Shown in pieces: positions 1-64,000 of a stretch of DNA of 64,000 nucleotides. Both the position numbers and the translations under genes were made by a program. Numbering within the stretch: the first letter of the stretch is position 1; each line of letters starts with the position of its first letter. Under the pieces are notes generated by a model. It saw only the letters and a list, made by a program, of their open reading frames with translations. It did no database searches and had not been told where the DNA came from. This DNA is from Cheilinus undulatus (Eukaryota > Chordata > Actinopteri > Labriformes > Labridae), in assembly GCF_018320785.1 (NCBI RefSeq), contig NC_054867.1:30011855-30075854 (forward strand), read 5' to 3'.

Positions 1-1504
1 AAATATACAAAAAAAGTCTCTTTTTTTGTTGGATGTGTCTCAGTTAAAACAAATTGCTCTCAGGAGCTTTTATCTGTGAACCTGAATTAGAATGCAATAC
101 CACTGCTCATTTTCTTTAAAAGACAAAACCTTAAAATAAATCTAAAACTAATCTCTGGATCCTAGATATCCAGAGGTATCAAAATAAATTGAACTTGTGC
201 AAAATTAACAGTTCTTGGGCAAAAAGATGCATGTCATGCATCAGACTGTTTGACAGACATTCTCCTGAGTGCGTCATTTTTGGAGAAATGAAGCCACACT
301 TTTGACCACTTTAGTCTGTGTTTGTTACAGTTCATTAGAAATGGGTGTTAATACAGTAATAGTGTATCCTGGGGTATTAAAAAGAGCCATGGTGTTGCTT
401 TAAATAACATCATGAAGATGGTGCTCTAGGATTAGCACACATTAATAAGAAATATTAATATTAATAATAATAAAAATATGTATTTTTCCACCTGCAGCAC
501 CTCTGCCTGTATGTGAACACGCTTTAAAAGTGATCACTGAACTCCTGTTAATGATGTTGGGACAGTTTTGCAAAGGACGAACACTCACATATAGACCGGC
601 GCACAGATACTCGTGCGCCAAGGCCTTGCATGGCGCGGTGACAGCTCTGGCACTGGGGTATGGTCTTCTCTAAAGTCAAACTGTTAAACGTGCACTGCTG
701 ACTCCAATGTGATCTAAGACAACATGAGTTTAAACACACTCTAACTCTTCTTTCTGGCTGTGATCAGTGATGACAAGTTATTACGCACACTCTCAGGTGC
801 TGCATTCTGCTGCAGACATGCCAGGTACAACAGGAACCACTGAGGGTTTTTGAAAACGTTTAAACTAATCTTTACTTGTTTAATGTGAAATATAGATGAA
901 ATTAATCAGTGCTTGTTGATCATTATATACGCTAAAGTATTCTGTAACTTTTTATAAGATCATTGTAAAGTAAACTCTCAGCAGGACGAGCTCGCCATTA
1001 AAGCACAATGCAGACATAAATAACATCAGATTCCAATCTTTTTCTGTTTAAAAGCACACAGAACACCACTTCACATTACTAGATTCTATGATATTAGATT
1101 AGGATTAGGCTATGAGTTCTCATCTTCCCTCTGGGAAGAGAGGACAGGAGGGAGGAAAAAGAGCGCATGTCTGTGTCATTGAAAGAGAAAAAAGAGAAAC
1201 TTCATTTGATCCCCTGCCATGATTTAACCTGTTTTACTTGTATAATTCACTTCTCCTGCCCCTGTAAACGTCTCCTTATAAACCTGTTTTATTTTAGACT
1301 CGAAGCATTTTGATAAAGGATTAGATGAAGCACTCAAGTGTTAGTAAAAAGTGTTTTTTTAAACACCTTTTAGAGATACTGTACAGCCCAGTAAATGTTT
1401 ATTTTCTTAGCTTCTCTGTTCAGCTGACTGTCACATGCGATGCCTGTTTTTTATGGCACGCGGAGGTGCATAGGCGGAGGCATCGATAAGGGAACTGTTA
1501 AGAT
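1..1504. other. Intergenic DNA, no gene recognised
   Basis: AT-rich sequence with no convincing exon, RNA gene or named repeat. Around 540-760 there is a slightly more GC-rich patch with several CpGs, but its only open frame is short and resembles nothing I know. Confidence 0.4.
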
Positions 1505-1930
1505 GGTTCCCATCCCTATCTTGGAGTAATTTTTGCTGGCTGGCCACTCCTGGGAAGGTTCATCACTGTTCCAGTTTTTCCTCATTTGTGGATAATGGCT
1601 TTCACCATGGTTCACTGATGTCCCAAAGCTTTAGAATTGCTTTGTAACCCTTTCTAGATGTCCATGACATTGTTTCTCGTCATCTCTTCTTGAATTGCTT
1701 TAGATTGCAGTATGACATGTTGCTTTTTTTCACATAGGGCCAGGTAGGTTTGGATGTTTTTTCACTTAATAAATGAAATCATCATATAAAAACTGCATTT
1801 TGTAATTACTCAGGTTATCTACGTATATCTAATATGAAAATTTGTTTGATGACCTTATACATTTAAGTGTTGCAGATATTCAAAAAATGAAAATAAATCA
1901 GGATGAGTGCAAATACTTTTTCACAGCACT
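1505..1930 (+). mobile_element. Relic of a fish DNA transposon (Tc1-like or related)
   Basis: The text from the CTGGCCACTCCTGGGAAGG motif near 1540 to the terminal motif AAATACTTTTTCACAGCACT (1910-1929) follows a repeat that I recognise as very common in fish and amphibian genomes, including the internal phrase GGGCCAGGTAGGTTTGGAT at about 1737-1755. It ends in a transposon-type terminal sequence next to a short ATCT repeat. No intact transposase is present. The superfamily is inferred from the terminal motif only. Confidence 0.55.
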
Positions 1931-1933
1931 GTC

Positions 1934-1950
1934 ATCTATCTATCTATCTA
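1934..1950 (+). repeat. Short (ATCT)n microsatellite
   Basis: Four tandem ATCT units directly abutting the end of the transposon relic. Confidence 0.8.
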
Positions 1951-2213
1951 GGGGTAGGTTTTTAGATATATAGTCAGATATATTTGGAAAAAGGTCATAT
2001 CACTGGCTTTTGCCTTTGAAGTTCAAATGTGACTTTAAGGTCAGAGTGTTTGAATGGCTTGCTCACACACCTCCTACTTTACAATATTATTACAACAAAA
2101 GGCAGAGAGATTATGAAAGACACTTCAATACAGAAAGGTGTCACAATAAAAAAGAGAAGCAGCAAAGACCATCAACACGTGTAAAAATATGAGAATGCAC
2201 CCAAAATGTTTTA

Positions 2214-3222
2214 CAAACATAGAAACTCTTTATTACAACGGTATCTGTCACTCAGCCTTTAACCATATTTCTTTGAACACATTCATATCACTTCAGTTCA
2301 GTGGAAGTCGTTCTTTTGTTTTCATCACAGAATTAAGAAAAACAATCTCAGAATAAATCCTAACACAAACATCATTCACAGTTTGGGATATTTAGAGGTG
2401 ATGAAAAAAGAAGATGCCAAGCTTCACAAGCTTCTGATTCTGGATTGGCATGGTCGTTCAAAAACAACCTTTAAAAAAAATATCTTAAAAACCCTGTTTC
2501 CATATGTAAGAAAGAGTTTTTTTCAACCAGTCACTTCCACATATCTTATACCACACAAAACAGTTTGCTATAAAATACTTATCCATCTCTTAATCAAACA
2601 TAAGCTGAAAAATGTAGCAAAAACTGTACCTTCATTTTCAATAAAAACATCATCACACAATTCACACCTGCTGCAGTAGCCTCACAACATTAGAATAAAG
2701 TGTGCAGGAGTCATACTTGACAAAGAACAGTGCAGGGTTATAAAAGTTTTTATTTTTCCTGCACATGAGGTACTGTATAAAAAACCCTGATGAACAGGGT
2801 AGTCAATGTAATCTTCTTGGATAGAAAATTTCCACCTCTAGAAAAGAAATAAAGAAGGCAGTTACTGCATACATGTCAAAATTCTCCTCAAATAAGTCGT
2901 AACAATTAAGTAATTAAGCTCACAGTTAAAAAAAGGAAAAATGGGTGTGTTGAGTGAAACACACAACCCACAACTTAAATTGTTCTACTAAACATAACAC
3001 TATCAGCACATTTAACAAATGTGAGAAATCGATTCTGAATACAATGCAGTGCATCAAGAGAAGATTGTTTTTTAGATCTATATCCAAATACACTTATAAA
3101 TACATCACATGGCAGGAAGCTGGGTGACAAAATAATCAAAGATTTTTTTTCTTCTAAACTGATCTCCAGAAAAGTTCTGGCTTTCTTTTAAAGACATAAG
3201 CTGTGTTTGGATGAGCACCTGA
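2214..3222 (-). other. Possible 3' portion of a minus-strand transcript
   Basis: On the minus strand there is an AATAAA at 2229-2234 (seen as TTTATT on plus) followed by a T/G-rich stretch, which is a good poly(A) layout. Two strong acceptor-like sites lie upstream: a pyrimidine tract ending in AG just before 3221 and another just before 2837. The block after the first can be read for 37 codons in one phase and about 20 in another, neither recognised. It may be the distal 3' UTR of gpr61 or the last exons of an unidentified neighbour. Nothing here is proven coding. Confidence 0.25.
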
Positions 3223-4005
3223 AAAAGGAGAGCAAATTTCAGATATTATCTGTAAACAACGTGTAATTCCATGAGAGTTAGGCCACATTTGCGCCCCCTA
3301 ATCAATTATAATTGGCAGATTGAAGTAAGGGCAACTGATCCTTCATGAAAACACCACTGCCAATAAAAAGTGACAGAAGTGTTATTTTCTCAATGAAACC
3401 TCTAAATACTGTTTAGAATTTTATTGCTGCCTACTTTTCTTGATGGGATTTAATACTATTTAATTGACTAACTGGAGTTTCAGAGAAGATTGGTTTGACG
3501 GTTACAAATATAAAATCCATTAATCAAAATCTGACTTTGGTACGATTAAGATGGAGTTAGTTTATCAGTTAGTCTCCCACAATCTTAGATCAGATACAGT
3601 GCTGCAATTCTGAAAACTTCTCTGTAATTTTATTGGAATCAAGTTTATAGGGCCTACTTTATATATTTTTTCTATTTAACAAAAGACTTCAAGTTAAATT
3701 CTAATTGGTTATTTCACTGAGTCACTTACTGTACAAAGCTGAGAATATGTGGAATGTTTAAAATGTAGCAGAAATTTTCCTTTTTTCAAAACATCTCCAA
3801 CAGCCACATCACATCGTCTCATCATAAATGTTTAGGGGGGAAATCTGATGAGGCAAAGTGCAGTGAGTCACATACAATTTAAAGTCATTTAATGAAGCCA
3901 TCAGTAGAAATAGAGAATCAAGCTTTCATTGAAATCAATTCTGAAATTGTTCATATGTGATTGATTAAAATTAGGTTTATTGTAAGGAAATAAAGGCATT
4001 CAAAC
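3223..4005 (-). other. Probable 3' UTR of gpr61
   Basis: Directly downstream of the gpr61 stop on the minus strand. AATAAA signals on this strand occur at 3976-3981, 3628-3633 and 3420-3425, so short and longer 3' UTRs are both possible. No other gene is seen here. The extent is inferred only from poly(A) signals. Confidence 0.4.
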
Positions 4006-5409
4006 TTAATTGTCAGAACATATATGGTTGTTTTTCGCCTGTTCATTCTCAATAAACTCAGAAGTCTCCTCTGCAATTTGTCCAGGGATTCGAAAATCAA
4101 TTGGTATGGGCTGTCCCAGCTCAGTCGCTTGAGGCTGAGCCATGGGGCAGCCAGCCTCACCTTTAGGACTGGAGGTGCTGTGGGAGTTTTGAGGATCCAA
4201 GTTGCAGCCAGTACCCTGAAGAAATTGAAGGAAGTTCTCCTCTATGGATCCTTCACGGCTGGGCAGTCTTTCCTCCATGTCAACTCCTGCTCTACGAAAT
4301 AGACAAGGAAGATGCTTGCCCAGCTCCTCCCTTATCTGCCTGTTAAGACAGCCGTAAAAGAAAGGATTGGAGGTGAAGCAGAAGTAGCCAATCCAGGTGA
4401 CCACTTCCTCCAGAGAGGCCAGTGTAGCAGGAGGGCTGGCAGCTAGCGCTGAATACAGGTGGAAAGTGAAGTAGGGCAGCCAGCAGCAAAGGAACTGCCC
4501 TCCTACTGCTGCCAACACTGCTGCAGCTTTTCCTCCCCCAAAGGGTCGCTGTGGGGTTGCCCTTCCTGTCCCAGTCCCTGTCCCCGAGCTGGTAACCATG
4601 GTAGAGCGGCTGCTGAGAGATTCTGACCTTTGACGACGAGGTGTGTCCATCCAGGTAGGCAGAGGCCCGTGGTGCATGGCCGCTACCCGAGCCACTTTGA
4701 ACATATTGCAGTACACAACGAGAATGACCAGCAGAGGACACAGGAAATAGACCAGGGTGAATAGGACCATGAAGGCCATGCGATTTGACGCTCCACCTGT
4801 CCAGTGCAGTGAGCAGCGCCTGTGGCCCTGAGCAGGGGGAGGTGGAGCTGCCCCGCCACCTACTCCAACAACCCCATTTCCCTCTAGAAGAGGAATCCTT
4901 CCACCTTGTAGGAACCAAGCGAGCAGTGGCAGTGCAGACATGGCCAGAGCTTTGACCCAAATCCCAACCAGCACTGATGCCACGAGGCCAACAGTCATCT
5001 TTACTTCATAGCGCATAGGGTGTATGATGTAGTAATAACGCTCCACATTTATGACAGAGATAGAGAGGATGGCAGCACTAACCAGGCACACACTGAGAAA
5101 GAGGTAGCTCCGACACAGGGCTTCCCCAAAGAAGGCTCGGCTTGAGAGCATGCCAAGAGGCATGAGCACCAGGGCCGCCAGCAGGTCCACCACGCACAGG
5201 TGGAAGACAAAGGCAAACTTGTGGAGCTGTGGGGCCTTAGCGATCACTGCCATGACAGCCACATTGCCCACCACAGCCAGCAGATCTATGAGCAGCATGG
5301 CCAGCAGGGCTAGGGTCTGAGACAGAGCCCAGCCCTCAGGCAGAGAGGAGGCAGACACGTTTGACATGAGCTGTGGAGGCCGGTGGGAGGAGTTCCACAT
5401 CGGCTCCAT
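4006..5409 (-). CDS. gpr61: G protein-coupled receptor 61 (orphan class A GPCR)
   Basis: Single-exon class A receptor of 467 residues (the human protein is about 451). Seven membrane segments are visible, beginning near residues 30-55, 65-90, 100-122, 140-165, 210-235, 293-320 and 333-355. Hallmarks: ERY instead of DRY at 123-125, CWLPYF at 309-314, NPFFY (NPxxY) at 348-352, the C99/C199 disulfide pair, and N-glycosylation sites at N6 and N17. The loop-3 segment around MHHGPLPTWMDTPRRQRSES and the tail motifs SREGSIEENFLQFLQGTGC (384-402) and FRIPGQIAEETSEF (439-452) are diagnostic of GPR61. The family signals constitutively through Gs in neurons and endocrine tissue, and no natural ligand is settled. 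Unusual here is a Gly/Pro-rich insertion (about 176-194) in extracellular loop 2. M1 was chosen because no other in-frame Met leaves a complete N-terminus; M4 is possible. Confidence 0.96.
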   Translation of the reverse strand: MEPMWNSSHRPPQLMSNVSASSLPEGWALSQTLALLAMLLIDLLAVVGNVAVMAVIAKAPQLHKFAFVFHLCVVDLLAALVLMPLGMLSSRAFFGEALCRSYLFLSVCLVSAAILSISVINVERYYYIIHPMRYEVKMTVGLVASVLVGIWVKALAMSALPLLAWFLQGGRIPLLEGNGVVGVGGGAAPPPPAQGHRRCSLHWTGGASNRMAFMVLFTLVYFLCPLLVILVVYCNMFKVARVAAMHHGPLPTWMDTPRRQRSESLSSRSTMVTSSGTGTGTGRATPQRPFGGGKAAAVLAAVGGQFLCCWLPYFTFHLYSALAASPPATLASLEEVVTWIGYFCFTSNPFFYGCLNRQIREELGKHLPCLFRRAGVDMEERLPSREGSIEENFLQFLQGTGCNLDPQNSHSTSSPKGEAGCPMAQPQATELGQPIPIDFRIPGQIAEETSEFIENEQAKNNHICSDN

Positions 5410-5620
5410 TGAAGGATGGGATGAGGCAGGCAGGCAGAATCAGTCACAGGCCCATCACCCATCCTTCAAAGCCAGGAAGTACGGCCAGAAAACAATGGCT
5501 TAAAATGGGGGCAGAAGCTGCTGTGAAGTTTTGAGGACGATGTGAACATCAGGAGGTTAAGATTTTATAATTCCTGTCCATTTAGAAAGTCCTCATGTCT
5601 GCCATAAGTCATGGCCCACC
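5410..5620 (-). other. Candidate 5' UTR segment of gpr61 with splice acceptor
   Basis: On the minus strand a long pyrimidine tract followed by AG ends at 5621 (plus strand CTAAAAAAGAAGAAAGAAAC at 5621-5640), which makes a good 3' splice site about 210 bases before the gpr61 ATG. This suggests that the coding exon starts at 5620 and that an upstream non-coding exon exists. The upstream exon is not fixed: donor-like CAG|GTA motifs occur on this strand near 6930 and 8391. Confidence 0.35.
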
Positions 5621-5640
5621 CTAAAAAAGAAGAAAGAAAC

Positions 5641-8335
5641 ACAAGACAGATGAAAATAAACTATAAAGACGTGCACCTGCTTGTAGCCCCTTCATGGGAC
5701 TTCTTGGATATGACTAATCCTTCCTATAAAATGCACAAGCAAGTTGCCAGTTTCTTTTTTGCCCCTGCTACCATTAAGATTAATTAGTTCAGATGAAGTT
5801 TCATAAAATCCTTCTTAGCTTCTTAAATCTCTGTTAAGGCAATCATTCTGATAGGGTAATCCAAAGCTAGCTTTCAAACCAATTCACTCAATTCAGTGGG
5901 CATTTTTCAAGGGAGAAACTTTTTACAGTGAAATGAGTTCTGACACTCACAGATCATTGAGTAAAATAATCTGAAAAATTAGGGTTTGTGGGTTCATTTA
6001 TGATGCCCAAAGTGTCAGACTGGTGCTCTAAAACATCTTTACAGCCTTAATATTGCTGTAAAATGGTAAGCTATCTCATCTGATCCCTGTGTGAGCCACA
6101 GATGATAAACTTTTCAATCACACATCCTGCTAGTGAATGAATGCCTAAGTCCCCCCAATCATTCCTTTCACTTTACTGCCCTTTTTATCTACATAAGCAG
6201 CTGCTTTGAAAGTCTTCGTTTGCACCACTATTTTTTAAAACAAAATCAAGAATATTAAGGCCTTGCCAATATGCATACCAAGTATGTAGGTGGATTTGTT
6301 GCACTGGTTGATACTGCTTGCGTCTCTGCAAAAAGAAGCTCTGGCCCCTTAGTTTGAGTGAATTTAGGGTTTCAAATGGAAAACCTGAGGGGTATTTATA
6401 GGCTGTAGAGGCTGTCTGCATATTAACTGTGCCTTGCGATTACAGACAACAAACAGACATGGGGTGGCTGCTGCTATATTTATGTCACATCAAGGAAACC
6501 CTGTTGTTATGAATGCTGTTTGCCTGTGATAGGAAATAAAAAGCTTTGGATGTTCTTTCTCCTGTCTGTGGGTATTATAGTACAAATCAAGTTAAAAAGC
6601 TGTCTCTAATCTCCCTCATCAGCCATGAATGATCACCTTCAGTGAGCAACGTCTCTAAATCACACACAGGGGTGCTCCCAATTCAGCTGAACCCTACTGC
6701 CTGGTTTAGTCATGTCTAAGCGCCTACTCATTTATATATTCATCATTAATGCAATACACCCACTGTAAAATGCCGGCCCCACATTCTATAGATCACATCA
6801 CTGTTATGTTAAATTCCCGGCTGCACTCAGCAGTATATAATCAGCAGATTAGAGGAAAAGGGTGAGAACAAACAAGGAAAATGTTGAGGGAATCAGTGAG
6901 CAGAGAGAGGGAGCATCATGTACCTGAATCAGAGCATTTCCTGATGCAGCTGCCTGCTGTTTTGGTCTCCAAGGATAAAAACCTGGTGTAGCTCCCACTG
7001 CTGAGGTACACAGTGGACATCAATCAGTGGACCTCATGAATGCTGTTGAGGTACTTCCTTCTGTACAAGCTTATTTGTCTTCCCGTGCCTCCACCTGTCT
7101 TGTGCATCCTCCTTCCCTGGTTGATTTCAGCTGTGGCAGTGGGTATTTTTCTGAAACGATGCTGATGTGAATGCTCACAAAGACACAGCTCTTTCCCTGC
7201 TTTCCCCTCCACTCACACACAGTGACTGCAGAGATGGAGCAGGAGGCTGTAAGAAACAGGATCAGAGCTGTTGTACAGGGTCCTAGTGTCCTCACTGTAT
7301 TGCCTAATTTCATCTTATCGCTAACAGGCTGTCGTGTGATTTTGTAAAGGTTTTAGTTATTCTCAAAGAAAATCAATAGAGTCAGATTATGTTTATTTTC
7401 AAAGGGACATCATTTCTTCATCATTTAGGCAAAGACCAAATACATGTGGATGCTATCGCTAACAAGAGGAACCAATATTTGAGGTTCTGCTGAGCCTACT
7501 AACTTATTTGGTTTCAACATCAACTTAATGTGACTTCTAGTGTCATTCCTTTATTTTAAAACTCTGTACAGGGAGAGATTTTTTTTATAAATCATCCATT
7601 TCAGTGACTTTAAGACTAAGAGTTAGAGATGCAAGTCTTTCAATATCAAATTATTTAATTTGATTTCCATCTGGGGAACACAATTAGATAGAGAATTCAT
7701 TTTTGATTCAAAATGATCCCCAATTCAAAAAACATTTCCTGTTTCAGAGAGGTGCTTATTTCAGGATCTGCTCCTGTCTGATGTACACTGAGGACCTGTA
7801 AAGTATTAAAAAGCACAATCAAACATGTTCAAGATGATGTTTTTAAAATCATACATATGTAATGTTTTTATCAGCTGATTACAACAATGTCAACACAAAT
7901 AGATAAAACACAGACAAGTAAATGTGTAGGAGTAAGCAAGAAAAGTATCAGAAACTTGTTGGTGAAAAACTGCAATACATCTAAAGCCTTCACTGTTGAT
8001 GTTGTTGGAGAGCAGATGTTATGGTTTAACCCGTGACTGTGTTAACTGTCTGGCTTCAGCTTTCAAAGGTTGTCTGATTTACAATGTGTTAAAAAACAGA
8101 ATATTTTCTGATATGTATGAAATGAAAAGGCTAAACAAAGAGTCTCTTTAAGTTTTGATGTATGTTATCGAGATGCATTTGACGTCAAGTCACAAGGTAA
8201 CATGGTTACTCATTAAACCGCAACACCAGTCATTGATATGAAACAGACAATAGGTTATTTTTTTAATGTTTGTGTCAGACAGCAGTTTCTGGCTGTTCTG
8301 CTTATTTAACACCAGTTGGTGGTGTATGATGTGAA
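5641..8335. other. Intergenic or gpr61 first-intron DNA
   Basis: No coding region or repeat family was recognised. The 6600-7000 stretch is somewhat less AT-rich and could hold the gpr61 promoter, but no decisive core element is seen. A perfect CRE palindrome TGACGTCA is at 8180-8187. Confidence 0.35.
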
Positions 8336-8765
8336 CTATACATTAGCTACATTAGCCTACTTTAGCTTAGCACACTTAGACTTTCTCTTACCTGATGACT
8401 GAATCTATAGCGCTTCTTAGCACTCTGTGAGTGAAAACATGATGGGCTGCCTAACTCATCACTCCAAGGACAATGCAGGCAATAGGTCAGACACATCCAT
8501 GTCAACATCCTGATGCTAAGAGTTAGCAATGCTAATGCTAACAGCGTAGCTTACGAGCCACACAAGCACCTGCTGCATCTGTGCACCAGGAAAGTTGGAG
8601 ACAGAGCACAGAGAAATACATGCAGCAGCAGATTTGTTTTGCTCACATTAGCTGCTGTTGAAAATGTACTTAGGTTGATAGAAAGTATTTTTGAAAATAT
8701 CAACTTTTGGACTCGCTGTAGCTATTCAGAATCTTTGAAATTAAAGTTTGCGATTCTTACGTGAA
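8336..8765 (-). other. Candidate non-coding exon/donor within an AGCTAA-rich patch
   Basis: On the minus strand a consensus donor CATCAG|GTAAGAG places an exon end at 8392, so a gpr61 5' UTR exon could lie at about 8393-8760. However, the flanks (8341-8375 and 8515-8555) contain the same TTAGC/GCTAA words as the repeat family described at 22-23, 53-54, 57 and 61 kb. The patch may therefore be repeat-derived and the donor fortuitous. Confidence 0.2.
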
Positions 8766-10882
8766 GCTGTTTCCTATGAGGCCAAATGCCTGCCCCAGCT
8801 CCAACACTTGCCTGTTACTAGGTTGACTGAGAGTTTAACTAGTACTAAGGAGTTCAGTAATCACTTTTAACTAGTCAACATTTCCAGCATGGTGATCTTT
8901 TTTGCCTTCAGAAGTGAGTTCAAATAACAATCCGTGACATCAGTGAGGCATTGTCCATTTTTTAATAAAATCTATGACCAAAAGCTGTTTGTATGTTTAC
9001 TGTAATGTATTAGCAGTTGCTTAATCATCCCAGTGGTAAAACCTACAGTACACCGCAGGTCACACCTACCCATTCACACCCATTCACTCCACATTCACAC
9101 ACTGAAGGCAGAGGTTTCACAGAACTGGCCATCAGTATTGGCCAATCCCATTCAGACCCATCCATACCCGTTCACACACCACAGATGAAGCAGTGGTGTT
9201 AAGTGTCTTGTCCATGGAAACATCTGGGGCTCTTCCACTATGACTTTTGGCTGCTGATTTACTTTTCAATCAGTAATTGCCGTGCCAGGCTACCCAGAAT
9301 GGTCCTGCTCTGGCGGGTGCACTTTGAGCAGGTCCCAAGAGCATTGCACATGTTACAAACCCATTTTTTCTTTGCAAAAAAACACAAATTAGCATGCAGT
9401 GAAAGTGCTTAAAACAGGTTAGCATGTTAATGACTGTAAGACCAACTAACCAAGTTAGTTTGTTAAGTTTTACTTCAAGCAGGCAAAGGCTATAGTTTTC
9501 ACTACAGTTTTAATCCGTCCTCTCACTGGTGTGTAACACAGTCTGCAAAGCTGCATTTTCTTCTGTTGACTACAGCCTACTTGCTAGAAAATGTTTGGAG
9601 ATATTACTTCCAAGTGACCTTGTGTGTACTCTGAAGAGGGATTGTGTTCAATGTGAGACCTCACCTCCGTATCTGATCCATCATCTCCCGCTCCCCTCAC
9701 AGTTTATTTGTCAATCAGTAATCATTCAGGTTGTAATTTCATGCTTTAAAGTGCCCTCCAGTGCAAGATTTACTGAGGCGGTGAGCCATTGATTAGGCCG
9801 GGCCTCAGCCTCCACCATCCCAGCTCTTCAAACTGGGGCTCTTGTTGCCACGGTGATCTTTTTTCATATACACTCCATCTCATTGCACTGTCTGCCGAGG
9901 ACAATGAAATCTGGGCCATTATGGCTACGGCTACTGGACTGAAGGAGCGAGCATGGAGCTGCTAGCTGCTAGGGGGTTTTCATTTGCATTTGTAAGGTTC
10001 CCTGTGATCATCATACTTAACATTTGCATTTCATGTGTCACATCGCTCATCCCCTCCACTGTTAAAAAGCATGTTTTAATTTGCAGCACATAATGTGCAT
10101 GGATTGATTCATCTGGTTCACTAAAAGCATCATTATAATAATGCCACTTGTTAACTCACCAAGACTGAGTGAATATTTTACAGCACACATACAGGTTCTT
10201 CTGAGAACAACAGATATTCTATGCATATATTTGTACTTTTACACAGAAAACAACTAAACAAAAGTCTTTCAAAACTTATATCACAGACTATAACTCCATT
10301 TCATCCATGTTTCAGAGCTCTAAATTAGGATTAGTTGATTTTTATTAACAAAATAGGGATCTGCAACTGCTTTTAGAATGTAGAGAGTATGTGACTTAGT
10401 TTTCAAGCTGAAAAAAAACATGATGATTTGAATTTATCTTCTCAAATATTGATATTTACTGGCTGATGTAATTGGTCTTTTTTGGGGGGGGGGTTTAGAT
10501 GGCAATTAGTCAGAAAGGCCATGTTGACCTCCTGTCTAGAGGATCCCATGTGAGTATTGAACACTATTTTGTCTCACAAGATCAGTAAAAACACAAACTA
10601 AACGACTAAAACCAAATAACACTGGTGACCACAATACTAAAAGATTATGCTGGTGTGTTACATATATTTATTTACCAGATCAAGATCTTTCACTTGTACT
10701 GTGACACATTCTCCAGGCTTATCAGCCTTTTTTAACTATTACTATCATTTGTTGTAGAGGTTGTAGTAGTGTAGTAGCAGCAGTATTAGTAAAAGAAGTA
10801 TTCTAACAAATACAATGCAGGCCTAGAAATATATTTTGGCAAATATAATTTCAAATGAAACACAAAAATGTGTGATCTTCAT
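8766..10882. other. Intergenic DNA with an old interspersed repeat
   Basis: About 9025-9230 is CA/CCCATTCACAC-rich and includes a GTTAAGTGTCTTGTCCATGG-type phrase that I recognise from a widespread fish repeat associated with LINE/DNA elements. About 9780-10030 is GC-richer and may be conserved non-coding DNA, but that cannot be judged from one sequence. A homopolymer G run occurs at about 10485-10495. Confidence 0.35.
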
Positions 10883-11307
10883 CTTAAAGGGGACATATTA
10901 TGCAAAGATCACTTTTTCAGGCTTTTCTAACAAAAATATGTGCCCCTGGCCTGTCCACAATCCCCTCAAGTACCAGAACCCCCAGTTAGCACAGCCCCCA
11001 GGTTTGGTTGACCCTCCCTGCTTGGATGAAAGTTCCTCCCTCCTCTCCTGAGAGCCACATGTATTAAGCCACATCCATTTCCTGAGAGGGGCGGAGTCTG
11101 GGGCAGAGTCAGACAGCTCAGTAACCTTTAAAGCCACAGACACATCCACATCTCGTTCTTAACAGGGCTGGAACAGAGGATTTTTTTAGATATACAAAAA
11201 TCCCATACTGGAGTGTTTTTCAGCAACAAACTTCACAGGCATGTTTTAGGGATCTCTGAGATCAATATGAACTAGTCTTAAAAGGGTAAAATATGTCCCC
11301 TTTAAAG
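10883..11307. mobile_element. MITE with AAAGGGGACATATT-type inverted ends
   Basis: The left end reads CTTAAAGGGGACATATTATG and the right end, reverse complemented, reads CTTTAAAGGGGACATATTTT. These are near-identical terminal inverted repeats around 425 bp of non-coding DNA. I recognise this as a common teleost non-autonomous element. No clear target-site duplication was found, so the superfamily is not assigned. Confidence 0.75.
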
Positions 11308-11863
11308 AAGTCAAGTAAGATGTCATCTGTGCCTTAGAAGTCAATTGTGACACTAGTACTTCCAGCCTGTACCAAAAAAAAATAAATAAATAATTTAAAC
11401 TCACTTGTGTTGAAATATTCTGAAAATAACGAAGTGTGTGCAAAAAGCAGAATAGTGTTGTTCCTTTAGAAAAAACTACTGACTTCCTTTTAAAGTATGA
11501 CAGCTCACCCACCAGACATTAGGCAGCAGTTCCTGTCAGCACACTGAGAGTGACTGACACGTGTACAGACAAATCAGAATGTGCTTGAGTGTGCAGTACT
11601 TTAGTTAAGTTTTTCTGTTGGTTAAATAGCAACAGCTTGGCAACAACATTGCTTGGCATACACTTTACAAACAGAAGTATTAGGGCACACCAGTAAATGA
11701 ATGCATTCAGATGTTTCAATAAGACCCCTTGCCATAAAATGCAAAATCCACACAAACTGGCAGTTTCTTACAAATTACTTTATATCAATAACTTCATGTT
11801 TGATAATCTTGTCTCTGGTCTCTCTACACCTGTGCAATAAAGCATGCAACATGCAACATATCC

Positions 11864-12097
11864 CTGGTGTCGGGCCAAAACCTCCTATCTCCAAAATCAC
11901 CACTTTTCAGAGATGAAAAAAAAACACTGTATGTTTCCATGTATGAATGGTGATAGTCAGCATCTTTTTGACACTTTCATTGGTTTAAAATTCGGGAAAC
12001 CCACTGACAGATGTAAAGGGTGACCAACAGCACTGATTATGATAAAAAAAAAAAAAAAAGTGAAAAACGGAGATAGGTGGTTTTGGCCCGACACCAG
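11864..12097. mobile_element. 234-bp MITE with about 28-bp terminal inverted repeats
   Basis: The left end starts CTGGTGTCGGGCCAAAACC at 11864. The right end, reverse complemented from 12097, starts CTGGTGTCGGGCCAAAACC as well, and the match continues through CCTATCTCC with one mismatch. The interior is non-coding and holds a 16-base A run near 12043-12059. There is no obvious target-site duplication. The superfamily is unknown to me. Confidence 0.85.
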
Positions 12098-12165
12098 CCA
12101 TATCAGAGATGTCCTCTTATTTACATCACTGGAAAATGTATTGTTTGAAAAGTATCTAGCGCAAG

Positions 12166-12486
12166 CTTAAATTTAAATAATTAATTTCTAAAATCCAGTC
12201 TGATACAGCCTTCTGCGAGGATAAACATGGCCCTGCCTTTATGCATCAGAGGTAGCTTAGTGCCAAAACTGGTGGAATCAACAATCAAACCTTGTCTGAT
12301 TCGTAAGTTTTCTTTTCCATCCATCCATCCATTTTCTTTACTGTTTATCCCATTGGGGGTTGCAGGGGGGCTGGGGTATATCCCAACTGTCATTGGGCGA
12401 GGAGCAGGGTACACCCCGGACTGGTTGCCAGTCAATTTATGTTTTCTTAAAAAAAAAAAAAAAAAAAATTAAACTTAAATTTAAAT
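12166..12486 (+). mobile_element. Retroposed insertion with poly(A) tail and 13-bp direct repeats
   Basis: CTTAAATTTAAAT occurs at 12166-12178 and again at 12474-12486. Just before the second copy is a run of about 20 A (near 12449-12468). The body contains, at about 12310-12440, the CCATCCATCCATTTTC...CGGACTGGTTGCCAGTCAAT text typical of a fish LINE/SINE 3' region. Direct repeats plus a poly(A) tail are the signature of target-primed retroposition. The duplication is AT-rich, so chance is not fully excluded. Confidence 0.6.
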
Positions 12487-13967
12487 TTGAACCTATCCAG
12501 AAGGTTTGATCAGATCAGATCGCTAGCGAACAACTTCCTTCAACGTCTGATTTCAGACAGCAACAAAAAAACAAAACAGAAAAAAACAGAAAACCCTATA
12601 TTCTGAATACCTTTAACCTTTAAACACCAAGCTTTATAGTAGTACAGTAATTGTTAATTCATTTGTTAACCCAATTTATAAAAAGTACTTGTTTAGGTCA
12701 TATTTTATATCTTAGCTTACACATATAGTTCCCATCTGTATCACTGTGTTTTTTAATTTATTTTTTATACAAGATACATAGCACCTGACTCTCTAATTGT
12801 CAAACTCCATGTAAATGTCTTCTGTCTTTCTGAAGTTGGCTGGTCCTAACTGACTGCGCACAAACATCATCTGTCAGACTTCAGATGTGAACATGCCTGT
12901 ACAGCTGAACTCGCTGCAACTGGGTGGAGAGATTTAATGGATGGTGATTAGTACAGTTGTCATGGTGAAGATGTATCAAGATGTCTGCTAACACTGAACA
13001 GAGATAGAAACATACACACATGCCTGTGTCTATAGTGCCTCTGGAGAGGTATCAAACTTGTGTTAGTGTTGTGGTGTGTTGTGCTTTAGTGTGTTAAGAG
13101 CTGTCTGTGACTGCTTCAGTATTCAGGCATGTACACCTGACTGTGTGTCAAAAAGTGTGTATATATCAGGTGTTGACTCATGACAAAAATAGCAGAGTCT
13201 TGCTCGGCCGGCAGCACCAATTGCTGCCAACACAAATACAATGGTTTCCATGGCAACCTTGGAAATAGACTCCACATTCGCACTCAGAAATAGCAAAAGG
13301 ACGCTGCACTAACCCCAGAGAGCCCTGAATGCCAATAATAACTACCCACGGACGCACAAAAATCAGCTGCACTCAGAAATAAAATCACACCATTACATTT
13401 GACAAAAATAATTAAATGAATAAAACATAATTACTGCTGCCTACACAAACAATCAACGCAAATTTAAAAATGCACATTTAGCATCAAGGCATGGGAGCAC
13501 TTAAGTCAGCTTTGAGTTCAGCAACATCAAAGCAAATATAAAACCTGACACAATCCAAGGAGAGTTTCTTTTTAAAGATTTTTACAGAGACATATTTTCA
13601 GATTGCTTGTTGATGTGTTGGACCTTGTAAATGTGGTGGAGTGATGTTGCTGCAGATAAAGGGTAAAGTGATGAATGTTGCCGTGGAGACACTTGGGGAG
13701 GAAGGTTCATATCACTGCAGACAGTCAAACAAGAGAATTGAGAACAGCTAATACTCTGTGGGTGTGTGTATTCAAGGCACTAAAGTACACTTTTGGGATA
13801 TTCTACTAACACTCCCATCAATACTCACTATCATTCTGTGATTCAGATTGTCTTTGGCATCAGAAATGATCACTACACTGGATATTCAGGTAGATTGAAG
13901 CAATAAGGCTGGATTTAGGTTGTTTTCATCATAATGCAGTTGTGAGTACAGCAGCCTTTAGTGGACA
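12487..13967. other. Intergenic DNA with an RFX X-box-like palindrome
   Basis: No gene seen. GGTTTCCATGGCAACC at 13243-13258 is close to the RFX X-box consensus (GTNRCCNNRGYAAC, one mismatch). Confidence 0.35.
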
Positions 13968-13969
13968 TA

Positions 13970-14659
13970 TAGAGCCTATAAAGAGTTCACCCTCTTGGAT
14001 TTTTTATACTTAAATAATTATATCAGTGAGTGTTGTATAAAGACACCTGTGTATGGAAGGTCCAGTTTCTTGTTAACTAGTATTTCTGGCCACCATTACA
14101 CCATGAAGACAAAAGAACACTCCAAGCAACTTAGAGGAAAATGTGTTGAAAAGTGTAAGCCAGAGGATGGTCGTGTTGAGTTGAGGTGGGAGAGACATTG
14201 CATATAGAGCTAAACAGAAATGGTTTAAGGACAATAAGGTGAATGTTCTAGAGTGGCCGGGTCTGTGTCCAGCCCTCGATCCAAAAGAAAATTTGCAGGT
14301 GTACCTGAAAAGACCTGTTCACGCCCAATCCCTGACAGAGCTGGAGCAGTTTTGAAAAGAAGTCAGTGTCTATCACAATTGCAGTGTCCAGATGTGCAAG
14401 CCCAGTTGAGACCTATCACACAGACTCAGTGCTGTGATTGCAGTCAAAGGTGAATCTTCTAAATACTGACCTGAAGGGGATGAATAATTATGCAATATTT
14501 TTGTTTGGCATTACTTTGCAGAAATCTGTTTTCATTTTGACATTACAGCAAGGTTTTTTTTTCTTTGTCACAAACACCAAATAATGTTATATGATTGATT
14601 TCTAAAACCATTAAAGGGTAAAAACATCCAAAGGGGTGAACACTTTTTTATAGGCACTG
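13970..14659 (+). mobile_element. Internally deleted Tc1-like transposon
   Basis: The left end at 13970 contains GAGCCTATAAAGAGTTCACC. The right end, reverse complemented, contains GTGCCTATAAAAAAGTGTTC followed by ACCCC. Both are flanked by TA (13968-13969 and 14660-14661). The interior keeps decayed Tc1 transposase text in the plus orientation, including the region corresponding to the PD-P-EN motif of the DDE domain near 14265-14290, but with stops and missing sequence. The element is non-functional. Confidence 0.85.
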
Positions 14660-14875
14660 TACATCCATGTTTTATTCTACTTTTTTTTTATTTATTTAAG
14701 TATTGGGGCACCAGTGGCTTATAAAAACACAAGTGATGACAAACCTCTCACAATCTTTCTTTAACAGTCAGAATTTATGTATTTTTGATGTCAATGTGAC
14801 TTTTGAATGCTAAATGCTTCTTTTTTGTTATTTCAAAGAGTCTTCTTTTAGAGTCTCTTAATCTTTGCCAGGTTT

Positions 14876-15174
14876 TTAACCCCTTAAAGCCTGTTGTATC
14901 ATATTTCATACATACTTTTATGATACCTCTACCTAATCAATATGATCAATAAATTACTAAAAAAAAAAAAAAACATCTGAATACAATCTGATAGATGATA
15001 AAAAATGCCCTAAAGTGGATTATCAGTTAGTAAAAACACCTAATGTATCAAATGAGATACAAAAGAATTTATATGTTAAATTTTATGGATAATATAGATT
15101 TTTTTGGATTTCATTTGAAAGTTAAAAAAGATTTTTCTGGCTGTAATTTGTGTTATCAGGCTTTAATGGGTTGA
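14876..15174. mobile_element. piggyBac-type MITE
   Basis: TTAA at 14876-14879 is followed by CCCCTTAAAGCCTG. The other end is CAGGCTTTAATGGG followed by TTGA (15171-15174), a one-base change from TTAA. Inverted CCCxTTAAAGCCTG ends at a TTAA-like site fit a piggyBac-derived non-autonomous element of about 290 bp. Confidence 0.65.
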
Positions 15175-15794
15175 GTTTTATTCTGAAAAGTGTTAATATT
15201 AGACTGTGCTCCCTTAGAGAGGCCCCTGAATGTGCTGCTTATGCCAGACGGTGGCAGTGTGTCCACTTTATTGTGCCCGTTGTTCAGCAGCTTCCATCTT
15301 TACCCGCTGTAACAGAATCAGTTTACATTTCTAAGAGCCGTTGTTGGTAATCATTTTATTGACACACATTTACACACAACAAGCAGCTCAGTTAAATTTA
15401 CATGCTCCCACACACAGTGTGGAACATGTAGACAAAAGATTTTCCTGAAAACGGAGTGAGATAGTGAGGGAAAACAAAAAAGTCTTAATGCATAAAACAT
15501 CTAAAAAAACACCATCTGTGTTACAACATTGCCCTGTTTTTACTCTTACAAATAAAGATGCAATACAGACAGCAGGATAGAACATCAAACACAACAGACA
15601 ACAAATCTCCTTTCCATTGCATTACATTTTCAAAAAATAGTGACTCATGCTTGATTTTGGTGTAAAATTTGGTTTCTGTTGTGATTTGCTGTTAAAGCTC
15701 TGGATTATTGGATTCATCCGTATAGTTTCTCTTTGGCTTTGAAGTATTATAAATGTTTATCAATATGAAAAATAATTATTTATTAAGATTTATT
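15175..15794. other. Intergenic DNA
   Basis: Nothing recognised. Open frames are short and not conserved-looking. Confidence 0.35.
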
Positions 15795-15945
15795 CATGGC
15801 TTTTCTATGTCTTTGTATGTGTTCACAGTGAATAGTCAAAAACAGGGATGAGAGAGTGGGGAATGACATGCAGGAAAGGAGCCACAGGTCATACTTAAAC
15901 CTTGGTAGCTCATATTGAGCATGACTTGACCACTAGGCAATCAGC
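15795..15945 (-). mobile_element. tRNA-derived SINE, minus orientation
   Basis: Reading the minus strand, a tRNA-like head (near 15905-15945) is followed by the GGCTCCTTTCCTGCATGTCA-type body of a teleost SINE that also occurs at 16143, 17318, 20447 and 34815. The copy is diverged. Confidence 0.6.
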
Positions 15946-16142
15946 ATCCTCAACATATCTATCACTGTTGTCAGAAAAATGTTAAAATTTAAAGCATCTA
16001 CTACCAGTTTTTTAGTTCACATGTAAAAATGATTACACTGAAACCTTAAAACACTACACAAACATATAAACTGTGTAAGCTCTAGTATCATTTTACTTTA
16101 AATAAGTGTAAAAAAAAAAAAAAAACTCTTTATCACTGATTC

Positions 16143-16262
16143 ACAGCTGGCACATGGCCTTGCAGTAAGGACAAGCCCCGTGTATGCAGGTGGCCCGGGT
16201 TCTGGCCTATGCCCCCTTTCTTTCATCCCTGTTTTCCAACTCCATCCACTGTCATCCTCTCT
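16143..16262 (+). mobile_element. tRNA-derived SINE, plus orientation
   Basis: The head TGGCACATGGCCTTGCAGTA, the box-B-like GGGTTCTGGCC and the body TCCAACTCCATCCACTGTC match the same family as the copy at 15795 but in the opposite orientation, about 200 bp away. Confidence 0.65.
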
Positions 16263-16859
16263 GATAGCATAATAAGCCCCAATAAATGATATAATTTAAA
16301 ATAATTAAGAAAAACAGTTGTATCAAGAGAGGACTGAACTCGAGCAGTCCTACCACACATCTACCAGGACACAAGGAAAGAGGCACCGGTCGCCCACACA
16401 GACAACTCTCCTCAACCCTTCCTACAGAGGGCAGTGCTCTCACCTTACATATCACCCTCCACATATAGCTGATATTACTGCTCATACTGTGTGCTTAAAA
16501 CAAAATCTATGATTACAGTGGAAATGTTTGATCATAATGCCACATTTGAAAACAGCAATACCCCAATGAAAAAAAATCATTAAACAATCATAAAGAGCAA
16601 AAAAGCTGTCAGAGCTACTCTAAAGTCAAACTTTATAGGAAGTACAGATAGATTACATACACAGCACTCTTTATTAGGTTCTCTTTATGCAGAATGGCTC
16701 CTTTCAGTGTTGCTCAACTTGTATTGTGTTTGTTTGTGTGTAAATAACACTGTGGAGGCAGCTAAATGCAACTGGAGTCAAAGAGACATTTCCCAAAGGG
16801 AACAGTTAGGTGCATTGTTTCAGATCCTATTGTTACCAATCACACCAAGACATGTTGTA

Positions 16860-17085
16860 TCATACTGAAATGGATTGTATCAAATTTGATCGTACCATAT
16901 TCATATCACATCGAAGCAAATAGTATCGTATTGTACCGTACCGTACTGTACCGTCTCATCTCATCTCCTTTCCTATCGCCTTATCTCGTATCGTCCCATC
17001 TCGTCTACTATCCTATCGCCTCGTCTCGACCTCTTCTCATATCGTATCGTTTCATATCGTCTCGTCTCGTATCATAATTGTATTA
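16860..17085 (+). repeat. Degenerate pentanucleotide array (TATCG/TCTCG/TACCG)
   Basis: Tandem five-base units such as TATCG, TCTCG, TACCG and TCTCA run from about 16900 to 17070, with related GTATC/CATAC words on both sides. CpG density is far above the surroundings because most units carry a CG. The long plus-strand open frame across it is a by-product of the array. Confidence 0.85.
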
Positions 17086-17317
17086 TACCAAATCACATTG
17101 TATTGTTTTGGTTGTTGGTATTTTAAAAGATTCCATTCATCACAGCCTGGTTAATTTAAACAACTTAATTTAGTTTGTGGGTTAAATTTTTACTAAATTT
17201 TAAGTTGTATAAACTGGTCACGAGTTTGTGTTTTCCTTTTTTTAAGTTACAGACTCTAAAGATTGCAATTAAAATTTCTTTGTATTTCATTGAAATAGGT
17301 GTCAAAAATAGTTGGAG

Positions 17318-17500
17318 GGTGCTAGTGTAGAGTAGGTAGAGCAGGTGCCCATACAGCGGGTATAGTCCTCAAAGTTCTGGTCGTGGTATCAATTCTCAGT
17401 CTCAGCACTGTTTGGTACATGCCTTACCCCACTTTCTTTCCCCATGTTTCCTGTGTCTCTTCAGCTGTCCCACTGGAACAAAGGCAAAAAGCCCCCCCCA
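17318..17500 (+). mobile_element. tRNA-derived SINE, plus orientation
   Basis: A tRNA-like head with GTAGAGCAGGTGCCCATACA and TTCTGGTCGTGGTATCAATT is followed by a CTTTCTTTCCCC / GTGTCTCTTCAGCTGTCC tail. It is the same SINE family as at 16143, diverged. Confidence 0.6.
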
Positions 17501-20067
17501 AAAAACATCTTTACAAAATTGTCTGATATTGAAGAACCCAAAGGGAAATTGAAGTTCTTAAAAATACTGCAATACCTGGGTAAATGCTAACTTACACTAT
17601 TGATAAATGCCAAAATAACAAAGGAAAATGAACACTACTACTTAAGAAATGAGATTAACAACTTTGCCAACAACAAAGCTCAAAGAAATAAATAAATAAA
17701 CTAAACTAACTAAATAAACTAATACAAATTTTAGACAGACTTTAATCTTTGATGCTGCATCTAAATCAGTTTATTCAAATTGCTGTTGCTGAGGAATCTA
17801 TCCAATGTTTCTGTCCCGTATTTTGTTATAGTTGCTAATGAGTATAACTCAAAGGGATGTTAAGAGCTAAAAATAAAACTTGAAGTCTTTGAGTATCCAT
17901 TGACAATGACAGTATCCATCATGATAACTTGATGTGGAGATGTGCAACTGTGACTGATGCACAAAGTATCTGTGTAACTGAGTAACAATGTGCCATGGAT
18001 CTCAGCAGCAGTAATTATCTGTCATTGGTGAGTGTGTTCAGTGTGAGGACACGGAGATACTACTGCACGAAACTCAGACAAAAACCCTTGCACACACGAA
18101 AACAAGAACATTATGTGATTTCTGCTCATTAAATTAAACATATCCAGCACCATCAAAAAATTAAACTGGACCTGAAAATGGATTGATTATGTAGATAATG
18201 TCTGATGCATGTCAATCATATGTGGCCTGGAGCTTCACTAATGTTAAAGAATCACACTGTTAAATCAGCATTATTTACATGGGCAGTATAGTTTAAAGTT
18301 CAACCCTAAATACCACAGCCTTTTGGTGTAAAAGCTAACCAAATGTGCGTTAATCCAACACTAAATGAAACCCCTGAAACAAGGAAGTTGCTCCAGCTCA
18401 TTTACAGAATAATGTGGTCATGCATCTATATCCATGAGCTGGTATAGATGAAAATAATTTAACCTCTGCTTATTCTTTTCAGTCACTTGTTAATCATATG
18501 TTTAGTTTTTAAACACATTTTCTTCATTATCTGCTGTGATTTTTGCTGAGTAAGCTCCCCTCTTACAGACATCCTGCTCGTCTTGCTGTTTCAAGCTAGC
18601 ATGTGTTTGATGTGTAGTGTCTGGGTGAATTTAGGCAGGGGGCTGGTGGATGGATGTCCCTCTGTCAGGAGATATACTGTCCAACTGTGAATCATTGATG
18701 AAGTACAGAGGCTGCAGGTTAGGGTGATCTCCATCAGCTAATTAAGCTCTGTCTTTGTTTTCACAAGGAGCTGAAGCACTGGCTACACCGTGGTTTGGTT
18801 GAGAAAGTTGGCCATCGCCTCCTAAGGATGCAATGTACATGTCAGATGATATCCAGTGTGTTCCAGTACAGGGATCCTGTTTCACAGTCCTGTTAGTGAC
18901 ACCTCACAGTGTGACTCAATCCACCATTTAAATCCTGCTGGTGTAATTCCAACGTTTAAAACTTTTAATTAAAGGCTGAAGGGTCATGATCTTGTGCCAC
19001 AACACCCAGCTAACTCAACAACTTCCCTTCTGTGTTTATTCCTGTCTTTTGACATGTCACATTTTAAACGCTCTATTTTTAACTGGTCTGTCATTTAAAA
19101 ACATGTTTTCTTTCTTTCATGTTCATCATCTCATTTCAGCTGTTTCCCCTTTCACATTGAGGTCCTTCTGTACCACTTCTATGTGTCCTCCTTTCTCCCC
19201 CATCCCTTCTCTCCCTCTGTCTCCCATGGTAACCTCACCCGTGGACCGTGTCATCATCCTGTGAGGGTTTCTGTGTGAGGTGACCTTGTGCCCAGAAGAT
19301 TCACAACATATAGTTAATGATCAGCTCTGCCTGAGCCTGACGTCCATCTGTCATCCTGTCTTCTGAATCGTCGCCCTTTTGACCTTCTTCAGCTTCAGAC
19401 TGTCAGACAGAAATAAGAGGTGAATGTTTTCTATATAGATGAGCTGGATTAGGGTCCTTATATAATGACTGGTCAGAAAACCTCAAGTATTTTCTACGTT
19501 CCCAAAGCTAGATTTAATATCAGTTTGTTGCCTCACTGCTGCAGCATTTCCTGCAGTTTCACCTCTTACCTATCTATTATTTAAACATTCTATATTTGTT
19601 TGAAAGATGTAACAACGTATGTGATCTAAATAAAATGCCTTTAACCAAACCTGTGTAGCTTCATTTAAGAACTCCAGGGGTGCATCAAATATGAGGTGCC
19701 TATAAAGTGTTATTTCAATGATATAGATGTGCACTTTGAATGTAGGGGCCAATAGTGAATGAAACTGCATTAAAATAGATTTTTGATTATTCAAAGAAGG
19801 TTCTGCAGGACCTCTAGCTCCAACATCATGGTCCAAACCCTTCAAAAAGCCTTTATATGTCTTCATAGTTCCCAATCATAGGTGTGTATACCCCGGTTGG
19901 ACATAATAAACAATAAATTGGCGGATTATTCCATGGCAACATGACTTTAATAAATAAGTACCTTTCAGTTAAGGTAGATGAATGGATGTTTCCCCATTAA
20001 TGAGATTTTCTAAGCCTCATCTGACTTAGAGACCTATTATATTAATATTCTATAATTATATGTCCAT
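17501..20067. other. Intergenic DNA, no feature recognised
   Basis: Unique-looking AT-rich sequence. No exon, RNA gene or clear repeat boundary was found. Confidence 0.35.
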
Positions 20068-20340
20068 TAAAAGTATTCACCCCTTGAATGTTTAACCCAT
20101 TTGTTGATTTTATAGATCAATCATGTCAATATGATTTGGCCTTTTTGGTGAAAAAAATTACAAAAACTAATAATAATAATGTCAAAGTGAGAACAGATTT
20201 ATGTAATTTAATTGAATAAAACAAATTGAATGTAAAATAAATGATTGTATAAATAATCACCCCTTCAAGTCAGTATTTAGTAGATGCACCTTTGGCTGCA
20301 ATTGCTGCATTTATTTCTTTTGGTATTTGCCTCAGGCCTC
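20068..20340 (-). mobile_element. Terminal fragment of a Tc1-like transposon
   Basis: Begins AAAAGTATTCACCCCTTGAA, the terminal-repeat text shared with the 14 kb Tc1 element, and carries TAGTAGATGCACCTTTGGCT (about 20279-20298), a phrase typical of the sub-terminal region of fish Tc1 elements. No partner terminus was seen. Orientation is inferred. Confidence 0.6.
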
Positions 20341-20446
20341 CATATTACTAAAACTTCCCCTGCTTGACTCTTTGATCCAAATACAGTCTAAAACAGTTTA
20401 TAATGAGAAACAAAGAGTGAACTTTTTTAAAAGGATGGCTTGCGGG

Positions 20447-20525
20447 GGCGCTCAGATGGCCTCATGGTTTAGGTCGACCCCCATGTACACAGGCCTGTGG
20501 CTTCTTTCCAGCATGTCTGGCGTTG
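20447..20525 (+). mobile_element. Truncated tRNA-derived SINE
   Basis: GGCGCTCAGATGGCCTCATG followed by GGTCGACCCCCATGTACACA and a GGCCTGTGGCTTCTTTCCAG body: the head and first part of the SINE family at 16143. The 3' part is missing. Confidence 0.6.
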
Positions 20526-20880
20526 CTTGTGATGAAGAGACTACAGAGCTTCACTATCTGAATCCAAAACTTTCCTAGCTTTTCAAATATTAGAGCCATT
20601 TCAGTATATCTTTGCTTTGATTTCAAACTACATTCTACAGAAGCCCTAAGCAGACATGCATACATAGACTTTATTTACTCTGGTTTCCCGTGACTAGTGA
20701 TTTCTTTTTGTTTTCTTGCAAAAGCTCAAAACAAAACATAGAAACAGACTTAACTTAGCAGTATGACATGTCATGGTCTTGCTGTTTAAAGTGACCAGCC
20801 TATTGTTATGTTTTCTAGATCACCAGAAATGTATTAGTCTGTTTAATTTGGAAAAACCTTTTTCTTTTCCTTTTTTTAAT

Positions 20881-20907
20881 TTTTTTTTTTTTTTTTTTTT
20901 TTTTTTT
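20881..20907 (+). repeat. Poly(T) run of 27
   Basis: Uninterrupted T run preceded by T-rich sequence. It could be the A-tail of a minus-strand retroposon, but no body was identified. Confidence 0.8.
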
Positions 20908-22324
20908 GCCAAAACAAAGACAAAAATAAAGGGTGAGAAGAGTCAAGCTCCTAAGAAAACAGCCCAAAATGTTTGGTTATGAAGGCCAACATTTTGTTTC
21001 TGCTGGCTCCTTGTGGCAAAAAAACCTTTGTTTTTAAGATTTTGAGTTTCTATGTTGCATACTCCAAAACAGTGTTAAATCAAGACATAAGAATTTAAAA
21101 CATTCAGAGGAGACTGCAGGGCCAGAAGAGTTACCTAAATGGCCTAACAATAATGGACAAATAACCATAAATAAGTCAAATGTGTAGCAAACAGCAATAC
21201 CCAACGTTAAATCTTAGCAGTATAATGTGTTAAATGCTGCTATTCAAAGGACAGGACTCCAAGCTCTTATGCTAACCACATGCTATGCATGCTGCTGTGA
21301 ATTCTGCATATTGATTACTCACACTGCTGCATGCACATCACGTCCTAAGCTTTAAGACTGCTACAGCTGCAGTTCCCCACACACTATAAGAGTGACCCGT
21401 CCTTCACCACGGTGTTAAGATGAAGCAGGGATGAAGGCTTTTCATCATTAACCACATCAGCACACTGATCATCCATCCCAGCACACCTACAGCATCCCAG
21501 AGGAGAATATCTTTTCCTACAGGTGGAATGCATCATGATAAGAGATAATCTGATGGTATAATGAGTTGTGAGCGAAGAGGAACCAAAGGGGGAAATAAGC
21601 CTGCAGTGTTGAAGCAAATCATTGCAGATTTAAAGCCCAGTGCATAGCAATCAATATTCTACTTGCTTGATGAAACATTTTAAATTATCAACACTGTTAT
21701 GGCTGTCAGATTAACAATAGCGTCTGACTGGCAGAGGAGAAAAGTGAGATATTCATACCTGTAAAAATAGCCTAACCTTGATGGTGTTTACATTACTACC
21801 GTGATTCATTTGAATAATCAACTAGATTTAGATGTAGCAAAAACAGTGTTTCCCAATACACACATGCATCCAACTACAAATAAAACAAGTGCATTTGGTG
21901 CAGTATTAAATTTCATATTACTTGTTTTCATATATTATAGTGCATACAGTAATACAGATTATATTACAAATTTATTATATTCATTCATTATATTAGTGGA
22001 GCCTGTTAGTGGATCAAACTCTTGCTGAGCCCATAAGGAGAACAGCATAAACATCTTTTCCACCGAGAAAAAGTTTAACTGTGGTTATTTCATATCCTTT
22101 TAATAAGGTTCTGATAAATCAGCTATACTATAGCTATATCCATGCTAATCTTTTCACTCGTGGCAGTCATGATTTACAGGCTTGCAGTACGACTCAACCT
22201 CGTCTGCAGTTTATGTAAACGTATGCCAAGGCTGTTAGGGAGAAGAGCAGTAATCTTTTTTCTACACAGAAAAGATTTCAGTGCTTTTATTTGCTCTTCT
22301 TTTAATAAATAAATATTTTTTTAC
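20908..22324. other. Intergenic DNA with a weak internal direct repeat
   Basis: No gene seen. About 22036-22115 and 22236-22310 look like diverged copies of each other (GAGAACAGC / GAGAAGAGC beginning, CTTTTAATAA ending). Confidence 0.3.
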
Positions 22325-22466
22325 AACTCAAATTTATCCATAAAAGGTGCTGGCAGTTATAGTCATAAAACAACTAGTTTACAGACTCAGCACTATTTCA
22401 TAAATAAACAGAGAAAAAAGTCAAATGCCTTACCCAGGTATAAATTATAGACCTATTTTAGAAGTA

Positions 22467-22821
22467 CACTGTAAAAACGAATGTGAGAGCCCAATGTCAA
22501 ATAGTTAGATTTCACATTTTTTGCATGGACCCAACTTAGTGCTTTATGTTGCCACTTAGTTGACATAACATGCTTATAGCTAAAAATGTTGATTTGGCAG
22601 AAAATGTTCCATTCAAAATGTATATTTCTTTTGGCTCAACTAAAATAGTTCAGACCCCAGAAAATGCTGGCTCAACTTAAATTCATGTATGCACTTAGTA
22701 TATCTTACACAGTATAAGAGACTTAATAAAATGTGCTATGTCAGCTGGTTCACTTATCCAAAGTGCATTCAATAATTAATTTATTCACTCATCATTAATT
22801 AAGTTGGATTTTTTTACAGTG
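22467..22821. mobile_element. 355-bp MITE nested in copy A, TA target site
   Basis: Ends CACTGTAAAAA and TTTTTACAGTG are perfect inverted repeats, flanked by TA on both sides (22465-22466 and 22822-22823). The paralogous copy D has the uninterrupted site (ATTTAGAAGTAGAAA around 60981), which proves that this is an insertion. TA duplication fits a Tc1/mariner-type non-autonomous element. Confidence 0.85.
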
Positions 22822-22893
22822 TAGATACCCAAATATCGGCTTGCCTTAGCCTTGTTAGCCTTAGCTGAAGCTAACAAAGCTACGCTAGCTTCA

Positions 22894-23093
22894 TAAAGGT
22901 GTAGCATGTAATATTAGGAGTATCAGCTTTCATCATTTTCTATGTTAGTAAGTATAAAACCATTTTATTTACATTTAGATGATCAAACACTAATTTCGAA
23001 AGGCCTACTTATAAATATAATGTTCCAATTTTACCCATTTTTCCCCACTAACTGCTATAATACAAACCACATTCTTAACATTACTACTTTAAG
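22894..23093. mobile_element. About 200-bp MITE nested in the array of copy A
   Basis: The left end TAAAGGTGTAGCATGTAATA and the right end (reverse complement CTTAAAGTAGTAATGTTAAG) resemble the ends of the larger element at 27858-28511. The interior GGCCTACTTATAAATATAAT-like text is also shared with it (about 28425-28445). AGCTAA words resume on both sides. Confidence 0.55.
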
Positions 23094-23875
23094 CCACTGT
23101 AGCAAAGTTAGCCTTAACAACATGTGCATTCGCAAACAAAGCTAAAGCTAACACAGCTATGGAGATAACTTAGCTTACGTTAGCTTACATGGTTAACACT
23201 GGCTTTTTTAGTAGGCTATAGATATCCATGAGCTTCATGAGCTTTAGCTCTAGCTTTGTAAGCTACACAGCTCTATTATCTATGTAGCTTATGCAGCTAA
23301 CTTAGCAATATTTGCTGCATTAGAATTTTTTCATGGAGAATGAGCTTTTTCCTGTAAGCAGACTGTTTACTCAGCTTTTTTTTTTACATTTGGTTATTAG
23401 GTTTTGCAGGTCCAGTTTTTACTTTTAACTTTTTGTATCCTCATCCTTACCTTAACCAACCCGGAAGTTAAGTTTGAGTATGTATTTCCATTCTGTTGGA
23501 TCAGGTACCTCTCAATGGTCTGCATGAGGGGCTGTCTGAAATCCACCGTGTGCAGCCAGACCCCTGTAGATAGATCTGTCTGGTGACAAACATGAAATCC
23601 GTTCCATCCATCAGCTTTGCAAAGTTAGCAGACACAGGACCCAGAGCAGATCTGGTGATCACAAAATCACTGGAAAGTCATCAGTCGAACATTTTGAAAG
23701 TCTTGGCTACTCTCCATATCTCTAGAAAGAGAGATTTTTTTTTTCCAGTATTTGGACTTCCTGGTGAAATAAAGGTTAGATTTAATAGCATTGCACAGCA
23801 AGTGTGTGCTCATTACCAGCCATCATTATCATCACTACAGTATGATATGTAACCTATTGTTGTGTAAAAAGAGTG

Positions 23876-23926
23876 AAGGAGACGCAGAGAGGGGGGTGAG
23901 GGAGGGAGAGAGAAGAGAGAAATGGG
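23876..23926 (+). promoter_or_regulatory. Purine-rich upstream tract of amigo1
   Basis: An almost pure G/A tract (GGGGGGTGAGGGAGGGAGAG core) lies just upstream of the inferred non-coding first exon. Such tracts commonly bind GAGA/SP-type factors and open chromatin. The role is inferred from position only. Confidence 0.4.
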
Positions 23927-24160
23927 ACACACCCCCTGCTCTACCGTTAGCTCCCCTCAGATAAACTACCACACGGTCTCATGCCTCTCCAGTACAGACT
24001 GCAGACTGGCTTCTGTCCGAGCTGAAACACTGGAGGGACCGCGGATCTCTGCTGCTGTGATGAAGAGGAGGGGGCTGTCCTGTAGCTTCTTCTCTTCAGA
24101 ACCGGACTTGTGAAGACTTCCCCCTTCTTGTCTCGTCCGATCTTCATAAACAGACTAAAG
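23927..24160 (+). other. amigo1: Inferred non-coding exon 1 of amigo1
   Basis: A GC- and CpG-richer stretch ends with a consensus donor ACTAAAG|GTAAGAAAG (GT at 24161). It lies 410 bases before the amigo1 ATG and is joined to it by a matching acceptor at 24499. The 5' boundary (TSS) is not visible; the start given is arbitrary just after the purine tract. Several upstream ATGs are present. Confidence 0.55.
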
Positions 24161-24499
24161 GTAAGAAAGCAGCAGCGGGCGGGACTGTTATGTATGCTGG
24201 ATAAATAACTGTTACTCTCATACTGGATGACTGTCGAATAAACGAAACAATACGTTGATATGTTTGTAAAAGTTTAACGCCTACATTTAAGTCTTTTAGT
24301 TGATGTTTAGGTTTTTTAGCCATTTTGTTTTTCACCATGTTTAACTTTATGATCAGCTGCTGCAGTGCACCTAAGGGTGAAAAAGGTGCTAAGTGCATGT
24401 CGTTATGATATCACAGAGGGCAGACCTCTATGCTTTTAGACTAATCTTTATCAATGCATCACTGATTTGCTGATCTCCTTGTACTCAGTGTCCTTACAG
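24161..24499 (+). other. amigo1: Inferred 339-bp 5' UTR intron of amigo1
   Basis: GTAAGAAAG donor at 24161 and a pyrimidine-rich acceptor ending GTCCTTACAG at 24499, leaving about 70 bases of 5' UTR in the coding exon. An intron in the 5' UTR with an intronless coding region is the usual AMIGO gene plan. Confidence 0.55.
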
Positions 24500-24569
24500 C
24501 TCCATGAATCTTCACTGTGAGGACTAAGACACATCCAGGCTCCTGTAGCTACTTTATGACCCTGACAGG

Positions 24570-26102
24570 ATGGGGGGTTCACAGTTGATGTCCCAGCATC
24601 CCTCTGGGGCGAGGCTGAGCAGAGGGAGTCTTATCATAGCTATACCTCTGATCTTGTTGTTGCCATCAGTGAGTGGTCAGCTCATTGCAACCCCTCTGGA
24701 CTGTCACAAGACATGTGTGTGTGCTAGTAACATTGTCAGCTGCTCCAAGATGAACCTCACACACGTCCCCCTCCCTCTACCTCGATACACCTCTGTCCTG
24801 GACCTCAGCTTCAACTCCATCACCAGGCTGCAGGCTGAGTGGACCCCAATCAAACTTATGAGGCTGCACAGTCTGCTGCTCAGCAACAATGGCCTCAACT
24901 TCCTCTCATCGGAGGCATTTGTTCATGTGACCAGGCTTCGCTACCTGGACCTCTCCTCTAATAGCCTCCGTCAGCTAGATGAGTTCATATTTGAGCCACT
25001 GGAGTTCCTGGAGGTGCTTCTGCTCTATAATAACCGGATCTCTCAGATCGACCGCTCGGCTTTCTCAGGCCTCATCAGCCTGCAGAGGCTCTACCTGAGC
25101 CACAACCAGATCTCCCGCTTCCCCCTGGAGCTGGTGAAGGAGCGCGGGCGACTCGAAACTCTCGGACTCCTTGATGTGTCCTCTAACCGTATTAAATCCC
25201 TCCCCCTGCAGGAGCTTCAAGTTCTGCCTGCTTGGATCAAGAACGGTCTTTACTTCTACAGCAACCCTCTGCCTTGCAGCTGTGAGCTGTATGACATGTT
25301 AGCCCGGTGGCACCTCAAGGAGCTCAGTTCTGCCACTGACTTCAGGAGCAGCCACACCTGTGTTATACCAGGAGCGCAGAAGGAGAAAGTGGCCATTCTG
25401 GATCTAAATAAGACTTACTTGAACTGCAGTGAGGTCAAAATCATGGATGAGAGCGCATATCTGGAACAGTACCTGGTTCTGGACTGTGACACCAGACAGA
25501 GGGACATGAGGAAGAGCTGGGAGCTGCCTGGAAACATCCCAGTTACTCCAGAATACAAGACGGCTGTTGTGCGTTCAGATGGCAGCCTGCAGATCGGGCC
25601 CCTCATGGTGGAGGACTCAGGGGTCTACACCTGCTTAGCCACCAGCGACTCCTTCAATGAGACACTGTATGTAACTGTGGTGGTGTTCAACTCCACCTCA
25701 GGCGGTGGACTGGAGAACATGAAAACTGCCTACACAACCCTCGTAGCTTGCCTGGTGAGCATAGTTATGGTTCTAATCTACCTCTACCTCACTCCCTGCC
25801 GGGGCCCCTGCTGTCCGGATCAAGGTCTGGAGAAAACCGACCCCTCTGATAGCCTCCATTCATCCACTGTCAGCCTCTCTCAGGCTCATAAGGAGACAGG
25901 TCAGCAGGAGAGAGTGGAAGGCAGAGGATACCCCTACAGACCAGTGCCCTTCCTGCATCCAAAGGACCTGCTGGAGCAGAACGGGCGGCTGAACCCGATA
26001 GGTGAGGAAGACGAGGAGTGGCAGGGGGACGGCAGGGAGAGGAGGAGGTCTGACGCTGAGTCTGTGAGCTCGGTGTGCTCAGACACTCCCATGATGGTGT
26101 AG
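24570..26102 (+). CDS. amigo1: Amphoterin-induced protein 1 (AMIGO1), LRR-Ig transmembrane adhesion protein
   Basis: Single-exon, 510 residues (human about 493). Order: signal peptide about 1-36; cysteine-rich LRR N-cap (C45, C49, C51, C58); about six leucine-rich repeats (72-215, e.g. LRYLDLSSNSLRQLDEF); LRR C-cap (C236, C238, C264, C286); one Ig-like domain (about 290-372, C306/C355 with the DSGVYTC signature at 349-355); a transmembrane helix (about 388-408, ending LIYLYLTPC); and an acidic/serine cytoplasmic tail ending SVSSVCSDTPMMV, matching the conserved AMIGO1 C-terminus. Known family roles: homophilic neurite adhesion and auxiliary subunit of Kv2 potassium channels. AMIGO2 and AMIGO3 are less similar in the WTP, LPAWIKNGLY and tail motifs. 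M1 and M7 are both possible starts; each leaves the signal peptide intact. Confidence 0.97.
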   Translation: MGGSQLMSQHPSGARLSRGSLIIAIPLILLLPSVSGQLIATPLDCHKTCVCASNIVSCSKMNLTHVPLPLPRYTSVLDLSFNSITRLQAEWTPIKLMRLHSLLLSNNGLNFLSSEAFVHVTRLRYLDLSSNSLRQLDEFIFEPLEFLEVLLLYNNRISQIDRSAFSGLISLQRLYLSHNQISRFPLELVKERGRLETLGLLDVSSNRIKSLPLQELQVLPAWIKNGLYFYSNPLPCSCELYDMLARWHLKELSSATDFRSSHTCVIPGAQKEKVAILDLNKTYLNCSEVKIMDESAYLEQYLVLDCDTRQRDMRKSWELPGNIPVTPEYKTAVVRSDGSLQIGPLMVEDSGVYTCLATSDSFNETLYVTVVVFNSTSGGGLENMKTAYTTLVACLVSIVMVLIYLYLTPCRGPCCPDQGLEKTDPSDSLHSSTVSLSQAHKETGQQERVEGRGYPYRPVPFLHPKDLLEQNGRLNPIGEEDEEWQGDGRERRRSDAESVSSVCSDTPMMV

Positions 26103-26665
26103 AAAACAGATGCATGCTCTGCAGGGTGAGAAAGTGATGTTTATGCATCGAATGTGTGCAGGATTCAAAAGTTAGCATCTTCGAAACAAAGTTCAGGCTT
26201 GTGACTCGCTGCAAAAGTATGGAGTTTTTAAAAAGTATTTGAACAATCTTAACAAACAAGTTAATTTTAAAAACACCGCAAAAGGCAGGAAAAATATCTG
26301 AAAATCATGTGACCTTTAATAATTTCAATTATTCAGCTTAAACCATACCTCAAAAAGGTCATTTATGCTCTTATTTTGTAAAATGCCGGCATAAATTTTT
26401 TGCTGAGCCTGCATGACAGTTCTATAAAAGTGAGAGGTCAATGCAGGAGCTAGAAATAAAAAAACTTAAGGTTATTTTCTATTTTAATTTCTAAAGAAAT
26501 ACCCTGACAATGACTGCTCAATAAACAGCATGCTCTTGGATACACTTAGAGGTAGCTTTATTTAAAAGCGGATCATTGGTAAGATGTTGTAGGGTGGATG
26601 CTGCTGCTCGAAAGATGAATGAATTTTTATGCAGAGCTTGCAAAGCTCAATAAATCCTTGCTGCA
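26103..26665 (+). other. amigo1: Probable 3' UTR of amigo1
   Basis: Sequence following the stop carries AATAAA at 26455-26460, 26520-26525 and 26649-26654. The true cleavage site cannot be fixed. Confidence 0.45.
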
Positions 26666-27857
26666 ATAAGTTTAATATTTATGCTACATTACATTCCTTT
26701 TTGGATTTGTAGGCCTTTACAGGATATTATACTACAAGGATTATTATGCAATTTTAAAAATGTTATTTTAAGCTTGATTTAGAGTGAACACCAGCTAGAT
26801 CAATATAATGTGTGTTTTTGCGTTAGTTCATCTTCTGTTCAAGTGTTTTTATTGCTGCGTCTACAGTGAAAGTTACAGTAATAAGACATTTTGGGTTCAG
26901 TTTAGTGAAAAAAGCCATATGTTTTATAATTTGGTAAATTTAATAATGTTAAATTTGCTTGAATTCTCTCTCCATACCATCGATATTATGATGTTATTCC
27001 AGAGAAACCTGACTACATCCAGTCAGAATGACCACATTAGCGTAAACAATACTGACATTGATACCTGGTTGTTTATATTAACAATACTACAATTATTGAC
27101 TTATTTCAGACAGATGTCGATTATCGTCCAGTAAGTCATCTCATAATCCAGTTCCTCCAGTTGTGTAGAATAGTTTTCCTGTGGGTGAAGGATTAAGATT
27201 TTGGTCTCCTGGTTACAACATTTATTCTGCTGCTTATTCTGCTGCTTCTTCTGCTGTTTCAGTTTTATGGCCTTATCATTTTTGTCTGTTCTATTTAAAA
27301 TGTAAACATCTATCATAAGAGATTTAATCCTTACACAAACATTACATTAAGGTCCACAGAGATTCTACAGTTTTTGTGCTAAAAAAAGAAAGTAGTAATA
27401 AGATTAAGCAAATCTATATATAGAACTAAACTTGTTGCTTGGTTTAAATGTCCAAGAATGACCCTGCTGTATTTAGATGATGCAGCTCCAATGACAAGAT
27501 CAGAGTGAGATTCAAACTGCTGTCTTGTCTGTAGTCCCTGCTACACTGAACAGCCCCGAAGCATCACCCAGGGGAAACAACAGGGGGCGGGCATCATCTA
27601 TTTGAATCCTTATTGGCATTAGTGTGCAACCCTGAACTAATCAGTGAATGCCATCCAACAGGCCAGCAGACTCACATTTAGTCAGAAATAGCAGCTACAC
27701 AAGCTGTCTGATAAAATATAAATATAGATGCTGCTTTCAGACACATCCTAGCAATTGTAAAGTACCTAAAATACTTTCATTTTGATGTTAAGGCACATTA
27801 AGATATATGTCCGTCGAAAGGCAAGAGATGGAGTCCAGCTCAAACACAATTGATGTT
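26666..27857. other. Intergenic DNA
   Basis: No gene. A small CTGCTGCTT-type imperfect tandem is at about 27228-27258. Confidence 0.35.
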
Positions 27858-28511
27858 CTAAGGTACAGTGTGTAGAATTGGGAACATAGCGACTTCTAAC
27901 AGTTGGATTTCAGATTGTGATGCTCACCTCTGCTGGTAATCATCACAAGTGGAATTTTAAAATGCACATTTGTCAAAATTTGATGGCTATTTTCACTCAC
28001 TATAAGATTCATGTAACTTGTATTTTATGTTAACATTATTCACTTCAATAAAATGGGCTTATTTTGCCTTAAATACCCTTTTCTTGATTGAAATCTGCTG
28101 CTGTTGCTAATGAGCTAATGTTAGCTAGTGTGCTAATAGTACAACATCCATTACATCACCAATGTGGCATTTATTGAGTGTCCACACTCAATGCCTGAAT
28201 ATTTTTGAGTGTGCCTATAGTATACTGAGTATACTTCTCTATTTGAACTCACGAAGCGCACTTGTGCACTTAAGTCGTATTTAGTGTAGACGTGTGTGAT
28301 GTGGGATACATGCAATTTGTAAAAACCCAAGATGGTCCTCCTATCTATGAATAAAAAGATAATTCTGCGTTGTTAAATATATATTTCATAATTAAAATTA
28401 AGTAATTAAACTGTAATTTAGAAAGTCCTACTTATAAATGCTATGTTCCGCTTCTACCAAGTTAGTTCTGCTCATTGCTACAAGGTTAAATAATTCACAC
28501 TGCACCTTTAA
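27858..28511. mobile_element. About 650-bp non-autonomous element with GGTGCAGTGTG-type ends
   Basis: The left end CTAAGGTACAGTGTGTAGAA and the right end, reverse complemented, CTTAAAGGTGCAGTGTGAAT are inverted repeats of a family I recognise as common in teleosts. The interior is non-coding. A shorter relative is nested at 22894-23093. The target duplication is unclear. Confidence 0.65.
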
Positions 28512-28879
28512 GCTCCTGTGAGTGTTTTTTCTATTTGCTTGTTATGAAACAAACTATAAATAATACTAAAGCTTCTTTTTGACCTCCAAATGCAAATGAA
28601 ACATTCAGCAGCAGGACTCCCTGTCTCTATTCTGTAGTTTCTACTGTCTAAAACTGTTTCTGCAGGGTCTGTGTCAGACAAACACATGAACTGCACACTG
28701 CAGAAAGTCTTAGTTTACATTTTCCAGGGTAAAGCTTCTTGTGTAGTGAGGGCACGTTTAAAGAAGGCAGGATGGGATTTACAACATAGACAGCCACAGG
28801 ACATAACCAGCAAACACTGTTTTGTCCACAGTGGGCACCAAAATTGACACAAACTTAAAGATCATCTACTCTGAATGCA
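28512..28879. other. Intergenic DNA
   Basis: Nothing recognised. Confidence 0.3.
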
Positions 28880-29330
28880 GTTTTTGGTGCTTCTCCGGTA
28901 TGTGGTCTCAGCACAATTGTCTCAACTCTCCTCAGTCTTCTTTAGGAACATACCTGGTACCTGGTGCCTTTTTTTTTGGTATCACATCTGGTGCAGTTCC
29001 AAGCAAGCTGAGCTCATAGTTAAATGTGACACCAATACGCTGATGACCACTGAGTGGTCAGAGAGTCTCCAGGAGTGAGTAGGATTTCTTACATAGTAAA
29101 CAAATCACTCATATTGTTGGCTCTGGTCCCCTGTGGGATTTTGCAAATTCTTCTTTTCTTTTCATTTGTATTTTGCATTACTGCTTGCAACCATATCTGG
29201 AACAAAATTTGTCTCCTTGCTGCAACAAAAAGCCACAGACTGAGAATCCGGTACATTATTGCCTCGATATTCTCCATTTTTGTTGTGTTGGCCGTCACCA
29301 CAGCCATGCTGTGACGGCCCCATGTTGTTC
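28880..29330. mobile_element. Probable PIF/Harbinger-like MITE fragment
   Basis: Text such as ACCTGGTACCTGGTGCC, TTTGGTATCACATCTGGT and TGACCACTGAGTGGTCAGAG resembles a fish non-autonomous repeat that I associate with Harbinger elements. It ends near an inverted repeat GGCCGTCAC...GTGACGGCC (29290-29298 and 29311-29319). Both element limits are uncertain, and the predicted hydrophobic 86-residue frame inside it is probably not a gene. Confidence 0.35.
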
Positions 29331-29613
29331 TATGAAGGAATTCCGAGTGCCTGGGAGTGGAAAAGTACATGGCTAAGAACAAGTACTAGTTTATAAATCT
29401 AATGAAGTTAAAGTAAAACATATTTAATTCAGATTTTACTTTCAGTACCCAGTAGATACTGAGGAATTGTACTGTAGAATTTGATCTTTCCATATTGGCA
29501 ATAACAGCTCGACAATATGGCTCTCCAACCAGTTTTTCAGGTAAAGTCACACCTTTATGGTAAAGTCAAATAAAACAGCTGTTTTAGGATGTGATGTGAT
29601 GTGGAATCACTCT
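29331..29613. other. Intergenic DNA
   Basis: Nothing recognised between the Harbinger-like fragment and the hAT MITE. Confidence 0.3.
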
Positions 29614-29988
29614 CTTGCTATCAGGGATGCAGCATATTGGATTTTTTGCAGATATACACTGATATTTACAAATTAGTTTTGGCTTACCAGTATCAATACT
29701 GACATTTAAATGAAGTTGAGACCTAAATTTTAAGTCCTTAAAACACACTTGTATACTGTGTAAGGATTGATGATGAATAAAGATAAACTGTTCAGCTGAC
29801 ATACCTAGGTCTGTTGGTCCAGCCTAAAACTCCACAAATGTCTTTGTTCACACAACCAGTATTTACAGCCGATAGGCAAATATTAGATGAAAACATTGGA
29901 TGTAAATATGTGCATCATATTCCTTTTTAGGCTAACACACGCTGACACCTTTATCCTCCAGATAATATCATGCATCCCTACTTGCTAT
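29614..29988. mobile_element. hAT MITE with perfect 8-bp target-site duplication
   Basis: CTTGCTAT occurs at 29614-29621 and 29981-29988. The element between (29622-29980, 359 bp) starts CAGGGATGCA and ends TGCATCCCTA. CAGGGATGCA ends plus an 8-bp duplication are diagnostic of the hAT superfamily. The interior is non-coding. Confidence 0.88.
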
Positions 29989-32065
29989 GTGCTGCTGTGT
30001 AGTCAACAGAGGTGTACTCAAGTAAAAGTGCATTTACTCTGGTTAAAACTTACTTTAGTGAAAGTAAAAATACTGATTTCAAAATGTACGCAAAAAGCTA
30101 CCCACTTATAGTAATTTGGGTAAATGTTATTGGTTACTTTCATTTCTGATTAAAACCAGGTAGAATGAAGCCCAGCTGAGCTGGTACCACATGTAGAAAT
30201 GAACTACTGGCTCTTTAAATTGTAAATGATTGCAATAGAACATTTAGTTTAGAGTAACTGGGGAAAATGATGACCCATACTTGTAAAATAATAAATAAAT
30301 ATTAAAATCCCAATGATTGAAATTTTGTATTACATGATTAGTAAATAGCTTCATGTTAAACTCAAGAAAACCAGGCTGTACATCATGGACATATATGAAG
30401 GCAGCTGACAACAGATGTAGCAAAGTAAAGTGAATGTATCTTAATTTGAAAGGGACTCTTTTATTCCTTTAATTTCACATGGTGCTTTATCAAGTATACT
30501 CTTATATGTATAAACAGGAATAATACTGCTGAAATGTGACATTGTGAGTGTGATCTGATAGCCTACTTGCATGTCTTTATTGTATTTTATTGTATATATG
30601 TCTGTATGTTAATGTGTACATATGCCTTTTTCCTGTTAAAGCCATTTATAACCAAAGACTGAAACACATGCTGAGAACTGATAACCTGCACGTCACGATC
30701 GGTGTTTACAGACAGAGCTGTTTTATTGTATGTAATATGCTGAGGTTACCTACTGTATATCTGTGTTAACACATAAAACTTGTGTAGCCTATATGCAACC
30801 CTGTTGAAAGAGTCACTTTTTCATTACTTCCTGTACAGTCTCATGTCTACATTGATCCTATGCCTCATAAACTACTGAACATGACAACAGATTGAAAAGT
30901 CTCCTCTTTATTCCTGCCATGTGTGTATATTGACTGTTGAAAAGACCCGCTCTAACAAAAGTGGAAAAAAGAGTTAAAGGAAAAGTCCATGATTTTTAAA
31001 AGGTAAAAGCAAACGGTTTGGTCTGTCAAACTGAAAAATCAGCTTATCAACTGTCCTTACTGTAAATTGTAAAAATGACATGTTGGTGTCAGAAACTTCC
31101 CTGGAGGTGTGATTTTACATCTTTATAGATTACAGTGTCACAGTAGCACTACAACAAAGCTTCCCAGCCTTTTCATTGACTTATTGTGGCCACCAACATA
31201 ATAGTGAGTGGTTTCACATTGCATTACTGTGTTGTGAAAGCATGAGAGGCATGCCGCGTAAACACACAGCAGGAGCTTCACAGACACACGCTATCATGGT
31301 TGCAAACAGCGCAGATGTTACACACTGCCATCGTCTTGCCCCTGTTGTGCTACTCTTACGACCTCAGAGAGTGGTGCAGAGATGGAACTTTAACCCTTTG
31401 GGGTTTGGGGCAAGGAACCATAAATGGTGACTTCAGTCACAACTTCCTTGATGGCCTCCCCTCAACGATCTGTGATTCAGTAGACCCAGAATGATTTTTT
31501 TCAGCCAATCAATGGAGGTCAATCAATATCATGGAAAGGGACACCACCCTTTAACAAATCAGCAGCAGCCCAGAGCGTCTCAGCTCACGTAGGTCTATTG
31601 GTCCAGCCTAAAACTCTTCCTGTTTTCTTCAGAACTTGAAAAATGCCGTTTTCCATCTCTTTTGGTCCCAAACAAATGGCCCTAAAATCAGAACTAGGCA
31701 TGATAAATTGATGAAGCGTACTCATTTTAAAGGTGAATAGTTGTGCTAAATACCATGATAGGCCTTGTTTGCATAGGATTTGAAGTCGTTACTGCAATTT
31801 TAGCATAAAAACTGGAGAAACCATATTTGGACATAAGCCCATCTAGTGGTGTCAAATGCTGTCTATAACACATATAGCCTCATATAGCTAGCCATACTAA
31901 GGATATTTTCTTGACAAATATATTATTATAATATAGGATAGTAATACTCCATAGTGAAGTTGGATTTGCAACAGATTTGAATTAAAACCTAAAATTAAAG
32001 ATTGATCCAGTGGGAAAATTTTATTAACTCATAATTTTGAATTTTCAAGTATTTCAACGATTGCT
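29989..32065. other. Intergenic DNA with old repeats
   Basis: No gene. About 31150-31870 has the look of an old dispersed repeat. A 26-base stretch at 31591-31616 nearly repeats 29806-29831 inside the hAT MITE. A near-consensus CTCF core lies on the minus strand at 31838-31849. Confidence 0.3.
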
Positions 32066-33104
32066 CTTTAAAGCATTGGTTCTCAACGTGGGGACCAGGA
32101 CCCCCTTGGGGGACATGAGACACTGAGAGGGGGTCTCCAGATGCCTTTAAAAAACTAAAAATGTTTTCTAAATTCCACATTTACCACTTTACACCAATTT
32201 TGACAAATTTTAATCAGTTTTCATAACTTTTTCCCAACAATGTTGCCAATTTAAATTTTTTTGCCACTTAAACCCCAATTTTGTCTACTTTAAACCCTTT
32301 TCATCACTTTTTTTCTGCCTAGTTTTGCCATTTCTAAACCAGTTCTTGCCACTTTCTGCCCACTGTTGCTACTGTTGACCCATTATTGCCACTATTATCA
32401 ACTTTTAACTCCCATTTTTGCACATTTTAACCATAGTTCACAATGTTATGCCCATCTTTGCCAGTTCAACCCATTTCTGCCAATTTCTGCCTACTTTCTT
32501 GCCTCAGTTAACCCATTTTTGCCTGTTTCAATCAAATTTTCTTCAAGTTTCAAACAATTGTACACCCATTTAGGCCACTACTACTTTTTATACCTGTTTC
32601 CCCCCACTTTAACCCATTTTGCTATTTCTTGCATATTTTGCCACTTTTATCTATTTTTTGCCAGTCTATCCCATTTCTGCTACTGTCAGGCTCCCATTTT
32701 ATTACCTTTCCACCAATTTTAGCCATTACTAACCCATTTTAATTCTGTTTTTAAGAAAAGGGATATTCATTTTAAATAGGGCTACTTACTACAGCACAAA
32801 ATAATTAAAAACAAATTGTTTATTTGATAATAGTGGTTATTATTCAGGTAAAATATAAAATATAGTTATCATAGCTTAACTTTACTATTGACCATGATTT
32901 TGCTGACCTCCATGGTTCCCCAGTTCAGCTAGTCCCCAGAAAGCTCTTCCGTATATCCCCCCTTATGGACGGCCTTGCCTGCATATGACTGTTCTTGAAT
33001 GTGGCTGTGTTCAACCACCTTCAGGTACAGTGGGGCTCCCTGGTCTCTGGCACCTTTATTTTGGGGGTTGCGGGCTGGAAAGGTTAAGAACCATTGCTTA
33101 AAGG
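32066..33104. mobile_element. hAT-like element carrying a TTTTGCCACTTTTAACCC satellite
   Basis: The left terminus CATTGGTTCTCAACGTGGGG at 32074 and the right terminus, reverse complemented from 33096, CAATGGTTCTTAACCTTTCC are hAT-type inverted repeats. The flanks CTTTAAAG (32066-32073) and CTTAAAGG (33097-33104) are an imperfect 8-bp duplication. About 32150-32750 is a degenerate tandem array of roughly 20-25-base units (TTTTGCCACTTTTAACCCAT). No transposase was found; the open frame through the array is an artefact. Confidence 0.75.
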
Positions 33105-34811
33105 ATTGGTATCCTACCTTGAACAGGCAGTTTAGAGTCATTTGTTTCCTACCAGTGTGTAAGTCTTAACATTAAGCTAAGCTAACCTTTGGTTCTCAGC
33201 TATCCAGTTCTTTCAAACCTTTAAGTGGTGCAGTAAGAAGTCCTAAAACCAAGAAATCCATTTGTATTTTAGCAGCTATGGTTCCATCATACTGAAGTAT
33301 AAAGATTTTTAATGACTTATTTTAGATGCCTTCTTTAGGGTTGGTGGTAAAGACACTTTTAAGATCCTTGGAGCAGAAATCTTTTGGTCCACCTGTTCCT
33401 CACGAACTAATTAAATCCTGAAAACATCCAGTTTTACCAGCTTCTATTTTATCCTCATTTAGGCTCTGGATGTCCCCTGCAGCCTGCACATGTCCATAGG
33501 AGAACAGACAGTGAATTGAAAATGGCGTGATGTTGTAAGTTAAGAAAAAGAGCCATTGTGTGAAACAATCTACTGTACATCACATTTCTTCATGTGACAG
33601 TGCAGTCAGCATGTGCACAATCATTACTCATAGGTAATTTCTATGGAGAAGTTGGTCTGCCTTTCTGACAGATGCTGCAGTGTGACCCCCGCTCCTGCTG
33701 CCTCTCTGCAGGATGAATCATTGAAGAGGTCTGCAGGGACACCCATGCTCCCTTCTCTGTCTTGTGTTACTGTGTTTACCTTCTCTTTATGCAACACCAG
33801 CCAGGTGTGAGCTGCCATTCAAAAATATACAGCAACAATGCAGCATTGAATTCAGAGTTATTTCATTATCAAAACATTAGAATAGATAAAGACCACTTAG
33901 AGGAGGCATGAGAGGGTTAACAGTGGCTGTGTGTCAATGCACGTATTGAAAGTGGGAAAGAGCTGAATGACACATCCCGTCTGGTTATTAAATCAGAGGT
34001 TATAATTAGAATAAATGAAACAGCCTAAAGAAAATCTCAGATCACTGAGCATCACAAACACACATATGGTGTGAATGTTGACAGTGAATGAGTGGCAGCT
34101 GCTTCTGTGTTTTAGAGGCTGAATTCTCAGTAAGATGACTCATCCTGTCCTCAGGCCCCTCCCAGGAGGATCACATGAATGCTGAAGAGGCTGAACGTGC
34201 AGCTCAGTGTGTCCTGTGCCATCTGCTGGCCATGAAAACACACATCTGTACCTAAAAAAAGGTCTAGCTGGTTCTAAGAAAGGCTTTAAGAGCATTTTAA
34301 TTCTTCCTTTTGCTATTTTAGGGTCTGAAAGGTGAAAGTTTTAGATGTCAAAATGAAGTCAATGCATTCCACTTAGGGGGAGAAAGGCAGGCACTTATTT
34401 TATACTCACCCAGCTCATAAAAGGGATTCCTGCAGTGGAGGCAAAGCACATGATGTTGTTGCTGACGTCAAAGGATCTAGGAGCACACCTTGTTCTGCAC
34501 CCAGAGGCAGACTCAAAAAAAGAAAGATAACAGAGTCAGAGTCCAGCTTATAAGTTCCATATAAGAAGAATTTGCCTCTGTGTTTCGGTGACAATAAACA
34601 TATTCAGTTTAGACTGTTTGAAGAAGTTCAAAATGTGTGTTAAACAGTTTAGCTAAATCACATCAGACAGGATGCTTTCCAAACCCTTGTTCCAAATGAA
34701 GTAGGGATATGTCTAAAATGTGAGTAGATATACCTAAAGTATATTCAATGTAATACTGAAGAAAGATGAGGTATCCAATGACCAAACTGATAAACTTTTT
34801 TTTTACATTTC
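33105..34811. other. Intergenic DNA with CTCF-like and CRE motifs
   Basis: No gene. A minus-strand CCAGCAGATGGC (34218-34229) matches the CTCF core consensus. TGACGTCA, a full CRE, is at 34463-34470. Function untested. Confidence 0.35.
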
Positions 34812-34814
34812 TTT

Positions 34815-34985
34815 TTGGGTCTTTTTATGCCATTTTATTTAAAAGACAGGACCATGAATAAAGCTTGAAACAGGCATGACAGAAAGAGGAATGACCTGCA
34901 GTGAAAGAGCCACAGGCCGGACCTGAACCCAGGCCACCTGCAACATGGAGTGCAACCTAACCACTGGACCGTGTGCGCCCCTTTA
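34815..34985 (-). mobile_element. tRNA-derived SINE, minus orientation
   Basis: On the minus strand the tRNA-like head begins near 34983 and includes GGCCTGGGTTCAGGTCCGGC; its body, GTGGCTCTTTCACTGCAGGT, is the same SINE family as at 16143. Confidence 0.7.
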
Positions 34986-35039
34986 TTTTTGTTTTTAAAA
35001 TACACAAATTCTGAATTTGATGTCAAAGACATATTCTAA

Positions 35040-36900
35040 AAAAGCTGGAACCGGGGGGAGAAAATGCTTTAAAAGTTGTGGAATACTCAAAAAACACCTG
35101 GAACCCTCCACAGCAGAGTAGGTTGATTTGTAACAGGTGATAGTTTCATGATGTGGTGTTAAAGGAGCACTCCTGAAAGGCCCAGTTGTTCACAATAAAC
35201 AACAGTGCAAGGTTCCCAACTTTGTCAAAGACTGCACAAGCAAATGGTCCAACAGCTTATAACAGTGATCCTCTGAATCACAAGGAATTCAGAGACTTCA
35301 TCATTTAAAGTCCATAATAGCATCAGAAGAGTCAGAAGATCTGGAGAACTTGCTGCACGCAAGTTCAGTCCCTCAGACAGCACTGCTCTAGAAATGATCA
35401 TTCTGTGATGGATGGAGCAACGTGATCTCAGTAACACTTTTGAAAACATCGTCAGTTAACACTGTACATCCAGACCGTTATCAGCTCTGCCAGTATCTCT
35501 TATGATGTGCAGCGTATTAGTGCCTATGGCATGAGCAGGCCTGCCCAGCATTGGCTGGGTCAATGAAAACCCCGAAGAATGGCCCCTCCCCCCTTTCTGA
35601 TTTCTTGATTATATCAATGCAGGTGTTGTTGGACCACTGGTGCTAGCATCCTGGCTAACAGTTACCTCGATTTGAAGCTGAAAACTGCAGTGCTAATATT
35701 GGGTTCTGTTGTTCTAATTGTTTATTTGTGCCACTTTTAACCCCTTTTCATCACTGTCACTGCCCATTTTGCTGACATTAGACCCATTTTTGCCTCTTTT
35801 AACCACTTTTTGCCTTTCATTGCCCGTTTGCCACTGCTAAATTTTCTCTACTTTAGCTTCCCATTTTGGCTTTTTTTGCCCAGTTTTCCCCTTTAGTCCA
35901 TTATTGCCACTCTAAAACCATTTTTGACACTTCTGATTATTTTTGGCGCTTGTAATCATTTTTGCCTCATTTCAACCGCTTTTCACAGTATCTTGCCCAT
36001 TCTTGAGCCCTTCACATTTGTGCCACTTTTTTCTGTTTTAACTCGTTTTTACAACTCTATAGCCACTTTTCGCTTTAAATTTTGCCACTTTTAACCAACT
36101 TTTGCCAATTTTGACCTTAATGTCTCTTTTTGAAATTAATAATTTTTTCCTCATTTTTTTCTTCTACTTTATTCTCTGGCAACCTGACGGGTGTGCATGG
36201 CTTAGCTCTGAAGTCTGACATTAATTTCCAAATGGTTTTGTCAGTGTGCCCACCCACATTGTAAATATGACCAATAAAAAGGTAATTTTGTTTCTGTTTA
36301 AATTTTGAAAAAAAGAAATATATTGTACTACGGCATAAATACATACAATTATTATTATTACTGTTATTATTATTGCTTTAATACGAGTGACAATTATTCA
36401 GGTTTACAATAAATCATGGTTATCACAGATTTACTTTACAATGGACCATGATTTTCTTCACTTCAGTGGGCCCCACATTTTGTTTCTCCCCTTTAAGGAC
36501 ACCAAAAAGTTTTGAGTTTATCCAGCTGTCTTTTCAGGAGCATCCCTGCCTATTTCAATGTCAATTTCAAGCCATACTCTGCACAAGTTAAAACAACATA
36601 TTTTTGCAATAAAGAGTCCAAGACCTGTCTCCCATTGAAAATGTATGGCACACTAAGGAGTGCAAAATACAACAATGGAAACCTTGCTTTAATAATCAAC
36701 CTAAGGTGTACATTAACCAAAAATGGGAAAGAATTCCACTTTCAGTACTTTAATAATTGGCATTTTCAGTCCCCATGCTTTCCGTGTTGTTAGCAGAAAA
36801 GGTGGTCTTCCAAAATATTAAAAATACTCCTGTCCCAACTTTTTTGGAACATGCTCCCTGCTTGAAATTCTGAACATATAATATTTTTTCTTTGTGCTAT
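35040..36900 (+). pseudogene. Tc1-like transposase pseudogene split by a hAT-like insertion
   Basis: The 5' half (35040-35478) keeps the helix-turn-helix region of a familiar fish Tc1 transposase, readable in broken frames (AACTTTGTCAAAGACTGCAC through GTCAGTTAACACTGTACATC). The 3' half (about 36520-36850) resumes with the catalytic-domain end, including GACCTGTCTCCCATTGAAAA and GGGAAAGAATTCCAC, and then the terminal CTGTCCCAACTTTTTTGGAA. Stops and indels abound, so it is not functional. The halves are separated by the element at about 35480-36515. Confidence 0.8.
35480..36515. mobile_element. Second copy of the TTTTGCC-satellite hAT-like element
   Basis: It shares with the 32 kb copy the degenerate TTTTGCCACTTTTAACC array (about 35715-36120) and the 3' segment around TTATTCAGGT...GACCATGATTTT (36395-36455 versus 32841-32902). 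It sits inside the Tc1 pseudogene, so it inserted after the Tc1 copy. Its ends are not exactly resolved, and the left boundary is a guess. Confidence 0.6.
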
Positions 36901-39900
36901 ATTCAATAAACCATAGGCTGAAAAGGATACAGAAATTTGCCACAATACAATACACTATGCTACGATAATCTTGATGTGTTGTTATTAATGTGATGTGAAC
37001 AAAATCATACAAACATGATAAACATCTATATAAATGCTTAACATGATGATTTAATTCATCTAGAAAACATTTATAGCTGGAAAAAGATACCAGACTACTT
37101 TGAATTTTCTAAGCATTTAGATTGGTCAGCTAGCGTTTGGCTGTTTACAGTGCTGGTGTCTATATTTCCTTTAAACCCAACAATTTTTTCATTCTGGTCT
37201 TTGTGGCTTTCTAGCTAAATTAAGATTTTACAGTTTCTTCTTAATATTCAAACCTGTTCAAATCTACTCAGTTCAAAGCTTGATCTTTATGCTCTTCCAA
37301 CTGAAAATGATTTGACATATTCCTCCTTGCTGGAAAAAGCCAGCAAGAACATTCAGAGTGTAAAAGATACATCGTTACGATTAATAACCAGCAGATTTTC
37401 TTAACCATCGTTTATGAGGTTTTAATATTAGAAACTTGAATGTAGACAGATTTTTTTGTTGTTGTAGGAATCACAACAAATAACCAAAGATTAATGAGCA
37501 AACCATGAACAAAATGCTCAATGAAACAAATACCACTCTGACTTATGATGCCCCCTGCACCCCCCTGACTCTGTAACACTAAAACCTTCATGATACAAGC
37601 TGAGGGAGGAAGAGGAAGAGGATTAAGAACTCAGAAAGCAGTTCACCCTAAAAGATCTGATGCATGGGTCATTTAATTAAAAAATATATTTTTTCATTTG
37701 ACCCGTTCTGTTGTTAAAGTAATAAATACCTAAATGTTTTGTAAAAGTGCATAACTTTGAAACTATTAAGTCACAAATTTTTCCACACTGATTATAAAGA
37801 GTTATAGGATGCCATTGTCAAGGGAAAGCCTGACTCTGTTTTTGAGGTCATTTGGATTTTCTAAGTTCAAATAAAACTGATTGAACATTAAAGACCCTCT
37901 TTCTGTTAGGGTTTAAAGTAAATTAAACATTGTGTTCACTTACGCAGACCATCAGGGGTTGAAACGTAGTCACTGCCTTTGAACTGTTAAAAAACAAAAC
38001 TGTAGTTTAATTTAGAACCTGCTCATACAGTCACCAGCTGGTCAATTTTACAGGCCAGATTTGATCTTTACCAGTCTGAGGTCACACTGAGTGTATGTTT
38101 TACTTTTCTCAATTAATTTGCACACTTTGAAGAAATAAAAACAGGAAAATATTGATAAATACAGCAACTGTAATGGTTCCTATCTGTGCCTGTGCTTGGT
38201 AATTTTGTCATTATCGGTTAAACTGGGTTCTCTCTGAACGTCTGGGTGGATTAAATTTACCAAAACTAAATCACAAATGTTGCCCTCTCTTTTGTCACTC
38301 TTAAAACCATATTCGTATTGATTGTTGCTTCAGGTTATTCAGGTATCAATTCCTAATATTTAATTCAATGCCAAAGAATTTGTCATTATCAATTCTTCAC
38401 AGGTCAAATATAAATCAACTTGATTACATGATTACACGAATGCCCCTAATGCGGTTTAATTTCTCCCTTTGGGTAAAACATCATTTCAAGCACTGTAGCA
38501 AATGAATAAAACCCAATCCAACAATGCCCTCTACAGGACAGAATGTCTATAAAACTGAACTGACTCATGTTTTCTGTTATATTGTAAAGCTCATAGCACT
38601 CTAACTTTAATCTAACTTTACTCTAACTTTGAATCAGTCAAAATTGATATGAAAAGAAAACACAACACTAGATTCTGTCTTAGAACTTTATTAAAGCTCA
38701 AAAAATACAAGCAGCATCATGAACATGAAACACAATATAAAATGTACAGACATTCATATTTATATAAAGTACTCACCGGGCTGTTGATTTGGTCATCTTG
38801 ATGTGACTGTTTAATTTGCGTTAATCACCATCAGAGTCTGTTGAGGCTCACAGGGCTCGTTCAGGTCCTCTGCAGATGGATGCGAGTCTTTTGACCTGAC
38901 ACCTGAAATACTAGACAAATTATTACTACAGGCTCATGATCAAACATTTACAAACTTTGAAAGAGTACTTCACTTTTATTTGCTGATGAGTTCATTTAAA
39001 AGTGATCAAATCCTACACAAGTGCTGATTTTCACTTTCAAACTCCTTATCACACTGGTATTCTAATACTGTTTAAATTTGTGATGTTTTTAATGGGATTT
39101 TGTTTTGCTGGATTTGCACATGCAGCTATTCACTATATTATTCAGACTTATCATTCTGTAATAGTAAATATATAAACTGAATATATCCCTTTAATTTATG
39201 AGAAGTGTACTTAAAGACTGAATAGGGAAAATAGTGTTTCAAGGTGGGATCTCTTAAACCTTTGTTAATTGATGTTGTTTTATATCATAAACAATAGCCC
39301 TCTCTTTTTTGATTGTTGTATTTTGTTTGCTGTAGTGTTGTATTGTTGATCTTAAATGGGTTTCTACCTCACCTGTAAATGTGATTTACTTGTATTCACT
39401 TTTTTCTGTCTGACTGTGCTTTAATTAATGTGTTAAATAAACTAAACAAAAAAAACATAAAAGGAACTATGTATGCTGTACAAAGTAACAAAACTGATCT
39501 CTACATTTTCAGGTAATTTTAAAAATAAAATCACGTGAGCTGTCATTGTTGTGGGATGATCTCTGGGCAGTAAAGTCAAATGGTTGTATTGTTTTTCCTG
39601 CTGGATGTCGTTCTGACAGACAATAAGGTAGAAGTCAGTGTAACCAAGGTGAATGTCAGAACAACGCAACCAGAGTATTGCACAACAACGGCAGCAGATG
39701 TGAATTGATTTTTCATCTTTTGTAAAAATTGTAGACGTTTTATGTTTCGATTGATTTTGTACAGCATACAAAAAGAAACCACAATGTTGATCTAATTATG
39801 ATGATGTGTTTGATACGTAAGGGTCCCTTTAAAAACCAGTCATATGAAAGTGTTTGCTGAACCAAAGAAAATGAAGCTGATGCTGACAGAGCTTTACACA

Positions 39901-41849
39901 TCCACCAGGTCAAATTTGAGCTTCTCAAAATATCTTACCAACTCTTTTGGCTAAGTCCTTTAAAGTCATTACATTTCTGACTTTTACTGAGATGATGACT
40001 TCTCACCAACTTAAAACATTTGTTTTAACTACATTTTAGACTGGAAACTGAAGTACACAGCTTACATTCATGCTTGGGCACTACTGACAGCAAACTTTTG
40101 AAATGTAAAACTTTGAATTCTAAAGAATTTTTATTTTATTTTTATTTTTTAATTTCACATCTCTTGTATTTGAAGGTTTTATTTCTGGTGTTTAGTTATG
40201 ACTAGTGGTTGAACTTTGGAAAACTCTAATGTTAGTCTTTACTACAGTCGCTGTAGTTGCTTGTTACTTCACAGTGACTTTATAAAACTTCATTTTGTCT
40301 GAAAATTAACGTTATCTTCATCTAACCACATATTATAAAGTAGTAGAAACCATGCCATGATTAAATAACAATGTACGGTATATAAGACTTTAGTTATGTT
40401 ACAGTTCAAGTAGCTTTTCCTTATTTTATCTAAATACTTTGATTTGCTGTAGTTGAACATTAATGTATTACTCCCTCTGCCTCTGGTTATGGAGCGGTGT
40501 CCACACCTTCTTTTAAGCTATCTAACTTTGGTTCTTAATTTCAGTAAGCCTACATCTGTGCTATTAAAGGTTAAGGATGTTTTTTTTTTTTGTTTTGTTT
40601 TGTTTTGACTAGTGAAATGATAAACATGTTTTTTGGATAAGTAGTTGTGGCATTTTGGGAGGTTTTAAGAAAAAAAAAATGTCCAAACCTAAGGACAATT
40701 TGCAGAATGCTTTGTTTACTATAAAATATTAACCAATGGACGCTAACAGGTAATTTGCATAAATAAGATCCCATAACTAAGTATAAAATCTTCCCTGAAT
40801 GTACCAAAGACTTTAATATTGTATTTACTTTAGTCAATAAGCTTAGTGGTATCCTTTAACCTTTTCACCAACCCTTAAATAAACTCCAGTGTGTTTGCAG
40901 GCAAACATTTGGATACGTACCCCTGTCAGCAGCTTTGGCCATCCTATACTTCACCTGTGGACCAGCAGAGAACACAGCCAGGGACAAACTCAAACCTAGA
41001 TTCCCTGCCTCGGAAACGTGGAGAAACAGGGCTACTGCTCAGGTCCGTTAGTCTGAAGGAGCTCAGGCACGAACACTCTGTCTTCATGATAAACATCCTG
41101 CAGCAGTTTGACTTTGCTTTCATATGCTGTTTGGCACAGTGTTAAAAGTGTTACAACATTTTAGCTAAGGTTAGGAGGTAATTATTCTTCTGCTGTGCTG
41201 TTTCCTTTCAGTAGCTGTCTCACTGTCTCCACCTCTCCTCCGACACAAGGTGAGACACTCAGAGCACAGATTTCTTCTTCAAAACTCCAATGCAAGAACA
41301 ATAAGCACCTAAACAAAATCAACACGGCTCCTCCTTTAGCTGCCGCAGCGCTGAAACAACAGTGTGTGTTTGCTGCTGGGGCCCGATGACAAAGAAGAGT
41401 GCTGCTGTGGCTCCTCTGAGGCGCTAAAAGATGAAGACCAAGGCAATTTTGCCTGAACTTGAGTGATGAACCAGGGAGGAGATGGGATCTTTGCTTGTTC
41501 TCAGCCACAACTCTGGACGCACAGGCCAGAGGAGACTGAGGAAAAGCCATGCTGCTGTCGAAACATAGTGACTGAAGTTTGCCTTCACAGACGTGCTGAA
41601 AATAATATTAAAGTAGGGCCACATTTCTATCTGTCACATGAAAGCTCCTCACAAAGAGGTCATTCAAACAAATGATCAACAAACTGAAATATAGAACAGA
41701 GGCTGACGCCCCTCCATTCTCACACCTCCTCTCTTCTCCTTTCTGCTGCGACGACTCCTGCTGTCAAAGTGATAAAGCCTTTAGAGTTTGATAGACAATT
41801 CCAAGAACAGAAAAGGTCACAAAAGTTGTCTTCCGAGGCACTTTGTGTT
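36901..41849. other. Intergenic DNA, no gene recognised
   Basis: Nearly 5 kb of AT-rich sequence. Small items: a tandem of TCTAACTTTA-like units at 38599-38634, and a GC-richer patch at 40900-41600 with no convincing exon or conserved frame. Confidence 0.35.
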
Positions 41850-43725
41850 TCCCACGAAAAAGTAAATTTATTGAGACAAAATGAAGTGCATGATGCACTT
41901 TGGTTTTTTTCTGACAGGTTTACTTCAAAGGCCCTCGAGCACTGATGTTCTCCATTCTCTCTTCAGATATCCTGAGTATACAGCACAGATCTTTTTTTCT
42001 CTTTTTCCATTTGAAACACAGAACTCAAATCAAATCATAAAAAACAATCATTAACAGTCCGCTCAGAGGAAGGCGTTTAAGGCCACTGGAGGTCTCTCCT
42101 CTGATCATTCAGAGGTTTTCAATCATACAAGTCCAGGTGTTAGCATAGCAACAATTTCCACTTATGGACTCCTGATCAGTTATTAGACATGTGCATGGCA
42201 TACATAAAGCTCTGTATTTATACACTCTGTATTCTCATTATTTATAGTTCATGCTTTGTTGGGGTAGTTAGTGGATTATAGCATAAGAAAGAAAATTTAA
42301 GCAACCAATTACTGCTTAACCAAACAGAATGATGCAAGAACCAGGTAATAAAAGAGGCAGACACAAGAGCAACCCTCCTTTGCACATGGTATTCAAAGTA
42401 AAAATTGGCAGGAGCTTTGCAAAATGTTTCATTTAGCTTTGTTAAAAACAATGGTAATATTTAGAGCAAAGATCATTTCTTAGTTGTCATTTTCATTCAT
42501 CAATTTCCAAAATTTGGTTACTATAACTTTAAAATTTGTATGTTGAACTTAAATGCCGATAATCTTTGGATTTGGGCTAACATTAATATGATGAATTATT
42601 TAATTTTAACAAATGTAGTGCATTTTTAAGATCCAAAAACTGATTTTCCAAGATCTTACCCAGTAGCTCTATCATAGATTAAACTGTCATCTGTCTCTGT
42701 CCAGAATATTACCCATGAGAATCTGTACACCTTTTTGCCAAAAATAAACAGAAATGAAAACTCTTTTTTTTTTTTTTCCAAAATTTCAATAATTTATCTG
42801 TTGAAAAGTTAGCATGTTTACCCATATCATGATAGGGCAGGAGCTTGCAGCTTGAGTCCACCTCTTCAAACATGTACCAGAAATGAAAAACCTATTCATT
42901 TCACCTTGTGATGTCACTTTACCTCCAGATGTGGTTCAGATAGAACCATCTATATTAATGGTTTCAATCTAGTATATCTCTTAAAACTCCTATGTATGCT
43001 TTTTTAGCAAACATGAATAACATTTCATAAAGCCAAATATCAGGAGATTTATACAATTCATTTTTCACATTTTCTAAACAAATACTGGCCAAACTGACAA
43101 AATAAGAGCTGTTGTTACTTTGTCAGCAGAGTGATGCAAATGTGCATTTTAAGAATGAAATATTAATGAGAATGGGAAAGCTTCAGGGCAAGGACATTTC
43201 CTGAATCAAGATAAATATTCTATGTACATGAATTTGACTTAACTCTTTCATTTCCTGGCTGTACAAACATTACAGTACTACAAATCTGTTGTTACTGACC
43301 AGTTAAATCTATGCTGGGAATACATGAAGAAAAAAGACTGAACACTCAGTGTTGAATCTTGTATTCTGTTTTTGTTATTGGCAGGCATTATATGAAATGA
43401 CAAAGGATTTGAGTGTCTTTTCAAATGAGATAAGGCAACTTATAGAATTGATTCACAGAGCTGCTCTGAGTTACTTTTGGCAGAGTATCCTTAAGGGGAT
43501 GTGTTTATCTGATAACTACTGGTAAATAGCAGAAGGCAGCATGTCACTTAAATCATTAGTTCCAACAATTTATCAAATGTATTCAATTTAACGTGACTTT
43601 CTTTTTAATTAACCTTCAAAAGAATGAGATACAAACTATCATGCAGACCCTGTCATCTGTTTTACAACTCACAATTTAACAGTTCATGAATGGAAAAAGA
43701 ATCATCTTAATTTGCCCTTTTTTCC
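41850..43725 (-). other. rbm15: Probable 3' UTR of rbm15
   Basis: Downstream of the rbm15 stop on the minus strand the first well-placed AATAAA is at 41867-41872 (TTTATT on plus), followed by a T/G-rich stretch. This implies a 3' UTR of about 1.9 kb. Earlier variant signals (ATTAAA near 43605) could give a short form. Confidence 0.4.
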
Positions 43726-46299
43726 TCATGATGCTCCTCTTATAATGACCATCAACATGTAGTCGTCCTCTGATTTGGCAAAAGCTTTGGCAGAGGCATC
43801 CAAGAACTGCTGCGAGAACTCACAAGGGGGAAATGCGTGAAGGACTCCTCCTTGATCCTTGTCACGGCTCCCACCCACAGGGAGGCTGATGATCCCTGCT
43901 GCCTCCTTCTGCTTCAGGTAGAACACCAGGTTCTTTAGCGGCCGCTCCGTTGAGTTGCTGGCATCCTGGGCGCTTCCGTCTTCAGATTTCCCAGGAACTG
44001 CGAGGAGGATGGAGTATCCAGTGGAGCCAGCTGCTTTGATTCGACGAGATACCTCATCCAGCTTGGGCTTGTCCAGGCGCAGGCGCTGGCTGATCTTCAG
44101 CTGGGACACTTGACCCCCTGTTGAGCCCTCAACCAAGAGGCTGGTTGCAACCGACAGGTCCCCCTCCAGCAGGTGCAGTGATGTGGGAAAGCTGCTGTTC
44201 TTTAGAAGGAGGACGCCCTGCCAGACCTGACTCAGTTTCTGGTTTGTAGCTGCTGTTTTGGATTGCTGAGCAGACTTAGAGGAAGAGGACGAGGAGGAGG
44301 AGGAGGAATGTCCTGGGCGATCCTCTTTTTTAACTGGGCTTTTAGTGGAGTCATTTACTTTGTGTTTGCGTTCTTTCTCAGAGCAGGAGCCTGGCTCTGC
44401 TGGGCTGAGTGTCCTCCTTCTCCTGTCTCCAGTTTCCTGGCGTTCTCTGATGGGGGTGGTTCTACCAGAGCGAGGGAGACGTTCAGGGTCACTGTAGCGC
44501 CCCCCATCTCTGCTGCTCCCTCCAGGGCTGCGCTCTAATGAGCTGCCATGACGACGGAGATTAAATTCATTCATATCAGGTGAATGATCTGGCCTGAAAC
44601 CATCATCCAAATGTCTCCTTTTGCGGCTCAGATCTCTGCTTTGCAACTCTCGTTCTTGCTCAAGTGACCAGGTCTCACGGGAACGCCTCTCCAGACGATC
44701 TAGAGGATCAAAGCAGGGGCCCCGCATCCTGTCGTGGACACCGAGGTTCGACCACTCACCAGGGTACAGATCTCTGTCCCTGAAGCGAGCAGGGAGTGGA
44801 GGAGACCTCTCTCTTACTCTAACTGAGTCAGTAAGACGGTGAGCAAAAGGTTCAGGAACTAAGTCATAGTGCGGCAAGGGGAGAGGAAGCTGCACATACT
44901 GCTGCTGCTGGTAGCGGTGCTCCGTGTCTGCAAAGTCCACCCTGAGTCTCCTTTCAGGGCCTCCCAGAGGAAAGCCCCTCATGTGAGTATATGCAGCCTG
45001 AGCAGCGTCCAAACTTTCATACTGAATGTAAGCCCACACCTCACCCTTTCTGTAGTCAATAGTCCTGATGGTCCCAAAGCGGTCAAACTCCTTTGCTAGT
45101 GCAGCTAGAGGAACCCAGGGTCCAAGTCCCCCCACCCACAGCCTGGTGGTGGGTGTAGGTTTACCATAGCCAATTTTGATTGGATTGTGGCCCACCACTT
45201 TCCCTGCCATGGCTACTTTGGCACGATGAGCCATGTCAAGATTCTCAAACTTGATAAATCCATAGGTGTTGTTCTGGCCTCTCACTGGCCGCTTTATGTC
45301 TACTTCAGTTATCACTCCAAACCTGTCAAACGCCCTCCTCAGGTCACTCTCGGTCACACTAATGTCCAGCTTCCCCAGAAACAAAGTCCTGTTCGCCCTC
45401 TGGTCATCCTCTTGGTTAATCAGCTCTTCATCACGGTAAACAGCACATTCAGGAATGAACGGGGGCCTATTCCTTGCATCATAAATTGAAAAATCTCTGT
45501 CTCTTTCCAGGTCTCGTATGTGAGGTGGCGGAGGGGGAGGGGGGAGACGGCCCAGCGCCAGCTGCTGAAGCCGGTAGTCCCTGTACCCTAGACCCGTAGG
45601 GGACAGCTGTCTCTGGGAGTGGAGGTGTCTCTGTCCTGAGGGGTAATTGTCTTTTGAAACGGGGGAGCGACTTCTTCGTCTGTTCATGTAAACTGTCTCT
45701 ATTTTCAGAGGCCGGTCGTACAGCACCAGTCTGCCACGGGCGTGTTTGGCCGCTCGTGCGTCCTCGGGCCTCCTAAAGTTCACATACGCCACCTTCTCGT
45801 CGTTTTCTCTTCCTATTCTCACACTGACGTCACCAAACCTCTTAAACTCGTGAAATAGTCCATCCTCTATCTCCTCGTCGTTGAGCTGTGAGCCCAGTTC
45901 ACTTATTTTCAGAGTTTTGTACTCACTCTCAGGGTTTGACGGAGGCCGAGGGTCGCTGCGTGAACTGGACCTGGATGTTTCCGCGGAGATGTCAGCGCCA
46001 CCATACGGTTTGCTCGCCGGGACAACTCCGTAGTCGTAACCGCCACCAGCCCGACTGGATGAATTGTGTCCGTCTGAGTCCCTCATGTCTCTTTTGTCAT
46101 TGTGCAAACTCCTCCTGGATGAAGCGCCGCTTTGAGCTGAGCCGTTACCGTTGTTATTTCCAACCGTCGACAGGGCGGTCTTCTTGCTGCTCGGGTGGCT
46201 TCCTCCTCGGTCTCTGCTATCATCTGGCGCCCGGGGGCGTTTCTTCACCGGGGACCGCTCTTTTCCCTTCATTTCCAGTAGGCTGCACTCCAAATACAC
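43726..46299 (-). CDS. rbm15: RNA-binding protein 15 (Spen family, m6A writer-complex adaptor)
   Basis: 857 residues in one open frame. Order: basic/Ser-rich N-terminus; RRM1 about 126-205 (YKTLKISELGSQLNDEEIED); a proline run PPPPPPP at 253-259; RRM2 about 303-378 (RTLFLGKLDISVTESDLRRA); RRM3 about 384-456 (TTRLWVGGLGPWVPLAALAK); an Arg/Ser/Glu-rich linker with a serine run at 665-674; and a SPOC domain about 690-853 (WQGVLLLKNSSFPTSLHLL, FYLKQKEAAGIISLPVGG, HAFPPCEFSQQFL). This is RBM15 and not RBM15B or SPEN, by length and by the SELGSQL and GLGPWVPL motifs. The family recruits the METTL3-WTAP complex to RNA and acts in export, splicing and haematopoiesis. The protein ends VIIRGAS, where spliced forms in mammals diverge. 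M1 and M10 (MKGKERSPVK, 46272) are both candidate starts; M10 matches the conserved start. Confidence 0.97.
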   Translation of the reverse strand: MYLECSLLEMKGKERSPVKKRPRAPDDSRDRGGSHPSSKKTALSTVGNNNGNGSAQSGASSRRSLHNDKRDMRDSDGHNSSSRAGGGYDYGVVPASKPYGGADISAETSRSSSRSDPRPPSNPESEYKTLKISELGSQLNDEEIEDGLFHEFKRFGDVSVRIGRENDEKVAYVNFRRPEDARAAKHARGRLVLYDRPLKIETVYMNRRRSRSPVSKDNYPSGQRHLHSQRQLSPTGLGYRDYRLQQLALGRLPPPPPPPHIRDLERDRDFSIYDARNRPPFIPECAVYRDEELINQEDDQRANRTLFLGKLDISVTESDLRRAFDRFGVITEVDIKRPVRGQNNTYGFIKFENLDMAHRAKVAMAGKVVGHNPIKIGYGKPTPTTRLWVGGLGPWVPLAALAKEFDRFGTIRTIDYRKGEVWAYIQYESLDAAQAAYTHMRGFPLGGPERRLRVDFADTEHRYQQQQYVQLPLPLPHYDLVPEPFAHRLTDSVRVRERSPPLPARFRDRDLYPGEWSNLGVHDRMRGPCFDPLDRLERRSRETWSLEQERELQSRDLSRKRRHLDDGFRPDHSPDMNEFNLRRHGSSLERSPGGSSRDGGRYSDPERLPRSGRTTPIRERQETGDRRRRTLSPAEPGSCSEKERKHKVNDSTKSPVKKEDRPGHSSSSSSSSSSKSAQQSKTAATNQKLSQVWQGVLLLKNSSFPTSLHLLEGDLSVATSLLVEGSTGGQVSQLKISQRLRLDKPKLDEVSRRIKAAGSTGYSILLAVPGKSEDGSAQDASNSTERPLKNLVFYLKQKEAAGIISLPVGGSRDKDQGGVLHAFPPCEFSQQFLDASAKAFAKSEDDYMLMVIIRGAS

Positions 46300-46560
46300 T
46301 CAACTGTGTGAAAATACACTATCTACAACTGAATTAAAGCTAAACTAGTTTAACTTCTACGCGGTTGGCCCCACACTCTCGACCGAGCTACACAGTCGCC
46401 ATGTTGAAAAATTGGCAGTACTGTAAAGGAAGTCCCGCCTTTGCGCCCGTTAGAGAATCTGATTGGCTGTTAGGGTGTCATTCATGGCAACAAGAAAGCC
46501 GCTCGCCTATTATAAAGAAGGGTGCGGTTCTGCATTGGGGTCAAAGTACAGCTCTAAGGG
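46300..46560 (-). promoter_or_regulatory. rbm15: Promoter and 5' UTR region of rbm15
   Basis: Just upstream of the rbm15 start on the minus strand. It contains CAACATGGCGAC (46394-46405, read on minus; YY1/TISU-like), an inverted CCAAT box (ATTGG on plus at 46462-46466), a GCCCGTTAG/CCCGCC GC-rich patch and an RFX half-site CATGGCAAC (46483-46491). There is no obvious TATA in the correct place. It is a typical compact housekeeping promoter. The TSS is inferred to lie near 46405. Confidence 0.5.
46388..46402 (-). other. Four-codon upstream ORF (MATV) in a TISU-like context
   Basis: On the minus strand ATG GCG ACT GTG TAG starts at 46402, about 100 bases before the rbm15 start. CAACATGGCGAC differs by one base from the TISU consensus SAASATGGCGGC. 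Whether it is in the transcript depends on the TSS. Confidence 0.35.
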
Positions 46561-46929
46561 CAGAAGTTGATTTGAAAATGTCCTAAAAAGATAAAGATTG
46601 TGGTAGGAAGAGTGGAAAAACGGAAGTTTGATTGAAGACATGTTTTTATTTGAATAAATGAATAAATTAGTGTCATTCAAACATTGTTGGCGTTGATTAA
46701 TGGCCACATGTAGATATCAGAAATGCAATAAAATAACATGTTTTGCTGTACAGGAAGGCTATCTTGTCTTTGAAGGAGGACATTGACATTTAATATTAAG
46801 TATTACAAGGCAGTGGAAAATTGCTTCATTGAAAGTGGAGGAGGGGCAGACAGTAGATATAGCATAGCAAGTTTACTATATTTATGCACTAGAAGTTTAT
46901 CAGTAAGGGTAATATGTGAAGATTGGTGC
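46561..46929. other. Intergenic DNA
   Basis: Nothing recognised. Confidence 0.3.
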
Positions 46930-47412
46930 GAGTTAAATGAATGAAGGTCTATAGAGTGTTCGTTACATTCCGGCTTACCTACAAAATAGTAGTTGATTCT
47001 GCTATAGAATTTTTAAAGTAACTGTCCAGAATTTCCAAACAAATTAAGTGTGTTGCCTGGGATGTCCAGAGGATTTTCTTTGTGATTTTCAGGATTTTTC
47101 TTGAAAATTATGGGGGTTAGTGTGCACTGACATTTCTTGGTACATTCTGGAAATTTGGGGAATTTATTTCAAAGGGTTTTGGAATATAATTTGAATTCTG
47201 GGTAGGGAATTTCATTTCGTATTTTCCTGAAATTTTAGGTACTTTATCTGATGAAATTTGTTTTGAAGTTTTCTATAATTTTCCATGGAATTTGGGGGGA
47301 ATTTATTTGTAAATTAGGTGAATTTGATCAGAAATTTAATGGAATTTGCTTTGAAATTTGGGGAACTTGGCTGAAAAATTTCCAGAACTTTAATGGAACT
47401 TTGGTGATTTCT

Positions 47413-47449
<37 letters not shown>

Positions 47450-47650
47450 TCTTAAGGCTTTTCAAAAAAGTTAACTGAAATGCTTGGGGAATATTGGAAG
47501 ACATTTTGGGGCGTCTTTTAAGGGATATTTTGGAATTTAGTAGATTTTGGTTTTGGTAATGTCTTGTTAATTTTGGGAAACTTAAGATGATATACTGTAT
47601 ATTTTGGAAATCTCTGATCACTTTAAAGGGAATTTCCAAAAACCTCCAGA
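46930..47650 (+). repeat. Degenerate GGAATTT-rich satellite with a T27 run
   Basis: Words such as GGAATTT, GAAATTTGGGG and TTTGAAATTT recur every 20-30 bases from about 47070 to 47640, as in a decayed tandem repeat. It is interrupted by an uninterrupted T run at 47416-47442. Period and consensus were estimated by eye. Confidence 0.6.
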
Positions 47651-49089
47651 ACTTTTAGCGGAAATGTAGTTAATCCCTGGCCTTACCGATAGAGTGAGCC
47701 CTTCCAACTGGGTGAAACAGACTTGAATGTATTTCAAAAATGTTGTGTGTTGTACGGTAAGGAAAGCCTCTCGTCTTCATGTGCAGAAATATCTTTTGGT
47801 GAAAACGACTTCCTGTTCTAGGACAGGGCTTTAGGTTTTTTGCTTATCCAAAATAAGTGAGAGAAACTAAAATACATTCCAAACAAAAGCTTGGGTCTCA
47901 GGAAGTTAAAGCCCACCTCTTTTTCATCTTTTCCTTATTCATCGGATTTCTTTCTCCTCATATTTCTGAAGGACATTTTTTTTTCTTTTAATTGGGTTAG
48001 GGACAAACTGATGTAGCCAAATATGTCTAATAAATTGTTGGTATATTTATTATCACAGAAGTCAGCACCTTCGATGAGGAACTGTCTCAGTCCAGGTGAG
48101 ACATTAGAGTGGATAATGTGATCTTTAACTGTTGATCTCAAGCAGACTGGAATGGCTTTTATCATCTTGTTATCAATCCTTAATGTAAGTTGACATTTCC
48201 CACAGAATTGCTCTAAATTTAACAGATTTCTTTCATTGTCCATAAAATGAGCAACAGCCCAAACCCTTTGGAAAGCTGATATTCTAAAAACAAAGATTTT
48301 TTTGTTCAGTAGTATTTATCTATTATTCCCATACTGGTATAAGGTGAAATCTAAGAAAAAACATGATAGAAAGCTCTGTGGAAACTGAATTAGAGTCGTT
48401 GATAAAGCTTAATTCACTCCAGATTTTCAGTAAATTTATTGAACATATTTCAGGTAAAGCACACCCTTACACAGTTACTGAAATGTTATTCTTCTTAATA
48501 TGGCATACTTTTGTGTTTATGTAAAAATAGCAAAAATACAAGAGAAATGTATTTAGATTTGAATGCAGGTTGTGCATTGTCGTGTCTGTTTCAGTGATTA
48601 TTTGATGATGGAGGAACAAATTCAAGAATTGTTCATTCTAAAGAAGGAACTAAAATGTTTCAGCCACTAGGGGGCGTAATAGCTCCTCATACGTTCACAT
48701 CCCCTGCAGTTAAAAGAAACAGGAAGTCAAGATTGGCACATCATGTCTGACTGTCAGAAGCTGCTCTTGATGGCTTCAAAGGGTGAAACTGTGAACTTGA
48801 AAACTTAATTTTCTGCCTGCTGTCCCTAAAAATAACAGCACCTTCAATGCTTGGTTTAAACATCTACATTTTAACTTCTGACTAATTTATTGTGCTGACT
48901 TTTACATTTTTATTTAAATTCTCTAAAATAACCCTAATAATATAATACTCTTAGGCTCTGTTAGAGAGAAAGTCCAAACAAAAAGAAAATAAAGTTATAA
49001 CACAAAACTAATGGTACAACAAATAAACACTTCTACTCTGACATGTTACCTAAACATTAGTCTTACAAGATTTGCTCATCATGGAAGCT
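47651..49089. other. Intergenic DNA with a CTCF-like motif
   Basis: No gene. CCACTAGGGGGC at 48664-48675 matches the CTCF core consensus on the plus strand. Confidence 0.4.
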
Positions 49090-49735
49090 AGTTTTCTTCT
49101 AATGTATTGAAGCTCAGCCACTCCGCCATAAGTCCAGATCAGCAAAGGGCTGCAGTGATGATTGTCCTTCTGAACTTTGTCCCATCTCCACAAAGGATCT
49201 CAGGAGCTCAGTCAGAGGGACCCTCAGGTTCTTGGCCACCCTTCTTACCAGGGCCCTTCTCCCCTGATTGCTCAGTTTGGCCAGGCAACCAACTCTTGGA
49301 AGAGTCCCGACTGTGCCAAACATCTTCTATTTGAGAATTATGAAGGCCACTGTGCTCTTTGGATCCTCCAGTGCTTAGATTGTTTTTGTAGTCTTCCTCA
49401 GATCTGTGCCTTGCAATGATCCTGTCTCTGTCCCTTCTATAGAGAGGAAGGTGCCTTTTCAAATAATGTCCATAAATTTATTTTACCACAAGTCGACTCC
49501 AGTCAAGGTGTAGAAACATTGCGGCAAAGATAGTGAGAAATGGGAGGAACCTGAGCTAAATTCCAAGTGTTGTTGCAAAGCTTCTGAAAATATATGTAAA
49601 TGTGATATTTCAGGAAAAAATTCTAAAAATCTGTGTTCACTTTGTCATGATGGGGCACTGAGTGTAGATTGATGAGAATTTTGAAAAAAGTGAAGGAGGT
49701 CTGAATATTTTCCATTGCTTATGGCATTATAGCCA
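49090..49735 (-). pseudogene. Tc1-like transposase pseudogene (N-terminal part), minus strand
   Basis: On the minus strand frames retain the paired/HTH part of a Tc1 transposase: RDRIIARHRSEEDYKN near 49400-49440 and KLSNQGRRALVRRVAKN near 49230-49280, split by frameshifts. Typical sub-terminal text (TGATGGGGCACTGAGTGTAG) and a terminal GAATATTTTCC lie at 49649-49715. No catalytic domain remains, so this is an inactive fragment. Confidence 0.8.
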
Positions 49736-49793
49736 ATAATAATGATAATAATAATAATAATAACAATAATAATAATATTGTTATTATTATTAT
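49735..49793 (+). repeat. (AAT)n microsatellite that switches to (ATT)n
   Basis: AATAATAAT... runs into ATTGTTATTATTATT, so the two halves are complementary and can fold into an AT hairpin centred near 49779. Confidence 0.9.
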
Positions 49794-49796
49794 AAA

Positions 49797-51389
49797 GATT
49801 ATATAATCTAAGGAACAAAATGGTGAGGCATGTATGTAGGGCACTCCCACGCATGGGATTACAGCCTGCATGACAGCAGGGGGAGAGATGGTCAGAAAGT
49901 TTCTCATCAGAAACTTCTGGCTCTGCTTTCTTCAGAGTTACACACATGATAATATATTTCATGTGCACATCTGTAACATTAGCCTTTTCAGTTTCCTTTC
50001 TGAGCTCCATCTCTGACAAAGTTCACTCCAACAAAACAAAGCAGAGTAATTGCCAGTACTGCCATCTAATTTCTCTTCATCAAAAGGACTCCTCTCTCCT
50101 CTGTTACATATATTTTAGGTCTTTGATCTCAATAACTTTAATATGTATTTCATTGTTCCCAATGGAGAGCAACAGTATTATCTGTTGCATCAACCTTGTT
50201 GTACCAACAATATAAAAAATGCTGCATACTCTGCTGTAAGAGTATTTTAAAAGGATTATTTTGTCCAAAAACATGGGGATGAGAGATTTGCCCTTAACCC
50301 TGAAAGCTTGACTGGTCCCTCTTTGAGCGACCATCTGGTGATGTACCTCTACAGACCATCACATGACCCTGCGCAGGTCCAGAAAGGCAATCTGCCACCC
50401 AGTTTTCAAATGGGTTTAGAGTGTTTAAAGATAGGACGAGGGAGGAAATTTGTCAGTGTTTCAAATCTCTTTTTGATATCCAGGTCATCAAATGTAACAA
50501 ACAAAGCCTTGAAAAGTGTGCTCACACATAAAATGGCGACAAAGTTCAAAGCAAATATAGTTTCTAAACTGTGATTTCAACCTTGAATCTTGTGCAACTG
50601 ATAGTGGCTTCATTTGTTAATATGCATCAAAAACAGACTGACATGTGGAGGTTTTTGTTAATGAGCTGTCAACGGGGGAAAATCTGCACAGGATTAGTGA
50701 AGGAAAAAACAGCTTTTAATGAGTTTCTATTTTTGGTGTGTGGCATTAAGGTGAACAGCATGGCCTGACACACTGCACCCAGGCTTTTATGTCACACAGA
50801 TGCTGACAGAACTATGTGTGCACATCTGTCATCAAGCATCCAAAATGTAACCAATCTCTCACCTGTCTCACCTGAACCAGAGTGCAGCCTCTGGGAAATG
50901 TCCCAGCATGCACTATGACACTGAAAGCGCTCTATATTGTGTCCCACACTCTTTGTAGTACATCACAGCTGTTTTGAAATATGTCTTATGTTTCTGTCAG
51001 AGCAAATTTAATGGTAGAACTCATACAGCAGCCTTGATTACATCTGTTTGAATACCATACTGTGTTTGTGTTGAAGAGCACTGCAGTGTAACCAGAGCCT
51101 AGGATAACCCACTTTCTCCACTGTCTGTAGCACTGATGCATCCTGTGGTAGCAGGAGTCGCCGGAACACGGTGATGATTTATCATTCAGTATGATACACA
51201 ACAAAAACCCACATCTACACAAGTATATTTGTCTCATTTCTTGAGCAAAATATATCATTAGCTTTAGTTGAAGCCATATTCCCCTTTGAAGTCCATTCAA
51301 ACATTTTATTTCAAGACATGAGAAGGAAGAAAATCAGGCATGTAGTAAGTAAGGATATCTGCCAGTAAGGCAACGAGGCAATCAAATTT
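49797..51389. other. Intergenic DNA
   Basis: No recognised gene or repeat. Several open frames of 65-104 codons show no familiar motif. Confidence 0.35.
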
Positions 51390-52350
51390 GAAATATGATC
51401 ATTAGTGTAGAGACACTTGTGCCTGGAAGGTCCAGCACTGGTGCATCAGTATTCCTGGCTACCACTACACCATGAAGACAAAAGAACACACCAAGTAACT
51501 CAAAGGAAGGTGAAAGAAAAGTATGAGTCAAGGGTTGAATAAAATAAAAAAAATCCAAGATCCTGAACATCCCCCGGAGTTCAGTTAAAACCATCAACTA
51601 GAAATGGAATAAATCTGCCTAGATCAGGCCGTCCTCACAAACTGAGTGACCAGAGAATAGTGAGAGAGGTCACCAAGACACCTATGACTACACTGGTGGA
51701 GTTACAATTGGCCATCGCACAAGATGCTATGTTTGGAGATCACCACAAGCACGTCATCCCCACTGTGAACCTTGATGGTGGCAGCATCATGCTGTGGGGA
51801 TGCCTCTTGGTAGCCGGCCCTGGAAGGGTTGCAAAGGTGGAGGGTAAAATGAACGCTGCAAAACATAGGGAAATTCTAGGGAGAACAGTTTTATTCAGCC
51901 TGCAAGAGAACTACGGCTTGGGAAGTTTACTTCCCAGCAAGACAGTGACCTGAAGCGTACAGAAATGGTTAAAAGACAAGGTAAATGTTCTGAAGTGGCC
52001 AAGTCAAAGCCCAGATCTCAGTCCAAAAGAGAATTTGTGGCTTGACTTGAGAGGGGCTGTTCACACCTGATCCCCATGCAAGCTGGCTGAGCTTGAGCAG
52101 TTTTGCAAAGAAGAATGGAGTAAAATTGCAGTGTCCAGATGTGTAGGTCGGACTTAGATCTAACCACACACATTAGTGAGGTGCATCTACTAAATACTGA
52201 TTGAAGGGGGTGAATATTTATGCATTCACTTATTTTACTATACGTATTGTTATTCAACTGACAAAACCTTGTCTTAGTGTGAAAGATGAACAGTGGATAA
52301 AATGTTTGTTTTGTGTCTCTTCAAATAAATTTGCCTTGTTTTACAGGGTA
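51390..52350 (+). pseudogene. Tc1-like transposase pseudogene, plus strand
   Basis: Decayed Tc1 transposase readable in pieces: EVTKTPMTTLVELQ (about 51664-51705), SIMLWGCLLVAGPGRVAKVE (about 51784-51843) and the PDLSPKENLWLDL-like DDE-domain end (about 52011-52050). It is followed by GGGGGTGAATATTTATGCAT. It shares its 5' text (GGAAGGTCCAG...CTACACCATGAAGACAAAAG) with the 14 kb element. Frameshifts and deletions remove function. Confidence 0.85.
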
Positions 52351-53361
52351 TTACTCCTGATTTGTAGTCTTTTCTGACTCAAAAAGCCTCCTCACTTAAC
52401 TATCATGCCTAAAAGATTTCCTCTGTTGTGGAAATACTGATCTAAGATAGAAATCCCAGGCATTTGGGTAAACAAATGTAGATGTGCATTGCTTTAATTT
52501 GTCCGTATACATCTGTCGAACACCTCATGAATGCATCTCAGAGTAATAGACTAGATATGTGATACCACAGAGCTCAGAGCAGGATGGAGCTTTTTTTAGG
52601 CACTGAGAGTGACCCAGACAGCGCAAAACACAAGGGGAGAAACAGGAGGGAGGGAGGGGAAAAGGGGTTGGGGAGGGAAGAATATAAATGAGAAGGGAGT
52701 GAAGGAAAAGTACTGGGCGGATGTGGCGGTGCAGATGCAGAATGCATGAGCGCACGTGAGTGGAAACGGGGGTGTGGGGCACAAAAGAAAGAAAGCTGGT
52801 GCTGCAAAGCAGAGGAGGAGACAATGTGAAGTTAGAGGCGACTGAAGGTGAGCAGCAGGGAGGAGTAGAAATGTGCTGTGAAAAGATGCTGACGTCAGAC
52901 ACCAAACAAGTATGTTTCAAGTAAAGAGAGAAAATGGTCAGATGGATGCAATGCAGGGGTTTGTGGCAGGAATGAAATTAGAGGATGCTAATCATAGGAT
53001 ATGTGGGTCCAGAGGGTGTGGGAACTTTGCCATAAAAGAAATGTTCAGCACTGTAAATCAACTTCAACTGGACAAAATGTCACATACTCTTTACTCTATC
53101 AATTGGTCCACAACATTGATCCTGACGGAAGTATCACTTTAAATGTTGGACGGATGGCTCTTTTACATTGTAGAGATGCTGGTGGTTCTGAAAAGATGAA
53201 TGGGGTTGACATTTGAAGATCCCTGACCTTTCCTGAAATGCCACCATGACTCCAGCATGTTACCCTTATATAATATATAATAACTGCTACGACCTTGTGT
53301 AAGGGAAAGTGTCAGATAATCTAGGTGCTTTCAGTAGTGTCAGAATGAAGCTCATCATGAG
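52351..53361. other. Intergenic DNA with a possible promoter/exon
   Basis: About 52620-52900 is G/A-rich with a TATAAAT at 52684-52690, a donor-like GAAG|GTGAGC (GT at 52848) and a perfect CRE TGACGTCA at 52890-52897. This could be a non-coding first exon on plus, but no partner exon was found. The minus-strand open frames here are shadows of the purine bias. Confidence 0.25.
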
Positions 53362-54197
53362 ACAAGAGGGGTCTGGTTGCAAACCGTACATCTCTGGCAA
53401 CCACTTTCGTAGGCCATTCATCTGAGACGCCATGCAACTCAGAAAGGAAATGCACCCCAAAACTTTTGAGGTAAAGTCGGATTAAACTTTTGTTTAGAGT
53501 TAGGGTAAGGGTTAAGGTAAGGGTTAGGATACCAGAAGTTAAAAGTCAAAAACATGACTTGCAAAATATAATTGCAAAATGTTTAATAAAGCCGAGCAAA
53601 CAGTCTGCTTACTGAAAAAAGTTCATCCTCTGTCTTCACATTCTAATGCAGCCAATACACCTTACATAGCTGTAAAAGCTACGTAGCTAACACAGCTGAG
53701 GCTAAGTTCAAAAAGCAGCTATGCAAGTATTGTGTCTGTGTCTTCTGTACCGCTAAGTTAGCTTTAGCAACAGATGCTAAAGCTCGCATAGCTAAGGCTA
53801 ACATAGCTACATAGGTTACACAGATAAAGCTAAGCTAACAAATCAGCTGTGTAAGCTATGTGTCTACATTATCAATGTAGTCATGTTACCTTTAGCTATG
53901 TTTGCTAAAGCCAGCTAAGCTAAAGCAAACTCAGCTACATTGGCTTTTGTTGTAATGTTGTTTACGTAGCTAGCATAGCTATGTTAGCTAACGAAGGTAA
54001 AGCTAGCAACTGTCATGCAGCTACTTCTAATAAAGGTCTTTACATAAATTTACCCCCAAGATTAGACCTCTGAACTTTTTTCTGTTTATTTATAAATGTC
54101 TCTTCATCTGTAATGTTTGCAATGTGGTTATTTCATAGCTGTAACTGCCAGACTGTGTTTATGAATAAAGTTGAATTGGAAAAAAAAAACTCTTAAA

Positions 54198-54596
54198 CTA
54201 CAAATACGTTGCTTAAATAAAACCATAGGAAGGAGTGCTTCTAGGACTCAAATAAAAAGTTTTGTTTGAGGTGCTCTTTGGAAAAGGGATTCATAAAGTT
54301 GATAACAGGAAAAACTCCAAGGCACTCTCTTAAGCATTAAAAAGCCTTTATTTTCACAGCATGGTCATATGTAGACCTTAAAAACACACTTCAACACGTT
54401 TCGGCATCAAGCCTTCATCAGGAAGTCAAACAAACAGAAGGCTGGAAGCTGTAGGTTATTTTAAACTGGTCCTGACCAACAGGAACCTGCTAACTGGGCA
54501 TAAAGGTAATGGCCTGCAGAGGGTGTCAACATATGAAACGGCCACATATAAAGAGAGTGCCTTGGAGTTTTCTTCCTATTATCTACAAATACGTTG
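54198..54596 (-). mobile_element. Penelope-like retroelement fragment flanked by a 14-bp duplication
   Basis: CTACAAATACGTTG is repeated perfectly at 54198-54211 and 54583-54596, enclosing 371 bp. The insert contains a perfect 21-base inverted repeat (54311-54331 and 54551-54571) and a hammerhead-like motif (54388-54426). Paralogous copies C and D lack the insert at the corresponding point. A variable-length target duplication with a minimal hammerhead motif fits Penelope-like elements. No reverse transcriptase remains. Confidence 0.7.
54388..54426 (-). ncRNA. Minimal type-I hammerhead ribozyme-like motif
   Basis: On the minus strand, in order: stem I strand ACUUC, core CUGAUGA, hairpin GGC/GCC with a UUGAU loop, core GAAA, a two-base-pair helix III (AC/GU), a U cleavage position, and stem I strand GAAGU, which pairs perfectly with the first. 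One extra A separates CUGAUGA from helix II, which may weaken or abolish cleavage. This arrangement with a tiny helix III is that described for hammerheads of Penelope-like elements. Activity is not shown. Confidence 0.6.
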
Positions 54597-54690
54597 TATT
54601 GGCAAATTAGAGAGGTACATGGTTTCTCAGATGAACAGTCTGTGAGAGTGGCTATCGGAAATATGGATCTGCAGCCAAACTGTCTTGCCT

Positions 54691-56869
54691 AAGATGTGCA
54701 TACTGAAACCCCAGTGCCAATGTCATGATATCTGGTTTCCCTGTCCACTAATTCATGTACTGCTTTTCTGTACTGCTCTGCAGGAGTACAATAAGGGCAG
54801 CACAGTGGGAGCGCCACACAGTTAGACATGCACACTCCTCAAATATCACACCATGAAATGGCAACGCGAACAAAGCAGCTGACTGAACTCATGCTAAAAA
54901 AATACCTTTAAACATCTGTCCTATATTCCATGATTTTTGATCAAACCTGCAGACTTGTCAGTATTTTGTTTCGGCTGCTGATTATGATAATGATACCATG
55001 CTATCACACTGAATTACAACAGGTAGTAGTGTAAATATTCAACCTTTACAACATCTCCATGTTAGCTTGAAAATTAGCTTAACACATGACTGAGTCTTGA
55101 TGCCCACTGCTAAAGCGCGCATGTCTGCAACCACTGCCTTATGAACAAGAACAAATCTCTGAGGTTTTTAAACAAAAAACTCTGCAGAACTTCACAGTGA
55201 GGGTGTAGATACAAGAGGGTACAATAAATGCAGGTCTGAGTAAAAAGGACACTGTGGGGGGAGCAGAGGCAGAAAAAAGCTGCAGCTCCCCCAGCCCAGT
55301 TGGGACTGTTCAGTCATTTGCTAACCAGAGAGGGCAGCAGTGCCGCTGTGCCAACTGTCCCACAGGCCTGTGAGGCTGCTGATGCAGGCTTAATAAAAAC
55401 CCACAAAATAATGTGCACGTACCACAGCTGTCCAGTTAGCAGATGCCCTGCAGCGACCGAGGATGCTGTTGTCAAAGGCACTTCAATAACCTCAAGCTTA
55501 CTAGCTTGTGTGGACATTGTTTCACTTGATTAATTTCACTGTTTTAACCTAAGCCAATCTTGAAATTGCCTTCTCTCTTCTTCTTAAGAGGAGGGGGCCT
55601 TTAGGACTTTAGGACAGCTTGGAATGAGGAGATACAGTAACAGGGAAGAATCAGTGAGGTTACTAGTTAAACAGCATGTGATTTCCTTTTTCATAGTATT
55701 AACAAGTATAGTATGATTATTCACAAGTTTTAGCAAACTAACAAAATATGAAAGTCAGCATGTTTCCCACTGTTTAACTAGAGGAAAAAAGTGGCTTATT
55801 GAGGAAGGAATTCAGGAAGGAGAGAGCAGAGATGATACAAAGTCTGTCATATGATCCTGGGGTTGCCACAGCAACCACTCCCAGGAGTCAGCTCCTGGAA
55901 GGTGCGTCAAAAGCGTCATCAAGGCCAGCTGCAGAAAAAAAAAGCAGACCGGACCCTTAGACCATCTCAGGAGCTACGCTTGTACTGCAACACATATACA
56001 GAGAATAAACAGCATGAACTGTGACAGAGATGTGTAGTAGAGATCATATCTACTCAGTCATGATTTTGGCTGCATCAGTGTGTTTCTAAGTTTGTGAAAA
56101 CCTTAGATTGAGACAATAAATCTGTGGGAATGGAGATTAAATGGATGAAAAATGGTTTTCCTTGTATCTCTTCCTCATCTGTCTTGGTGGTTTATTTATC
56201 AGGCTAGGGTATGATTAATGGTCCCTTGGGTGACTGTGCATGCACCCGTTTGTGCCAGATGCCAAATGTTTCATAGAAAAATGACCACACAGGGCGTCCA
56301 AAGACTTTATGTTTTAAAGCCCGAAGTCTGAGCTTCAATCAAAGGAACAGCTTGTTAAAGCTTTGTCTCTGTGGTTTCTTACCAGATTGAGCACGTTTCA
56401 TATGTGCAATATTCAAGTCTGACTGTTGTTGCTGGTCTAGACTTCCATGACTGCCCTTCTCTGGCGGGCTTACCACACACACCGCACACACTGCTCTATC
56501 AGAGGATCCAGTAGTCAAGGTTAGAGGCACTGCTCAAAGCAAGCTTGCAGCTTCTACCATCCACTACTTTTCCCTGGGATCTGGGAACTCTTGGTTTTTG
56601 AAACTTCAGGTCCAGCTTTAACTCATAGAGACTGTTACTCTCTTATTCAAGTCTTATTAATGCAGTGCTCTCTGTCTTTGTTCACGTCCGTCAACCTGGA
56701 TCTTCGCAGGGTTTGGGGATGTTGCTGTAACAGAAAGGGTATTACCTCCCTCCAGTATTACTTGATATTTTTACATAATTTGAATTTCTTGGTTTTATGC
56801 TTCATACAATAGACTGCCACGACCAAACAACACTTGTTTTATGAGTTTTTAGCCGATTTCATTTCTAAA
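54691..56869. other. Intergenic DNA with an RFX X-box palindrome
   Basis: No gene recognised. GGTTGCCACAGCAACC at 55861-55876 is a perfect match to the RFX X-box consensus. An inverted repeat GGGGGAGC/GCTCCCCC lies at about 55257-55292. Confidence 0.35.
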
Positions 56870-56950
56870 TTGGTCAAAATCCCAGGATCAGCTTCAGCCC
56901 CTGTGACCCAGAATGGGATAAGCAGTATAGATACTGGATGGATGGATCAG
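56870..56950 (-). mobile_element. LINE/SINE 3' tail fragment, minus orientation
   Basis: On the minus strand CCATCCATCCAGTATCTATA then CTGCTTATCCCATTCTGGGT and a GGGGCTGAAGC phrase: the same fish LINE-type 3' text as at 12310-12440, opposite orientation. Confidence 0.6.
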
Positions 56951-57295
56951 GAACTTAAACAGTCACAGTACAGCAGTCTCAGACTTGACGAGTCTGTCTG
57001 CTCTTGTCTGCTGTTCAGTTTTAGAACATCGTTTGCAAACAGGTTTTCAATTTTAAAAAATCTGTTTCATTCATTTCTGTTATTTCTTGGTATTGATTAA
57101 TGTCTGTTCTGCTGATTGGTTCTTGCACTATGTTTTTTTTCCTGATTTCATATTAATCTGTTGTTGTTTTTTTTCTCCCTTTTTTATTTATTCTATTTGA
57201 CTGTGTTCAACCCGGTCCTCTTTTTTCCTCTCTCTCTGCTGCACCCTGTGAGTTTTATGATTCACTTGTTTTTGTGACTTCCTTGTATCCGTGAT

Positions 57296-57590
57296 TGGGA
57301 GGGGTCTGGCTGCAGATCCTACATTTCTGACGGCCTCTCTCACAGACCGTTCATCAGAGATGCCGTATGTCTCAGAAAGGAAGTGCTGTAATTTGCAGGT
57401 ACAACATAATTCCAGTTGAAGATTTTTTTTTAAATTCAACTTTATTCATAAAAAAGTCTGGCAGTTACATTCACTAAATAACCACACACTATGCTAGCTA
57501 TGTTGTTAGTTTCACTACATTATCCAATGTAGCTATGTTAGCTTTAGCAGCATGAGCTTTAGGAAACGTCGCTAAAGCTGATTTAGTCTG
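57296..57590 (+). mobile_element. Copy C (truncated) of the AGCTAA-array element
   Basis: Terminal sequence GGGGTCTGGCTGCAGATCCT through TTCATCAGAGATGCCGTATG, then AATTCAACTTTATTCATAAA and GTCTGGCAGTTACATTC, then a short AGCTA array (57490-57585). The 3' half is missing. Confidence 0.65.
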
Positions 57591-59230
57591 ATTTAGTTAG
57601 TTTTATACTTAAACTTTCACTTTGCTTTGGTTAATACATATTTATAAACTCTTGTTGTTAAATGTCCGATAGCTCCAATTGTCATTTTGAGTGCTTGACT
57701 TATTCACCTAAGTTATCAGTCAGCATTTGAGATAAAAACACTGATTTTACTGTGATAATGCTAAATTTCCACAGAAAACCTTGTTGTAGTAGTGGCATTA
57801 GCCTACAGGGACTTTGGTGAGCACTGCAGCCTTTATGAAGGCTCTCTGGTTATACTAGCAGGATAGCTAGGCTTTACTGTGTAACATATGGGTACTGTTG
57901 AGTTACCTGGTGGTGTGAGCCCATGCATATAAACATGGAGAGCTACTGTTGCCATCAGCGGGACTTCACAACACCCTCTCAGGACATTCCCGGTTGAGGA
58001 TAGCAGTTCACAAACACCTGCAGCCTGCATCACTCCCCATCCAGAGTTCCTTTCCTTACTGATAGCAAGACAAGCAATAGTCGCCATGATATATTTACTT
58101 TATGAAAACATTGTGTCAGCTGTTGAAGTGGGAAACCGAGCTGAAATACAGTAACTAGTTTTAGTTTAGTTGGTTGTTGATTCCTCTGATGAAGCCTACA
58201 GACCTAACAGCTGATCAGATGTGCTGAAGTGGAAGAGCACATAGTTAATAGCTGAAGCATGCATTGCAAAATTGTTTCAAACACAATGTACTATACAATT
58301 GAGCTAACATTCTTTTTTTTTTTTTTTACCCATTTTTACCTTAAACTTGCAAAATTACCTGGAGTAACTGTACCCATCTATAGTGCTGTATGGCCTAGCT
58401 TCACTATCCTGCTTAAAGAGACAACACACTGAAATCACTGGATGATAGTTACATTACTATGGCCAAGCACCTTATACAACGTAACTTAAAAAATAACAAT
58501 GCATCCCTTTAACTGGGTGACTTGATTGGATGGAACATGGTGCTAGCTAAACCAATAGAAAAATTCAGTGGCAGTAGCAGGGTTTTAACCTGTAGAAGGT
58601 AGTCACTACGCACTTTTTTACATCTAGAATTCAAATGTTTTGTATTTAAATGTTGAGAGTTTGACCAAAATTTTTCAACAACTCTACACACGCCAGTATA
58701 CATCATCTTTTAGCTGGGAAAAAATGGCCTGGGGGTTTAGTTACACTCATTTGCTTGAGACACAACTGAAATGTATGGATGTAAGTTCTCTCAGGGCTTC
58801 CGTACTTTTGTGAGTGCAGTAAAGAACACTTCTCTTTTCCTTATTTTAACGTTAATGTTTGATGTTTATATAAAGATGACCTCAGATGTATCACACTTTC
58901 TGTATCTCTACCTTCAGTTCAGTAAATGATAGAAAAGAAGCTAATACATTTCCACTTCCAAAACGTCCTTCCTTTTCCCCTCTGCTGTATTATTAATTTT
59001 TTCTTCATCTATTTATTATGAGGGTTTTTTTTGTTGTTATTCACTGATGCTCTTTCTCGATGGCCTTTGTGATTGTGCTCTTGCTCACAATGCTATGAAA
59101 ACCTCCCATCTATTTTAATTCCCTTTAGTAAACGGTAGTTTATTTCCATGTGTCCTCATAGTGCTGCTGAATGACTTAAATTTTTTATCAATTGGAGTGA
59201 CGACAGTTGCGTCAGACACCCACTTCCTCA
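57591..59230. other. Intergenic DNA
   Basis: No gene or named repeat. Toward 59200 the sequence becomes richer in CpG, leading into the exon candidate below. Confidence 0.35.
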
Positions 59231-59612
59231 GGTAGGAGTGGATAACCTTGACAAATCCGCGCCCTATTTTTGCCCCCACCCGTACAGAGATGCTGTGAAG
59301 TCTCCTACAACAAGTGAGTGTGAGTGGCAGCTGATCGTTTTGTTGTTAACGAGCATCACTCTGTGCGTCACGGTGCGTCCCAGACTCTCCTTCCTGCATG
59401 TCAAACGCGGGCAGAGGAGCATGTGATCCTCCTTCCGTCCTCCAGTGTCCTGAGAGCGCGCGGTCTGTGCCACACGGATGGACCCATTCCTCTCTGCAAA
59501 TTGTCTCCAGAATAACTACTGGATATCGTTGACCGCTGCTGATCAGGGAGAGAAACATATTTTTAAACATTGTTCCACTTTGCATCTCTTTTCTGGAAGG
59601 GAAACCGGCGCG
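59231..59612 (+). other. Candidate non-coding first exon and promoter of a plus-strand gene
   Basis: A CpG-rich island-like stretch ends in a strong donor CGGCGCG|GTAAGTCG (GT at 59613). It contains a half-CRE TGCGTCA at 59364-59370. It has no long plus-strand frame with a familiar product, so it is most likely 5' UTR. From human synteny near RBM15, slc6a17 or kcnc4 are possible owners, but nothing in the window identifies the gene. Confidence 0.45.
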
Positions 59613-60750
59613 GTAAGTCGTTTTAACTGGATGTATACACTTAATATATGCTGAAAGTTCCCAAGCAGCTAGAAAACAGCTTTGATCGCCTTTTCTGCGC
59701 TTCATTTAAACTCGCCTTGAATCGTTTACATTATGCATCTGGTCAGAAATGTGCTCTGATTTACACACAGCTCATAAATAATCGTGTGTGACCTTGATTG
59801 TGTGTTTAAAAGTCGTAGCATCCCTCAGTTTGAGCAGTGAGAGCAGAAGTAGAGAGAGCGAACAGGGCTATCAGCATCAGCACCAGATGTGAGCCCTGGT
59901 GTTCACATCGACTGATCCACGAGCTTTAAATCACCTGCAGATGTTCAGTTCAGCCGGGTTTAAGAGCAAAATGAGTCATTTATGTGGGGAAAAGAACTTT
60001 ATGGTGCTTTGGTTTCCACATCCAAAGTTCCCGGACATGTAAGGCTGTTTGCAATGAGTTTAGAAATGCAAATCAGTGCTTTTGGATTGTGAACACTTTG
60101 TTATTTGCATTGTGAAACAGCTGATTATGCACTTTGGGCTTAGACTTGTTTAAGAGGCTGGCAGTAATCACAGGATCAGTAATCAATTCAATGAAAAAGT
60201 GTGGGCTTTTAACAGGACTGATTACTGAGGCTGATACCTGCATGCTCTGCTCCTTTAAACCCTGTAACTGAGAGGTGGTTGGAAACCCCATAGAAATATG
60301 CTCATTTACTCTTTTATCATGTCCCATGGCAGGAGCAGACGTGTAAGAGCATGTTGTCACAGTTAAGGCTGAACTCGTGACCTTGTTGGTCCTGGACAGT
60401 TGCCCGCTTGATTTCATAATAGGGATTTCTCTGCAGAAACATTTGCGTGCCAGTTATTACAGGCTAAAATTGATGTTATTTAAGTGATGGGAAGATCAGT
60501 GATATTCATAGTCATTTAGGTATTTGCTGTGAATACATGGGTGTCAATTAATTGTTGTGGAACAGATGGAGGCCTAACAGATTGCTAAAATTTTTAATCA
60601 GCCACTGGACTAACAGATTGAAAATAAATACGTTTCTTTTTAGATGAAAAGTTGATCATTTAAAACTCAGAGGATTTTTTAGCTGGTAAGAAAAAAACAC
60701 ACAGGGGGCACCAAAATCATCACACATGCTTTTAGGTTCTTTTTAACCAG

Positions 60751-61430
60751 AGTCAAGACAGTCAGACTGCAAACTGTAAATTTAGAACTCTCCTATTGGC
60801 AAAGTAATTTGCCAGTACAATTTATTTCATTTTTCAGAAAATGTAACTTCATTCATAAACAGTAACTAGCCCACTTAAAATGTTGACTTAACTACATTGC
60901 AAACATTACAGACTAAACATTTCATAAATGCAACTGAGAAAAGGTCAGTATAATCTGGGGGTAAATTATGCATGAACCTGATTTAGAAGTAGAAATGTGA
61001 ACAGTTGCTTTAGCTTTGTTAGCTGGGCTTAAGCTAGCATAGATGTGCTAGCTGTGGAGTTGACGCTACTTCATAAGCCAATATTAGCTAGTTGTAAGCT
61101 TTAGCAATGTGACCTTTAACGAACATATCTAAAGCTAGTGTAGCTTATGTAGCTAACGTTAGCTTTAAAGCTTTTTCATTATAGATATCTGTGAGCTTTG
61201 CCAGCTTTAGCTTTAGCTGCATTAGCTACATAGCCTACACAACAGCACAAGCTAGGTTTGCTATATTAGAATGTTTTCATAGGGGATGATCTTCTCTCCT
61301 GTTAGCAGACCGTTTCCTTGGCTTTATTTTACATTTTTTTTTAATCAGGTTTTGCACATCAGGTTTTTTGAAATTAACTTTTGGGTTCCAAACATTTAAC
61401 TTAAGTACTCTTACTCTGACATGACTGAAA
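60751..61430 (+). mobile_element. Copy D of the AGCTAA-array element
   Basis: Starts AGTCAAGACAGTCAGACTGC. It keeps AATTTGCCAGTACAA and TTCATTCATAAACAGTAAC, the uninterrupted ATTTAGAAGTAGAAATGTGA site (60981-61000), an AGCTA array (61005-61260), then TTAGAATGTTTTCATAGGGG and CAGGTTTTGCACATCAGG. The right terminus is lost. It serves as the empty-site reference for the insertions in copies A and B. Confidence 0.65.
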
Positions 61431-61523
61431 GTTTAATACAATTGTATTCTGAGAGGAGGAGGATTTCTTAAGAGTGCTGCAGTAGTGTGCTGAATCCTAA
61501 AACCAGGACGTGTTTGTATTTTA

Positions 61524-61552
61524 GTGTGTGTGTGTGTGTGTGGGGGGGGGGG
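61524..61552 (+). repeat. (GT)9 followed by G11
   Basis: Alternating GT from 61524 to 61541 passes directly into eleven G. Alternating purine-pyrimidine DNA next to a G run can adopt Z-DNA or slip. Confidence 0.9.
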
Positions 61553-61667
61553 TATTTGCACAAGTATATTATAAGTTAAGACATTTTGTGATAAAAAGTG
61601 ACTTTTGAATTGTTATTGAACTGAACAATCAAAAACACAATGTTTACTTTGCATTAAGGGTTGACTG

Positions 61668-62165
61668 ATATTGGTTTTTCAGGCCCGATGTCGATGCTGA
61701 TTATTTGTATTGCATATGACCAATAATATTTGGAATTGATATGTATTTGTGTTGACAAAAAAATTCACTAAAAGTGACAAAAGTAAAACTGCATGTTAAA
61801 AAATTAAGAAAAAATAATTCATCACTAGCTTTTCCAACATGACAAACAGCAAAGAGCAATGCTGTAGCAGTAAGAAACAGGAAGTGATGATGTACACCCT
61901 GCGTGTCAGTGCAACCCAGGCCTCAGTGATGATTGGATGGAAGTTGTGTGACATCAGGCCAAACAGATAGTGTTGTGAGCGAGGTATAAGGTTAGACAGT
62001 ACAGGGAATGAAAACAAAGCCACAGGGGTCGACACACCTTGCAGTGGAGAAAAAGTAGCACATCTTAGAATAAACTGATTTTTGCTGATTATCAGTAAAC
62101 TAAAATGCAGATACCAATAATCGACTGAATGCCAAATGTCAGCATCAATAATCAGCAAGAACTAT
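61668..62165. mobile_element. Old MITE-like repeat (GGGTTGACTGATATTGG type)
   Basis: The text GGGTTGACTGATATTGGTTT then GGCCCGATGTCGATGCTGAT at the left, and GATTATCAGTAAACTAAAAT...AATAATCAGCAAG at the right, resembles a teleost hAT-type repeat. Ends are decayed, and no target duplication was found. Confidence 0.45.
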
Positions 62166-63997
62166 TTGTAATTGGACAAGAACAATGAGTCACAGCAGAT
62201 GAAGTTGCACATATAAATGGAAATTGATCCATCTGTACATCAGAGCAGAGCTATTATTTTCCCCCAAAAGACACTTGATCATTGCTGTCCCAAAACAGAA
62301 AGTTATTCCACATTCTACACTATTATTTAGAAAAAAAAAGTTGATTTGATGGTGTTAAGAACAGTGAGGTTTGTTAGGTAGTAGAGTAAATATACCCTTC
62401 ATTTATGCAGGTTTTCACTTGTTATGGAGCAGGCAAAAGCATGATGGTATGCCAGATATTTGTGCAGTTGAAAATGTCACTGACAAAATATTTTTTCATC
62501 AGAAATGTGGATCTTCTTTATTGTGATTGACATGGGAGAAAAGTAACATCAGGCTCATCTAAAAGGCTCTTACAGACCATAAAAAGTGCCTTTCCTGTGG
62601 CATAAAAATGTGTACTCCGTGCACCATCCGGGGTCGTCTGAACTGTGTGTTTTTGGGGATTATTGGTTGGGTGAGTTGATGTGTTTTCGGTCCTCTGTGC
62701 TGGCTTGATGCTGCAGCCTCTGATTGATATTACGTGGCTTGTATACTGCAGGGATGGGATTGAATGACAAGACAGAAAAGCAAGCGCTGGGGGGCTTTAC
62801 AGTTAATGCACACAGGATTATGAAGACTTGTGAATGGCGGCTGGATTATTGCATCATAGGCTCATCTTGACATGCACAGAAGAGGAAATCCACGCTGGGA
62901 TAGAAAAACAAGTAAATAAAGTGCACAATCTGAGCCAAATGAAGGAATTTCTGTGTGTTTGGAGCTTTCTTGACATCAGTCGGAGCTTAGGGAGGGTTTG
63001 AGTGGAGTTTGTGCTCCTTTTAGAGGATCTGCTAGTAGAGCAGAGTATGGTTCAGGCTGACGTCAGCAGTGAGGCTTGTGATGATGAAGGCACGTGCATC
63101 CCTGATGTTGCATCACTCTAGGAGTGCAGCATCTATAAGCAGCCTTCACTGTTTTAGTTTAATTTTGTTGCCTTTGTCTCCTCCCCCTGGTGTGTTCAAG
63201 AGTATTTAGATAACATGGAAAGCTCTGAGGTTTTGCACGAAAGATTTGTTTAATGGTGAAACAGCTCACTCAATAAGTAATGAGCCTACAGAGAGGCTCA
63301 TGATGTGGATCAGGAGAGCACATGATGGGCACTTCATCCAAAGCATCATGTTCACTTCCTCCATTACGTTTGGGTGGAACCAACCACTCCCTGAAAGAGG
63401 GGTGAGGATGGATGCTGCTGCTGTAAGGCTTCAGAGGATTAGGGGATTTACCGGTGGGGGGAAAAAAAAAAGCTTCACTAAAGTTAAGCTTTGCAGAACA
63501 GGGAAATTAAATAGAACAATTTGCAGGATTGGGAATTTTTTTTAAGTAAAACCATTGCGTGCAGGACAAAGATCTGTGGACTTTTCCGTTTTGCAGTGTA
63601 TTATTGGTGCTCTTTGTCTTGAGAGAATGCTGTAAAGTGAACGCTCAGGTGTGATGAATTACCTCCTGTTTTTGTGTTGACATCTTCATGGCACAGAAGA
63701 GACATAACCATGTGTTACATCCCAATACAAGCTTAACCAAGCTCTAAATGGAGGAATAATTGTGTCAGCAAGTGTTTGAGGTGTTATTTAAGGATGTCAG
63801 CCAAGAAAAGAGAGTCTAATATGACAGAACATAAAATGACCCTATTAAAGGCAATGAAACCTGGCTTTCTTTTATTGGAAATGTTAAATATTTATGGGAT
63901 TTTTCTCCAATAATAGAGCATCATTACATTTTAATCCTGGTGATGTCCTTGGAGCTCAATCTTCTATCTGACCTCTCTTGTTCTTTCTCTGACACAG

Positions 63998-64000
63998 GCC
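63998..64000 (+). other. First bases of a probable exon cut by the window edge
   Basis: Three bases (GCC) follow the strong acceptor. The exon continues beyond the window and cannot be identified. Confidence 0.3.

Follow-up and report, generated by a model that had tools for sequence, protein, structure and literature searches.

Taken as a whole, a motif on the minus strand of a Cheilinus undulatus contig is best explained as a hammerhead ribozyme of a Penelope-like retroelement (PLE), preserved in a short insertion made of a pLTR plus a tail, a reading to which we assign a probability of about 0.8. The motif occupies positions 54388-54426 of the window, i.e., the whole stretch of 64,000 nucleotides that was analyzed, whose open reading frames presumably resemble vertebrate GPR61-, AMIGO- and RBM15-type genes. 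At the level of sequence comparison, our analyses demonstrate the hammerhead core, an extra A within it that is fixed in the copies seen, covariation of stem I between element families, and a PLE-type insertion. This kind of hammerhead is already known, and the placement of the motif and the fixation of the extra A may have been published as well.

All the elements of the motif that had been proposed in a preliminary description, namely the CUGAUGA and GAAA boxes and a U at the cleavage position in this order, a 5-bp stem I and a GGC/GCC helix II, were located on the minus strand. Read along that strand, this minimal type-I hammerhead motif consists of the 5' strand of stem I, ACUUC (54426-54422); the CUGAUGA box (54421-54415); one extra A (54414); the 5' strand of stem II, GGC (54413-54411), with the loop UUGAU; the 3' strand of stem II, GCC (54405-54403); the GAAA box (54402-54399); CGUGU (54398-54394); the U of the cleavage position; and the 3' strand of stem I, GAAGU (54392-54388). 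The window copy matched our motif model with 70.6 bits, being itself part of the training set of that model. With a permissive descriptor of hammerheads, allowing 0-1 extra nt and requiring at least 5, 3 and 2 bp in stems I, II and III, respectively, this motif was the single site recovered in the window; 8 of 400 dinucleotide shuffles of the window also gave at least one match, so the motif in isolation is suggestive only. A core pattern, composed after the motif had been seen, gave one match in the window and none in 100 shuffles. The covariance-model check proposed in the preliminary description turned out negative: no Rfam hammerhead model matched anywhere in the window at gathering scores, or in the region around the motif at relaxed thresholds. 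Searches for relatives produced three matches in viral contigs, judged from their context to be chance, and none in a collection of genome contigs. In the literature, five DNA or RNA words of the motif returned no title on ribozymes among the matches listed, and a text search for CUGAUGAAG together with "hammerhead" gave no match.

In canonical hammerheads helix II directly follows A9, whereas here the extra A (54414, minus strand) intervenes between the two. The preliminary description had raised the alternatives of family trait and decay, and the genome copies point clearly to the former. The core pattern with the extra A gave 50 exact matches in the 1.17-Gb genome of the same species (46 contigs), the window motif included, and its reversed control gave 0; the core without the extra A gave 0, both as exact matches with stem II as GGC/GCC and with a free middle pair (GNC/GNC), all these own-genome counts being lower bounds. 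Furthermore, among 43 rows that were retrieved for their similarity to the window rather than through the motif, and are thereby free of selection for the extra A, the position is A in 42 (window copy included) and C in one (L054); the 42 include one decayed row (L056) that is gapped at the neighboring position and whose call is ambiguous. Among distinct matches to the motif model, the position is A in 94 of 95, families B and C having been recruited by the extra-A pattern. Since nearly all the copies examined share the extra A, the alignments show it to be characteristic of the elements, fixed in the copies seen, and decay is ruled out as its source. Viral contigs offered a comparison: canonical cores were found in at least 120 stretches, and among the matches listed the middle pair of stem II is complementary in 112 of 122 rows, whereas extra-A cores were found in 21 stretches with a complementary middle pair in only 5 of 18 rows, about the level of chance. 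Many of these viral contigs (L103-L182) carry canonical hammerhead-like motifs among the matches listed, some of them several per contig (four in L170). Being fixed here and absent from the phage-type hammerheads compared, the extra A marks a lineage-specific core form, one that went undetected by the Rfam models at the window site. The available excerpts of three articles on PLE hammerheads (PMC7761336, PMC6155905, PMC6466107) hold no mention of a fixed extra A.

The examination of stem I across copies, also suggested in the preliminary description, gave a positive result, as three element families have differing stems that pair in each case: ACUUC/GAAGU in family A, to which the window copy belongs, GACC/GGUC in family B and ACAAAUGCU/AGCGUUUGU in family C. 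Over the whole structure, 83.8% of the cells of a 64-row alignment are paired, versus 73.2% after shuffling and 25-37% with the structure slid along, and two-sided changes affect 91 cells versus a shuffled mean of 40.7. All five stem I pairs counted show change on both sides, and 76.6% of the stem I cells pair, with mismatches in many family B rows. Two of five covariation measures, one on pairs changed on both sides and the other on further pair types, were no higher than in the shuffles, and independent covariation events are few, there being only about three family-level stem I sequences. In stem II, 97.9% of the cells are paired with no covariation seen, in part by design, as families B and C were searched for with GGC/GCC prescribed. 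The 64 rows were selected by a pattern demanding the extra A, hence its presence in 64/64 is by construction; loci L016, L020, L028, L034 and L082-L084 were excluded as duplicates or overlaps, as were rows with loops other than 5 nt, rows too decayed for the pattern, and identical segments (from 67 to 64 rows). The motif-model search covered 74 of 82 own-genome loci, with L016, L020, L028, L034, L067, L074 and L083 dropped as duplicates and L223 replacing L030. An unconstrained RNAalifold prediction on the same alignment did not recover the hammerhead and preferred a different 3-bp hairpin, and in the single-strand fold part of CUGAUGA is paired. To our knowledge, the combination of CUGAUGA, GAAA, an NUH triplet at H17 and a pairing stem I is known only from hammerheads; the search pattern had included the core letters but neither H17 nor stem I. 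The core, the NUH cleavage position and the covarying stem I together uphold the hammerhead reading.

By homology to hammerheads, the putative cleavage position H17 is the U at 54393 (minus strand), with the cut on its 3' side. Among the 64 rows, H17 is C in 32, U in 24, A in 8 and G in none, and U16.1 is present in 56, in agreement with the NUH cleavage triplet. The two-bp helix III of the preliminary description is present as letters, but as the stem of a monomer it would close a 2-nt loop, which is forbidden by the RNA energy model. Alignment and duplex energies favor instead one half of a palindromic stem formed between two motifs, represented in the window by ACGUGU (54394-54399, minus strand), decayed from the palindrome ACGCGU. 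The latter is found in 25 of the 64 rows, and perfect palindromes in 28; the self-duplex energy of ACGCGU is -7.5 kcal/mol versus -3.1 kcal/mol for the ACGUGU of the window copy, which, with its palindrome decayed, is probably an inactive or weak ribozyme.

The motif resides in an inserted PLE fragment of 371 bp (54212-54582, minus strand), a pLTR with a 3' tail and with an inverted arm at the 5' terminus, delimited by its target-site duplication (TSD), an empty site and the ends of family copies. The TSD is a 14-bp direct repeat, CTACAAATACGTTG, at 54198-54211 and 54583-54596, and a paralogue of the host repeat at 57304-57459, in opposite orientation, has the target once and no insert. On the minus strand at 57324-57357, this host repeat contains CTGATGA, a 4-bp hairpin (ACGG/CCGT) and CAGAAA, a hammerhead-like core by pattern only, and at 16923-17076 the window holds short overlapping tandem arrays with units of 15-40 nt. 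In minus-strand sense the insert is arranged as a 34-nt arm, a TATA-like region, the motif, AATAAA and a tail of approximately 80 nt, with a GC content of 0.39 and depletion of CpG. The arm at the element 5' end (54549-54582, plus strand) is a reverse-orientation copy of 54298-54331, perfect over 21 nt and matching at 32/36 with extension. The 3' tail (54212-54294, minus strand), delimited by family 3' ends, is possibly the start of an ORF, with an ATG at 54294 (MNPFSKEH...) that is soon stopped.

A similarity search of the same genome with window positions 54300-54520 as query returned at least 48 matched stretches including that of the window itself, the others with 78-93% identity, and several family A copies are arranged as inverted pairs. 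The 3' ends of family A copies fall at query positions 354-371 for 25 of 47 rows, among them the window copy, and at 276-292 for 14 of 47. The alignment query itself ends at 371, and for that reason the sequence past the 3' ends was compared; it is unrelated between copies, with no similar pair among the 25 and none among the 14, so both clusters represent true element ends. In the inverted pairs at L007, L014, L060 and L064, visual inspection shows matching words at the start of both outer flanks, and the tail is on one arm only. These pairs and the two 3'-end clusters correspond to the direct or inverted pLTRs with an optional tail that are expected of PLEs. Longer copies combine RT and GIY-YIG pieces as PLEs do, on weak scores: at L082, a family A motif (7435-7458) follows by 284 nt, in the same orientation, broken pieces of a PLE ORF with matches to RVT_1 (E 2.6e-5) and GIY-YIG (E 0.01), both weak and below the Pfam cut-off, and at the family C locus L041 a nearby GIY-YIG piece scored just below it (E 2.4e-4). 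The Pfam matches to RT and EN are weak, and an unrelated EPF family scores equal to or above GIY-YIG on some ORF pieces; from its motifs, we take the L082 RT piece to be a reverse transcriptase, and a PDB sequence search with an RT piece retrieved no PLE relative and one chance-level match only. As to the variable-length TSD of PLEs, that of the window measures 14 bp, and approximately 14-17 bp were seen by eye at the family B loci L013, L027 and L080; an automatic TSD search of the copies returned a clear one for the window copy only. Thus, the Penelope-type insertion claimed in the preliminary description was borne out by the 14-bp TSD, the empty paralogous target, the inverted 34-nt arm, the two 3'-end clusters and a relative near RT/GIY-YIG pieces. 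Family B also has hammerheads in inverted pLTR arms with one side tailed (L027:1435-1730, L080:130-460, L013:1155-1670). At L223:2172-2669 (G000:C8, around 47.397 Mb; also represented by L030) there is an array of eight hammerhead-model matches in the same orientation plus one in the opposite, with tandem-repeat periods of 52 and 58 nt and family B-like sequence flanking both sides; arrays of this type could release very small RNAs.

Upstream of the motif, a TATA-like TTTAAAA (54459-54465, minus strand) with a putative promoter role is present in 17 of the 27 family A rows that reach it, and a candidate transcript start zone at 54428-54438 (minus strand) coincides with a cluster of family A 5' ends. 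These lie at query positions 145-155 and amount to 12 of 27 informative ends (11 of 24 loci), 20 of the 47 family A rows having been set aside as starting at query position 60 or before; some of the 12 adjoin inverted arms instead of unique flank, and one locus contributes two of them. The clustered ends lie 27-37 nt downstream of the initial base of the TATA-like box, with the motif following 2-12 nt later, and their clustering was equalled in 0 of 20000 uniform simulations. Downstream, a poly(A) signal AATAAA (54347-54352, minus strand), 69 nt after the core start, is present in 35 of the 45 family A rows spanning it. The same word was found past the motif in family B (6 of 8 examples, 34 nt from the core start) and in family C (8 of 8, at 52-53 nt). 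The core is preceded at a distance of 30-44 nt by a TATA-like word in 3 of 4 examples from family A, 4 of 8 from B and 1 of 8 from C. By the simplest reading of these signals, the motif would belong to an R-like segment with terminal redundancy, right where the transcript begins, a placement well supported in family A, partly in B and weakly in C.

The role of hammerheads in PLEs has been termed a mystery (PMC7761336). With the motif just past the putative start and before AATAAA, and with insertion 5' ends at that start, the family offers a concrete and testable model. Pol II would initiate in a pLTR near 54438-54428 (minus strand), approximately 30 nt behind the TATA-like box, and the transcript would be polyadenylated past the AATAAA of the next pLTR in tandem; starting in one pLTR and ending in the next, the RNA would carry the ribozyme in an R-like segment at both ends. 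A single motif would be unable to close stem III, and two would pair via the palindrome ACGCGU and be cut as a dimer after H17. The family 5' ends lie at the putative start, not at the cut site, and the clustered ones still carry the motif, hence the templates of those insertions were uncut; this suggests insertion of mainly uncut RNAs. Cutting may then act on transcript processing or copy control, without being required for insertion, and the extra A would be an ancestral ribozyme feature tolerated by the core. A further reading, which we put forward tentatively and hold to be less likely than not, is that the PLE hammerheads described here form a distinct core class, with an obligatory extra A, a palindromic dimer-only stem III and the motif at the very 5' end of the redundant segment, such that two RNA ends or two RNAs must meet before cutting. 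Its odds are lowered by the weak promoter signal of family C; if true, cutting would sense tandem or high-copy transcripts instead of performing mere trimming.

Three other explanations were weighed against a PLE ribozyme. That the motif is a chance match, as the descriptor matches in 8 of 400 shuffled windows might suggest, is refuted by the 50 genome matches versus none for the reversed pattern and by the covariation of stem I, and we regard its probability as negligible. A MITE or other DNA transposon bounded by terminal inverted repeats, which would contain the motif incidentally, would account for the 21-bp perfect inverted repeat of the insertion and for the resemblance of family B copies to inverted-repeat elements. 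However, the arms are not both terminal, one of them beginning 86-99 bp inside the left target duplication; furthermore, TSDs of approximately 14-17 bp, 5'-truncated copies, two 3'-end clusters and adjacent RT/GIY-YIG pieces indicate a PLE, and the observed features fit the inverted pLTRs of PLEs as presented in PMC3846280, which makes such a transposon very improbable.

The more serious competitor, though still unlikely, would be some conserved element of PLEs at the DNA or RNA level, e.g., an RT/EN binding or template-switch hairpin, that merely resembles a hammerhead and in which the extra A abolishes catalysis. It would be in line with an extra A that is fixed and yet has no counterpart among the viral-contig hammerheads, given the 112/122 versus 5/18 complementary rows of canonical and extra-A cores, and with 5' ends located upstream of the motif, which leave no trace of cutting in most insertions. 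Against a non-catalytic element stand the co-occurrence of CUGAUGA, GAAA and NUH at H17 with a pairing stem I, an extra A already on record for the CChMVd plus-strand hammerhead (PMC3705267), and the cleavage, in the presence of protein, of a lizard PLE hammerhead (PMC11167929). The preferred reading is that of a PLE hammerhead ribozyme, whose closest counterparts are compared below with regard to form, placement and use.

Several known systems resemble this ribozyme in one or more respects. Minimal type-I hammerheads of PLEs have reportedly been described by Cervera and De la Pena in 2014 and by Lunse, Weinberg and Breaker in 2017. The CChMVd viroid, with whose plus-strand hammerhead a 2001 paper by De la Pena and Flores is said to be concerned, has its extra A between A9 and helix II, as in the window motif. 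The extra A in the core of that hammerhead (PMC3705267) belongs to a single viroid ribozyme, whereas here it is fixed across several element families. PLE minimal type-I hammerheads reside in pLTRs, have a reduced helix III and are supposed to cleave as dimers (PMC7761336, PMC6155905, PMC6466107); the window motif likewise lies in a pLTR, with a reduced helix III and a dimer reading, and so conforms to the type to which the preliminary description had likened it. In rotifer PLEs the pLTRs are inverted and a 31-bp tail is found on one of them (PMC3846280), and the inverted pairs observed here similarly have a tail on one arm and none on the other. The hammerhead of the Anolis PLE Poseidon PAc requires addition of the PLE protein for cutting, its mutants have no effect on insertion in vitro, and reverse transcription starts internally at two sites, leaving a tail of 30-40 bp (PMC11167929). 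Such an internal RT start explains the tail in copies of the window family, and both systems share a PLE hammerhead with stems I and II and uncut RNA as the main insertion substrate, as observed in vitro there and as we infer here; in contrast, the ORF of Poseidon PAc begins at stem II while the possible ORF start here lies approximately 100 nt past the cut site, and its 30-40 bp tail compares with 3'-end clusters approximately 70-90 nt apart. Finally, the hammerheads of amphibian non-LTR retrozymes, which have a very weak helix III with a palindromic loop and are active as dimers (PMC7229834), resemble the motif in the weak helix III with a palindrome and in the dimer reading, but are borne on non-autonomous tandem repeats of approximately 300 bp, unlike the PLE pLTR described here.
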